DNA of 64,000 nucleotides from Irpex lacteus (taxonomy: Eukaryota; Basidiomycota; Agaricomycetes; Polyporales; Irpicaceae), in contig MQVO02000013.1 of NCBI GenBank assembly GCA_001986395.2, positions 558,001 to 622,000 of the forward strand, read 5' to 3'. The translations under genes were made by a program, and so were the position numbers. The notes beneath the pieces are model-generated. The model was not told where the DNA came from and ran no database searches. It saw only the letters and a list, made by a program, of their open reading frames with translations. Below, piece by piece: positions 1 to 64,000 of this stretch (its first letter is position 1; every line of letters starts with the position of its first letter).

Positions 1-410
1 CAAGGTCAAAGTCGTCAACGGCGATTCGTTCACTACTGCTCGAGATATTATGAAGCGGTTTCCAGAGGCGCAGGGAAAAACTACTGTCTTGAATCTCGCT
101 TCTGATGCTGAGCCAGCAGGTGGCTGGGCAGGGTCTTTCTATCGCACACAGGTTAGTGTATCAGTTTCTGCAGATAAAAATGTTCTCAAATCCTGAATTG
201 CAGGAGGAAGCACTGTGTTATTCTTCGACTCTCTACGCCACGCTGAAGCCCTCCTACTACCCATGGCCAAACCTAGGACCTCAGTCGATCAAAGGGATTT
301 ACTCTCCAGCCATCGTCATCTTCAAAGATGATCTTGATCACGGCTGTGTAGAGCTTCCTCGTGAGGAGTGGCGGATTGTTTCCGTCATTACCGTAGCCGC
401 ACCCAGATGC

Positions 411-415
411 CCCCC
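411..415. repeat. Target-site duplication CCCCC (partner at 10453-10457)
   Basis: Five C residues directly precede the left LTR and the same five directly follow the right LTR. Five-base duplications are usual for Ty3-type integrases. Keeping one copy joins the two halves of the host gene in frame. Confidence 0.9.
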
Positions 416-661
416 TGTAAAGGTTACTTATCACTCGTGCACAATGAGTATGACCGAGTTGTGATTCGATCCTACGGTTTTATGTACAAAGTGAAAAGTT
501 GCTATCTAATCTCGCACTCGCGCCCGTATGTGCGCTCGTGAACTATACAGTACTTCCCGATATGGATGGGACTTTCCCATCCGCCATCCCGAGGTGGTCG
601 CTCTCCTAGCGCCCACCGATTATTCCCCAATTATTTATCTAAGTATTACCGATCCCTCACA
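416..661 (-). repeat. 3' LTR (left copy), 246 bp
   Basis: Starts TGTAAAGG and ends CTCACA on the plus strand. It matches the right LTR over its whole length by eye. It contains a perfect inverted repeat at 564-582 (arms GGATGGGA/TCCCATCC, 3-nt loop), which could form a hairpin in RNA from either strand. In the element's sense an AT-rich stretch (ATAAATAATT, about 631-640 on the plus strand) may serve as a TATA-like element. Confidence 0.95.
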
Positions 662-674
662 CCCTCCCCCTCAA
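662..674 (-). other. Polypurine tract next to the 3' LTR
   Basis: In the element's sense the bases just before the 3' LTR read TTGAGGGGGAGGG, a purine run in the place where plus-strand DNA synthesis is primed in LTR elements. Confidence 0.75.
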
Positions 675-755
675 GACTGAGCACTGGGGTGTGTTCCTCT
701 CGCCATAGTGCGAAGTCTTCAACCGTACCTCGCCAATGTAAGGATTGAGTGCGGG

Positions 756-1253
756 TTAACCCCGCATATCCATCGCATCGTCTTCACCATCTGACACTGC
801 CGGTTCGGGCTCGGGATCAACGACCGACAACCATTCGACTATACCGTCGTAATCCCTGGAGTCCGCTTCCGAGATGATTGGATGCTCTGATGTATCTCCG
901 GTGAGCAAACGCAAGTGTGCCTGTATGCGCTCGCTGGTCATGTCGGCGGGATCCATCATTACCAGCCCGTTCATCAACTGAGATGGGCTAAACTGATACG
1001 ATTGTTCGCCGATGAATCTCGCCACCTCCGTAACAAACGCGATGGTAAGCCGTCCACTAGCATCCTCGCATCCCAATTGACCGACCCTCAGCATCCCTCG
1101 GACGGCCAGCTCGCTCTTTACCAAGCCGTCTGTGGTACGCGTTATCCCCGGAACTATGACCTCCGGATGAGCGTTTAGGTACGTGGTCCACTGCTTGCTC
1201 TGCACCGATCCCGCCCACAGGCCTTCCCGCTCGGGAACAGCCCTTACTCGCAT
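756..1253 (-). CDS. Accessory ORF4 of the chromovirus, 165 aa, unknown function
   Basis: Starts with ATG at 1253 inside the end of ORF3; the shared string is ATGCGAGTAA, so the two overlap by 10 nt in different frames. This geometry suits termination-reinitiation or a frameshift fusion. The middle has alternating hydrophobic segments (AFVTEVARFIGEQ) and the C-terminus is acidic (DPEPEPAVSDGEDD). It ends about 80 nt before the polypurine tract. No known domain recognised. Since the element is young, an open ORF alone does not prove function. Confidence 0.6.
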   Translation of the reverse strand: MRVRAVPEREGLWAGSVQSKQWTTYLNAHPEVIVPGITRTTDGLVKSELAVRGMLRVGQLGCEDASGRLTIAFVTEVARFIGEQSYQFSPSQLMNGLVMMDPADMTSERIQAHLRLLTGDTSEHPIISEADSRDYDGIVEWLSVVDPEPEPAVSDGEDDAMDMRG

Positions 1254-2872
1254 AGCGTTCGGGGGGTCGTTGCCTCCTGCGGGGGCTCCTCCTCAGCCAT
1301 CGTCGCCCCCGATACCTCCTCTCCAGTGGTACTCCCGAACTGGACGGGTACCGTAGTACCTCCCGCCTCGGTGTTCGTACGTCCTTCTTCTACTCTCTCC
1401 TTGCGCCGTAATATCTTTCTCTCTTGTTTGGCGGCACTATTACCGCTCCGCTTGTACGGCGCCCATGATGGTCTCTGGAACTTCAGTGTGGCCACGTAGC
1501 TCTGCAACGCGTTCCTGACTGTGCGTTCCGTCGAATAGCAATGCTGTAGGAACCGTCCCCAGAACTCGAGGGCCATCAAGTTGCACGGAGCTAGCGCGAC
1601 GTCCCGCAGATGGTCCGCCTCAGCTGGTGTTGCTGGGAACCGCCACGGTGGTACGCCTTCTTCCGCAGTGATCTTCGGTAGCTTCACTAGTTCGTGTGAC
1701 CTATCCAGCTCTTGTAGTCGTTGTAGGTTTACTCGTCGGACGGGCCATGACTGTTTACCCATCCCCAGGGATGCGTTACTATCCCATCCTGGGATCCCGA
1801 ACGGGTACTCTACTAGCTCGTGCTCCGTCCATGGCCTGCCCGTGAGTGGGTTAATCATGCCCGCCGTTGGTGGTCGCTTAGGCAGCGACCTCAACAGATC
1901 GATGACGATGCCGTATATGATTCTGAACCCCTGCATAGGTCCTGCGGGGATTATCCGTTCCCCGTGCTCATCCATCATCGGGACGAGTCGATTGGCTATT
2001 GCTAGCGCTGTCGCAGGTACGTCCATGTTTACCGTGTGGCTCCTCGGCGTCATACCGACTTCATGTGTCCTCATAGCCCGTGGTGCGGCCGGAGGGTCGA
2101 GCCTACTTACGAGCCGCATCGACTTGGACCCTTTTATTCGCTCCTCCAGCGACCTCTTCGTACCTCTCGTATCGCCGTCTACGACGACTGTGGGGCCCGC
2201 TGTCTTTGGGTCTTCGCAAACGTCCATCCTTCGTAGGGACTCGCTGGGCGTGTCGTTCGCCTTCGATCCCTTTACTGTGTCCGCTAACCCGTGTCGAAGT
2301 TCGTACTTAGTGATTACATCAATCAACTGCATACGTGATGCTTCTTGGGTCTTGTCCATTTCCCCGGCAGGAGACCTATCCCTATGTCTCCTTACTAACT
2401 CCCGTCTGAGGTATTCCACCTTGTGTTCGAGGTAGTGTACCTTCGATTTGAGCTCGTCTGCTTTTCGTTTGACTTCCTCGCTCTCTTTCTGTGCCTCGGC
2501 TGTCTTTTTCTCCCCCTCATTCCTCTGTCTGCGTAGTCGTCGGACATCGTCCTTGAGTTCTCTGATCTCCTGCTCATCTCGCTGATTTTGGTAGGGGCCG
2601 TTAGCCCCTGACATCTGCATCAACGCTGCCATCATTGACGGTAGCATTCCCCACGGGACCCTCTCCCCCCCTAAGACCGCCGCCGCACTCGCAAGGTGGT
2701 CTTGGGCATTGTTGATTCCCGTTGTGGGATGCTCTGTGCGTCCACGCTCCCTGGGGGAGCTCGACCTCTCCCTCATCGAACCCGCTGCTCTATCCGGGCT
2801 CCTTCCTCGTCTACCGCCGCGACTATCCCCCAGTTCTCTACTTGATGCGCGCCGCAGTGGGGCGGGCATCAT
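1244..2872 (-). CDS. Accessory ORF3 of the chromovirus, coiled-coil protein of unknown function
   Basis: A 542-aa ORF starting at a double ATG (2872/2869), 175 nt beyond the Pol stop and in another frame. The N-terminus is Arg/Ser rich. A long charged coiled coil runs over about residues 95-170 (IRELKDDVRRLRRQ and similar heptads), followed by a globular-looking part with PFGIPGW and a region rich in Trp and Leu. I see no signal peptide, membrane helix, nuclease or RT motif, so it is not an envelope-type gene by sequence. The last four coding bases and stop overlap the start of the next ORF. It sits where some LTR elements carry extra 3' genes. Function is unknown. How it is expressed (spliced or internal RNA) is not visible. 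Confidence 0.7.
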   Translation of the reverse strand: MMPAPLRRASSRELGDSRGGRRGRSPDRAAGSMRERSSSPRERGRTEHPTTGINNAQDHLASAAAVLGGERVPWGMLPSMMAALMQMSGANGPYQNQRDEQEIRELKDDVRRLRRQRNEGEKKTAEAQKESEEVKRKADELKSKVHYLEHKVEYLRRELVRRHRDRSPAGEMDKTQEASRMQLIDVITKYELRHGLADTVKGSKANDTPSESLRRMDVCEDPKTAGPTVVVDGDTRGTKRSLEERIKGSKSMRLVSRLDPPAAPRAMRTHEVGMTPRSHTVNMDVPATALAIANRLVPMMDEHGERIIPAGPMQGFRIIYGIVIDLLRSLPKRPPTAGMINPLTGRPWTEHELVEYPFGIPGWDSNASLGMGKQSWPVRRVNLQRLQELDRSHELVKLPKITAEEGVPPWRFPATPAEADHLRDVALAPCNLMALEFWGRFLQHCYSTERTVRNALQSYVATLKFQRPSWAPYKRSGNSAAKQERKILRRKERVEEGRTNTEAGGTTVPVQFGSTTGEEVSGATMAEEEPPQEATTPRTLCE

Positions 2873-3047
2873 GCTTAGTCTGATGATTAGGTTGAGATTC
2901 ACTAGAGTAGATTACGGCGTGATGTATGATGGTAAAGGTAAAAGGTTAAATTTGCACCACTATTTTCTCGTCATTCGCGCGCTTCTTCCCCGGTCCGTTC
3001 TGCTGCCGGCCCGTGACCCCGGGCGTTACACCGCCCCTCGCTGCAGC

Positions 3048-6000
3048 CTACATCTTTGGTAGCTGCGCTGCCTTCTTAACTCCTTGAGTCTCTAGGTAGA
3101 GTTCCAATTCTGTGCAATTTTCTACGTTTTCCAGTGGTTCCCAGGAGTCCTCACCCACGTTCCACTTAACCCTGAATTGCAGCGTACGCCCTTTCCCGCG
3201 GTGTGCGGTGATTTCCTCAACCAACCATAGCGCATCCGCCGGAACCCCCATGTCGTACATAACTCTCGTCTCCCGATGAGGAAACAGCACGTCGTCGTTC
3301 GCTTCGTGTCTACGTAGTCGGCTCACATGGAACGTGGGGTGTATGCGACGTTGCTTGAGGTCCTCCGGCAGCATCAATTTGTAAGTCGATGTGTCCGGCC
3401 ACGCCTCCTCAACCTTGTATGGTCCAATGAACTTTGGCAGTAACTTCTTCGCGCGACCCTTCGGGAGATTCAAGTTCTCCGTAGACAAGTACACCAGGTC
3501 ACCCTGCCGAATGGGTTGAAACTCCCCATGCCGTACGTTTTCGTCTCTGCGTCTCTTATTCGCCTGGTGAGTCTGCTGCACTCTAGCGTCGATAGTGGCA
3601 TCGTGAGCGATGGCCAGGTTATTTAACGCGGCCTCCGCGAACGACTTCACCCCTGGCAACGCCGAGTCAGGTAGGCTCCTCACCATGCTGGGGAGATAAC
3701 CCCCCGTCAGTTCGAACGGTGCGTAACCCGTAGTACTGCTCGCCGATGAGTTCAGTGCGAACTGAACCATTGGAAGCTGGTCTACCCAGTCCTTCTGATC
3801 AGGGCGAACTACCGCTCGTAACACCTGCGTTATGGAGCGATTCGCCCTCTCCGTCGCACCGTCGGTCTGGGGATGGAACGCCGTAGACATCAGCAGTCGT
3901 GTCCCCAGCAGTCGCTGCAGCTCCTTCCAGAACGCCGACGTGAATTTGGAGTCGCGGTCACTGACGATGGATTCCGCCACTCCATGCAGGCTGACTATCT
4001 CTTTCAAATATAGCCACGCCAGGTCGCTGGCCTTTACCTTCGTCGTCGTGGGTATCAAGTGTACGTACGACGTCAGTCGACAGATCACGACCCATAAGTA
4101 GTCGAATCCCCGGCTTCGTGGGAACGGGCCCACGAAATCCATCGCTATGGACTGCCACGGCCGGCTGGGGATGGGCATACTGTGCAGCAACCCCGGGACC
4201 AGCTGTGTGCTGGATTTCGTAGTCTGGCAGACCCCACAACTGGTGCAATACGCATCGACTTCCTTTCCCAGTGACGGCCACCAATACCACCGTCGCACGT
4301 ACTCGCCGGTCTTCCGACCTCCGAAGTGCCCTATCGCTGTATGTGCCGCCTCTATCACCATTTCCGTCACCATTCGCTTTCCGATCTTTACGCGTGGCAC
4401 GCAGAGTACATCTTCTCCCACGGTGTTCTTCATATATAGGAGCTCTCCCTCCTTTCTGAACAGTCGGTGCTCTTCGGGCGCCGCCAGGATTTTCACGAAC
4501 GTGCTATCCTGGACGTATCCATTCGCCACCGCGGCCAGGAATCCCTCCACGCCCTTCATTCGTTCCTTTAACGACACCAGTGCCTCATCGTGGTTTACAA
4601 CCACTGGGTCTTCCTCGTTCTCGTGCAACTCCTCGGCCTGCAGTTGGCGCTCTTCCAATGCTGCCTTGGCCGTAAAGCTGCGGGTCTCCATACGTCGTAG
4701 TTCGATCGCCCGCTCGAATGGCAATTCGTCTCCCTCTGGGTCGAATCGTGCGTCCGCGTTGACGAAGACGTCATATGGGTGAGTCTCCCCATCACGGTCC
4801 GTTGCGTAGTACCTCGACAAGCAGTCGGCTACCCTGTTCAACTCACCCTTCACGTATATTATCCTATAGTCGAACCGCTCGATGTACTCCATCCACCGGG
4901 TCTGCCGCGGGTTGAAGTGGGCCTGAGTTTTGAAAAACTCCAGCGCCTTGTGGTCCGTCACGATTCTTATGGGATACCCCAATAGTTTGTCCTCCCACTT
5001 CAGCAACGCCTCCAGGATGGCTATTGTCTCCATCTCGAACACGCGGTAAGCATGTTGTGCCACTGTGAACTTCTTGGACATGAAACCCGCGGGTCTGCAG
5101 GAGTGCCACTCCTTTCCCTGCCCGTACACCGCCCCGACACCGTACAGGGATGCGTCGCATATTACCCATATCGGTTCGTCGATCCGTGCGTCAATCGGTC
5201 GCAGTATCGGGACCTTGCACGCCAGCGTCTTTATCATGCGGAAACACTTCTCATGGATTGGCTTCCACTCGAACGAGTGCCCATTTCGCGTGATCTCGGC
5301 CAGAGGGCCCGTGTACGCTGACACATCCGGCATAAACTGCGCAAGGTACTGCACCAACCCCAGGAAACGTTGTACGTCGGTGTAGTCCCTCGGAGTCCTC
5401 CATTCCCTAACCTTCTCCATCTTGTCCGCACTAGCATGCAGCCCCTTATCGTCTATCAGGTGTCCTAGACAGTCCATCCGAGGTGAGTAAAGGTCGCACT
5501 TCGATGCCTTTAGGTACAGCTCAGCCCGCCGCAAACATTCAAACACCTTTCCCAGATGTTCCTCATGCTCCTCTATCGTGTCTGAATAGATGAATACATC
5601 ATCCAGGTACGCATGTACGAACCGCCCAATGTGTTCTCTGAACACGTGCGTCATTAGTCTCTGGAACGTCGAGGGTGCGTTACAATCCCCTTGCTGCATG
5701 ACGTAACTCAGCATCGTCCCGTAGACCGTGGAGAACGCAGTCTTCCACACGTCCTCTGGCACTACCCGGATTTGTTCGTAGGCGTCGGACAGATCAATCT
5801 TCGAGCGGAACTTAGCCCGCGCCACGTCCATACGAATCTGCTCTTGGTCCGGGAATGGTGATACGTCATGGATGGTATTGTCGTTACGCTGCCGACAGTC
5901 AAATACCGTCCGCAATCCCCCATCTTTCTTCGGTAAGCACATCATGGGTGCGGCCTGGGGAACGTTCTGAAACGTCCACCAGCCTGCCCCCACGTACCGT

Positions 6001-6290
6001 TTGATCTTTTCCAACAATTTCGGTTTCAACGCATCAGAGCACTTCGGGTGATGATACCGGTACTGATGTTTCTCATCCACCAGTGGTATTCGATGGTTAA
6101 TCTCCCGCATCGGCGGCAGCCTATCGGGCACTCCGCCCAGCATGTCAGCATATGCTTCCAACCACCTTTCTCTCAACTTCGGTATGTCGTCCTTGCCCAA
6201 CGACGTCTTTGATAGTTCAATACTAGCCATCCCCTCTTTCGCCTCCGTCGACGGCGCGGTCTGCAACGTACCGCTCGCCGTCGCATCCAC
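3048..6290 (-). CDS. pol: Retrotransposon Pol: RT, RNase H, integrase, chromodomain (1080 codons after the UGA)
   Basis: Reverse transcriptase spans about residues 50-260, with the catalytic YLDD near 229 and the QQGDCNAPSTFQ block. RNase H follows, with CDAS near 377. The integrase has an HHCC zinc domain (HTAIGH..CTSC) and a complete DD35E triad: Asp in MDFVG near 717, Asp in SDRDSKF near 775 and Glu in ATERAN, with 35 residues between the second and third. The C-terminal 75 residues form a chromodomain (W..EEI, FRVKWN, DSWEPLENV), which in chromoviruses binds modified histone tails and steers integration. No stop or frameshift breaks the ORF. It is in frame with Gag-Pro, separated by one UGA, so it is probably made as a Gag-Pol fusion. 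The GTG at 6290 is only the first codon of the open frame I count. Confidence 0.93.
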   Translation of the reverse strand: MDATASGTLQTAPSTEAKEGMASIELSKTSLGKDDIPKLRERWLEAYADMLGGVPDRLPPMREINHRIPLVDEKHQYRYHHPKCSDALKPKLLEKIKRYVGAGWWTFQNVPQAAPMMCLPKKDGGLRTVFDCRQRNDNTIHDVSPFPDQEQIRMDVARAKFRSKIDLSDAYEQIRVVPEDVWKTAFSTVYGTMLSYVMQQGDCNAPSTFQRLMTHVFREHIGRFVHAYLDDVFIYSDTIEEHEEHLGKVFECLRRAELYLKASKCDLYSPRMDCLGHLIDDKGLHASADKMEKVREWRTPRDYTDVQRFLGLVQYLAQFMPDVSAYTGPLAEITRNGHSFEWKPIHEKCFRMIKTLACKVPILRPIDARIDEPIWVICDASLYGVGAVYGQGKEWHSCRPAGFMSKKFTVAQHAYRVFEMETIAILEALLKWEDKLLGYPIRIVTDHKALEFFKTQAHFNPRQTRWMEYIERFDYRIIYVKGELNRVADCLSRYYATDRDGETHPYDVFVNADARFDPEGDELPFERAIELRRMETRSFTAKAALEERQLQAEELHENEEDPVVVNHDEALVSLKERMKGVEGFLAAVANGYVQDSTFVKILAAPEEHRLFRKEGELLYMKNTVGEDVLCVPRVKIGKRMVTEMVIEAAHTAIGHFGGRKTGEYVRRWYWWPSLGKEVDAYCTSCGVCQTTKSSTQLVPGLLHSMPIPSRPWQSIAMDFVGPFPRSRGFDYLWVVICRLTSYVHLIPTTTKVKASDLAWLYLKEIVSLHGVAESIVSDRDSKFTSAFWKELQRLLGTRLLMSTAFHPQTDGATERANRSITQVLRAVVRPDQKDWVDQLPMVQFALNSSASSTTGYAPFELTGGYLPSMVRSLPDSALPGVKSFAEAALNNLAIAHDATIDARVQQTHQANKRRRDENVRHGEFQPIRQGDLVYLSTENLNLPKGRAKKLLPKFIGPYKVEEAWPDTSTYKLMLPEDLKQRRIHPTFHVSRLRRHEANDDVLFPHRETRVMYDMGVPADALWLVEEITAHRGKGRTLQFRVKWNVGEDSWEPLENVENCTELELYLETQGVKKAAQLPKM

Positions 6291-6293
6291 AGG

Positions 6294-6299
6294 TAGTCA
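6294..6299 (-). promoter_or_regulatory. UGA-CUA stop between Gag-Pro and Pol, candidate readthrough site
   Basis: Reading the minus strand, the Gag-Pro stop is TGA at 6299-6297, followed at once by CTA, CCT and GTG in the same frame. That frame then stays open for 1080 codons of Pol. UGA followed by CUA is an established leaky-stop context in several viral and cellular genes. The first in-frame Pol codon treated here as a start (6290) is GTG and no ATG lies close to it, which favours translation through the stop. Confidence 0.7.
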
Positions 6300-9200
6300 C
6301 TCCTGTGTCGTTTGCGGGGTTTGCTTGCCCCGCTCCTTTGCGTTATTTCCTATCTTTCTCTCTTCCTGTCGTAGTGCCTGCAGGGTAATCCCCTTGCACC
6401 TCAACGAGCTCGTTCCAAAATCAATGCTTACCGCATTCCCTCTCAGGAATGGGATGCCTAATACAACATCGTAGTGGTCCAGGTTTACTACGTCCAGGTA
6501 CGTATTCAATTTTTGACCCCCGACTTCTACGACCTCGTTGATCCCATAATTGATTTTTGACCTGCTACCCACGCATCCCAGCTGTAGTCCCACTGGTCTC
6601 TCCAGCGGGAATGCTTCCAGATTTGCCACGCATGCGAACGCCGGGCTCACCGCGTTGATTGACGACCCGGTGTCCACCAACGCGATACCCTGCAATCCAT
6701 TAATTGTAACTCGGATTGTCACGCACTTCGACATCAGGGCTGGCCGTGGCTTCGCCTGAGACGTCACTCTCATGGCTACGCGCTGCCCCTTGTCTTCCTC
6801 CATACTTCGGAATTGTTCCCTTGACCCGGTAACAGGCGTGGTCCTCATTCCATCAAGTCTCTCGTCGTCTGAGTCTGCGAGTGCGCTGTCGTATATATTC
6901 CTGTCGATGATGACTCGAGGGGGAACATCATCCTCCTCTTCCTCATCAGAACTGACTGTAATCTCACGGCTTTCAGGATATGCTATCCCTTCACCCGTGG
7001 GCGGTATATCCTCCAGTTCGGGCATGTCGCCCTCCCCTTCGCTTTCCGACGCTTGGTCGTTGTGGCCTACCCCACGTGACAACGCCTCAATCTCAGCCAT
7101 TATCTGTCGCGACGCGAGCTGTGTTAGGGTAGGGTGTCGTATCACGTCTCTGTGCTGCAGTCGGGTGGCCCTCATGTCCATCGCGGCCTCATGCGCGAGT
7201 CGCGCGTGCGGAGACCACTGGCTGCCGCGTACCCTAACTTCCTCTCTTCGCCGTGCTCTCAGTACGATGCCCGCGAGCTCACGAATAGGGGCACCATGCT
7301 CCAGCGCCCACCCTACATGCATCAGCTCCGTCCTCAGTCCCTGCACCTCGTACAGTAGGCGGAACATGCTCTCCTGTAGCCGTTCCATTCGCTCCTCATC
7401 TTCCCGGTTGGGCCATTCGATATCCATCCCATCAATACCCACGATCAATTCGTCGATGGGGTTTCGGTCAGGATTCGCTTCAGGGTGATCGTTCATTATG
7501 AACTGCGATATAGGCTCCTGTATATTCCGGATACCTATCCGCAGTGCGATCACCTCTGGGTGACCCCCATCACTCTCGTGCACGGCTTCTGGACCGTCCG
7601 CTTCATTCAGCTCGATGTCCTCGGTGGACTCCTCGGATTCCTCATGCATCTCATACACTCTCATGGAAGCGAAGGTGAGATCACCCGTGTCTTCCGCATC
7701 ATAGAAGTCTTCCTCAAGCTCGTACTCCTCATACGCTGAGGGGTCATCATTTGGCGACGAGTCGTACTGTTCCCCTTCGATGGGGCCACTGTCTCCTTCA
7801 TGTTCCTCTGGGAGGTTACTCTCCTCCTCCTCGACCTCGTCATCCATTACTCCCTCGTCGACGTCTACCGTCATGGCCCGGAATCCCGGCTTGTCATGCG
7901 CACTTGCAAGGTGACCAAACTGCTTGCATTTATAACATTGCACGTTCGATAAATCCCGACGCACGTCTGACCCTTTCTGGCTGGCGTTGACGTCCTTTGT
8001 GATGCTGGTCTTTGGCGCACTACTGATACTGCCCCCCGTCCCCGCTTCGGATGGTCTATTCGGGCGGGCACTTGTTCCCGCGGCATCCGGTCTGCTCGTC
8101 TCAGATACTCTCTGTTCAGGACGATTCATCGGCCTGAATCCTGTCGTCCTTGGGCGGAATACGTTTCCAGCCCTTGTCGTGCTTCCTCCGTCAGTTGGGC
8201 GCGCATCCCCACGCCCGGCCTTCTGTTTCTGAAATATCCTAGCAGTCTTCTCAGCATTCTCGATGGCCAGGGCTTCATCCAGTAGTTCATCCATCGTGTT
8301 ATCCTCAGCGGTAAGCTTGCTAGAACGCATGATCGTATTGCTCATTTCTTCAGGTAATTCCTTTAGGAACTTCCTTCGAATTGCGTACTCTCCAGGGTGC
8401 TCCACCATTTGCGTCGCGTACTTCATGAGTTCCGTGTAAAGTCCTGATACCCCAGTCATGGGCTTGTAAACTACCTGTTCGAATTTAACCGTTGCCAACT
8501 GCACCGTGGCTTGGCGTACGAATCGCTTATGTAGCTCTAGTACCACGTCTAAGAACGTCCAGTCCCATCGTAGTCGATTGGGGCCCATCACCTCCGACGT
8601 GTACCATGACAAGGCCTCACCGCCTAATGCATCTCCTACCGCGTACACTCGCGCTTCGTCCTGTTGAGGACCTACCATCCTCACTATCCAATAGAACCTT
8701 GCTAGTCCTTGTACCCATCCCTCGAATCGGTTGACGTTATCCTCGCCGTTGTACACCAAGGGAGGTTGCGGCTTGAAATGCTTAGTGAATGGGGGTAGCT
8801 TATCTGGATCTGCGTTTAATACCGCCTCCAACATTTTCATAATTGACCTCATCGCGTTCTGTACGGTGGGTAACGCCGCTGAATATGGTTGTGCAGACGA
8901 AATAGAATTCGCTCCGTAATACGTCGACCTGCCATACGCTACTCGACTCTCTCGCCTTCCCTTCTCGGGTTGGCGACTGCTTCCTCTATCTACTCGTCGT
9001 GGTACTTGCGGAATGGGTGACCGGCCCCTGTCCGGGTTCCCTCCGTCCTCATCGCTGCTGCTACCATCTCCGTCCCCGTCCTCCGGGGCACCCGCGGCTA
9101 CTCGTCCGCCCTGTGGGATCTGTCCACTCTGTCCGCGGTCGGGGTTCCTCCCCCTTTCCTCGGACCTATCCTCTTCGCGGTTAGCTCTCCCGCTGCCCGA

Positions 9201-10094
9201 TGCATCCCCTGACTCTCGTCCACCTATTAGTCCTGCTTCTCGCAGTCGCGTGTCTCTATCCTTGCCGTGCCTGGCCTGACTCTCCTCTTCCACGACTCCA
9301 GTGCCCGCCGTAGTTTCGCGGGTTCCCTCGCGGTTTGGTACGGCACTCGATCCTTGTACCTGCTCGAATGGTGTGAGTAGGTTTTCCCTATCGGCTATAG
9401 GGAGGTTTAGTCGCTTAACAACGTGCGTCATCGCGCTGAGCATGTCGTTTGCCACTTCCTCCATCTCGTCTAGCCTCTCCTCTTCTTGCACCCTCTGCAA
9501 CTTATATTTCTTGATCTGGCGCCTTGAGTCGTTGAGGTACGTGAGGCTCGCGTTGACCATCTCGATGAGGTCGGGGCTATTGCTGGGGTCATCCCACCGA
9601 CTCTTCGGTTTGGGGGACAACTGCTTGCGACTGGAAGATGGTACCGCCCTTTCTTCCCTACGTGTGGGCCGTTGGTCCACCTCCCTGTCCACTACGTTAG
9701 TCTGCTTGGTTGGGCGATGGTACTCGCCTGCTTCGGGTTCTCTCTCGTCCTCTACCTCCCGGTCTGCCCTCTGCTTCCCTTTTCCCTTAGTTACTGTCTG
9801 CTCCTGAGTAGCCTCCGGCACTACTCCTTCCACCGCTTGACCATTCGAGGTGCCCCCCTCGGTCCTACTCTTGCTCCTCGTAATGCGGGTTGTCCCCGCG
9901 GCTTGAGCCTGTTGCCCCGTGGCGTTGCGTGGACGAGGGTCCTCGCTTGCGACCTTCTGTCGTACGTCCTCGTTCGCTGCCTTTTGTTTGGCTCGTTCTC
10001 GCGTATGTGGCCTCGAGTCTTCGATCTCTTCTGACCGACCCGCTGCCTCTCCCGCGAGTCGAGTTTCCCTTGGTCTCGGTGGGTTGTCCGCCAT
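6297..10094 (-). CDS. gag-pro: Retrotransposon Gag-protease polyprotein, 1265 aa
   Basis: Structural and protease part of the chromovirus. Residues about 1-400 are charged and disordered (Arg/Glu/Ser rich). A Gag core lies at roughly 410-650 (aromatic residues near WVQGLARFYW and a FVRQATVQLATVKF helix). A zinc knuckle sits near residue 718 as CYKCKQFGHLASAH: the spacing is C-x2-C-x4-H-x4, but the last ligand is His rather than Cys. A very acidic stretch (about 735-1090) follows, then a retropepsin-type protease with DTG near residue 1139 and a matching ..VVLGIPFL block. The ATG is at 10094, 112 nt inside the 5' LTR. The ORF ends with CAG GAG UGA, followed by CUA. The length is well above that of many Ty3 Gag proteins because of the acidic insert. 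Confidence 0.93.
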   Translation of the reverse strand: MADNPPRPRETRLAGEAAGRSEEIEDSRPHTRERAKQKAANEDVRQKVASEDPRPRNATGQQAQAAGTTRITRSKSRTEGGTSNGQAVEGVVPEATQEQTVTKGKGKQRADREVEDEREPEAGEYHRPTKQTNVVDREVDQRPTRREERAVPSSSRKQLSPKPKSRWDDPSNSPDLIEMVNASLTYLNDSRRQIKKYKLQRVQEEERLDEMEEVANDMLSAMTHVVKRLNLPIADRENLLTPFEQVQGSSAVPNREGTRETTAGTGVVEEESQARHGKDRDTRLREAGLIGGRESGDASGSGRANREEDRSEERGRNPDRGQSGQIPQGGRVAAGAPEDGDGDGSSSDEDGGNPDRGRSPIPQVPRRVDRGSSRQPEKGRRESRVAYGRSTYYGANSISSAQPYSAALPTVQNAMRSIMKMLEAVLNADPDKLPPFTKHFKPQPPLVYNGEDNVNRFEGWVQGLARFYWIVRMVGPQQDEARVYAVGDALGGEALSWYTSEVMGPNRLRWDWTFLDVVLELHKRFVRQATVQLATVKFEQVVYKPMTGVSGLYTELMKYATQMVEHPGEYAIRRKFLKELPEEMSNTIMRSSKLTAEDNTMDELLDEALAIENAEKTARIFQKQKAGRGDARPTDGGSTTRAGNVFRPRTTGFRPMNRPEQRVSETSRPDAAGTSARPNRPSEAGTGGSISSAPKTSITKDVNASQKGSDVRRDLSNVQCYKCKQFGHLASAHDKPGFRAMTVDVDEGVMDDEVEEEESNLPEEHEGDSGPIEGEQYDSSPNDDPSAYEEYELEEDFYDAEDTGDLTFASMRVYEMHEESEESTEDIELNEADGPEAVHESDGGHPEVIALRIGIRNIQEPISQFIMNDHPEANPDRNPIDELIVGIDGMDIEWPNREDEERMERLQESMFRLLYEVQGLRTELMHVGWALEHGAPIRELAGIVLRARRREEVRVRGSQWSPHARLAHEAAMDMRATRLQHRDVIRHPTLTQLASRQIMAEIEALSRGVGHNDQASESEGEGDMPELEDIPPTGEGIAYPESREITVSSDEEEEDDVPPRVIIDRNIYDSALADSDDERLDGMRTTPVTGSREQFRSMEEDKGQRVAMRVTSQAKPRPALMSKCVTIRVTINGLQGIALVDTGSSINAVSPAFACVANLEAFPLERPVGLQLGCVGSRSKINYGINEVVEVGGQKLNTYLDVVNLDHYDVVLGIPFLRGNAVSIDFGTSSLRCKGITLQALRQEERKIGNNAKERGKQTPQTTQE

Positions 10095-10206
10095 TGCCGT
10101 AGGGATTTTTTTTTTATCTTCTACTGTGACTGCTTCGTCGTCCGTCTGGAGATTGGGTAGATGTAGAGGTAGAGTTGTAGTTTCGAATTCTCGATACTCA
10201 AAAAAG

Positions 10207-10452
10207 TGTAAAGGTTACTTATCACTCGTGCACAATGAGTATGACCGAGTTGTGATTCGATCCTACGGTTTTATGTACAAAGTGAAAAGTTGCTATCTAA
10301 TCTCGCACTCGCGCCCGTATGTGCGCTCGTGAACTATACAGTACTTCCCGATATGGATGGGACTTTCCCATCCGCCATCCCGAGGTGGTCGCTCTCCTAG
10401 CGCCCACCGATTATTCCCCAATTATTTATCTAAGTATTACCGATCCCTCACA
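10207..10452 (-). repeat. 5' LTR (right copy), 246 bp
   Basis: Identical by eye to 416-661. In the element's orientation this is the promoter LTR that precedes the Gag start by about 112 nt. It is followed on the plus strand by CCCCC (10453-10457), the second copy of the target duplication. Confidence 0.95.
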
Positions 10453-10833
10453 CCCCCTCTCAAGTTCGATGAGCGTCTTGGCAAGGCCTTTAAGAATGAG
10501 GAAGACCTACACTGCCTCAGAGAGAAGATCAAGCTTGTATATCGCATGGCCGTCAAGCATGGACAAGAATATATTGTCTTGGGTCGGTGGTGATGCTTAT
10601 ACCGAGGAACCGCCGTATTGAATGCCACATTTACTATTATAGCCGCGATGGGCTGCGGGGCGTACTGGTGTCCGCCTCGTCAGGTAGCGGAAGAGATGAA
10701 AGCAATTTTACAAGAACCAGAATTCAAAGGACGCTTCCGCGAGATTGTATTTGCAGTATACAGCAAGCCCGATGCATACGACTCCTCCAACTTTGCCATT
10801 TTTAAAGAGGTGTTCGACAATGTCGAGATTTAG

Positions 10834-11193
10834 AGGTGGAGAGACTAAAGTTGAAAGTTTGGTGACTTACTTACGATACGAGTAGCGGAGTAGGATTTGA
10901 TGTCGAATAGACACTCTCACTATGATTACCTACAAACAACGATGTAACAATAATGACCTTGCCTTCTTGAAGTTCTACTGGCAGTTCATGACGATTAACT
11001 TCAAGTCATGAGTACATCTAAGCGCTCACGATAACTCGTATTAGACGCCCATAAAATAAAATGATCGAGGCATTCGAAGCTGCCGCTTACACTCGACATT
11101 CATCTCAATCTTCCTCTACTGACCCTACGCGTAGGTTTCTTGACCATGACTGGTAAACTCATGCTTAATTAAGCTCTGTTTAATAGTAGCTCA
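10834..11193. other. Intergenic, no gene seen
   Basis: About 360 bases between the split PARG-like gene and the Notchless homologue. It probably holds the Notchless promoter. No ORF or repeat worth calling. Confidence 0.6.
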
Positions 11194-13205
11194 ATGTCTG
11201 CTTTATTACCGCCACCGAAGCGACAGAAGGTTTACCACGGGGTGCCCGAACCAGAGCCAGAGCCACCCAACGCCATACCGCATGTTGTCGTCCAGTTTGT
11301 GTCTGAGGAAGATGGAGAGCCACTGGCACCATCCGTGAACCTCCCAGCGGATGTATCAAGAGAAGGTTTGGAGGCATTGGTGAACAAGCTACATACAAAG
11401 GTACGTAACACGGGTCTCATTCATTCTTAAGGACCACGCTAAGCTCATGTTGTAGGACGATGAACCAGTTCCATTTCAATTCTCCATCTCACTTCCCCAT
11501 GATGCGACATCTACCGGACAGCCTACACAAATTGTTATCTCCAAGTCAATACAAGAGGATGTCCTATCTCATCCCTCTCAGTCATTCACTCCAGAAGACG
11601 TCTTCGTCGTGCGATGCTCTCCTCAAGCTGTATTCAGAGTGAGGCCAGCAACACGGTGTTCTTCAACACTCTCTGGCCATACTTCCCCAATACTCTGTGC
11701 TTCATTCTCTCCCACCGGTAACCTTCTTGCGACTGGTTCAGGCGATTGCAATGCTCGATTGTGGGACCTGTTCACAGAAACGCCATCACACGTCTTGTCG
11801 GGACATACGGGGTGGGTACTGTGTGTCGAGTGGGAAGCTATGGAACGGAAACTTGCGACGGGTGGTCATGATGGACATGTACGTCCCAAAGCTTCATATC
11901 CTATCCCCGCCGTGAAAAGGATTAATCGCCGGTGTGAAGGTACGACTATGGGACCCTAAGACGGGTAAACCCCTGGGAGATGCGTTGAGAGGGCATTCAA
12001 AATGGGTTACGTCGCTAGCCTGGGAACCTATACATATGTAAGGAGAGTTTCGCTTGTCGTTATGTTCTGTGTAGATGTGGGTGACTGATGGCAACCGCAT
12101 AGAAATGCGTCTGCGCCCCGGTTGGCCTCATCCTCGAAAGACGGCACTGTACGCGTGTGGTCAACGTTAACCAGGCTGACAGAATATACCCTCGGGGGGC
12201 ACACTGCTTCCGTGAACGTCGTCAGATGGGGCGGTGGCGGCATTGATGGCAAAGGAGTACTGTACACTGCGTCTAGTGACCGAACAGTGCGTATATGGGA
12301 TGCAAACGGGGTAAGCGGCAAACTCTACATTACCCTGAAGCCAATAACTGATCTATAGGGTTTTCTTATAGGGGAGGCTTCTGCATACGTTGAAAGACCA
12401 CGCCCATTGGGTAACGACGCTGACATTGAATACGGACTTCGTATTGCGAACTGGCCCATTCGATCACACGGGCAAAAAACCATCTACTGATGCAGAAGGT
12501 ACACCATAAATCTCCCGACACGCGTAAAGCTCTGGTGTTAACGTCTCTTATCTGGTAGCACGGCAATGGGCACTAGATAGATACACGAAACTCGTGTCCA
12601 TCACAGGTGAACTGATGATCTCTGGCTCAGACGACCACACCCTCTTCCTGTGGTCACTGTTCCCTTCTCGAACGGCTTCTTCCGAGGCATCGACTGCGGC
12701 TATCGAGCGCGGAGGGAAACTGAAGCCTATCACCCGACTCACCGGCCACCAAAGACAAGTATCGCATGTAGCGTTCAGTCCGGACGGAAGGTGGGCTGCG
12801 TCTGCCGCCTTCGACAATAGTGTGCGTCTGTGGGACGGTAAGACAGGAAAATTCGTCGCAACGCTCAGGGGACATGTTGCCGCCGTTTATCGCGTGACAT
12901 GGAGTGCGGACTCGAGACTGCTTGTCAGTGCAAGTAAGGATAGCACAGTGAAGGTACGTTTACAACACTCGAACGGTGGTAGGCGACAAGCAAAAATAAT
13001 ACTTCTTGCGGGCATAGATATGGGATCTCAAGACGTACAAGCTGAAGACGGATTTACCTGGTCACACTGATGAAGTATATTGCGTAGATTTTGTGGCTGA
13101 CAAGATTGTCAGCGGAGGTCGCGACAGGACTGTCAAGATGTGTGTATCTCTTCACCTCAACTCGCTATAATCTTTAGCTAACCGCGCTATAGATGGAAAA
13201 ATTAG
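11194..13205 (+). CDS. NLE1: Notchless/Rsa4 WD40 ribosome-assembly factor
   Basis: Eight exons: 11194-11400, 11456-11878, 11940-12037, 12103-12310, 12372-12498, 12559-12953, 13018-13139, 13193-13205. The N-terminal NLE domain (HVVVQFVSEEDGE..) is followed by a chain of WD40 repeats ending in the typical terminal repeat (VSGGRDRTVK then IWKN and stop). In yeast and animals this protein sits on the pre-60S particle and is pulled off by the AAA machine Rea1/Mdn1 through its NLE domain, driving nuclear maturation of the large subunit. All splice junctions keep frame and the gene looks complete. The exon 4/5 join is the least certain, because tandem AG sites are close together. Confidence 0.95.
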
Positions 13206-14854
13206 GGCCCGCAGCATACCGTAGATTCATACTCATATTTATTCTACCTTGCATTATCAATGCGTCAGAACTCTGTGGGACATTCAAGGCCCCGATGTTT
13301 CCTGAGAAGCATTTCGTGTCTCCTGTCCAATTCTGACCCTTCGATCGCTCGCAACTTTGTCACGTTTCTTTTTCACGCAGTGCCTCACGTACAAAGACAT
13401 TTTCACCTGTCTTCGTCACCGCCGCCCTTCACTTAAGCTTCAAGCCTCATCGATGAACCGAATTGCACGACGCGGAGTGCTCCTTTCCTGGACGGCCCCG
13501 GCAGCATACTTTCTCCGTCATGACAGAAAGCAGTCGCGGAGCCTGATGCGCCCTATTGTACGATCAACTGGCCACATCACAAGTACGTACCGTTCATTGA
13601 TTTACGGCGATTCTCGATGTCTGAAAGCAACGTTCCTATCACGTCTCAGACATGCCCACCGAGGGACATGACACACAATAGCATCCCGGAATATGGCTCA
13701 GAATCAATAAAACAGTCACGGCTAATGGGTGAGTCCTTTACGATGCGTCTTCGACCACTTCTTTGCTGGAAGTTTTACGTTTGTATGGCCTTCGGTCTTT
13801 CTGCGTGAGGAAACGGTCGCGAAACGGACAAGGATGAAAGTTCAACGTTCATTCCTGGATGTTGTCACTGTATCGGCCTCCGTGGGTGCGTTTGGATCGG
13901 ACATGTCTTCTGTTTGAGGATCACCGAGTGCGTTCTTGGTTGCGCGACAACATTTCTCAATGATTGTGACAGGCCGTCCTGCTAAACGTAATGGTACACG
14001 ATGACCGGTCTATTCCCACCAGCCGCTATTCATTATATACCGGTACGCAGCGCATGCAGCTTTGCTCAAAGCCGTGTTTCCAGCCAACATCGAGGACAAG
14101 GCAGCCTCCAAAACAAATTCCTCTGATAAGTCGAGCGCTAGGACAATGTAGGCTGCCTCCCGCGAACCTCCCGCTGGGGCGACTTACACTTATTCATCGT
14201 CTCGACAGCGCTGGTCGGCAGTTTTATGGCATCAGTTTTTTCACCGTACCCTTTGATGGCAACATTGCAACAATCCACAGGGGTTTTCAAGGATTTACAA
14301 CGCAGTTACCCATCATCTATACATATCGTCCTCCGATTTCTACGGGATGTCTCGAGTGTACTATATTGCACACCTCTCACTGCATTCTACAGCCGTCTCT
14401 CGTACTTCAAGAGGAATCAACGGGACAATTACCTGCTGTGACCGGCCTGAACTCGTTCTGGGGTCGCCGCCGCATGACATATGACATATCTGACACTGGA
14501 CAGGTGCTGCATTGCAGGGTCGCCGCCAAAAACCCCGGGCACTCGCGCAATCCCACAATCTCCTCAATTTTCCACCTTCGGAGGCTAGATGCTGATCGCC
14601 TTCATATAGTTACGGCAAAGTCCATGTATATCGAAGAACAAACCGCATCCCCACCCCTTCAGATCATCAGAATCTCACCCCTTCCTTTCCTTCCTCGCAT
14701 GCACGGCGTCAGGGAGCGCTGACATGCACCGTGGTGCTGCAGGGACGTACATAATGTCCTTCCTCCTCGTGGGGATGGGTCACATCATTTCTCACCTACA
14801 CTCTCAACTCTATCGTCTCTTCACGTCTTCACGACTTCACGACTACGACTGGCC
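13206..14854. other. Long intergenic region with an unsupported 243-codon ORF
   Basis: About 1.65 kb without a recognisable gene. The longest open frame is 13991-14722 (+), starting at ATG. It shows no domain, no signal peptide and an ordinary shuffled-looking composition. It may be a chance ORF or an orphan gene. Confidence 0.4.
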
Positions 14855-16950
14855 ATGGCTGCAGGAAAAGAGGCGACGCTGAAGCTGGACTTCGTTATTG
14901 CTGGAGGAGGTGAGTTTACTATCCCGTTCGGCTGTGGTATCGTGGGACGAGGGCAATCTGTGCTGTGGAGGAGCGACGTGGCCTGTCGATTGCGTGTTCG
15001 TGTTCAATCCATGAGCTTAAACGTGTAATGAGCCACACTTCGAAGAAGCGCGGATCCTAAACTCCAATCAAGGATCGCCTGATACCGGAAGTCGAACACA
15101 CTCACTGATCGTATTTCGCCGCATATGTAGGACTCGCAGGACTTGCGACGGCATACGCCCTGCAGACAGCCGGACATAATGTCCGTGTATTCGAAAAGCA
15201 ACCAGCACTGGGAGTCCTCGCAGGAGGCCTACGTGTGCCTCCAAACATGAGCAAGATCCTCAAGAGCTGGGTCGGCGAGGAGGAGCTTAAGAAAACGGCC
15301 GTTTTGTGTTTGGGTACACCATGGCATGACCGTAAGTGAACGATTTGTCCAGCCTTGTTATTGAGCCCTGCGTTCTGATGTTTCGTCTGTGTGGTAGTTG
15401 ACACTGGGGAATATATGGGCTACGCGGAGTGGAAGCCCCAAGTCATGCAGGAGACCGGTGGCGAATTCATCATGATGAAGGTACGTATGAGCTGCGCATC
15501 CCACTATCCCATCACGAGAATGACCGACTCACTCGGTACGATGTGGTACAGCACGCAGACGTACATCGACTGCTTTACAACCTCGCTACCTCCGCAGGCG
15601 CACAAGTGACCTTCGGCGTGTCCGTCACAGCAGTCCAATCCGGCGACCCGAAACCTTCAGTGACCCTGTCGACGGGAGAGGTGCTCACCACGGACGTGGT
15701 CGTCGGTGCGGACGGTCCGAACAGCAAGATACGAAAGTATGTGAACGAAGATGAGGAACCGGCCGAGCCGAGTGGGTTTACTATCTTTGGTGGGATCGTC
15801 TCTACGGAGGAGATGATGAAGGATCCTGAGTTGGCTAAGTGGGCGCAAGCGGATGAGGTGAGTTGTCTTGGAAGTCTTGGAGAGTATCGTGTTGAGGGGC
15901 GTTCGTAGTGGCCGATATTCATGGGCAATAACCGGAGTCTTTGTGGTACGTAATTCCATATGTGGCTGTCATAGTCTTGGCTAACGGAGCTTGAACTCTG
16001 CAGCTCACCCAGTGGTAAGTTGGACGTGCCTGGTCACGAGCCCTTGAGTATAGAGTCATTAAGCACTTCTCCAGAACGCCAAGAAAGAGTTCGCCTTCCA
16101 AGCGTACTGGCCAGACGAGGATTCAGGTCCCGAAGCGGTGGGAGAGGACGCATGGTCGGACGTAGTCGACGTGGCCACGCTAGACTACAACAACATCGGC
16201 TCGAAGTGCGTTGACTCTATTTTCTCCTCTTTTCATAGGCAGTGGTATATCTGATTTCAGCGTTGCCCGTAGTATCAAACGGGTGGTAGATCTGGCGCCG
16301 CAGCTGGTGAAGACGAAGTGGATGAAGCATGAGGAGGTGGAGTATTGGTCAGACGAGTCGGGGCGGATAGTCCTCGTGGGGGAAGCTGCTCACCCGTGGT
16401 TTGTGAGTATCTGACCATCTTTTGCATCTCCTGTACCAAATGTCAGCGCTCTCATTAACAATCATCAATACAGCCAGGAGGCACTCACGGTCCCGCAATG
16501 GCCCTAGAAGACGCAGTCGTCCTAGGCACTCTCTTCGGCCATCTAAAAAAGCCAGAGCAAATCAGCGCATTCGTCAACGCCTTCCAAGAAATCCGCGAAG
16601 ACCGGACAAAGGTAGTCAACAACGTCGACGTGTCGAACGCGAAGCTCGTGCGACTGCCTCCTGGACCGGAACGAGACGCACGAGACAGCAGTATACGGCA
16701 GTCGCGCAAGGACTGGGACGATGGGACATTGAGGCAGGAGTTTGAGGGCGTGGCGGCGTTGTTTGCGTATGAGGCTCCGGATGCTGCTATGGTGAGTTTT
16801 GAATTGTGTTTCTGTGAAACGGTGTAAGGTGGCTTATGGGTTGTGGGATTGTGTGTGTAGCAATGGTGGAATGATTGGGGTCAGTTCAACCAGGCTGAGG
16901 AGGACAGAGAACATACTGGGTTTGCTATCTCGGATGTTACTGTGGATTAG
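14855..16950 (+). CDS. FAD-dependent monooxygenase (salicylate hydroxylase-like)
   Basis: Ten exons: 14855-14909, 15131-15331, 15398-15480, 15552-15857, 15909-15945, 16004-16014, 16075-16205, 16261-16402, 16474-16791, 16861-16950. The Rossmann FAD motif GGGLAGLATAYAL follows the first intron, the DG motif is VVVGADGPNSK, and the second FAD motif reads LVGEAAHPWFPGGTHGPAMALEDA, so Glu replaces the common Asp of the GD box. These are the three signatures of class A flavoprotein hydroxylases, which use NAD(P)H and O2 on aromatic rings. There is no signal peptide, so it is probably cytosolic. Exon 6 is only 11 nt. The substrate cannot be told; a role in aromatic or secondary metabolism is inference. 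Confidence 0.9.
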
Positions 16951-17074
16951 GATTACGATTAGGATTAGGACGAGACATCACTTTTCTCTTGATTATACAT
17001 TACATTATGAACATGCCGTATATTGTAACTTGCTGCTACTTGTGTGAAAATCAGGCCATCAACCAATACGCTGT

Positions 17075-17105
<31 letters not shown>

Positions 17106-17524
17106 TGGCAGCCAGTCGAAGCAACCCGCAAGACTTCTTCGTGTGCTCTGACGAAGTGCAGGGATCGTAGTAGTGACGGTATTGACCAAGATGGCATAGT
17201 AAAGCGGTTCAGGTTCGCGTACCCCGACAAGAAGATCACATCGTTTGAGAAGTGATTTTTTGGCCAAGGATAATGGAACGTAGTCAAGCATTAAAACATT
17301 AATATTATCGCGTATCGCCATATATTTTTGCGCTCTACGCACATAGTAAGTAGACGACCTTCACGGATGTGCACGACAGATAAGATGCACGTACCGCCAC
17401 ACGAGACCGCGACGTCCTTGGGTCCTAGCAAATAGTATGCGTACTCACTCACCCATAACTACGGTGCTATAAACCGCTTCTCATCACACCCCCTCCTCCT
17501 TTAAACCTCCTCAAACCCTCAACC
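16951..17524. other. Intergenic between convergent genes
   Basis: 3' regions of the monooxygenase and the GTPase. Apart from a simple repeat (separate entry) nothing is recognised. Confidence 0.6.
17071..17106 (+). repeat. Microsatellite: TG run followed by a G run
   Basis: A TG dinucleotide run passes directly into an uninterrupted G run of about 17 bases. It is a slippage-prone site in the intergenic region. Confidence 0.9.
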
Positions 17525-18582
17525 TCAGCTAGAAGTCCGTCGAACAACAGGCGTAGACACCCTCCCCAACCCCCAAGCCTCCACAACACTCCTCCTCACC
17601 TTCTCAACCCCCACCAGCGTCCCTCCTCCTCCTCCTCCTCCACCGCCTCCTCCACTCGCAGCAGTAACGATCCCCGGCAAACACAACGGCGCAGCCTCAA
17701 ACACCTCATCCTGCATCTTCTGCAATATTTTCTGTCCTTCCTTACCGCTAGTAGAGCGCAGAAGGAGATCGCATTTTGTGAATATGGCTTGGAGCGTAAT
17801 GTGCCGCCCGTTGGCGAGAGCGTGAGTGCATTGGGCGTTGAGGTGCGAGAGCATGGTGAGGTCGGTTTCTTTGAGGCCGTGCGAGGCGTTTATTAGGAGG
17901 TATATTCGTTTCAATCTGATGCGTGGATTGAGTATTGAATGAATATTGATTATTGGAGAGCAAGACGAGAGATAAGAGACTCACTCCGCTCGGTGAGAGA
18001 TATAATGGTCGAATAGGGCTCCCCATTCGGGTCGTCCGCGCTGGCCGTAGCCCGGGGCGTCGACAACGACGGCTTTGGCGGGGTCGGGGCCTACGCGGTA
18101 GAAGTTGAGAGTTTGTGTGCGGCCCTAGTAGGTTGGAATGTCAGAACTGCATGCAACTCTGGAATGTAGTACGAGTGTGCTTGAAGGTTACTAACAGCTT
18201 TCTTGCTTGTGTGGAGGAGGTTTCTGCGGCCGAGTACTGCGTTTAGGAGAGTCGATTTTCCTACATTGGCTCGGCCTGAACTCGGATATGATTCAGGAAG
18301 TCAGAGTTAGTGTCCAGTGGTATTTTCGGGATTGGGAGCTCTGCTCACCAGTGACAATTATCTATCGCACAACATTAAATAAACGCATCCTATCTATGAA
18401 TAAGTAACAGGACATACCTCTGGTGGTCGATTCCCTATAGTCGGCAATGACTCCACAGTAGCTGCAGCAGCCAAAAACTCTGCGGACCTCGGGTCGGAGA
18501 ATATCTTCAAGGAGGCATCTGTACTGAGTTTTCTAACCGTATTACATCTTGAGTAGAGTGCTTTGACCACCCTCGTAAACAT
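17525..18582 (-). CDS. EngB/YihA-family GTPase, probably mitochondrial
   Basis: Five exons on the minus strand: 18582-18418, 18361-18349 (13 nt), 18275-18196, 18124-17985, 17915-17525. Motifs in order: G1 GRANVGKST, G2-side GRTQTLNFYRVG, G3 DAPGYGQRG, then LLINASHGLKETDL and G4 TKCD. The first exon starts MFTRVVKALYSRCNTVRKLS, an arginine-rich start without acids, which suits a mitochondrial presequence. Bacterial EngB acts in large-subunit assembly, and the fungal and animal relatives work on mitochondrial ribosomes. Near the C-terminus a CTC repeat gives an 11-glycine run (about 17618-17655). The start was chosen because it gives the presequence; in-frame codons continue upstream. Confidence 0.9.
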
Positions 18583-18667
18583 TAGTATCCGTCGACTGTC
18601 ACCGTGACAGCTTAAGGTGAGATTTGAGGCGGAGCCGTAATCACTGTAACCGTGACGCGATCGCGCG

Positions 18668-18673
18668 ACGCGT
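18668..18673. promoter_or_regulatory. MluI cell-cycle box (ACGCGT) in the GTPase/POL1 divergent promoter
   Basis: A single ACGCGT about 95 bp before the POL1 start and 86 bp before the GTPase start, inside a 185-bp shared promoter. In ascomycete yeasts ACGCGT is bound by MBF and drives S-phase genes including POL1. Use in this fungus is inferred. Confidence 0.5.
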
Positions 18674-18767
18674 CTCGTCACGATCGTCACGCGCCCTCGA
18701 GGCAGCGAGCGTGACACTTTAACTTGATCCTCTCCCGCTGCCTTCACGTGCACTACATATCCCCGCC

Positions 18768-21700
18768 ATGTCCAGTCGAACAAGCCGAACGAGGCAGGAC
18801 AAGCTCGCCAAGTTCGCAGAGCTAAAACGCGCGAGAGAGGGAGGCGGGCGAAACTACAAGGTACTTGGAGGTATTCTGCTCATCGTGATGCGCCGCCGCT
18901 GAACTACAGCTCGACTGTGATTGTGATTATTTAGGTCGATGGCGACGACGCGATATACGACGCTGTATCCGAGGAGCAGTACAAGGCGATCGTAAGGGGA
19001 CGCCTTGCGAAGGACGACTTTATCGTCGATGACGGTGTCGGCGGGTACACGGACAACGGGATGGATGATTTCGAAGAGCGCGAGGAGGAGAGCGAGGATG
19101 AGGGGCCCAAGTCCAAACGTGAGTTGTTCACTCTTCCATGCGCTCGTAGATGATACCCACACATCGAACCAGCAAAGAAGAAGGACATCAAGACGAAGCC
19201 AAAACCCGCTGTACGAAAGCCACCTCCACAGCCCGCACCCTCCATGAGCGCATACCGCCCCGCCGTCTCCGAAGAGCAAGAAACAGACTTCATGGCGAGC
19301 ATCCTCGGGGGCATGGACAGCATACCCTCCGCTCTACCCCCCAAGGCTCGCAAACGTAGCAAACCCGAGCCTCCTGAGCCCCGGGGGAAGGGCAAGGCAC
19401 CCTCTCGCTCGAATGGGTATGGGTATCGCGGCCACGAGGGCTATGATGACTCGTCGGATGGACCTGTCGATGTTGGCTTTGGTAATGATATCTCAGACGA
19501 CGAGGACGTGCTTAGCCCGAAGAAGAAGCTCAAGGTCGACAACAACGATAATGTGAACGTGAAGCCCACCATTGAGAAGCTGAGCCAGATTCACGTGGAG
19601 AGCAGCGGGGACGAGGGGATGGCGGATGAGGATGTCGAGAGCGCGTTCGAGGGCGTGGACATGGATGCCTTCATGGAGGTCGACGATTTCGACGATCCGC
19701 CCAAACCCAAGCCTGGTGTGGTTAAGAAGGAAGAGGCGACGTCGAAGTTGAGACTTCCGAAGCTCGCTAACAAGGAGAAGGAGAAGGAGAAGAAGGCGGA
19801 GATCGATGCTGCGCCGGCGTGGCTCTCGGTGTACGAGTCTCTCCAAGTCAAAGCTGAAGATGCAGACGCGCTTGGTGCCAAGACTCACGGCTCGTCGTCG
19901 AAGGGGGCCTCAGGATCGAAGGGGGACTCAAGTTCTGCGTCGGTGCTAGAGGAGGACGGTTCTCTGCGATTCTTCTGGACAGACTACCTCGAACACGACG
20001 GGCGCATCTACTTCATCGGCAAGACTCTCTCCAAGCCCACCTCCTCCTCTCCCTCCCCCAACGCGACCTGGCAATCCATCTGCATAACCGTCGAGAACCT
20101 GCAACGCAACCTCTTCGTCCTCCCGCGCTCTCGCCGCATGGAAGAAGACGAAGAGACGGGGGAGTTGGTGGAGACGGACGTGGTGCCGAGCCTGCCGGAT
20201 GTGTATGGTGATTTTGATAGGGTGAGGAAGAGGCTGGGTGTTAAGACGTTTAAGGGGAAGTTTGTGAGGAGGCGGTATGCGTTTGGGGAGGAGGAGGTGC
20301 CCAGGGAGGCGCAGTGGTTGAAGGTTGTGTATCCTTTCGACGGTTAGTTGAACTCTCTCTCTCTCTCTCGTCTTATGAACCTCTGAACGAACGAACCTCT
20401 GAACGTGTGCTGATGTTGTGCGAAGAGCCCCAGATCCCCGCGAACGTCTGCTCCCCCAACTTTGCGCGCATATTCGGTACGGGGACGAGCGCGTTCGAGC
20501 TGCTCGTGCTCAAACGAAAGATATTCGGGCCATGTTGGCTTCAAATCAAGAACCCCGTCATCGACCACAAAGGCGTACGTCTTCCTCTTCCTCTCTTCCT
20601 CTCCTCTCCCCCTACTACCCAACAGCAAACTAACATATCGGTTTGTTGTCGGTGATGGTGTAGGTCTCATGGTGCAAACTCGAAGCAACAGTCACCGACC
20701 CAAAAGATATCAACCCCTTCCCCGAGACGGACGCCACCGCGCCGCGGGAGGTCCCGCCGTTGACTGTTATGAGCCTCAGCGTGCGGACGATCGTGAACCA
20801 CCAGGCGAACAACCGGGAGGTTGTTTGTGCGACTGCTAGGGTGTGGCGCAATCGTAAGCTCATTCTCCTTTTCTCTCACATTTCTCGCATTTCTGCTCTC
20901 TTTCGTTCTCCCTTTCCTTCGCTAATAGAGTGAGTGACCTGACGTGAACTTGCGTTTGTAGTGCAGCTGGAAGATCCGACGCCGCCTGAGGCGCTACCGT
21001 GCAGCGTGCATACGTTCGTACGACCGTTGGAGAGGTTCCCCCCTGGGTTTGAGGCGAAGGCGAGGGGGAACGGCAAGGGTGTTATCACGCCTCTGCAGAG
21101 CGAACGAGCCCTGCTCAACAACCTCTTACGTGCGTTCCTTCTTCTTCTCTTCTCCTATTCTTTAATTTGCTTCACTGAATCCAAATTCATCACAATACTC
21201 CAGTGACGATATACAAAGCCGACCCAGACGTTATCGTCGGCCACGAGTTCCTCGGAGTCTCGCTCGATGTTTTACTCAAACGTATGAGAGATCTTAAAGC
21301 GGACCATTGGTCCCGTATTGGGAGGTTCAGACGGTCAAAGTGGCCGAATATTGGACGGCAGGGGACGAATCTCAAGTTTTTGAATGGGCGGTTGGTGTGT
21401 GATTTGGCTAGTGACAGCGCAAAGGTAGGTGTCTCTATCCCCTATCCCCAATTCCTCACTGAATGCTCGGTGCTGATTATGCGTAGGGAATGATTTCCTC
21501 AACGACGTGGTCGCTCACCGAGATGTGCAAGACGCACCTGAACAGCGATCGGCAGGACATCGACCCGGACGACACGGCATCCTACTTTGACGGGAGCGTT
21601 AGCCATCCTGACCGGTTGTTGACGTTTGTAAGGCATTGTGAGCTCGATGCGCATTATCAGATGGCGTTGGCGGCGAAGGTGCAGATGTTGCCGTTGACGA

Positions 21701-24318
21701 GGCAGTTGACGAACCTCGCTGGGAACTCGTGGTATGTACAAGGATCGAGTGTTGAGGTCAAAGTAGTGGTGTGGCTGAACGGTACTGTATCACAGGAACA
21801 AAACGCTCAACGGAGGCCGCGCAGAACGTAACGAGTACATCCTGCTACACGAGTTCCACCGCCTCAAGTACATCTGCCCCGACAAACAATGGGGCAAGAA
21901 AGTCGAGGCGTTGGCAAAGGCGGAACTGAACGAGGACGACGGCGAGGGCGGGAAGAAGACGAACGCGAAGGGGAAGCGGGACAAGTACAAGGGCGGGCTT
22001 GTGTTTGAGCCGAAGCGCGGGCTGTGGGACAAGTTTATCCTCGTCATGGACTTTAACTCGTTGTATCCGAGTATTATACAGGAGTATAATATTGATTTTA
22101 CGACGGTGGAGCCTGTTGTGCAGGAGGTACGTTGTTTTTGATGGGTGATTCAGTGGAGGAGCGTTCTGACGTGCTGGGTAGGACGGAGAGGAAGAGAAGA
22201 TGGCGGAGCCGCCCAGTTCGGATGTACCTCAAGGTGTACTTCCTCGTCTTATCGCTACTCTCGTCAACCGACGGCGGCAGGTCAAGAGTTTGATGAAGGA
22301 CCGGAAAGCTACACCGGCGCAGCTATTGCAGGTAAGTCAATACGGAGTATACTAAGCATCCATTGACTCATTGGCATTTTGAAGTGGGATATCAAGCAAA
22401 TGGCTCTGAAGCTGACGGCGAACAGTATGTACGGGTGCCTCGGCTTTGAGTACTCTAGGTTCTATGCTCGCCCGCTCGCTGCTCTTACGACGTCGAAGGG
22501 ACGAGAGATCCTCACCGCTACGAAGGAACTCGCAGAGAGTCTCCAGCTTGATGTAAATTCTCCTCGTCTCCCTTCCGTATGACATCCACTAACCTCAATG
22601 CAGGTGGTCTACGGTGATACCGACTCCGTCTTCGTCAACTCCGGCGTGACCGACTTCGAGCAAGCGTTGCGAATCGCCTCGGAGTTCAAGAAAGCAGTCA
22701 ACGACCGGTACAAGCTTCTGGAGATCGACTTGGATGGGGTATTCCAGCGCTTGCTGCTGTTGCAGAAGAAGAAGTATGCGGCTATCAAGGTGGAGGATAA
22801 GACGAGGACGTCGACGGAGGTTAAGGGGCTGGATATGAAGCGGAGAGAGTATTGTGCGCTCTCGAAGGCGGTGTCACAGTGAGTTTCCTGTAAGTCTCGT
22901 GGGGGATGAGCACTGAAACGTTGGCATAGGTATGTGCTGGACCAGATACTGTCTGGAGAGGCCACAGAGACGGTCGTTGAGCGGATACACGAGTATCTGG
23001 CTACTATGAGTGAGGACGTTCGAGGCGGTAAGATACCCATGGACGAGTTCATCATCTTCAAGGTGACATCCTCACACTCTCACTTCGAAGTTTGATTTGC
23101 TCACTTTCCTCAATAGCGTCTTGGTAAAAACCCAGAAGACTACCCCGACGCCGCTTCGCAACCGCACGTCCAAGTCGCCTTGCGCATGAAAGCAAAGGGC
23201 GGGAGCGCACGCACTGGAGATGTCATCCCGTACATCTTTTGTCTCGGCGACGGCGGTGTGAGTGCGAAGAGTGCGCAGGCAGACCGGGCGAAGCATCCCG
23301 ACGAGATTCGCCGAGCGGGTAGTGGTTTGTCGATCGGTATGTCGTTCATCTGCTTTTGGGAATGGCTCGTGGACACTGATATTCACCGTCTGCGTAGACT
23401 ACGAGTACTACCTGTCCCAGCAAATTCTCCCTCCTATCGAACGTCTGTGCGAGCCCATCGAGGGAACGGATCGTGCCCGTCTAGCAGAATGTCTAGGTCT
23501 TGACCCCAATCGGTACCGCACTGCCACAGCTGCAGAGTCAGAAAGCCGAGCGTTCAGCACGCTCGACTCTCTCATCTCAGATGCAGAGCGATACAAGGAC
23601 TGCGACCACTTCGTTGTCCGATGTCGATCGTGCAAAGGCCAAGTCGAGTTCGCGTTCATCGGGGATCGCGCTGTAAGTGATCGTGACTTAGTAGCATCGT
23701 ATATATTATCAAAAACTCACAGACCGCTTGCAACAGTCCTCGATACTCTCATCGTCAGGCCCCATCTGTCCAGGGTGCCAGTCTGCTATGGCACTACCAA
23801 GCCTCCAGGTACAGCTCGAGTACCAGATTCGCGAGCACATATCCAAGTATTATGAAGGATGGACGGTATGCAATGATGCGACGTGTGGGAGTCGGACGAG
23901 GATGATGGGTGTATACGGACGGCGATGTTTGAGGCCGACTTGTCAGGGGACCGTCACCTTCGAGGTGGGTTTCCTTCTAAGAGACAGCGGCTCTGGGGAG
24001 ATACTGACCATAAGGTTTATTTAGTACACGGATGCACAGCTGTATGATCAGCTGAGGTTCTACGCCTACTTGTTCGACATCGAGAAAGCGAAGAAGGCTA
24101 CAAAGGGATCTAACAAAGCTGGTGAGTGAAACCCTCTTGTTCCTAGTATGTCCGAGTACAGCTAACTCGTCGTCCGTTCCCTAGACGAGGTAGAAGCACT
24201 CGGCACCCACCAGGCAGAGTTCTTGGACGCTATGACCGCGGCGGTGAACAAGTACCTTGACCAGAACGCGAGACGGTGGGTGGACATGAACGCGCTTTTC
24301 TCTTTCATGAAGCTGTGA
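18768..24318 (+). CDS. POL1: DNA polymerase alpha catalytic subunit
   Basis: Eighteen exons, from 18768-18860 through a large exon 3 (19173-20342) to 24185-24318. The acidic, Ser/Lys-rich N-terminus carries a short conserved block ([14 protein letters not shown]). The family B polymerase motifs follow: motif [16 protein letters not shown] in exon 9, motif [14 protein letters not shown] in exon 11, and motif C YGDTDSV at the start of exon 12. The C-terminus holds two cysteine modules (CRSCKGQ..CPGC and CNDATC..CLRPTC) that bind metal and contact the primase B subunit. The usual proofreading exonuclease acids were not found, as expected for alpha. With primase it starts every Okazaki fragment. 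The exons join in frame and the product is about 1,450 residues, normal for the family. The promoter is shared with the GTPase and contains an MCB. Confidence 0.97.
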
Positions 24319-24586
24319 ACTTGAAGGCAAAAGGTCGAAAGTTAAAAGGGAATGGGGCATGGGTACTAGTGTATGTGTATGGATAATCGAGATGTTTTGC
24401 TGTTCTGTGTGCTATCGTTTCCGCATTGTCATCGTCGATATCGTTTTTGATATGAATTGTGCGTCTGCGTTCGTGATTATATCGCTCTGTTAGTTATGTC
24501 GAGTACGTTACAAGTAGATCTAGCACCGAGGGTTGTACTGTACCACATTACGGTAATAAGAGAACGCGGATTCAGTCTTGTCAAGT

Positions 24587-25548
24587 TTAACTACGCCGTG
24601 AAGGATCGGGAGGGAGGTCCTGGACGGTCGTGTACCGACGTTGATAATACAACAGCGGCGTCCGCGTTTCTTCCTTCTCCTCTCCTCTTCGTCCACCCGC
24701 AACATCCTCAACTCTAACAACCCGCCCAATAAACAACTCCGACGCCACGCCCTCGCCCTCCACTTCTTCCCCTCCCTCTCTCCTTTGCCACCCCCACCCG
24801 TCCTCAAACTCTCCAAATCATGCAACGGCCAACTCGCCGCTACGAGTCTGCACGACAACGCCCCCAACACGCCGTCCAAGACGGGCAGGCCTTCTTGTGT
24901 GAGGCGGTATGGGACTGAGGCGAACGGGTGGGGGTGGAGGTCCGGCCGGGAGAAGACGGTGGCGAGGTGGCTTTGGGAGGGGGTGGAGGAGAGGATGTTG
25001 ATTACTAGGTGGGTTGGGAGGGATTGGAGGGGGTTGGAAGTCTGGTTGTTACGTGGGTGAGAGTGGGTGCGCGAGGAGGGAGCAGAGGAGAGTAGAGATG
25101 ATGGTGATGGTGGGGGGTGCGCGGCGTGTTTGAGCGTCGTGGCCATTCTTGAGGGTATGCGCAACGAGAACGCGATGAGCGGGTGGGGGTCCATAGCGAT
25201 AGAGCTGAACGAAGAGAGCGTGGCGCCGTGGAACTTAGCGTGCAGATGCTCTTTATCCTCGTTTAACACATCGTCTTCAGATGCAGAGGTCAAGGGAGAG
25301 GTTGAACTGGAAGAAGCATGAGCGGGATCCCAGACGGGCATGAGAGAGGTGACGACCGCGACGGGTTGGGCGGTGTTGCGGAGGATGTTGCGGAGGTCTG
25401 CGCGGACGCGTGCGTGGGTGTTATGGTGGTGGTGGGGATTAATATTGTGGTTCGGATGAGCGTGTGCGTGTGCTGCCGAGGTGTGTTTGCTTCTGCGGAT
25501 ATGGATATGGGCGCAGGGTATGGGGAAGGTGTGAGGACGCGGTTTCAT
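24587..25548 (-). CDS. Flavin reductase-like (FMN-binding split barrel) protein
   Basis: Start ATG 25548 (MKPRPHTF..); the open frame runs further upstream without an ATG. A His/Ala/Asn-rich leader, possibly a mitochondrial signal, is followed by the domain: LRNILRNTAQPVAVVTS, GATLSSFSSIAMDPHPLIAFSL, LVINILSS, then VLGALSCRLVAASWPLHDLES. The expected C-terminal block (SELFIGRVVRVEDV and PLLYYQRRYTTV) is present but in another frame. A 35-nt GT..AG segment at 24797-24763 would join the two frames; otherwise it is a frameshift. Stop TAA at 24589-24587. Such proteins bind FMN and reduce it or transfer electrons. The substrate is unknown. Confidence 0.8.
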
Positions 25549-26417
25549 CGCGTTCGAGGTACTGGACCCTGGTACGCGCTTTGGTGATTGGGAGATGGGT
25601 TGCGGTCGTGGGGTGTAAGTATGTTTATGCGTAGGTATGAAGTCGGTCGTTCTGTAACTTGAAGTACTAGTGGCGCGAACTTGAACGAAACGAGTGAGTA
25701 TTAGTGCTGTCCATGCAATAATGACAACGCACCTCTCAGAGCGCAGAAGCGTTATATACGTGTCCACTCAACGTTCAACGTTCAACCACAAGCCTGTTCC
25801 CCAAGAGCTGTATAGTGAGCTCACTTCAGGTCGCGGATCCCAAGCCCGGAACGAGTCGCAACAAGTATACACAGTTTATGGGACAGTCTGCAAGCTACAG
25901 TAAACAGTCAGTTTCGCAATAGCTGTGTACACACGGATGGAGGCCTGACCTCAACCTATCTCGTAGTAGTGGGGTGGGCAGGAGTAGTTCGCGAGCTCGG
26001 ATGACGGCGCGGAGTCGGATGGAATGAGGGACAGTTGACGCTTGCCTCCTGCCAGTGCACTCAGCTCACGATGGGCATGCACTTCAACTTGCTTCGTGAT
26101 TTTACTGAGTGGTGCGAGGAAGACTGACGATCTCAACTGTATCCAAACTGCCTATTTGCTGACACTCGAGGACGGACTACAGCTACTCTATACTTTCAGA
26201 CGTGCATTCGGATGGTAGGTCGGATATGTGTATAAATACAATATAAAGCAGTTGCGATACTTAATTACAGTATACGTATGTAGCGGTAAAGAATGAAGCA
26301 TTGTGACTTGGACAAACATTCTCTCCTCCTCCCAGTCCTCCTCCCTTGCCACCCTTACTCACTTCCTCGCCTCCTCCCATTAATGCATCAACCCCCCCCT
26401 CAAAAAAGCTCACTCAT
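25549..26417. other. Intergenic, no gene seen
   Basis: Promoter side of the flavin reductase-like gene and 3' side of the HIRIP3-like gene. Only short unsupported frames are present. The stretch 26310-26410 is pyrimidine-rich. Confidence 0.6.
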
Positions 26418-29111
26418 TCACTCAGAATCACTCTGATCACCCAAAAACGCCATAATGCTCTGCCTCGCGTTTACCTGTCACACCACATCGTCGTCAGCTC
26501 ACATTCTCTCTCTCTCTCCACCCTCCACCTTTCCGCGCGCAGAGTGGAAGGAACGTTTGTGAAAAGGAAAGGAAGAGAGGACATACCTTCCTCTTAGGTT
26601 TCCCCACAACCTCCTCCTCACTATCCCCATCCTCACCCCCGTCCCCTTTTTTGGTGGTGTCGAGAGCATCTTCGACGTCACTCTCGTTCCCCCCAGAAGT
26701 CGCCGCCCCCGTTTTGTGATGAGAAGAGCGAGAGGAGCGGGTGGAGGTGCCGTGGACGACGGCTTTTTCGAATGTTTGTACGTCCTCTATGTGCGAAGTA
26801 TCATTAGTACTTAATCGTCTACTCCCAGCCTATCGAGAAGGACGGGAAAAAAGAGGAAGAAAATGGAGACAGGAGAACAAAGAGAGAGACGAAAGAAGAC
26901 TCACCCAACTCCCTAGCCAACTCCCTCCTCTCCCTCACCCGCCTTGCCTTCTCCATACTCAACCGTCCCTCCATGCCCAGCTCCTTCAAGATCCCCTTTA
27001 GGTGCTTTATTTGGGCCGACTTCTCACTATGGGTAGGGGGATTTGATATGGAGATGCCGGCGGAGGCGAACTCGCGGGACCAGAGTTTGCGTACGCCGCA
27101 TGCTGTTATGAATGACTGGAGGAGGTGGGGTTAGTTAGTTTGGTGCAGAGAGGGGACGGTGGAGCGAGCGAAAAAGGAGGAAGAGGGAGGGAGAGAAATG
27201 AAAGAGGAGCAACAAGCGCGAAATGGGAAACGAAAGAAAGAGAGCGAAGAGAGTGAGAAGGGAAGGAACGAGCGAAAGAGGAAAGCGGAGTTGGCAAGAC
27301 AAGCGAAACGGGAAGGCAAAACGCAAATGGTAAGGGACGAGCGACACGGCAAGGAACGAGTTTATGGTTTGGTAAGAGACATGGTTTGGCAAGAGCTTGC
27401 GGCAAGGCGAGAGAGAAATGAGAAGAACGAGTGAAATATTTCGGGCAAGGCGAGAGCTCAAGGTAAGAGTGCATGCGATGGAACGAGAGAAATGATATGA
27501 CAAGAGAAATGAAGAATGAGCGAGATGGCGAGAGGGAAATAGCAAAGTATCAAGGCAAAAGAAATGGCAAGGTAAAAGAAGAATGCAAAGCAAGAAAGGA
27601 ACGAGCGAATAACGAACGAGCAAAGTCGTAAGACTCGAGCGAAACAGTACGGCAAGGGCAAGAGCGAAATGGTTCGGGTTAGAGAAGAGAGGGGTGGTAT
27701 GAGGGTGAAGAAGAGAAGGGTAGGAGGGTAAAGAGGGCCAGAGAGAAGGGGGTGTTTCAAACGATGGACGATTTGAAGAGAAGCGAAAGAATAGGACGCA
27801 AGAAGAGAAGGAGGAGACGCACCTTCAACCGCTTGATCTCAACGTCCTCCGGGTCTTCGTCTGTTTCTTTCTTCGCCTTGCCTTTTGCTGTCGATTTCCC
27901 CTTCGACTTGGTCTCACCCGACGCTTTCTTCCCCCGCCGTTTCTTAGGCTCCTCGTCAATGAGGACTGACATCTCTGACTCGCTCTTCTCTCCTGCCTCT
28001 TCTTTTCCCTCACCGTCCTCCACTTCTCCCGCCTCTCTATCTTTCCCTTCCCCTACCTCTTCTTCTTTCTCAACAACTCCATCTCTCTGTCCTCCTGGGC
28101 CACCGTCGTCGTCTTCTGCAGTAACACGCTCGTCCTGTGCAGTGACACTCTCACTCAACTTAGACTTCCCCTTCCCCTTCACAACCTGCTTCCCCTTCGA
28201 TCGGGCGCTCGCTTCCGCTCCGTGGCCATCGCCGTCGTCTCCTACGTCGCCAACTTCGGCGGTAGACACGTCCGCGTCGTGTGCGCTTGTGTTCTTCGGT
28301 AGGGGAGGTCTCTTCGCCTTGAGTTTCTCTTTCTCTTTCTCATTCTTATCCTTTCCCTTACCCTTCACCGTGGGCTGCTTGGCCTTACCCTTCCCAGGCG
28401 AGCTCGAAATAGCCGGAGACTCGCGTTGCTCGTCTTCTTCTTCTTCGTCGGACGAGGGGATGACGGACTAATTATGACGACACGTTAATATAACGAGCAC
28501 ATAGGATGGGCGGAGGGAGGACTGTACGCACGGCAGAGCGCACGACCTTCCCGTTCTTCTTCCCCGCAGTCTCCTTCGCAGGGGCCTTCTTAGCGGCAGA
28601 GGAGATTCTGGGCTTCTTAGACGGGGAAGTTCCATCGTTCTCGTCGTCTTTCTTGGTGGTGGACTTGCGCTTCGCACTGGAGGATGCGGCCTTCGGTTTT
28701 GGTTTTGGTTTGGGAGCGCTCTTGGCGGGTTTCACGGGCTCCTCATCGGAGGCAGTGGCAGAGGAAGCTGCGTCGAGTGCGTCCTGTGTAACGCAAGTGC
28801 ATCCATTAATGAACGAACGTCATGAGGGAGTGAGCTAGAGAAAGGAAGGAGAACATACGATAGCCCCCGTAGCAGCCCGCTTAACCACCTCCTTCCACGC
28901 GTCCAACGTACCACTCTCAAGCCCAAGCCTCTCCTCCGCCCTCGAGCGTATCATCCGCGGTGTCAGTTCACTGTCCACCCACACATCCCATCCCATCAGC
29001 ACTTTCACAAGAAGTCAACATGATTACGCACTCGATAGACCCATCCTTGTGTGCATCGTTGACAATGTCTGTGACGGCTTGCTCGATCTGTGCGGTGTCC
29101 ACGTCTACCAT
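26418..29111 (-). CDS. HIRIP3-like histone chaperone with DEK-C and CHZ-type regions
   Basis: Exons on the minus strand: 29111-29032, 28970-28859, 28784-28532, 28467-27823, 27115-26905, 26786-26587, 26474-26418. Residues about 1-65 form a DEK C-terminal-like helical domain (VDTAQIEQAVTDIVNDAHKD..DELTPRMIRSRAEERLG). A long Lys/Glu/Ser disordered region follows, then the conserved block IKRLKSFITACGVRKLWSRE..LKGILKELGMEGRLSMEKARRV, an acidic stretch, and the end RQSIMAFLGDQSDSE. This order matches HIRIP3, which binds histone H2A in animals. Intron 4 is 707 nt and strongly biased (separate finding). It lies divergent to RNase H2C with a 200-bp promoter. The family call comes from motif recall. 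Confidence 0.75.
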
Positions 29112-29182
29112 CTTAGCTGGTAGAAGAAGGCTGGGGGAGGGACATGTGACGCGCTGAGGAGAGGGAGAGCGTGTGACTGTTT

Positions 29183-29227
29183 CACGTGACTGTACCCACG
29201 GTGGGCGTGACGCGTGACGAGACGCGT
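29183..29227. promoter_or_regulatory. CACGTG and two ACGCGT boxes in the HIRIP3-like/RNase H2C promoter
   Basis: The 201-bp gap between the two starts contains CACGTG at 29183-29188 and ACGCGT at 29210-29215 and 29222-29227, only 6 bp apart. Paired MluI cell-cycle boxes suggest S-phase control of both genes, but no binding data are available here. Confidence 0.5.
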
Positions 29228-29312
29228 CTCCTGTCACCCCTCACCTCACCTCCCTTCACTCACCATCCACTGGCAGCTCTCTCGCAAGTAATCAGGAATA
29301 TTACCTCGAAAT

Positions 29313-30084
29313 ATGACAGCACTATCCCTCACCGCTCCCAAAACGGGCACGATCCCTCCCTGTACACCACACCTGATGCCGTTCCACATCGCATACACAG
29401 GTCCCGCGCCCGTCTCTACCTACTTCCGTCTCACCCATCCCAAGCTCGCCTCTCCACCAGTACTAGTGGAAGGGAGCAACAGCAACAAACCCTCCGTTGA
29501 GCAGTCGGACTCGCAAACGACCCTCGTCGCCGCGGAGTCCCAGCAGACACTCGCGAACGACGTGGACATGCTCACCCTGTCCGAGTCTACCTCCTCCTCA
29601 GCCAACAACAATGATAATTTGAACGGGACGCAAGGGGATGAGAAGCATATGACGGCGGCGTTCAGAGGACGGACTGTCCGAGGGCTTACTGTTGCTTTGC
29701 CGGAGGGGTATACGGGCCTCGTCTTCTCCTCTTCTCCTTCCACTGCCTCTTCCTCCACTCCTTCCACCTCTACCCCTCAACGATCTACAAGAAACTCCAA
29801 GTACTTCAAAGAGGAAGAAAAGGAGGGGGAAGAGGAAGAGCAGGAGCAAAGACCAACGAAGAAGTTAGAGCCAACAGGCCGATTTTCGTCGTTCACGCTC
29901 TGGAACGCGGACATACCTGTTGATGAGGGCCGCGATGAGTACCTGCGCTCGTTGACAGAATGGACGCGTCTCGCGGCTGTGGTGAGTGTTATGCTGGATT
30001 AAACTGTCTCCCTGAACTGAACTGAGCTGAATTGAATTGAATTGGATGTTGTTGTAGATACATCAGTACGACGAAGACGCATGA
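29313..30084 (+). CDS. RNH203: Ribonuclease H2 non-catalytic subunit C (Rnh203-like)
   Basis: Exons 29313-29981 and 30058-30084. The start MTALSLTAPKTGTIPPC leads into HLMPFHIAYTGPAPVSTYF, then after a low-complexity linker come AAFRGRTVRGLTVALPEGYTGLVF and, near the end, FTLWNADIPVDEGRDEYLRSLTEW. These two beta-rich blocks and the W-N-x-D-x-P signature are those of the RNase H2 C subunit, which scaffolds the catalytic A subunit that removes ribonucleotides from DNA. The linker (about residues 150-190) is Ser/Thr then Glu rich, as often in fungi. The second exon encodes only IHQYDEDA. The gene appears complete. Confidence 0.88.
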
Positions 30085-30861
30085 AGTTTGAGTTAATGAT
30101 ACTTGGACTTTGTGGTTGCCTCAAGACGAAAGGCCCGGTACATGTGCAGGATGCGCTCATGCATTATGCATCAATACTCAAGCAGTACGTCGCGTCCGTA
30201 CGCAGAGCGAATGTATATACATTCCCTCCTACCTAGAACTGCGACTTCGCCACGTACGCGTCTAATGCTGGAGCTGTACCATGTACGAAAAGCATGCGGC
30301 GGATTTCTGGATCTCTACTACCTCACTTTCACTACACATAACGCTCGATATATACGCATATGCATTGCGTGTAGAAATTGCATGACTTAAGATACTTGAA
30401 TGATGAATGATGAAAGAGGCAGGAATTTAAATCACCAAAAATTGAGAAGAACCATAGCTCAGACTTGAAGTGCATTGTGTTAGCCCAAAGCATCACACTA
30501 CATTCTATGCCTGACCCGCAGTACGATGTATCCCGTTTTAAAAGGTGCATTTGCTCAAGTGTAGTAGTAGTATAATGAATAATGATTCCCAAGAAGAAGC
30601 CCAACAGATATATAACAAACACAACCGTAGATCGTTCAAGTTGATCGTCAACTACATGCGTACGTACGTAGATGCATCCAGAGAAATCAGAAGTGGACAT
30701 TCGTGAATCCAGAGACGGAGGTAGAGATGCATAGGCGGCAGGCGAAGAAGGGATGGCGGCGAGGAAGCGAGCTACGACCAACATGCCGCAAAGACCAGCA
30801 TCAACACATCCGAGATACCGACCCGCCCTTCACATCACCACCAAGAACGCCCTGCTTCACC
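30085..30861. other. Intergenic between convergent genes
   Basis: About 780 bases. The open frames here are short and unsupported. Confidence 0.6.
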
Positions 30862-31765
30862 TCAGAACGCAACAACAAACGCAGCACCAACAGCCCCCAC
30901 AAGCGCAACAACAACCCCACTAACCCCACCCCTCAAGTTCCCAACTGCACCATTAGCAGCAGCAGCCCCGCTCGACGGCACCGCGCTCGAGCTCGCAGGC
31001 TTAGACGCACCACCCGCAGCGCTTCCACTGGATTTGGCAGGGGAAGAGACGGTGGCGGAGGCGGAGGATCCACCAGCAGTGACAACGACCGAGAACGACG
31101 ACGGAGCAGCCGAGCTCGCACTCGCGCTCGCAACAACAGTCCCACTTCCGGGACCAACAGCGCTCCCACTAACCGCACTCCCACTCGCCGAGCTCGCACC
31201 CGCCGGAGGGGGCGTCGCCGAGCTAGGGTCGACGAGCGCGCCGTTCCCCCAGGGAATCGCCTGGTTGCTACCTGGCTGAGTCTGTTCGGTAGGCGGGTCG
31301 AGGTGTCCGTCGGTGCTCGCGATGCCGAAGCGTGTGGTCCAGAGGGTGGTGGTGTTGGGTGCGGGAGAGGTGAATTGGTAGAAGTAGATTGCGGAGTTGG
31401 GGGTTACGGCTGGGCAGGGCCAGGTGTAGGTGGTGGTTTTTGTGGCGTCGAGGGTTGTTACCGCTGTGAGAGGAGGGGTGGTGATAAGAGTTAGTTTCTG
31501 TTTGATTTGAGAGAGGAAGGAGAGGGGGGAGAGGGAGGAAGAGAGGAGACGTACTAGTGAGGTGCTTCATATTGAGGTTGGCGCCAGTCATGAGCTCGAT
31601 GCTCATCTGCGTCCACGTACCAGTGGTGTCGGGCGACCACTCGATCTTGCAGTCCGCCCCTTGGTTGAACACGTCGCCGGGGCCTGGGGCCGACGGGGTG
31701 GGGTCTGCGCGCACGAGAGCGAGCAGGGCTGCCGTCGTCGTCAATAGTAGGGTTTTGGAGAACAT
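30862..31765 (-). CDS. GPI-anchored Ser/Thr-rich cell-wall protein (Kre9/Knh1-like N-terminal domain)
   Basis: Exons 31765-31555 and 31463-30862. A clear signal peptide (MFSKTLLLTTTAALLALVRA) is followed by DPTPSAPGPGDVFNQGADCKIEW.., the start of the Ig-like fold found in Kre9/Knh1 and related fungal wall proteins, with ..YFYQFTSP and IPWGNG further on. The second half is almost only Ser, Ala, Gly, Thr and Pro, a stalk for O-mannosylation. The protein ends in a hydrophobic tail (GVVVALVGAVGAAFVVAF) that fits a GPI attachment signal. It is expected at the plasma membrane or wall. Family members in mushrooms are numerous and mostly untested. Confidence 0.87.
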
Positions 31766-32806
31766 TGTTTGTGGTGTTGTGGTGAAGGGTATGTGTAGGG
31801 GGTGTAGGAAGGAGAAGGTGGTATAGATTGGTTCAGCTACGACGAACGAACGAGTGAGGGTCAGCTCAGTACTCAGTACTCAGTGGTCGCTACGACCCAC
31901 GTCCACCCCCAAGCAAAACAACGCGCACACGCACCTAGACGACAGATCCGCAGAAAAAACGAGCGACAGTTCAAAAGAACGTAGGTTCTCGAGTGCTCTC
32001 AAGTCGAGAGAGACGAGTGAGAGTGTCGAGAGACGAGACGAGGTTATAAGCGAGGCGAGGAAGCAAAGTGGAAGGAAGCGAGGATGGAAGGAAGAGGAAG
32101 CGACGGGGAGACGACGCCGGGCTAAGAATAGCCGCTGGCGGCTATGGTTGGATGGGTGGATGTGATTGGCTGACGGGGACAGATGTGATGGCGGTCCCGA
32201 ACAATGTGTGATGCGCCGGGGATGGTGAGTTGCAAAATTGGCGTTGTTTGCTTGTTTCGGTGGTGGAACTTCCGCCGGTTTGTTTGGTGAGAAGCGGTGA
32301 GAAGAGTGAGAGCTGTGTTTGCTGTGTTGTGGATAGGGGAAGCTGTGCCGTGCGTCGATTGTAGGTGGGAGGAATGTCTATGTGTGGGCGTCCCGACGTA
32401 TGTGTATTATTCGCTCAGATGGGTTTTATCATGCTATATTGAAGTTGTGTATTCCATGGTAGGAGCAAGTTAGGAAGTGTATTGCCATGAACTTTGAAGC
32501 CACCAACTGTCTACGTTGACAGACCACAGCATACAAGAGTTACAAGAGTACTGTGTGGACGATCGCAAAACTGGTGAAACAGCCGCAGATAATCTGCCAC
32601 CGTCCAAAGGCTCCTATGTAATCACACACCGAGTCCCCAGGTGGTCGCAGGTGGGCACATATGTTCAGTCTCCCAGCCATTCCATACTGTACCGCGTAGG
32701 ATACAAATTGATAGTGTACTTACAGCACAAAGTGACACAACAGCTATGCAGTACAAAGTCTTCCACACTGCTCCGGCCTTATCATCAACAATCTCCTTCG
32801 AAGTCC
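31766..32806. other. Intergenic, no gene seen
   Basis: About 1 kb upstream of the GPI-anchored protein gene. No coding or repeat structure I can support. Confidence 0.6.
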
Positions 32807-35800
32807 TTACATCGGCTTGACCACAGGCCCCGCCGCAGGCCTCCTCCCCTTCTGCTCAGCATACCCCGGCGCACCCTGCAAGTCGGCGATGCGGAAGCCC
32901 GTAGCAAACGCGCCGTCCGCGACGAGCTCCAACCCGTCGAGAGAGGCTCCGGAGGGATCGAGCGACCAGAGGGAGAGGGCGAGCGTGTTTGGGGAGGTGG
33001 TGTGGAGGATACCGGCGGGGAGGACGAAGATCGTTTGTGGGCTGAGTAGATAGGTGTGTGAGAAGGTGGTTGGGAAGGATAGAAAGAAAGGGAGAGAAGG
33101 AACGCACCCGATGTCGTTGATGTACTTGCCCAGCATCCATCCGTTGAGGTAGATCTGAACGCGGAACCTTGACGTGATAGGGCTAGGCGTTATGGAGAGG
33201 CGGATAGGTACGTCCGTGCCCTTAGGTAGACTCTATCCTCGTCAAAATCACCGTTCATCAGCAATGCACCTCCTCGTATGTAGGTTGACGCACTGACCAA
33301 ATTGAACGACGTCCTATAAAAGTTAACACCAACACCCCTAACACCTCCCTCAGGTTCACTCCCCAACGGAGACCCATCCGCCCACCCATCGTCAGGAAAC
33401 CCAGGGAGATGCGCCCCGATACGTTCGGCGTAGAGCCCGCCTTCGTTGAGGTAGCCGCGGTAAGTGTCGGGGTTGGCTGATGCGCCGCCTTGGTTGCCTT
33501 GGATCTTCCAGGAGGTGAAGGTGGTGTTGCCTCCGATGAGGGAGTAGCCGCGGATGCCGCGGGGTTCTTTGCCGCCGTTTGCTGAGAGATGAGAGAGGAG
33601 AGGCGGGTTAGGAGGGATGAGTGAGAGGAGGTGAGGGGACGTACTGGAGGTTTCGACGATGCTTTGTGCGTAAGTTTAGTTAGCTTGTGTATTACACATA
33701 CTCTAAAATACTGGCAAGGAGGCGTACGCACCCCATATGATCTACACTCATATGTTAGCGAATACATGAATCAGTCTTCGAGATCAAACATACCTTGAAT
33801 AACCGTCAAAACATTATCACTCCCATTCCTCAACGCCCCCTCAGGGAAACCCCACACATCCGTCGTCTGACTAACACTCGCATTACCTACGCTAGAGCCC
33901 AGGAACACCCCATTCAAGAACGCCGAGTATGCGAATGCGAGGCCGCCTTGGACGGTTAGGTTCACGGCCGTTTCGGAGCCTGAGGCGTTGAAGTGGCCGC
34001 GGAAGATGAGGTTGCCGCCGTAGAATCTGCGGCAAGGGGGAGTGAGGCTGTTTAGAGAGGGATTTCTGGTAGGAGAGAGATGGTAGTGGACGAACCCGTA
34101 TTGCTGAGAGTATAGAACGTGGTCGCCGGAGAGGGGTGGGAGGTTGGTGAACTGCAGATGTGTCAGCGTCGCTACTATAATATCATAATAAGGCTGAGAA
34201 GAATACGTACGTTAGTGGTTGTCTGGTTAGCAACGACGAACGAAGAGTCGTCGAAATCCGGGTCAATCTCCGGGAGGCTGTATTAGCACAAAATTAGAAG
34301 ACTGAACCTGTATTTTGAAATAACAGACCAACCTCCCAGCTACCTTCCACTTCAGCTTACTCAAATCTGGGAGAGAGATGCTAAAGTCGGAGCCTGTTGT
34401 GAATTGTAGCGTGCCATGGGAGGACGAGGTTGTGCGCTGCTTGACGCCATTCCATGATACTGCTCGTACTTTGGCGGGCGCGACGACTTCAACGTGAGTA
34501 GTACCATTGGTATCTCCAACCTGTTATCGTGTCAGCTTATTGTACGGGGCGCTGGAGAGTCGGATATCACAGGGAGACTTACCAAGTTTAGGGTAGAGCC
34601 TGAGATAGCGGCAGACCGTACAACGTATGGACCGCCGACGAGAACTCTGCACGGATAGTACATTAGTTTATCAGTTACCATGTCACTATAGGACAGGACA
34701 TACGTCTGATTCGTCCCAATAGAGAAGTAATTCCCAAACGTCCCCCTTCCAGGAATCACGGGTGCATGCCATGTTCCAGCAGTATTCTTGTCTGTGACGA
34801 TCAACACAGTCGACACTCTATTGTTCACCTGCACGGGTATCCATGAAGTAGACTCAATGACTGTGTTGATAGTCAGGCTGCTTGAGTTTGTGGTGACGGA
34901 AACGCCAGGAGCATTGGCCACGTTTGCCGTGGATGCACCTGGGAATGTTAGCGTAGCTTCGATTGACTGGCCCGTTGGTGCGTAGAGGATGATGTAGTCT
35001 ATTTGGTCGATACTGTATAGAGATGTGTATGAGCTATTGCCGTCTTCGCTAGCTTTGCGTCGAACTTACGTAGTCCATGTAAAAATTCTGCGATGTTTTG
35101 GTTAATTAGCGTGCTCCTGTTATTAAAATAGCACACTTACTCGGCGGTGGAATAAAGAATCCTCGTCTGATGAGAACCAAAGACATAGTCGGTAACCAGA
35201 ATTTTACTCTCCCGGCCTTCCAAGGTGATACTCCCGTTGCGCGGAATAGTGAGTGAGCCAGCAGAGGTGGTAACATTCAATTGTGTAGTAGTTAAGTCGG
35301 GCGATCTGCATTCTAGAACGTTAGCTTTCGTACATGATAGCCGATGGTACTTAGCACTGACGGAGATGATTCATGACGGATGATGTAGAAACCTGCGTTC
35401 GTTTGTGGGTTACGGAGCTCTGCGGTATGGATCAAAGGCGAGGACGTGTAGTTTGTGCCGTTGCCCAAGAGATTTGAAGCCAACAGGTCTCGGGAGCTCC
35501 GAAGGAAGAACCCTATACAAAAGTAGTTCAGCTTGAGAAGATCGACATGCCCGACCGATGGCTAAAGCGCTAACCTTGTAACCTCATTTCGTTCATCTTG
35601 GGTGTGGCCACTCTGTTTTCGTTAATCCCTAAGTACAGGATTGCAATAACTTAGTTTTACGTGAAAACATAGACTTAAAGATAGCTCACCGGCTCCGTAG
35701 TCATAACTGGTGTACACTGTCGGCTCTGCAGTTTGTCCCCAGTTTGTACCACCGAAAAGCACTACCTCTCAGATCAGCAGCAATTTTATGAAGGACTCAC

Positions 35801-37431
35801 GGATGCTTCGTACTGTATATATCTGAAGCAACATGGTATCAGTAGACGTTGAGCCACTACTCTGAGAGCGCACGTACTCAAGATAGTAGCGGTCTGAGCA
35901 CTACGACGTGGGACGAGTGAGTTAAGAGGTGGCTTTCACAAAGAGGGTAGATGCGTACTAGTTTTCCTTGTAGAAGATGTCCTCTTTCCGACAGCTAGTA
36001 AGAATACGTTGGAGGCCCTCAGCTGACAAACTCACCATATGCTGGCCCGCTCAAATCGTTAGCTGTTGAGTCGTTGCCATCAGTGGAGTTTAGTTGTGCC
36101 GTCGTGCTCACTCACTGTACTTCTCGTAACCCGTCCCGCCTCGTGCAACGGAGCCCCAGCCGAGTAGCCATCCACCACCAAACTAGACATAAGTAATCCT
36201 GAGAAGTATTTCATCGTAGAATTTTCCGAGAACGCACCTCGGCCAGGCATGTCGGGTTGCTCGGTGCCGACGCTTCATGATACTGGTAGTAGATCGCCTG
36301 CACTTGCGCCCAGTTATTCGATTGCGGGTACGAGTCTCCACTAAATTATTCGGCCTATCAGCGCCTACGGAGCGCGTTTGCAGTCGGCGAGTCACACACC
36401 AGTAGATGTTTACTCGACCGGTGCCAGGACGATCGGGGCTAAAATTACCGTTTTGTCCAGAATGCTGGTCGTTGAACGTAATGGCTATAAGCACATATTA
36501 GGCTGTGCAGTAATGAGGATGAACTTTACTTACGGACGACAATACCGTTCGCGCGATAAAGGTCGATGATGGCCTGCATGTACGGGCTTCTGGTCGTTCC
36601 TTCACTGAACTCGTTTTCGGCTTGCACGAGGATGACTGTGGCAGAAATGAGAAAACACCACAAGTACCGTAATAGATGGCATCACTCACTGGGACCACCG
36701 TTTGTGATTTGACTATTTGCTATCAGTTTCGCAATCTGAGTCATATACGGAGTCCACGCTAATGTAGTTTAAATCCTTGTAAATTTCGGGAAATCACGTA
36801 GGCGAAGGATGCTACCTTGGGTATAGTTGGAATTTGTTGAACGCAAGGAGCCTGAGATTGCGCCAACCCAGCCCGGAAAACCACCACCAGTAGTCTCCCC
36901 GTCTGGATATAAGTCAGTATCTCTTCAATAAACCTACTAAACCGTTCACATACTGATGTATGGACCTGGTCTGTTAAGATTGCATCAGAGGAGAATAGCT
37001 TAAACGATCTAACATTCGACTCACCGCGCAATCAACCATAGCCCAGCATTTTTGGCCTCGTCAATAAAGCGTTGGAGGTCTCGGTAAGTCCCTTCCTGGA
37101 AATCGCCAGCACCTCCGTTTGTGTCAGGAGTGGGGTAATGCAAAGCCCAGTGGACATAAAAAGAAACAGCGTTGAATCCATTCGAGCGTATCTTTTGAAA
37201 TACATCTGCCCAGAGGTCCGGATTGGGGAGCCTCCAGGGATGAAACTCAGCAGAGAGAATGAACACGCGTTGACCCAAGATTGAGAGCGAGTGGGGATCC
37301 CAGGTAACTGCATCTGTTAAGCCCGTCGTATTTCTCCGTACAAGCTGGACAGAGTTACTGATGTGGTCAGTATAGCCGTGAACAAGTGCAAAGGCCGCAC
37401 ATAGCAGAGTCGCTAACACGCGTAAGAGCAT
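32807..37431 (-). CDS. Secreted GH35 beta-galactosidase
   Basis: Starts at ATG 37431 with a signal peptide ([19 protein letters not shown]) and ends with TAA at 32807. Roughly 20 exons. The catalytic barrel includes [24 protein letters not shown], the acid/base Glu in QAENEF (near 36610), and the nucleophile region LAEFGGGW (exon junction near 36237). [22 protein letters not shown] is also intact. Downstream come the beta-sandwich domains and the C-terminal jelly roll ([25 protein letters not shown]). Fungal enzymes of this family trim galactose from plant wall polysaccharides outside the cell. Several exons are tiny: 17 nt (encoding PGPYI), 10 nt (33741-33732) and 17 nt (33661-33645). I did not fix every internal junction. 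Confidence 0.92.
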
Positions 37432-38335
37432 GACGAGCGAAGTAGCAGATCACTGAGCTCGTCAGAGCACTGCATCGTCCTTATATGTTCTCCGCATATT
37501 TCTACGAAGAAAACAAGTACTCAGCTGACGCGAAGCTCAACAACGAAGACGAAACTCGTGCATTGAGTAGACCGCTTCAACAACTGAACGGCGGGCCGCT
37601 CAACCGCAAGAATTGCGGTGTATCAGAGACGCCATGCGAGTACACAGAACACGTGTACATTTTCAGTAGCTACATTTCTGATGGGAGAGGAGGATGGAGG
37701 TCCACTGCGGTGTGGAAACAACGCAGTCAAAGGCGAACGACGATGAGCGCAAGAGGCAAGGTGAGCGGGTGCGTTTCATTGCCATAAACGGCAGTCATAC
37801 CCGAGCGGCAGCTCGGTTGATTACATCAGCAACCAAAATGATCCAGATCAAGGCCGAGACTTCAGATCCACAGAACTTGCCGTTTACGGTCATGTTATCT
37901 CCGCTACTTTTTTCTATGTCTTCCGAATTGCAGGCATACATCCGCACCTCAGACACACATAAAAGCAACGCAGCAGTTTATGGCATATCGCTTGCTATGC
38001 ATGTTCATAGAGGGGAATGACGGCACAAAGTAGGATAACAGGCAGGCGGTGCCAAATATTCCAGACTGCTCCGGTGTTGCCGCCGCCCTGCCTAGACCCC
38101 GATTTTGCGTACTGACCTCCTCTTCGCCCACATCTCGAGCACTCTGCGTCTCGAGCATACCATTATCTACAACAACCTCGCACCATGCCGGTAGCCCTCG
38201 GAGGGTGGTAGCGACGTGTTCCTCCGCAGGTATGGCAAGTATAAAATATGTTACCTGGCATCTCCCCCCTTCCTCGTCCACACTTCCTCAGCGCTCATCT
38301 ACAACGACCAACTAAACCTACGAGGATCTCTACGC
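37432..38335. other. Intergenic, probably a shared promoter
   Basis: About 900 bases between the divergent beta-galactosidase and RING genes. Short open frames only. Confidence 0.6.
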
Positions 38336-39299
38336 ATGCCTACTTGCGTCATCTGCCTCAACGCCCTTCGCAACCCAGCTGCTCTGCCTTGCGGTAAGTT
38401 TCTTCTGCTCGGCGAAGAGGATATGTTGCTCATCGTTCTCAATCTCAGGTCATGTCTTTTGCTATGACTGCATTGTGAAGGTTGTGCGAAACGTACAGCC
38501 GTTCACTCAACAACATTTTTGCGCCACATGCCGGGCCCCTTACACGATAGGTACGCCACCGCGCTGAGCTCTACCGGCCTCGACAGACACTAAATCTCCG
38601 CGTGGGTAGCCAACATAGACTCCGCCCTCATTCCCACTCATCTCCGCCCGCATCTCACCCCAGCCATCCGCAAGCTCTGCCTCGACTTCACCGTCCCGGC
38701 TGCCACGCCGGAAGCCTCCCCCGCCTCAGAGTGCGATCGGCTGCGATCCGAGAACGCCTCTCTCCGAGCTTGCTGCGAAATCTGGCGAAAAAGAGCGGCA
38801 GTACACGCCGCTGCGTCACTCGGTCTCGTCGGCCTAGCGCGCCTCACGCGGGACGAGGTGATCAAATGCAAGCAGGAGAAACTCGAGATCGAGGCCAAGT
38901 ACAGCGCCCTGAAGCGCGCACATCCCTCAGACCCGGTCAAGTACGAGTGAGTACCCACCGGTTGATTATCGAGTATCGGTACGGTGTGGCTAAACTTTCT
39001 TTTCCCCTAATCTCAGGTCTGACAGACGACCGGTCTACCCCCTTACCCCGCCTGAGAGGTTCGAGAGCCCTCGCAGCTTCCGCCGCAGGCCTCGTGCTAT
39101 AACTCCGTCGGTCTATCGTCCGTCATCGCCCTTTGACAGCGATGAATCCTACTGCTCGGACTGCTCTGACTGCCAGCCGGCAATGAAACGCAGGCGATCT
39201 TCTTCCTCCGAGATGTCGCCATTCATCAAATCATCACCCATGAGCCCAGTCCTCCCGCCCTCTCCTCCAGAAAGCTCCACGAGCTCCGAAAGTCTTTAA
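38336..39299 (+). CDS. RING-finger protein with coiled coil (C3HC4)
   Basis: Exons 38336-38393, 38449-38550, 38610-38946, 39018-39299. The RING is at the very N-terminus: CVICLNAL..LPCGHVFCYDC..CATCRAPY, with the first intron splitting the conserved CGH. A helical, charged segment follows (ECDRLRSENASLRACCEIWRKR, then ..IKCKQEKLEIEAKYSALK), and then a Ser/Pro-rich tail ending in SSTSSESL. RING proteins usually pass ubiquitin from an E2 to a target, but no target can be read here. The same plan (RING, coiled coil, disordered tail, intron inside CGH) recurs at 48880 and 55805. Confidence 0.85.
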
Positions 39300-40330
39300 A
39301 CAATACCCCCACGCATCTGCATGTCCACCTTATCATTATCGCTTTTTTGTCTCATGGTTTATTCTGCTTTCTGTATTTGTACTTGTCCTTTTTTTCCCCT
39401 CCCTTTGCCATTCTCGTCGATGTCTCTAGACTTTCTTCTCAGTCTTGGCGGCTCTCTTATTGCCGGTATCATGCGTTGCTACTTATCTGTGCTTGTTCTG
39501 GACATTATGACTTACCCGACCATCCCCACTCTGTCTTGCTACTATACCATTGTATTCTATAGGCCATACTGTACCATCCTGCGCGATACGACTGCAGCGC
39601 TCCTCCGGTCGAATACAAAAAAGTCCGAGGACTTATGCTCCAGATACTACCAAACTTGCCTTACTTTTCTGACGTGCGATGTGTGCCTTGCGATATGCGC
39701 CGTACAAGTATCTGGTGTCAACGGTAACGCGTCCACGGGAGGATAATATGTTGACCCACCTATACCCATGCGCCAGTAGTAGTGCCCATAGACGGTACGA
39801 GGCCCCATCGCGTCCGACAGCTCACTCGACCGAACAGCAGCGAAGCCTCGATATTACTCACCGGTTAACCTTCCGCCGTCCTCGCATGTCCCAAGTGATG
39901 CATATGAATAACAGTCAGAGCGACCCGCAGGCCATAGCGTTGTGAATTGGCTAAGGCCAGATCTATAGCCTATGTTCCCGATGCTTCCCTCTCGCTCTGT
40001 CGTTGAGTACACATGGCTAATTCACCGACCCCCGCAATGATCGTACCAGGCACCGTGCCGCACATTTCCCCGGATCCGAAGAGCCTCAGAGTTTCCACGA
40101 CCAGTTCTCAAGATGACGTCGTATAAATTAGACACATACTTCATATGAAAATGCCCATTGCCCAGTACCTATCTTCGTTTTGCATAGGAACAATGTTAGG
40201 AGCAGTGGCCCGTCAAGAACTTATTCGGTAGTGGCACCCGAGAGTCACTGATCAGCGAAGTCGGACAAATATGTATATGTGGGTATTGCCGTAGCTCCCA
40301 GGGAGGCACGTATAGACATCTTGAACGTGG
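39300..40330. other. Intergenic between convergent genes
   Basis: About 1 kb. The plus-strand frame at 39321-39746 is rich in Cys, Tyr and Leu but lacks any recognised domain and overlaps the likely 3' UTR of the RING gene. Confidence 0.5.
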
Positions 40331-41135
40331 CTACCTGCTCGTATTACCGGCCAGAAATCGTACTCCCTCTCCGTCCGCAACCGCTATCGTCTGGGCACGA
40401 CTGGTCTTGGCGAGTATCGCGATGGCTTTCCGAAGTATTGTCAACGGAAGACCAGTAAGCGGCGAAGGGACAGGGGGTTCGATAATGTCGTAGAAGGTGA
40501 GAATGGAGTTCAACTGTCCCGTAGAGTCCGCCTGGTCATCCTACATTAGTCTGCTTCATGCGAGGTATATAATAGTATTTACCCATCCATGCAAAGTTTC
40601 AGCCCATTCTTCGGGTGTTTTCCAGTATAGGAGCACGGATCGGGTTTGCCGTACTGGCTCGTAGACGGCGAGGTTCTTCGAGACCATATCGGCCAGGATG
40701 ACGGAAAGGTGTGATGGAAGGAGTTTGCCTTTGGGTGGCGTATTTGAGAGATAGGACGGAACGGTAAAGAACATAAGACCATACGATTTATTCGCTCATT
40801 CCTGAATATTTCATCCCAGTCGTTCCCAGAAGTTTCAGCGTCCTCGATACGCAAAACAAACAAGTTACGATGGCGCGCGTAGGACAATATCAGTTTTGTC
40901 CATTGGCCTGTAAGAGTTGCCTGCGTGGTCGGATTAGGTTGCTGTCTAAGAGGAGTTTGTTGAGCTCTGGTCGATGATATTTGAGTTCATACATACGTAA
41001 AGAACGGTGGTGCAGAATGTATAGATGGCAGCAGAAATCCTTGTGCAGCAGCCGATTAGTTTCGGCTGGTGGCAAGGAACAGGGAGCGATCACACCGGAG
41101 GGGGCTCTATGCGGAGAAAACGAAGTAGTGGCCAT
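40331..41135 (-). CDS. VPS25: ESCRT-II subunit Vps25
   Basis: Minus strand, exons 41135-41096, 41039-40997, 40966 onward, and further exons to the stop at 40331. The N-terminus contains the PPFF motif (SIHSAPPFFTAQQ) by which Vps25 binds Vps22/Vps36. Two winged-helix domains follow: GQWTKLILSYARHRNLFVL, DAETSGNDWDEIFRNERINR, then LPSHLSVILADMVSKNLAVYE, YWKTPEEWAETLHGWVN, and finally AKTSRAQTIAVADGEGVRFL. ESCRT-II sorts ubiquitinated membrane proteins at endosomes. The first two introns are needed to bring the PPFF motif into frame. The tail after VRFL (AGNTSR) may reflect a missed final intron. Confidence 0.92.
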
Positions 41136-41387
41136 GGCGGTTTTCTAATACTTTCGCAAGTCAATGGAGTCTGGATATTACAAGCAGCAGTACACTAACC
41201 TCTTTATAAGGCTGGATAAAGAGGTCGTGGTCGTCGAAGCACAGGAGCTGAGCTAGAATCAGGCGCCCATTCGAGCTGACCTGCGGTCACTCTGTCATCA
41301 AGCGCTTCTTAAATGAATGCTGGCCATGGACGCGACTTGTAATTGTTTGTCAAAGCCAACGCGTACACCACTCTCATCCTAACCACC

Positions 41388-42655
41388 ATGGCACACTCCG
41401 TGACTGCGGCGACTCGGAACCGTCTCGAAGTCTTGCCTCTAGAACTCATCTCGATGATCTTCAAAAACCTCGGTAACGACCTGGTCGCTCATGTCACATT
41501 CAGCACACTCCGGTCAGACATCTACGATTTCTGTTACAAGGGTCTTGGACCGGAATTTTGGCGAAGGATTCTTCGCGCCAGCGGGATATCTACTCTCTCA
41601 CGGAGCGTATCAGGCATTGAGGATTGGAGTTTAGATATCGAAGATGCGAGTTCGGAGGGTCCGGACAAGTGGGAGACGTTAGCGAGGGAATGCGTGCAAC
41701 ACGCCGAAATTTGTAGCCACCCAAAGTGTGGTATGGCCCGTATACGTGCCAACGGTGAGGATTTTGACTTCAATATTTGGAAATAGAATTCTGACATGTA
41801 TGGTATGTACTATGATACGTTCCGCAGAGGAGCTCGTGAGGACACGCACGGAACGTGGTGCATCCTGCATGCGCACATGGGATGTCAGCCTCGACGATGA
41901 CGAGAAGGGGCTTCAAGGTGGTATCCTGAAGATGAACTCGGTCTGGGATGGAATTGTGTTCAAGAAACATGCTGGGCAACTAATTCTTCGCCCACGCTGT
42001 ACGTGGCCTGACGTCTCATTCGTACGTCCATACGCGTCAATGTCTGCAGACGACGACGACACCCTACAGTACGGAGACAAACTAGTCCAGCATCCCATTT
42101 TATGGAGGAGCTTCGCGTCATTTCCGCCGGTCAACAAGTTTGGCATTATGGCGTGCGGCCCTGATTGGATAGAGCCATCCAATGACCGCGGCGTCGTTGT
42201 GGCGGATGTGCTACAGCAAATTCTGGATGCGTACGTATATGTTCTGCCCAAACATAATTTATTGCCACCTACAGCTCAAGCTAATGTTGATCGTGAAACT
42301 TATTGTAGGGATAAATCTCCTCCGATGAACAGTGCCGACATCGCAGAACTCATTGACCGCTCCAGGCTGAAATGGTCAGAGAAGAGTGATCCATGGCCAG
42401 TGGTTCCTCGTAATTGGGACCTCAGCGATACCTTCAATGCATTACAGGGTATAGTAGATTGGTTGATCATTGTGTGAGTGATGCAATACACGAAAGTCTG
42501 TGTAGTATTTTATTGATCTTATATTCAGGCGTTGGACGAAATTGAGGATCGAGGAACTTTTCGACAAACAAATTGCCTGTGATATGGAGTTCAAAGCACA
42601 GAAACTCCCTGAAAACTATGAGGACTTTGACCGTCTCACGACGCTGAACTATTGA
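41388..42655 (+). CDS. F-box-like family protein, copy A
   Basis: Exons 41388-41754, 41828 to about 42473, and a last exon to the stop at 42653. The N-terminus RLEVLPLELISMIFKNLGNDLVAHVTF looks like an F-box helix set, followed by FCYKGLGPEFWRRILRASGIS. At the end of exon 1 lies a Cys/His cluster, C-x2-H-x3-C-x-H-P-x-C (41691-41729), shared with the other copies. The C-terminal exon starts RWTKLRIEELF and carries FKAQKLPENYEDFDRLT. F-box proteins recruit substrates to SCF ubiquitin ligases, so that role is inference. It is paired with copy B in direct orientation; the 5' flanks of A and B also align, which shows tandem duplication. A further intron around 42235-42310 is possible. Confidence 0.72.
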
Positions 42656-43522
42656 TGGTGAATATCTATCACCGAGTACTGCCTTTTTTCCGCTGGTCAC
42701 ATCCCTATTTGTTCTGGTTAGATAATGCTGTGTTATGTCCTCAGATGATCAGTAATTACAGCCATACTAGTATCATTGCTTGTGGGACGTGAAACAGCTA
42801 TCTACCCTTAGCAGGGAGTTCGAACAAGCTGGCCGCGTGCACGCCAGGTCAAGCAATCTGAGAAATACTTCCAACCGTCTGTTAGAGGCCATATCGAGAG
42901 TGGCCAAGTGAGTTTACGCGTTTAGTAAGTGCACATTATAAAATCCTGTCTGTGACGTTTCTAACCCTCGTGTTCGTAGAATGATAAGAAAATGACACCT
43001 TGCGGGAGGCGTTAACGCCTTGGTATGTCGCTATTGAGCAGGTACGCGCAGACAGTGTAATACTCTCAGTGACACCTACTAATTGTATCAAGCGTTTTTA
43101 CTGTCTCGCGTTGCTTTCGTTGTCGAAATCATGCGTGTAATACGGTTAATGCGGACTCTGGACGGAACACCTTAGCAGATCTTGGGGTAAGTATGTATAG
43201 GTACTGCTGCTTATTCCGTCTGCCTCGCTCAGACTACCTACCACTGGGACACTGGCAGACATTAACACATACCTCGGCCCTACATATTTCGACCAGACAC
43301 AATCAGACGCTATCATAAATGCATTGCCTGCCTTCGCAAGAGTAGTAAGTAAGACGAGAAGTTCAAGTTGCACTCATTATGTACTTGAAGCTTACTCGCG
43401 GTCATTCCGTCATCGAGCGCTTGTTCAGCCTCGTGCTTAGGCCCACGACGCGCTGGTGGACGCGACTTGCTACTTATTGTTTGTCCAAACTCAACGCGTA
43501 CGCCTCTCTCATCCCAACCACC
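42656..43522. other. Intergenic spacer between copies A and B
   Basis: The last 150 bases are a diverged copy of the sequence upstream of copy A (GTCAT..AAGCGCTT-like and GACGCGACTTG blocks). The rest shows no gene. Confidence 0.6.
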
Positions 43523-44782
43523 ATGGCACACTCCCGGACTGCAGCAACTCGGAGTCGTCTTGATGTCTTACCCCTTGAACTTATTTCGATTATCTTCAAA
43601 AACCTCGATAATGACCTGGTCGCGCATGTCACATTCAGCACACTCCGGCCGGACATCTACGATTTCTGTTACAAAGGCCTTGGACCGGAATTCTGGCGAA
43701 ATATCCTTCGCGCTAGCGGGATTTCTACTCCTACGCAGAGCACATTAGATCCTGAAGAATGGAGCTCGTCCACCGAAGGTCCGAACAAGTATGAGGAGTT
43801 AGCAAGGCAATGCGTGGCACACGCCCAAGACTGTAGCCACCCAAAATGTGGTATGGCTCGTATACGTTCGAACGGTGAGAGTTTATGCATATGGTTTCAT
43901 ACCTCGAATCAGAAGCTAATTTACCGGATATGTACTTTGGTACGTATCATAGAGGAGTTCGTGAAGACGTGCCTAGAGCGCGATGCCTCCTCCATGCGTA
44001 CATGGGACGCTGAAGACGACGACGACGAGAAGGGGCTTGGTGGTCTCCTGCAGATGAACCCGGTCTGGGATCATATTATGCTGAAGAGGCACAACTGGCA
44101 TTACCTTCGGCCACCCAGCATGTGGCGTTTCCTCTCCTTCTTACGCCCCGACACGTCGGCATCTACAGATGACGACGACACATTACAGTACGGCGACGAA
44201 TTATATGAGCATCCCATTCTCTGGATGAGCTTCGCATCGTTTCCTCCAGTCACCAAGTTTAGCATTCTATGGGGTGTCCCTTCGCCGATAAAGCCGCATA
44301 ATCGCAATGGTGTCATAGTGGCGGATGTACTACAGCAGGTTTTGAGTGCCCCAGAGTACGTCCTGCCCGATATTGATCTATTCCTCACATACTTATCCTG
44401 TGCTACGCTGATTGTGAAATCTAGACGCTCGAGATACCATATGAGTTGTTCTGAGTTTGTGAAATTCATTGAACGCTCCGAACTAGAAAATGAACTTGAA
44501 GAGCAGAAGCATCCAATCGTTCCTCGAAGCTGGACCCTCAGTGGTATCTTCAACGCACTGGGAAACTTCAAGCTATTGCACTGGCTAACCGTTGTGTGAG
44601 TTTACAACATGATACACAGAAGTGTTTCCAGGACTAATATGAAATTCAGGCGTTGGACAGGATTGAGAGTTGAGGAAATATACGCCAACGAGGTTGTTTG
44701 TGAAATGGAGTTCAAAGCGCAGAAACTCCCCGCAAACTGCGAGGACTTCATCAAGCTCACGACCCGCGGGCTTGATGAATAG
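43523..44782 (+). CDS. F-box-like family protein, copy B
   Basis: ATG 43523 (MAHSRTAATRSRLDVLPLEL); first exon ends at 43874, second begins at 43953, and the last exon follows the intron after LTVV and ends with TAG at 44780-44782. It is very similar to copy A: LPLELISIIFKNL, HVTFSTLRPDIYDFCYKGLGPEFWRNILRASGIS and the Cys/His cluster C-x2-H-x3-C-x-H-P-x-C. The 78-nt first intron has no stop in frame, so an unspliced reading is also open. The start was chosen by alignment with the other copies; the frame is open further upstream from 43379. Confidence 0.72.
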
Positions 44783-44955
44783 TCGCATTTATTTAAACAG
44801 GATTTACTACGAGATATCTAATGAAGTGCCAGCAATTCTCTGCCGATGTATATGTGCAAGGAGTCTGAGTTACAGGTAGGGACTTATAACACTTAACACG
44901 GCACGTATGACACATGTTTTGGTGGACGTAGCGGTGTTCATTGGATGACTTGAAG

Positions 44956-45460
44956 TTACCGTCTCTCTACCGAAGGGTCGGAAGCCGTGAGACGGACGAA
45001 CTCCGAATAGTCATCAGGTAATTTTTGCGTCTTGAACTTCATTCCACAGATAATTGTATTGTCCTCGATGTCATCCAGCTCAAGCCCTGTCCAACGCCTG
45101 AATGCTATGTTAGTATGTGATATCAGTAGTTCGCATATCTATACTCACATAAGAATTAACCAGTCCCTTAAGTCTCCAAATGCTCTAAGGGTGTCCACTA
45201 GAGACCAGCTTCTGGGGATTATCGAATGCGCATCGTCTTTCTCTCGCACGGCGTAGCGTTTGGTGAGCCTCGCGAAATCCGAGCTGTGCATGAAGTAAGA
45301 GTTGTTGTTAATTGTTACCGTCAGTATTGTACTAGGTCCATGCTACGTAGTGATAGGTTATGACCGAGCGCGACGCACTTGTCGAAGATATGTTCTAGCA
45401 CATCCGAGGCCACGACGACGCCGTTGTTATCCTGCGGTTCCATCGTCGTCTCGCAGTCTG
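44956..45460 (-). pseudogene. 3' remnant of an F-box-like paralogue (copy E)
   Basis: Only the last three exon-equivalents remain. They read NNGVVVASDVLEHIFDKCV, then IIPRSWSLVDTLRAFGDLRDWL, then RRWTGLELDDIEDN..FKTQKLPDDYSEFVRLT with a stop at 44958-44956. The N-terminal half (F-box and Cys/His cluster) is absent. The fragment stops about 20 bases from a decayed RING exon (45480), so a deletion removed the promoter and 5' exons. Confidence 0.75.
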
Positions 45461-45479
45461 GTAAAATAGTAAACTGTTC

Positions 45480-45590
45480 ATGGAACGAAAACATATACAG
45501 TTTTATTGCTCGATATGTTACAGCCGGGTCAGCAAAGACATGCGGTGGGTAACATCAATATTGCTACGTCTTCCCATCACCAGGTTGAAC
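45480..45590 (+). pseudogene. Decayed copy of RING gene exon 1 and intron 1 start (copy 1)
   Basis: The sequence from ATG 45480 matches the first exon of the RING gene at 48880 (HIQFYCSICY..VSKD). A 17-base deletion then removes the LLPC codons and alters the splice donor, and the start of intron 1 (GTAACAT..ATTGCTACGT) still follows. It joins directly to the 3' end of F-box copy C. It cannot make a RING domain. Confidence 0.8.
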
Positions 45591-45596
45591 TCTCTT

Positions 45597-46828
45597 TCAC
45601 GGCTGAGGCTTATGCGAATACGTTGTGAGGCGTACAAAGTCCTTGTACTTTTCTGGTAGGTTCTGCGCCTTGAAGTGCATCGTGCAGAAAATCTCGCCAA
45701 GGTCCACCTCGTTCACCTCGAGCCCCACCCAGCGTCTGAGAGCTTCATCAGCCATGGATGAATTACTAGGCAAATCTCACACTTACATGAGCATGAACCA
45801 ATTTCTGAAACTTCCCAGCGCTCTAAGCTTTTGAATGAAAGTCCAGGACTGAGGTAGCATCTCTGGCTCTTTCCCTTCTTCTTCAATTTCGTAGAAATCG
45901 GAGGAGTCGTAGAACGCTTCGAAGAAGTCCAAGCCGTCCACATTACACGACTTGTCACTGCATCACACATCAGCTACGTTCCATCGTCCTGCTAAAAAGG
46001 CCCTGGACGTACATTTCCACTATGTTTTGTAGGACATCAGCGAAGATGACGCCGTCGTCATTCCGAGGTGCTATCGCCCTCTCCCATTCCGAGCATGTAA
46101 CTCGAAACCCAGCGATAGGGGGGAATGCAAAGAAGCTTCTCCATAGTATAGGGTGATGGACGAATTCGTCGCCGTATTGCAGGGAGTCCTGCTCTTCCAG
46201 GCCCGAAGCTCCATGACGGACAAAGGCCGCAGAACGCCACGTTTCTTCAGGTAAGAGTAATTCGAATTCCCGGGTCTTGAACGTGATAGTGTCGATGGCG
46301 GTGCTGAATGAAAATTCCTCATCCGGTAGCTCCGAGAGTACCTCTTGATCGTCCTCGTCACTGGGGTCGAGCGTGTCCATGAGGGATATACCGGAATTTA
46401 CGCTCGCCCGCATGAGCTCCTCTGGAACGTGTCCCGTGCTATTATATAGTAATAATAACCATCAAGACGGTAATGTCGTACTTACCGTTTTCCCGTAGAC
46501 GAGCCATACCACACTTGGGGTGTTTGCATACCTCGGCGTGGGCCACGCATTCCCTCGCCAACTTCTCCCAGTCGCCGGGTGATACCAAACTCTCGTCGTC
46601 GTGTTGGCTACGTTCCAAGGTAGACAGCCCACTGGCGCGGAGTATGTGTTTCCAGAATGCCCTACTCTTGTCCTTATAGCAGAACTCGTAAATGTCTGGC
46701 CTGAGTGTGCTGAACGTGACGTGCGCGACCAGGTCGTGACCGAGGTTTGTAGAGATCATAGAAATAAGCTCTAGAGGCAATAGTTCGAGATAGTTTGTTG
46801 CCGCACTAGATAGTCTAGATTGTGCCAT
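45597..46828 (-). CDS. F-box-like family protein, copy C
   Basis: ATG 46828 (MAQSRLSSAATNYLELLPLELISMI). Exon 1 ends at 46486 inside RLRENG. Exon 2 starts at an AG near 46418 with EELMRASVNSGISLMDTLDPSDED, and two more exons run to TGA 45599-45597 (..FVRLTTYSHKPQP). It shares the HVTFSTLRPDIYEFCYK block, the ILRASGLSTLERS block and the Cys/His cluster C-x2-H-x3-C-x-H-P-x-C with the other copies. It is closest to copy D, and both end with the same YSHKPQP tail. The reverse-strand pair C/D is separated by a decayed RING exon. Confidence 0.72.
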
Positions 46829-47030
46829 GATAGGATGAGATCTAGAGGCTACTTCGTGGGTGGCACAGAACATTGAGCACTAGCCACCTACTACTCAACC
46901 GCGTGTCGGCAAAACGCGGTCACATGATCGTCACGTTCACGACTCGGACTTCTGCGAGCAACCGTGACACAGCCTACATTTCGCCAAATACTTTCCACTA
47001 CTCTAAGAGACAACGCCTATTATATACGGC

Positions 47031-47126
47031 ATGGTACGAAAACATATACATCATTGTTGCTCGATATGTTACGGCTAGGTGGATAACATCAGTATTACTA
47101 CGTCTTCCCATTACCGGGTTGAACAC
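47031..47126 (+). pseudogene. Decayed copy of RING gene exon 1 (copy 2)
   Basis: From ATG 47031 the sequence aligns with the RING exon at 48880 (ARG-LYS-HIS-ILE then CCSICYG), but a TAG replaces the Trp codon right after the first CxxC pair. The bases upstream (CTCTAAGAG..ATATACGGC) match the promoter of the live RING gene, and the intron start follows in diverged form. Confidence 0.8.
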
Positions 47127-47270
47127 GGGGTATTTCGCCAATATCCTCAGTCATGCGCAACTGGCGTTATCGCAGCGCCTGGACATCGATATACTGATAT
47201 TACGGTGCAAGTTAAGGATTGATTGGTTACTTAGTGAAGACTGTCCGACCATGAGTATACAAGCTCGTCT

Positions 47271-48494
47271 TTACGGCTGAGGCTTATGCGAATACGTTGT
47301 GAGGCGTACAAAATCCTTGTAGCTATCAGGCAGTTTCTGCGCTTCGAAGCGTATCGTACAGAAAATCTCGTCGAGGTCGATCTCGTTCACCTCTAGTCCT
47401 ACCCAACGCCTGAAAAGCTTGATCAGCCGTGCAAAAATTGCTGGTCGAGCCTCATACTCACACGATCTTGAACCAATTTCTGAATTTTGCCAGTGCTCTG
47501 AGCGTGTTAGTGAGGCTCCAGCTTTGAGGAATTATCACGGAATGTTCTTCATCTTCCCTCTCCAAATCGGAATATTCATACAAGTCAAGGAAGCCCGAAG
47601 CATCCACACCAAACGATTGGTCGCTATATTTGAACATCAGTGTTCCATTGTATTGGCAGTGATTAAGGCACTGGACGTACATCTCCACAATATTCTGTAG
47701 AACATCAGCAAGGATAACACCATCAGCATTGCGAGGCGCTATGGCCCTATCCCACTTTGTGGAGGTGACGCGAAACCCAGCGATAGGGGGGAACGCGAAG
47801 AAGCTTCTCCACAATATAGGGTGATGAACGAATTCATCGTCATATTGCAGCGAGTCCTGCTGTTCAGCATTAGAAACTTCATGACGGATAAAGGCGGCAT
47901 CTCGCCACGTCTCAATAGGGAGGTTCGCTGCGTGTTCGCGGGTTTTGAACGTAATAATGTCCAAAGTCGAGTTGAATTTCGGGTAGACAGGGAGCTCCCA
48001 GAGTAACTCTTTATCCACTTCGTCGCTGGCGTCGAGTGTTCGCATGAGCGCTATACCGGAACTTATGCTCGCCCGCATGAGCTCCTCTGAATTTCGTCCC
48101 GTGAAGTTCAATGTATGAGAGAAATCAAGACGAACTAGTAACACTTACCGTTTTCCCGTAAACGAGGCATACCACACCTGGGGTGCTTGCAAGTCTCAGC
48201 GTGTGCCACGCATTCCCTCGCCAACTTCTCCCATTGACCGCGTGAAGAAAGACTCGCGTCGGTTTCGAGGTCGTGCTCGCTAAGTTCTAAAGTAGACAAA
48301 CCGCTGGCACGGAGTATGGGCTCCCAGAACCCCCGACCACGGTTTTTGTAGCAAAACTCATAGATGTCGGGCCTGAGCTTGCTGAACGTGACGTGCGCCA
48401 CGAGATCATGACCTAGGTTCTCGAAGATCATTGATATCAGCTCAAGGGGCAAGAGCTCAAGATAACTCGTTGCCATTCTTCTAGGTTGTGCCAT
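47271..48494 (-). CDS. F-box-like family protein, copy D
   Basis: ATG 48494 (MAQPRRMATSYLELLPLELISMIFENLGHDL). Exon 1 ends inside RLRENG, exon 2 begins EELMRASISSGIALMRTLDASDEVDKE, and the last exon ends with TAA at 47273-47271 (..FVRLTTYSHKPQP). The Cys/His cluster is kept although Lys is changed (CKHPRCGM). It is divergent to the intact RING gene, with 385 bp between the starts; this head-to-head pair seems to be the unit that was duplicated. The frame upstream of the ATG is open and contains a hydrophobic stretch, but alignment with copy C supports the start given. Confidence 0.72.
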
Positions 48495-48879
48495 AGTAAC
48501 TGCCAGTGTTAAAAGTGAGCCTACTAGGAGGAGTAAGACGAGTAGAATGTCGAGCACCGACCGCAAGCGTAAGTAGTCGCTAGTCACTAATCACTAGTGG
48601 CTTAGGAGGTCGCAGTACGCGAAATGGCTTCTCAATGGCTTGTGTCGGGTAGACGATGGCTTGAGGCAGTAAGTAGCTGACTCATGGCCGGCCGCCACGA
48701 CGACCAAATTAGGCCAAGGGCGCGTCACGACCGTCACGCATAGGAACGTGCAACCGCGGTCACATGATCGTCACATCCGCGCGACTCTCAGAGGCCGATC
48801 GTCAGCTTCGCTCTCAGCAGCAAGCAACATAAGTTAGCTCGTGCACCTTTCACTTCTCTAAGAGGCAACCATATACGGC

Positions 48880-50471
48880 ATGGGGCAAAAACATATCCAG
48901 TTTTATTGCTCGATATGTTACGGCTGGGTCAGTAAAGACATCATACGTCTATTGCCATGCGGTGAGTAACATTGATATTGCTACGTTTCTCCATAAGAGC
49001 TAGTCTATTGAACGATTTATTATGCCGTATGTATTCTAGGGCACGCATACTGCGTAGAATGTATCTCGAACATGACTAGACACAGACGATGCACATGCCC
49101 CGAGTGCAGAACACGATTCACTGCAAAGGATCTCCCTCAGATTTACTGTGACGTCCGCGACAAACGAACACGGCAGCTCCTCGCAGCCACCAGATCGGAT
49201 GAAGCTACTACTATCGACCTTACAGACCCACTGTCATCTTCACGTGCTGGGACGCCGACACAAGATGTGGACGAGGACGACGAAGAGAGTGGCTCAGGCG
49301 GAGGGTATCCTCCTTATGTGCAGAATCACGCGGCGCGGTGTGTAGACTTGGTGGCGGAGTTGGATAAGAAAGCGACGGATGCTCAGGTGAAGAAGGCGGG
49401 GGTGGAGGTCAAGGCCGTGGTAGATGGAATAGACGCGAGGCCGGGCGATAATATCTGGGCAAGTGCTTATACCAATGATATCCACACGACTCACCAACCT
49501 TTGAATCTTAGATGCTACTCAAAGAGCTTGCGACGTTCCTCATCGATGTTGCCACGCCTCTGTTCCGGGAGGTCGCAACATCCAGACAAGTTATACTAGC
49601 CAAAGACCTCGAGAAACGACGAATCACAGAAGACCTAGTTGCCGAGAAACGCATCAACAAGCGGTACAAAGAGCAGCTCGACTCGAACCAACGATCACTC
49701 GGCGAGGCACAGTACGCGGCCACTACAGCCATCAAAGAGAAAAAGGTGCTCGAACAACTGGTGCAGACGCTAGAGAAAGACGCGTCGACGCATGGAGATA
49801 TGAAGAGCAGGCTTGCTGAGGCTACGGAGGAAGTGAAGAAGCTGAAGCGGTATAATTTGTCGAGGAAGCAGAAGGTGAGTGGGCAGTCGAGGTTCGAGTA
49901 CCGGATATAATTTGATTTGTGTACGATTGTGTCTATGTAGGAAGAGAGCTTGCGGAAGGATATCGCGAGGCTGCAAGAAGAGCTGCAGGAAGCTCAGAGT
50001 GGGCTTGCGGGACACTCGGTTCAACCCGTGACTGCACGGAAACGTTCGCCTTCACCAGAACTGGTTATCGTGAGCGACGATGACTTGAGTCGTGCTTTCG
50101 AGGTATGCACGGCACCGCTCGCGTGTCTCCTGCTACTCACCGTCTTCCTCACACAGACAGGAATTCATCGCGACGTCTCTCCTAAACCCTCCTCGTCCAA
50201 CTCCAGAAACCCTCCTCCGCCTGTACCCGCCACTTCAAGTTCACCAACGCCTCCTACTAGAATCCGTCGACTACCTGTCCTACCTCCCGATCCTAAAAAA
50301 TTTGGCACCGACTGGAGTTTCCAGCAGAAACCACCGGCGAAGCGGAAACGCCTGGGCGTGAACTATAACGATAGCAAGGGGAAGGGGTTGCCTTGGAAGG
50401 TTACGTCGGATGGACGGCCTGCTGTTCCGTTGCAGCTGGGTCCGCGGGTTAAGCTTAACAAACGGAATTGA
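48880..50471 (+). CDS. RING-finger/coiled-coil protein
   Basis: Exon 1 48880-48961 reads MGQKHIQFYCSICYGWV.. up to LLPCG. Exon 2 starts at 49040 with HAYCVECISNM..CTCPECRTRF, which completes a C3HC4 RING split by intron 1 at the CGH. Exon 2 seems to end at 49456, before a GC donor (GCAAGT). Exon 3 (49512-49874) is a long coiled coil (LEKRRITEDLVAEKRINKRY). Later exons hold EEELQEAQSG and a basic Pro/Ser-rich tail with KKFGTDWSFQQKPPAKRKRLG, ending at TGA 50469-50471. It is a probable ubiquitin ligase with unknown target. Exon 1 is easy to miss, because it lies in sequence that is repeated twice more in the F-box array. Confidence 0.82.
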
Positions 50472-50709
50472 ACGGCTATACGTCCGTGCTATGTTGCTCG
50501 TTGGAACATACAGTATACTCAGATAGTCATCTTACTCACTTACATACTTACTTTCCCACTTAATCTCACTCCTACGCATGCACGGAACCATGGAACCATC
50601 ACAATTGCAATAGATCATACTTATATCCAGACTGTACCATATCATACAAACACACACAAATCACCCTCCAATATAACTTAAATACCCTTCCTACAACCGA
50701 CACTCCAGA

Positions 50710-52085
50710 CTACAACTTCGCCTTAACAGAGACCTTCGCTGCGTTCTCCGTAAGCACCTTCGCCGCCTCATTGATCATGTTATCGACGATCTGCTGTGCG
50801 GGGAGGACCTCGTCGATGAGCGCAGAGACACGTCCGATCAGGAAGGTGCGCGCGTTGAGAGACTTTTCGGGGTGCTTCTCCATTTCGTGCTCGTGGGGGA
50901 TGATACCCTTTGAGGTGAGCTCTTTGATCTCTGCTTGGCGGTTGTTGTTCCTGTAAATAGACGAGCAAACAAGGTCAGAATAAACTTGCTCTGATATAAT
51001 AAGTTGAGCAAGGAACCGAATACTGACCAGTCATCAACATAAGGCGTCCTCCTCACACGCAACGGCCGTCCAGTATAAATAAGCGTAGTCACAGCATCCT
51101 CATACCCCGCACTCAGCACAGCGTCCTTATGTGCCTTCGGCGCGCCAGCCTCGGTACTAGCAACGAACCTCGTGCCGACCCACACGGCCTGAGCACCCCA
51201 CGAAAGGTTAGCAGCAAGCGCGCGTCCATCGTGGACGGCACCTGCACCGATGACATACACTGGGTGCCCTGTCAGGGGGGATTTGTGTCCCTTGACGGCG
51301 TCGACGCAGGCGGGGATGAGGATCGAGGCGGGGATGTCGCCGGTGTGGCCGCCTCCTTCGCCGGCTTGGGCGCAGATGAGGTCGACGCCGGAGGCGAGGG
51401 CTTTGGGGACGTGTTTGGGGTGGCCGACCATCTAGAGTATGAATGAGTAAGGGGAGGAGGAGAGGAGGGAGTGGTGAAGACGTACGTTCATGACGAGGAT
51501 GCCGGCTTTGTGGAGCTTCTCTACTGCCCATTGAGGAGGCACGCCGATAGCGCAGACGAAGAGCTTGGCTTTCTCTTCGATGATGACGTCGATGAGCTCG
51601 GGAAGTTGACCTTTGGTGTAGTCGTACTGTACATGTATCCGTTAGCCGTCAATACACTGACAACGAAGATACGCTCTCAATATATTCATGGACTCACGTT
51701 GGTCTTACGTGCGTTACCACCGACCTGAGGCAACAACAGGTCCACACCAAACGGTGCATTCTTGTCCTTGAGGTCCGCCTTGATGGCGTGAATCTGTCCA
51801 TGTCGAAGTCAATGACGAGCTCGCACGACTGAAGGACAACAAACGAATGACGCACCTGTGAACGCAAGACCTTGGCGGTGTATCCGACACCTCCAATGAC
51901 ACCCAAGCCTCCAGCGTTGGTGACTGCAGCAGCGAGCTCAGGGCCAGCCGCGACGTTCATACCTAACAATCGTGTAAAGTCAACAACCCGGTCGCATGAG
52001 AGGATCCTTTGAGAGACTTACCAGCGAGGAGGATGGGATGTTTGATCCCGAAGAGCTCAGTGATGGGCGTAGTGATAACTGACAT
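50710..52085 (-). CDS. Nitronate monooxygenase (2-nitropropane dioxygenase family)
   Basis: Start ATG 52085 (MSVITTPITELFGIKHPILLAG), stop TAG 50712-50710, several short introns. TIM-barrel FMN enzyme signatures are in order: GIKHPILLAGMNVAAGPELAAAVTNAGGLGVIGG, then PFGVDLLLPQ, LICAQAGEGGGHTGD with the catalytic-type His, YVIGAGAVHDGRALAANLSWGAQAVWVGTRFVASTEA, and a C-terminal helical part (PEKSLNARTFLIGRVSALIDEVLPAQQIVDNMI). The family oxidises nitronates such as propionate 3-nitronate, a plant and fungal toxin, to the carbonyl compound and nitrite. No targeting signal seen. Confidence 0.9.
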
Positions 52086-52813
52086 TTTGTGTTGAGAAGA
52101 AGAGAGGAGAGGAGAGAAGGAAGAGTGGGAGGAGGAGGTCAAGACGAACACGGTTTATAAGAGACAGGCGCTCCGGTAAATGTTCCAATGCGCACGAATG
52201 CACATGTCACTGAGATCAGGCGCATGTGATATCGGGCGACAGTGATGACGCACTGCCTGAAAAGGAAGGCCCGCTGTTACTTCTTCCAAGTGCCAACTTT
52301 CGCGCAGCCTGCGGCATACGGGCTCGAGAGTCATTCGATTATGGAGCACAAAGCTCCAAAAGTCGGACGTATATGCTAATAGGAACATTGACCATGATAA
52401 TGAGTACGCGTACAACGTTCGAGATCGGCTATTTTCAGATACAGCGTTGAACTTGCATCAGTGGCTACAACTCAAACCAGAAATGAGGGAAGCAATACCG
52501 TGATGCTGTATGTACGGTAGTAAATACGGTTCCAAACAATCGTATATAGCTATTCAAAATGTAAATAGACGTGGCTCGCGAGAGAAGTATACTGGTAAGT
52601 AGTAAGTACCACCAAAAGTCCTCCAAGTTGGACGGCACGCGACAAGACTTCGAGTCGTATACGCACGCGAAGAATACTCGCATAAGTATCGCATATTGTC
52701 CAGAATAAGCCTAAGTGGTTTGAGTGAGTGCCCCACTGATTCGCTGAAATTTCGATAGATGAATCTATCCAGGCAGAACCGAGTCAGTGTAACGTGGCAT
52801 CATGATAAAGGTA
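52086..52813. other. Intergenic, no gene seen
   Basis: Promoter side of the nitronate monooxygenase gene and 3' side of the first BTB gene. No supportable ORF. Confidence 0.6.
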
Positions 52814-53761
52814 CTACAATGTACGTACTGCGGATATGGCTTGATCGACAGCGGCCGCGAAGTGCTTTTGGAAGGACACAAGGTTGTCCGCCAAGTTTTC
52901 AGCTTTGTCGAACCAGTCTTTGGAAGACGACTGCAGTAAGTTGGATAACGGAGCATCGAATATAACTTTGCTATGTGGTCGCGTGGCGAGTATATCCAAG
53001 GCTTTAGATATGTACTGGTCGAAGCTAGTCGGCACAGACTTGGACCTTACGTCCCTGGAGGAAGAAGTACCCTTGCACTCTAATAGATTTCTCCGAAAGA
53101 AAGACCTCGTCACGGTCCTAGACCAAAGAAATTCACGCTCCCACGTGTCTGGCATTGATTGGGCGGCGGCAACGCTACAAGCTTGACGGTACTCCAAAAG
53201 ATTACAATAATCCGCCCCCGTGATATCAGCCATTTCCGGAATAGTTTTGTGCACCAGAGGCGTGTATAGCGACGCCCTCGCGGCTATCTTCATCTCGTCC
53301 TGCAAGCGTTTCTTGCATGCCACGGCATACACTCGTATGGAGTCCTTCTCGGCGAAGAGCTCGAAATGTTTCGCCACAACTTTCTGTGCGTGTGGCATCA
53401 TGTACTTGCGAACGGCCTCCATGGCCCCAAACGCGTCGTCCATAGTGCCGAGCGAATGCGCGACTTCGTAAGGAGGATAGTAGAGATGAAGAATGAAGGT
53501 CAGGACAGTGCTCGTCTCCGTCATCGTCATGACCGGTACACCGTCGATCATCTCTTCGCCACATCGAAGGGATGCGTTCGGTGCTGGAGTCGCATGTGCG
53601 AATAGATCGTCAAAGACTGACGACGCTTCTGCTAGGATGCCCTTGCGAACGCGGAAATACACGTCATCGGATGCCTGTAGGATCACGTCTGCAGTGGGCT
53701 TGTCGAATGGCGCAGGAGCCCATTTGAGCTCGGTGCTCGAGGAGGGAGGTGTCGTGGACAT
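52814..53761 (-). CDS. BTB/POZ domain protein, copy 1
   Basis: ATG 53761 (MSTTPPSSSTELKWAPAPFDKPTADVILQ), 315 aa in one exon. The BTB core follows the mushroom pattern: ADVILQASDDVYFRVRKGILAEASSVFDDLF, a variable loop (APNASLRCGEEMIDGVPVM), then TVLTFILHLYYPPYE and a helical tail (AVRKYMMPHAQKVVAKHFELFAE). BTB proteins dimerise and often bring substrates to Cul3 ligases, but no partner domain is visible here. Copy 2 lies about 800 bp further right in the same direction and starts with almost the same 30 residues, so they are tandem duplicates. The frame is open upstream of the chosen ATG (from 53905); the shared start with copy 2 decides it. Confidence 0.82.
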   Translation of the reverse strand: MSTTPPSSSTELKWAPAPFDKPTADVILQASDDVYFRVRKGILAEASSVFDDLFAHATPAPNASLRCGEEMIDGVPVMTMTETSTVLTFILHLYYPPYEVAHSLGTMDDAFGAMEAVRKYMMPHAQKVVAKHFELFAEKDSIRVYAVACKKRLQDEMKIAARASLYTPLVHKTIPEMADITGADYCNLLEYRQACSVAAAQSMPDTWEREFLWSRTVTRSFFRRNLLECKGTSSSRDVRSKSVPTSFDQYISKALDILATRPHSKVIFDAPLSNLLQSSSKDWFDKAENLADNLVSFQKHFAAAVDQAISAVRTL

Positions 53762-54557
53762 GGATAGATCGGTCGCGAAAGGTTGTCTGTGAATGAGGGG
53801 TAACTTCAATAGAGAGTACGTGGTGGTAGGGATGAAGCAGTACCCAAAGGTTACAGACGCTTGCCCGCCTCTGCACACGTTGTGGCGTGGGAGCAGAGCA
53901 GGCATGGGTACCCAAAGGTCCCAAACGCTGGCAAAGACATATTGTGACTATATATGGTTCTGGACGTGCTTGACCCAGTTCCGCCACTGTATAGGTATCA
54001 CACGCTATTTTTTCACAACTACACGTACTAGGACCTAGATAGTTTTACCACGATGAGTACGAGCACAATCTAAATACTAGCATCAACCGGTTGCGAATCA
54101 GCGATAACATTTAGCATTGGGGTGCGTAAGAGAAGCAGTCGGGGACTCGGGAGAGGTGCATGGGGCCGATGACACTATGATGCACATCGAATATATGCTA
54201 TCGTCCGTCTGTGACGTGAAGCGGTAGGTATCTTCAGAGGAAAGCCATACGGCTTCTACTATATGTCGGCCTGCTCTGCGAAGAGGGAGTCAAAAATATG
54301 AAGTAAGTAGCGGTCGTTTTCGTGGTCAACGACGTGGAAAGTTGTCTACGAACCGAACACGTTAACACGGGCTCAAGATACAGTAGACTGATGTACGAGT
54401 TATACACATGATGTGCTTACTAACAAGATGTTGTTCAAACACGGCGACGTTAAACTATGTCGTCCGGTTCCGCAATGCCTCACTAGCCTGATGAATGGTC
54501 GACAAACTGATCTGTTATTTCCAAAAGTGATGGTGAGCTGGTATCAAGTAGCTGGCA
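53762..54557. other. Intergenic between the BTB copies
   Basis: About 800 bases. No gene or clear repeat recognised. Confidence 0.6.
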
Positions 54558-55535
54558 TTATCTGGCAGCGAAAGTAAGATGTCCACGTACAGTGTCGATA
54601 GCTGCATCGACAGCAGCCGCAAATTCGTTCTGGAACGACAGAATCTCGTTCAATGGGTCTGCAGCAGCAGCAATTCGTCCGCTCAGAGCTTCGAGAAGTT
54701 GCTTGGATAGTGGGGCTTCAAATATGACTTTACTGCTTGGCCGTTTTGCGAGGGCCTCTGAAGCCGTCTTCATATAATAAAACCAGTTCTCTGGTGGATG
54801 CAAGGACACATCTCCCGATATCTGTATTTTTGCCATTGAGTACCCAGTGTATCGGTGTTCCGATAAGAACCATTTCGCAGTCAGCCAAGGGTATTTGGGA
54901 AGAGTGTTTGTTGGACCTGAAGGTGATGCGACCAACGCGGAGGCGAGACTACAAGCTTCACGGTACTCGAGCAAATTGAGATAATCCATCGCAGTAATGT
55001 CAGCCAATTCCGCAATTTTGTTGTGCGCCAGAGGCTGGCCGAGCCACGTTTTTGCAGCTATAGCCATCGCCTCCGTCATGCCTCTTTTGCACGCCACGGC
55101 ATAGGCGCGAATAGGATTAGATTCCGCGACCAGCGCGAGTCGCTTGTTTGCAACCTTCTGTGCATATGGCATCATGTACTTGTGGGACGCTGTCATGGCG
55201 CCAAGCGCATCGTCTAGGTTGTCGAGCGTATGCTGGACTTCGTAAGGAGGATAGTACGGGTGAAGGATGAATGTGAGGACAGAGCTCGTTTCCTCCAAGG
55301 CAATGACCGGTACACCGTCGATCATCTCGTCGCCACATCGGAGAGATGCGTTGGGTGCTGGAGTCGCATATGTAAACAGATCATCGAATACCGACGATGC
55401 CTCCGCCAAGATCCCCTTGCGGACACGAAAATGCACGTTATCCGATGACTGTAGGATCACGTCTGCGGTGGGCTTGTCGAATGGCGCAGGAGCCCATTTG
55501 AGGTCGGTGCTCGAAGAAGGGGGTGTCGCAGACAT
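54558..55535 (-). CDS. BTB/POZ domain protein, copy 2
   Basis: ATG 55535 (MSATPPSSSTDLKWAPAPFDKPTADVILQ), 325 aa without introns. The BTB region is nearly the same as copy 1 up to about residue 100; the C-terminal half has diverged more (SGPTNTLPKYPWLTAKWFLSEHRY in place of a different loop in copy 1). Both end in a helix of the form FAAAVD.AI..VR. This pattern of a conserved BTB half with a relaxed tail is common in expanded fungal BTB families. Confidence 0.82.
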   Translation of the reverse strand: MSATPPSSSTDLKWAPAPFDKPTADVILQSSDNVHFRVRKGILAEASSVFDDLFTYATPAPNASLRCGDEMIDGVPVIALEETSSVLTFILHPYYPPYEVQHTLDNLDDALGAMTASHKYMMPYAQKVANKRLALVAESNPIRAYAVACKRGMTEAMAIAAKTWLGQPLAHNKIAELADITAMDYLNLLEYREACSLASALVASPSGPTNTLPKYPWLTAKWFLSEHRYTGYSMAKIQISGDVSLHPPENWFYYMKTASEALAKRPSSKVIFEAPLSKQLLEALSGRIAAAADPLNEILSFQNEFAAAVDAAIDTVRGHLTFAAR

Positions 55536-55804
55536 GGATAAGTTTCTTTATCCTGTCAAGAATTATCAGTGGTGAAAACGGGTGAAAGGTGTTTCGCAGT
55601 TAGTAATCGAGCAGTACAAGGTGTAAGTAAATATAAAGTCTGTTCCCCAGCAATGGCGATGATCCATGGCTGGCGCCAAATTTGGATCGCACGTGATCGC
55701 GGTTGGACTCGCAGACCGGCGCTTGGCTCTCAAGTTGTTCGTCCCCCTCAACTCAACAAGTCCCGGCAAGTAGAGGACTCGGCGACACCCCCGGAACGTG
55801 TAGG

Positions 55805-57497
55805 ATGGTCGGCACGACGTGCACGATATGTCTCGACGACGTCAAGTCCCCTGTTTCAATACCGTGCGGTCATCTGCACTGCGAGGGCTGTCTCGTGCAG
55901 TATGTTGAACAGAACGACGACGCGACTGAGGCCCCGTGTCCGACGTGCCGTGCACCATTCTGTATCGGTACGTATCGTCCGAATTGTTGAAATCTTTAAC
56001 GAAGATTACTGAGTCGTAGTGCAAAATGTGTAGCGACACCCGATCTTCGGTTTGTACCGCAAAAGTACCACAAATACATTGTCCCCACCGTTCGGCGCGT
56101 CTATCTTTCCCAACCGGCACCTTCGTCTCATCCAGAAAACGTGGCGTATCTCAAATCCGTTATTTCCACACTGGAGGAGCGCACCGAGTCTTTGCATAGC
56201 GCCAACACTTCCTTGCGATCACGAGTGGCCAATCTGGAGAAACGAGTCACAGGGCTGAATCAAGACAAGGAGAGGCTCATGGATCGATGTGAGGGGGGTA
56301 TGGCGAACATTAGAAGACTTGGAGAGAAGGAGAGAGATGCGAGACAGGATAAGGAACGGTTGGAAAAGGAGCTGGAGGTTTTACGGCGCAAGTACGAGTC
56401 CGTGAAGGGCAAGTACAAAACGCTAAAGCATGCGTGAGTGCATTTCTATATTAGTTCGTCACAAACCCCTCATTCGCGTTGCGTTGCCTAGTAAACCTCC
56501 TGCCACACAACCAGTCCCATTCTCCACCTCGTCGAAGCGGACCAGCGCGCAGGCCGCGCTTGACGTAGAACCTAAACCAGGCGAGGCTCCCTCTCCCGGC
56601 TCACGTCTAATTCTTCCCATCCCGAAACGTCCTCGGATGAACTTCAGCGGATGGAAGTCGACCGTTAGCGAAGCACCACAATCCGTCCCTGAAGAAAGTA
56701 CGACCGATGCTAGGGAGACTGAGACTGAACGTGAGGACGAGACTCCTCTGGAGAAGATGGAAGAAGACGATGTACCGCCGTCACACCAGTCCATGTCCTC
56801 GGTATTATTATCGGCTCCTCCCGTGTTTTCACGGGCCATAAGGGAACCCGTTCGACTTTCGAGCGTCCAGCCTGGAAGCCGCCACTCTCCCCGTTTCCCC
56901 TCTACCACCCGCAGGTCGTCCGACGAAGACATCGAAACCGATGAAGACGAGTTGCCCAACCCCTTCATGCGCATCCCGAGACTAGACGTCACGGGCCAGA
57001 ACAACCACACCCAATCAAACCCCATGCCTATGCCCGCCCCCAATCCGAAGAAACCGCAGAAGCTCAAGTCCGGTCTCTCGCGGGTCTTCCAGAGCATGGA
57101 CGTCGACGACAGCGACTACTCTCCCAGCACAAGCACATCCGCCTCCAGCCCCCAACTACCCACCCCCGGGTCCAGCACAACTACCTCACGCCCCACTTCC
57201 TCTAACCCCTTCATGCAAATGAAACCCAGCCGCTCCGGCCTAACCTCCGGAGACCTCTTCTCCCCGCGCCGGCCGACCTCGACGCCAGGCGACGGTTTCG
57301 GCAGCATCAGTTATGCTAATGTTAGTCATAGCTCGCCGATTCGTGGTGTGGGTGTTGGTATGGGGCTGGGACGGCTGGACGAGGATGAGGAGGAGGAGGA
57401 TGAGAGGGATGCGAGGAGCTTGAGGAGTTATGTGTTTAGGGGGAGGAAGGTGAATGGGATGCTTGATCCGTCTGTTTGGAATAAAGCCAAGGTATGA
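55805..57497 (+). CDS. RING-finger/coiled-coil protein with long disordered tail
   Basis: Exons 55805-55967, 56034-56433, 56492-57497. N-terminal C3HC4 RING: CTICLDDV..IPCGHLHCEGC..CPTCRAPF. A coiled coil follows (YLKSVISTLEERTESLHSAN.., then ..RVANLEKRVTGLNQDKERL and heptads through KHA). About 335 residues of Ser/Pro/acidic disorder come next, with a conserved-looking end SLRSYVFRGRKVNGMLDPSVWNKAKV. The RING type, position and coiled coil match the genes at 38336 and 48880, although here the RING lies on one exon. A role in ubiquitin transfer is inferred. The last exon may continue past 57494 if AAG/GTATGA is used as a donor. Confidence 0.85.
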
Positions 57498-58513
57498 GCG
57501 GAAAGTTTATTCCTTTCACATCATCCGATTCCACTTTGTGCTATGCTATGCTATCATCATAACCGTATGTGATCTGTCCAAGGCTCGGAAGTTTTTTCCG
57601 TTAAGCTTCTCGGTGTCACATATTCTATTGCTATCAATCCAAAGCTAGTACATACATACATACAACGTTCTTTTTCCTTTCACGAATTTTCGTTAATACT
57701 TATTCTCGATGTACATGTTTTTCACTCGTTGCTGTCATGGTCGCTTGTTTCTTTTTCTTTAGTTTCTCTGTGGATATGCCAGAAGTTTTGTAGTCACGCT
57801 GCGGTTTTTGCTGCTCGTATATGCGTGTTCGTAATGGTAATTCGTCTTCATCTTGTGCGAGTGTGCTACTAGGACACGGGCGGCTTCAGGCTCCGAGCTT
57901 TCGAGCTTCAGGAACCGCTCGAGAAAGGTACGATAGAAGACCCCGATTTGCCTCCGCGAACCTGAGAAGACGCATAACGTCAGATGAGGGCGTCAACAGT
58001 GTTACACAACTCGCCTATCACTGGCAGTAAGCACGAAGTAGTGATTGTCATTTTCGGAGGCACTCTATGCCACCTACTAGTATGCCACACCAAGTTGAAC
58101 GAGTAGTTCGCAGGTGGTCTGTAGTGGGAATATGCGACGGGCTTAGAGATATGTAACAGAAGTGATAAGTATGTGACATTATGAGTAGCATCCGAAAAAG
58201 AAAGAAACCGAGAAAGACATTGAGACTTGTACTAGTAATAAGTCGTAGAGTACAAGTAGTAGAGTTGACTGTAACATGATGTAAATGAGACTGGGAATTA
58301 CAGAACCAAACAACTCCTTCTCCCATTATTTCCAAACCAACTCAGATGTGAATATTATTCGCCGACGTCGACGTAGAATCAACGACTCTGGGATAGACAG
58401 TCGCAATTCATACGGACTGGCATGCCTTTTAGAAGCGGGGAGGTGGCCCATCGCTGAGAAAGAGCCAAGAGCGAACATGATTAGCTAGCTACACAGACCG
58501 TGGAACAAACTAC
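57498..58513. other. Intergenic, no gene seen
   Basis: 3' flank of the RING gene and downstream sequence. Frames are short. A T-rich stretch around 57660-57760 probably belongs to the 3' UTR. Confidence 0.6.
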
Positions 58514-58735
58514 TCACTGAGCACCTCTGATCCTGCAGTTCTCCATGCACGGATAAGCCGCTTTGACGGTATCCCGATTCCATGCTGTCGGTTTGTCACA
58601 GTGACGAGGGGACGGCAGACCGGGTGTGCGGTCTGCTTCGATGCAGCGCCGCTCGTGGGGGCAGGGGTATGTGGCTATGCCGTGGTAGAGTGCGCCGCAG
58701 GTGTATTCGACTTTGATGTATTCGATGAGGCACAT
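58514..58735 (-). CDS. Small cysteine-rich protein, 73 aa
   Basis: ATG 58735 gives MCLIEYIKVEYTCGALYHGIA.., with seven Cys (residues 2, 13-14, 26, 31, 47, 64, 68 approximately) and a CPHERRC motif. No signal peptide is seen, so the cysteines may bind metal rather than form disulphides. The frame extends upstream to 58876 with another ATG, but the compact Cys pattern starts at 58735. It resembles small intracellular Cys/His-rich proteins common in fungi, whose function is unknown. Whether an intron lies near the end is not known. Confidence 0.5.
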   Translation of the reverse strand: MCLIEYIKVEYTCGALYHGIATYPCPHERRCIEADRTPGLPSPRHCDKPTAWNRDTVKAAYPCMENCRIRGAQ

Positions 58736-61700
58736 GTTAAGGCGAAGTCGAATGCAAGGAAGGTAAGTCGAGGGTGACTTGGATGGGTGGGATATGGGAT
58801 GTCGATGAACAGTTGGAAACTGCAGAGTTGACTGACGTTCAGTCTCTGCCCTCCAAGTATTTATACCTATCCGCAAGACCCTGCACGTGCCTTAGCTATG
58901 TTGACTTGTCGCATTCTGCAATCACATCCCCTCATAGCCAGACATGATGCACGCACCGACGCGTGTACCGATGCGTTCTGTCTGATGAATATCTGAAAGT
59001 ACTCGTCAGCAAAGGGTCTAGATTTGATAGAAATAAAATTTACCGTGACAACGATAAGATATCCTTTGTGCTATGTTGTGATGTCAGCTTTAATTTTATG
59101 AAGCGCTTGTGACCTGGACGATTGCGTCCAATGGCGGCCTGCCAGCGCTGTGGTATTTTGTGATATGTCTTAAAGGCCAGAGATGGCTTATCAAGAAAAT
59201 TTAGGCCCGCATGTACTACGATATTCGCAGCTAGAGATATAAATTTATTGCCACGCTTGATCAAATCAAATGAGATATTGCTTACACTTGCATAAGTCCT
59301 TTTTGCACCGTCACTTATCTTGGTCCAAAGGTCTCGGCCAGGTGGCGGAAACGTCCGCAGGGTTTGCGGAGCAAAATCCAACTTTCAACGTTATAACATA
59401 TCTTGCATACGTTGGATGACGTGCCGCAGCCGTTGCTGAGATCCAGACGATACTTGAGCGAACTTGAAGCGATAAAAGCCCAGAGCTGATGCTGCCAACG
59501 CCCCTGAGACTATATTAGGCGGCCAGTCGTTCAGCGCGTCGGCATGCCCTGCACTTTGTTAACTCGATCGCACACCAATTCAATCTTCAACTCCCAACGT
59601 GTACCGGATGATTTTCCCTACGTCACCGATATGCTATGCGCGTCACTAACACGCAGCAGAATGCGAAACGTCAACGAGGCAGGAAATTATCACCGGAACG
59701 TAGGAATACGTACCGATCGTAAAGTGTCTTTTGTGAGCCTAACAACGGGCCAGATAACCACTGCGCTGCTAGCATTCGGCCTGTACGCCTTATCAATCTT
59801 TCACCCTTGGATGGTACCTCGATATCTGCAGTACCAGACATCTCTGAGTGGGCACGAGTCCACGCCACGACTAGCCATCCCGAACCTGATGTTCTTACGC
59901 CCACTGGCATCAGCGGCCAACATCAATTTGGCCTCGGCGCCACTGAAAGGCCTAATTATCCTCACCCTGTAGAGCAGAATGGCCCATCATCAGGGTCATG
60001 AGAAATCATTGTCACGGCCTCCTAGGAGTGGCTCTATAGACCAGAATGGCCGATCACAATAAGTAGGCCATTTGGGCCTGTGACTCAGAAACTCCCGACG
60101 TTCCGAGTAAGGACATCGGTAGAGCTATAACATTCGAGTAATTTATTGTCAGCATAGCCTACTTATTATTCATCGACTCGGGGCAGGAACTGCCAGTACC
60201 AGTTTCGTCAAGCATGTATTGGACCTATGCTGGAACTGTGGGATGGTCACCATATGAGCGGTGAATATTCCAGCTCGTAGATACAGTATTTGTTCTACTC
60301 ACTCATATTGAGTATTGATTGCACGATCACTGTGATAGTTTACAACTTGAAGAGAAATGTCCTTCGAAGTTCGAACGACTCGGAAGACACCGGGCCAGCG
60401 TTCGCACGCCACAAAGCTGCTACTAGCGCTCAGCCGTAGGACCGGTACCTTCGCGTTTGCTTTGAACTGCCACGACGTGCCATTTCGACGCTGGCCATTA
60501 TTGAATAAGATCCATAGTACGTTCCCAATATTCTCAGGCTCGCCTGCATTTTGGACGATATAGCTTACAATTCTAGAGATTACCAGCTTTTTCTCCCAGA
60601 GTTCTCGTCTTGTGGGCTCCCGCTATTTATCCTCCAAGTTGAAGTATGCGCACTCACACATAAGCAGTACTTGAATACTCTTTGATCGCGTTCTATACAG
60701 TGAGTAATTCTTAGACCGATCACCGCGTGTCGTGGATAGCTCTGTGTGAACCTGATACACCGCGCTGAAAACTGCAGCATACTAACCGGGCGTAGGCTGC
60801 ATGTAATCTATCTTGAATGCTTCCATTTTTACTCTGACTGATGTAAGTCTCTCCACAGCTTTTCTGGCCAGTTTCACGCTGTACCATGCGATGAAGATTC
60901 TTCATGATGTGAAGATACACCTCTGAGGCTATGGTATCCAATGGGCGCATGCACGTTCGTCGTGACGCAGCGCTCCGAAACTCTTAAGATTCATCTTCTC
61001 TATGATGGCGACCACGGTAATAAATTCGGTAAGCACTTTCTCTCTTGCATACTTGGGTCAATATAGTAATTCATTGCGTTTAACATCCTCGTAACGTTAG
61101 ACGGTCGCTATTATAGCAAAGGACTCTACACAATTCAATCAGAACACTCGCGGTATGAGTCGTCAACTTGAGGATGTCATGTTTCATCTAACTCTATCAG
61201 GTTGATGATAGCTTTAATAGTTGCGAGATTTCGCTATTGATTTCACCGGCCTTTGTGGCGCACGGACCATTACCGCGCAAAGACATGAAGAGCTGTGTGT
61301 TTCCATCGGTAAGTTTATATGTTAGTCCATAGCATTTATCTGGGTATGACTTCGAGTTATCGACCTTAGCAATTCTACAGAAGAAGCTAGTACTGCTAAT
61401 TATCGTGCAGCTGTTTCTGCTCGATCACACCAGCTCCGCGCACACGAGGCACAGTATATCACCAGCTACGGTGCTGGGTTCAACGCTGGTGGAGCAGTTG
61501 ACAGAAGATGAACATCTCTGGTCACACTGTCGTACTTGCGTTGACGAATGAACCGACGCACGTTCCTCCACGTAAAGTTCAAGCACTCGAAAATACAGTT
61601 CCCGATCTAACTTTGCTTAACTTTGCTGGTTCGTATCGTAAGGAGAAGCACTTTCAGCGACTCTAATCAGGCAGGTAGACTTGTGTTATGTACTCACGAT

Positions 61701-62006
61701 GACTTCTTATGGCAAGCTGCAACACCACAGCCAATACTACAACGCACGTTCGTTGACTCGGACTTAATGAAGTTTAGGATTCACGAGCGAGGACAGAAGA
61801 TGGCTCCTCTCAACAAGATGCGAGCAGATCTTTTCACGCGGCCAGGATAAGCTACGTGTACTGCCGCCAGGAGGGTATCAAGCGTTCCGCTCAATCCAAG
61901 CTGCTTCAAGCTTCAAGTGGAACCCTGAATTACACCGATATCCTTATAATGACTGCGTGTGAGTACCCTCATCTACAATTCCCTTCTCTGTCTGACTGTC
62001 CCCGCG
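58736..62006. other. Gene-poor 3.3 kb with unsupported frames
   Basis: Frames at 59040-59381 (-) lack an ATG, and 59544-59972 (+) has a hydrophobic stretch but no family. Between 61003 and 61950 several stretches look weakly coding (for example around 61390-61520 and 61855-61960), yet the candidate introns do not keep frame. This may be a decayed gene. Confidence 0.4.
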
Positions 62007-63554
62007 ATGTCTAGCAAGGCTATTACAGCAGCGACAACGCAGTATGTCACCCTGCCGTTTTTATTGTCCACAGTAAACCTAGCTAATACAACTACGGTCA
62101 AGCTTTATCCAATTTCGCATTCAATACGCTAGCATCGGTAACTTGAGTCGTGTTGGATATTTTTTAGTTATATCTCAAAGACGTTCTCCCGCAGCGTTAT
62201 TATACTGGGACTACAGCTTGACTTTCCCCAACGAGGTCAGGTACATATGGACTCGCAAGTCCACACGGCGTCTGTCCTCCGGTCTCTACATCCTCTGTCG
62301 CTACGCTCTCATTGCCAACGTCCTTTACCTGCTCGCCATCTCTGGCCGGCTGGGATCCAGCTGTAACACATGGTACAAGTTCATCGGAGGTATCAGCGTG
62401 GTGGCTAGGGCGGCTGTCCTCAGTAAGTGGAACGCTCTGTCAACTCCAAGCATGATGCATGAGCTTTACCTCGCCCAATACGAACAGCTGTGTTTACGAT
62501 GCGGACCTACGCAATGTGGTCCCGAAACAAATACGTCCTTGGCGTGTTGGGAGCCCTGGCGGTTACATGCGTCGTCCTTGACTGCGTAAGCACGCTCAGC
62601 CTTTACTAACAATGTCGATGGCATCGCAGTATCAACTCACATCATGATATCGCCTTCTAGCTTCACGTGCCTGGACTGCGATGTCAAGGATCCTTGAGTA
62701 TCCAAATGTGTGTGCTCACACTCCGATTATCCTTGCCAGACGGCCTTGAATATCTAACTGACAATGTGTAATTGACTTCAGCGCGAATACACTTCTATCG
62801 ATACTCATGTGTGTGTTCGAGTTTTTCTCGACGGCCCTTACCACCTTCCGGTGTATCCAAGCGGTGAAGGAGGCGGGTTCTATCCAATCGCAGAAACGCA
62901 CGCTCACTGTTTTGATACTCGAGCAAGGTGCGTGAGAGAATGCTTACAGATACTATGCCCGTACTTAGTCGTTGTATTCCTTTGTCAGGTGTTCTTTATT
63001 TTGGGTATGTCTTCTTCACGACTCTGGATGTGCTAGTGAGGTCTTACGGTCAAAATATCAGGCTTGTCACTTCAATCACCATAGCGGCCGTTATTCTCAA
63101 CTTCGTGAGTTGGCCAGGATTTCCATCATGACGTAGAACTTTGCTGACACTTGACCGGTCGTAGCGTGCACCTAGTGGATTCTTCCAACGCCTCCTAAAT
63201 GCGTTAATCCTCCCACTCTCCGGTCTCCTCACAGCACGTTTCCTTCTGCATCTCCGCGCATGGGATAGTAAAACCACAGTGAGCTCCACCGCAGGTACCA
63301 CGGGTCCGAGCACTGGCACAACGTCAGCTGCCGACGACGTGGTCTTCGCGTCTCAAACGACAACTCGGTCTATTTTGAGCGAGTTTGGAGACGATCCTGT
63401 TGTGTTCGCGCGGAGCCACGGGTCATCGACGCAGGATGAGAGGTTGAACGGGGACGACGAGGCGAAGCAGGGGATTTCGATGGAAGAGATTCCGAGTGGC
63501 AGTGATCGTGGTGAACAGCATTCTGGGGAAGAGCATGCTAGTAGAGACGCGTGA
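62007..63554 (+). CDS. DUF6533-type seven-helix membrane protein
   Basis: Exons 62007-62041, 62103-62137, 62195-62422, 62488-62585, then exons starting near 62661 and 62782 and two more, ending at TGA 63552-63554. The N-terminal signature IQYASIALLYWDYSLTFPNEVRYIW matches the domain found at the start of many agaricomycete multi-pass membrane proteins. Further helices include LYILCRYALIANVLYLLA, YVLGVLGALAVTCVVLDC, LLSILMCVFEFFSTALTTF, VLYFGYVFFTTLDVLV, LVTSITIAAVILNF and ALILPLSGLLTARFLLHL. The tail of about 90 residues is Ser/Thr/Asp rich and probably cytosolic. Function unknown; a receptor-like or sensor role is only a guess. Confidence 0.85.
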
Positions 63555-63797
63555 CTATGAAGGTTCCTTGAAATTATTTATTGAGCCTGAGCCTGAACCA
63601 AATATATGTCGATATGTATAAGTAGTGCTATGAATACCAATGAAATTTCATGATTGGTGCCGGCAGTCTATTCGACTGCCAGAGCATGTAACAATCACAA
63701 ACTAGCCCCAAACCAATCATTCCAGTCTCAAACGGAATAACATGCCGTCCAACGTACACAAAACCCTCACTCATCTTCACTCGGGCCACTCTACCCT

Positions 63798-63947
63798 CTA
63801 TTGCGAAGCAGCAATCTTAAGCGCACCCGCATTATTGATAACAGTAAACGTCGGACCACCCCACGAACTCGTACTCTTCGTCCCTTCAGGAAGGCACGCC
63901 GTGCCCAGAGCTCCTGCGATGCGGATCGCTTTGCCTAGCGTTTTCAC
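63798..63947 (-). CDS. 3' exon of a gene leaving the window
   Basis: A CGACAG acceptor at 63953-63948 opens a frame, VKTLGKAIRIAGALGTACLPEGTKSTSSWGGP.., that ends with TAG at 63800-63798. The phase and context suggest a real last exon with the rest of the gene to the right. The family was not recognised. Confidence 0.5.
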   Translation of the reverse strand: MKTLGKAIRIAGALGTACLPEGTKSTSSWGGPTFTVINNAGALKIAASQ

Positions 63948-64000
63948 CTGTCGAGCATAAGTAAGTCGAGTGAGAACTAAGAGTGCAGAAGGGCAGTGGT

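Follow-up and report, generated by a model that had tools for sequence, protein, structure and literature searches.

In the basidiomycete Ustilago maydis, UGA followed by CUA is reported to be sufficient for translational readthrough, which is lowered when UAA or UAG is the stop, and readthrough at UGA CU(A) is described for tpi1 of this fungus as well as for human LDHB and MDH1 (PMC4207609). Among fission-yeast retrotransposons, Tj1, Tcry1, and Tosmo1-3 carry GAA-TGA-CT followed by A or G at the Gag/Pol stop, with 8 nt strictly conserved (PMC10085805), and Tj1 is inactive without its Gag stop, indicating that the stop is required for transposition (PMC4600332). The in-frame gag stop of murine leukaemia virus is likewise read through to yield Gag-Pol, and gag and pol of Candida albicans Tca2 are divided by UGA, with no readthrough of this junction in Saccharomyces cerevisiae and promoter activity instead (PMC2194720). 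Moreover, UGA separates gag and pol in Verticillium VdLTRE5, and Tca2 is a Ty1/copia element (PMC3441728). Considering the behavior of Tca2, a stop between gag and pol is by itself no proof of readthrough.

Here, we analyzed a Ty3/gypsy element from a 64,000-nt stretch of the Irpex lacteus genome (the window), in which an earlier note had proposed that a Gag-Pol fusion may depend on readthrough of UGA-CUA. Judged from sequence comparison, the UGA closing Gag-protease is very probably a programmed leaky stop. Gag-protease and Pol are laid out in a single frame, UGA-CUA has been kept against saturated silent change, and Pol is under selection; the stop and its CUA thus stand in frame with an ORF under selection 3' of them, as expected of programmed UGA-CUA readthrough. 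No report of such a UGA-CUA junction was found in the open full-text literature searched, outside which the survey of Gao et al. 2003 lies, and the junction may already be known.

Architecture of the element

On the minus strand, the element is bounded by a 5' LTR (10207..10452) and a 3' LTR (416..661) of the same 246-nt sequence (TGTGAG...TTTACA), which are bordered by two copies of a CCCCC target-site duplication (411..415 and 10453..10457). The identical LTRs and the duplication uphold the earlier description of a young element. The Gag-protease ORF extends from its first Met to TGA (6297..10094, minus strand; 1265 aa) within a stop-to-stop frame of 1305 codons (6297-10214), and its aspartyl protease domain (6441..6716; Pfam PF13975/PF13650) is located 5' of the stop. 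Between protease and reverse transcriptase (RT), the in-frame UGA (6297..6299) is followed by the CUA codon that completes the context (6294..6296), the minus strand reading GAG TGA CTA CCT GTG at 6302-6288. The earlier note, according to which the Gag-protease ORF ends in UGA with CUA CCU GUG next in frame, was therefore accurate in sequence and coordinates, though it did not give the strand.

As had also been claimed, the same frame then stays open for the 1082 codons of the Pol ORF (3048..6296, minus strand), through Pfam domains for RT (5460..5933; PF00078), RNase H (4872..5180; PF17917), integrase zinc-binding and core regions (3870..4367; PF17921, with PF00665 slightly below its cut-off), and a C-terminal chromodomain (3096..3224; PF00385, 23.7 bits, slightly below the curated Pfam cut-off of 25.1). 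The Ty3 polyprotein was the best solved-structure match to Pol (E 4e-103), and the last 83 residues matched mainly chromodomain chains, with cpSRP43 at the top (E 4e-7). The LTRs, the target-site duplication, and the order protease-RT-RNase H-integrase assign the element to the Ty3/gypsy LTR retrotransposons, and the chromodomain following integrase, weak but correctly placed, assigns it to the chromoviruses. When the LTR and a 401-nt junction sequence were searched as DNA against the 44.3-Mb genome, no second copy was matched, so the window element appears to be the sole member of its subfamily.

Several other features of the element were observed on the same strand. The Gag zinc knuckle (7893-7937) reads CYKCKQFGHLASAHD, with His at the position of the final Cys in a 16-sequence consensus of aligned Gag relatives, and it is separated from the protease by an acidic stretch of 398 residues (6699-7892) consisting of 25% Asp or Glu, which is unusually long by the standards of Ty3/gypsy Gag. 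The sequence 3' of the 5' LTR, from 10206 downwards, begins CTTTTTTGAGTATCGAG and contains no TGG-type primer-binding site; nor was a self-priming complement found there among exact matches, the longest complement between this site and the LTR being 7 nt, at LTR position 211.

Conservation of the junction and selection on Pol

Related copies in the genome were retrieved with an RT piece and a protease piece as queries, and since such genome searches score best candidates only, the number of copies is a lower bound. TGACTA was present at all of the 16 readable junctions, which fall into six subfamilies (C257, i.e., the window copy; C70; two in C309; C173; two in C185; C147; C174; C186; C187; C54; C316; C35; C123; and C214). 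The earlier note had called for this alignment and had named a sense codon in most other copies as the refuting outcome; a sense codon was seen in none. The C147 subfamily accounts for ten of the 16 copies, which hardly differ from one another at the junction, so the independent lineages number six rather than sixteen. Three copies are decayed (C123, C214, and the second C309 copy) and may have kept the hexamer by descent.

Outside the hexamer, the six subfamilies have little sequence in common. Without gaps, mean pairwise identity was 1.0 within the hexamer but fell to 0.34 in the 5' flank and 0.29 in the 3' flank (60 nt each), and of the 300 columns in an ungapped, stop-anchored alignment, only seven were invariant, namely the hexamer TGACTA and a G at +10. 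These seven recur among the 12 invariant columns obtained when the 160 nt that begin at the stop are aligned with gaps. The G at +10 (TGA CTA NNN G) occurs in all six subfamilies (position 6290 of the window on the minus strand, L003, L004, L005, L009, and L013) and may belong to the signal or be due to chance. Across the subfamilies, the codon preceding the stop is GAG, GCA, GTG, AAC, GAG, and GAA, i.e., a Glu codon in three of six subfamilies; while TGACT is found in every subfamily, GAA before the stop is found in only one (10 of the 16 copies) and GAG in two. The estimated probability of sharing the hexamer by chance is 1.4e-5 (one third for the stop type and 0.32 for the third base of CTN, over five further lineages), which ignores shared ancestry and serves as a guide only.

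Selection was analyzed with one representative per subfamily (15 pairs among six, of which C185a contributed only 375 codons). In pol 3' of the stop, silent differences were saturated, with pS of 0.785 to 0.878 across the 15 pairs and pN of 0.13 to 0.26, and identity at four-fold sites was near random (0.278 to 0.370). Among 97 columns with an invariant residue of a four- or six-codon amino acid, only 2 showed one codon common to all six representatives, and the same codon was used throughout in 1 of the 22 invariant Leu columns. The hexamer has thus remained invariant while silent sites became saturated, which places the constraint at the nucleotide rather than the codon level. Moreover, Pol is open over the 375 to 1082 codons examined past the stop and under purifying selection in each subfamily; therefore, Pol is translated. 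The gag pieces are constrained as well, with finite dS (2.4 to 5.9) and dN/dS of 0.10 to 0.24 in 4 of the 15 pairs, the other 11 being saturated. Taken together, that UGA-CUA is retained by every copy found, although silent sites in pol are saturated between the six subfamilies, supports the readthrough reading of the earlier note.

Related proteins and other Ty3-type elements

Junction DNA was read in one genome, and related species were compared through the ends of their proteins. A protease-end search returned 24 Gag-protease relatives, and a profile of 16 Gag relatives retrieved three proteins, of which P0145 was the one new, giving 25 in total. All 25 terminate 44 to 81 residues past the conserved protease block, and 15 end in Glu. 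When the first 24 were thinned to 16 by a crude string ratio, Glu was the final residue in 9 of 16, compared with 5.6% Glu in the preceding tails. The seven named relatives are from Irpex, Cerrena (three), Amylocystis, Daedaleopsis, and Ganoderma, and the nearest named matches were from Irpex for Gag-protease and from Phanerochaete for Pol. P0121 shares its tail with the window subfamily and P0122 with the C309 subfamily, and both may originate from this species or a close one. P0132, shorter at its end than its close relatives, may be a cut gene model.

No protease block was present 5' of RT in 118 of the 120 Pol relatives listed (of 974 matches), the other two being fused models (P0017 and P0076); some of those listed start within or just 5' of RT (P0061, P0066, and P0068) and are uninformative about the region upstream. 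Protein searches covered lengths of 0.55 to 1.75 times the query, a range that left out single-ORF Gag-Pol proteins of >1893 aa in the Pol search or >2219 aa in the Gag search and so disfavors fused proteins; the count of separate Pol proteins is thus support and not a census. A stop of this kind suggests that automated gene prediction will divide these elements in two or splice them wrongly.

When RT pieces were placed in a tree, the UGA-CUA copies grouped with these relatives (support of 0.63 for the seven such copies included and 0.75 for these together with ten homologues, some inner nodes being lower), and the nearest outsiders among the sequences used were two single-frame families, of 2791 and 2686 codons, from the same genome. 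In other Ty3-type families of the genome (L019, L020, L022-L025, L027, and L029), RT lies in a frame of about 1480 to 2790 codons, and no stop separates it from the protease in the stretch examined. Four further RT families have an in-frame stop 594 to 1020 nt 5' of RT, followed by other codons or of another type (TGA GGA, TGA CGC, TGA TGC, and TAG GAG), so that TGA CTA was found at none of them; L026 and L028, with several in-frame stops 5' of RT, were left out of this count. The presence of single-frame and stop-type elements in one genome indicates that several expression modes coexist. In addition, the pol frame of L072 overlaps a 506-codon ORF of another frame by about 50 nt (1504-1556), which suggests a frameshift type.

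Beyond this genome, a DNA search of viral_contigs returned no relatives, and a search of genome_contigs returned 14 Ty3/gypsy-like Pol loci (L058-L071; 30 to 35% identity) in prokaryote records, which are probably eukaryotic contaminants. An in-frame stop lay upstream of the match in 11 of the 14 within the stretch examined; none of these 11 reads TGA CTA, and one (L067) reads TGA CTT. The latter locus, in a record labelled Erythrobacter MAG that is probably eukaryotic contamination, has a Gag frame open for 380 codons with a zinc knuckle at its end; TGA CTT (1359-1364) comes next, and protease and Pol follow in frame. It is perhaps another UGA-CU leaky stop, and in this far relative the stop precedes the protease, the usual place, whereas that of the window element follows it.

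Alternative explanations for the stop

Three other explanations of the junction were weighed. The first holds that Pol is translated separately, by reinitiation or from an internal promoter or subgenomic RNA at the junction, for which there is a precedent in the promoter activity at the Tca2 junction (PMC2194720). Pol is indeed a separate ORF, and codon 23 past the stop is an in-frame ATG in the window copy; however, the first in-frame ATG of the six subfamilies falls at codons 23, 67, 37, 66, none within 79, and 53, so that no AUG is conserved for reinitiation, and separate translation would leave unexplained both the fixed UGA with its CUA and the position of Pol in the Gag frame. We thus regard it as unlikely. 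The second explanation, a spliced RNA in which the stop is excised and Gag-protease fused to Pol, would agree with the two fused models (P0017 and P0076), which may owe their form to predicted introns. Nevertheless, a scan for introns of 40 to 150 nt with common donors, a branch-like motif, and a YAG acceptor, a simple rule set that left out unusual donors, gave no frame-keeping candidate in any of the six subfamilies, and the TGACTA hexamer is neither donor nor acceptor, which makes splicing very improbable. Finally, a sequencing error or recent nonsense (or somatic) mutation, the simple alternative of the earlier note, would look alike in a single copy with one stop in an otherwise open frame but is refuted on three counts, which leave it a negligible probability: the stop is common to all 16 aligned copies, which span six divergent subfamilies; P0121, a Gag from another data source that is 99% identical in the searched region, ends at the same residue; and Pol 3' of the stop is under selection.

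RNA structure around the stop

The expectation that a conserved RNA structure would flank the stop was not borne out, as the subfamilies fold differently. In the window copy, a candidate hairpin (6249..6283, minus strand) starts 16 nt past the U of UGA, with z of -1.81 and -1.72 for 60-nt windows. Across the subfamilies, 60-nt windows 3' of the stop had mean z of -1.17, -1.70, and -1.65 at offsets of 0, 6, and 12, respectively, with uncorrected P values of 0.137, 0.035, and 0.040 against control windows of the same elements; at offset 6, immediately past the hexamer, the windows were on average more structured than these controls. The 3' region of C173 is strongly structured (z -4.11), while controls as low as the 3' region made up 61% in C147, 33% in C309, and 27% in C185a. 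No fold common to the six subfamilies was found in the 3' flanks, where the combined signal was weak, and the junction region had no Rfam match. On the 5' side, the 100 nt before the stop gave z of -3.09 in the window copy, compared with -0.22 to -1.04 in the other five. A structural stimulator 3' of the stop is possible.

Proposed readthrough and comparison with known systems

Under the proposed programmed readthrough, the simplest mechanism in view of Ustilago and the fission-yeast elements, the majority of ribosomes would stop at UGA and release Gag-protease, while in a minority a near-cognate tRNA would decode UGA owing to the CUA that follows; these ribosomes would stay in frame and produce a fusion of Gag, protease, RT, RNase H, integrase, and chromodomain. 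Since the protease lies 5' of the stop, it would be produced with every Gag, and the fusion would ration RT and integrase alone. The occurrence of readthrough, its rate, the residue inserted, and a requirement for a set proportion of Gag to Gag-Pol are inferred. The sequence comparisons make a strong case that the six-base stop context is itself the selected unit, having outlasted both its diverged flanks and randomized silent sites; UGA-CUA readthrough would thereby be extended to a group of basidiomycete retrotransposons, and rationing could fall between protease and RT rather than between Gag and protease. More tentatively, and with somewhat less than even confidence, these elements may represent a widespread Agaricomycete chromovirus lineage in which a minimal (GAR)-UGA-CUA cassette without fixed RNA structure splits Gag-protease from RT-integrase and keeps the protease equimolar with Gag, with an origin separate from that of the fission-yeast Tf1/sushi cassette. 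If so, the same 6- to 8-nt solution has been fixed more than once in Ty3/gypsy elements.

The readthrough genes tpi1, LDHB, and MDH1 have the same UGA CUA context as the window element (PMC4207609), but they are cellular genes, and what they acquire is a short targeting tail, in contrast to a Pol of 1082 residues here. Closer in kind are the fission-yeast Tf1/sushi chromoviruses, which, like the window element, are Ty3/gypsy elements with a chromodomain and one in-frame TGA, although they belong to a different host group and have the stop between Gag and protease, whereas the protease of the window element is 5' of the stop. Their 8-nt sequence at the stop (GAATGACT) is not kept here, as the codon before the stop varies; Glu, encoded before the stop in that motif, is also a frequent last residue of the Gag-protease relatives. 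Tf1/sushi elements are self-primed, the RNA start pairing with a site just past the 5' LTR, and no complement for such pairing was found among exact matches in the window element. Tca2 and VdLTRE5, as Ty1/copia elements, belong to another superfamily, and no conserved UGA-CUA is reported for either in the excerpts of their sources. Murine leukaemia virus resembles the window element in its in-frame stop before the pol part, but its signal includes a 3' pseudoknot; moreover, its protease reportedly lies 3' of the stop, as the title of Yoshinaka 1985 also has it. In avian alpharetroviruses, the protease ends Gag, with RT and integrase 3' of the recoding site, and recoding is by -1 frameshift rather than by stop readthrough. 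Thus, the layout of the window element, with the protease before the recoding site, resembles that of the avian alpharetroviruses, while the mechanism differs.
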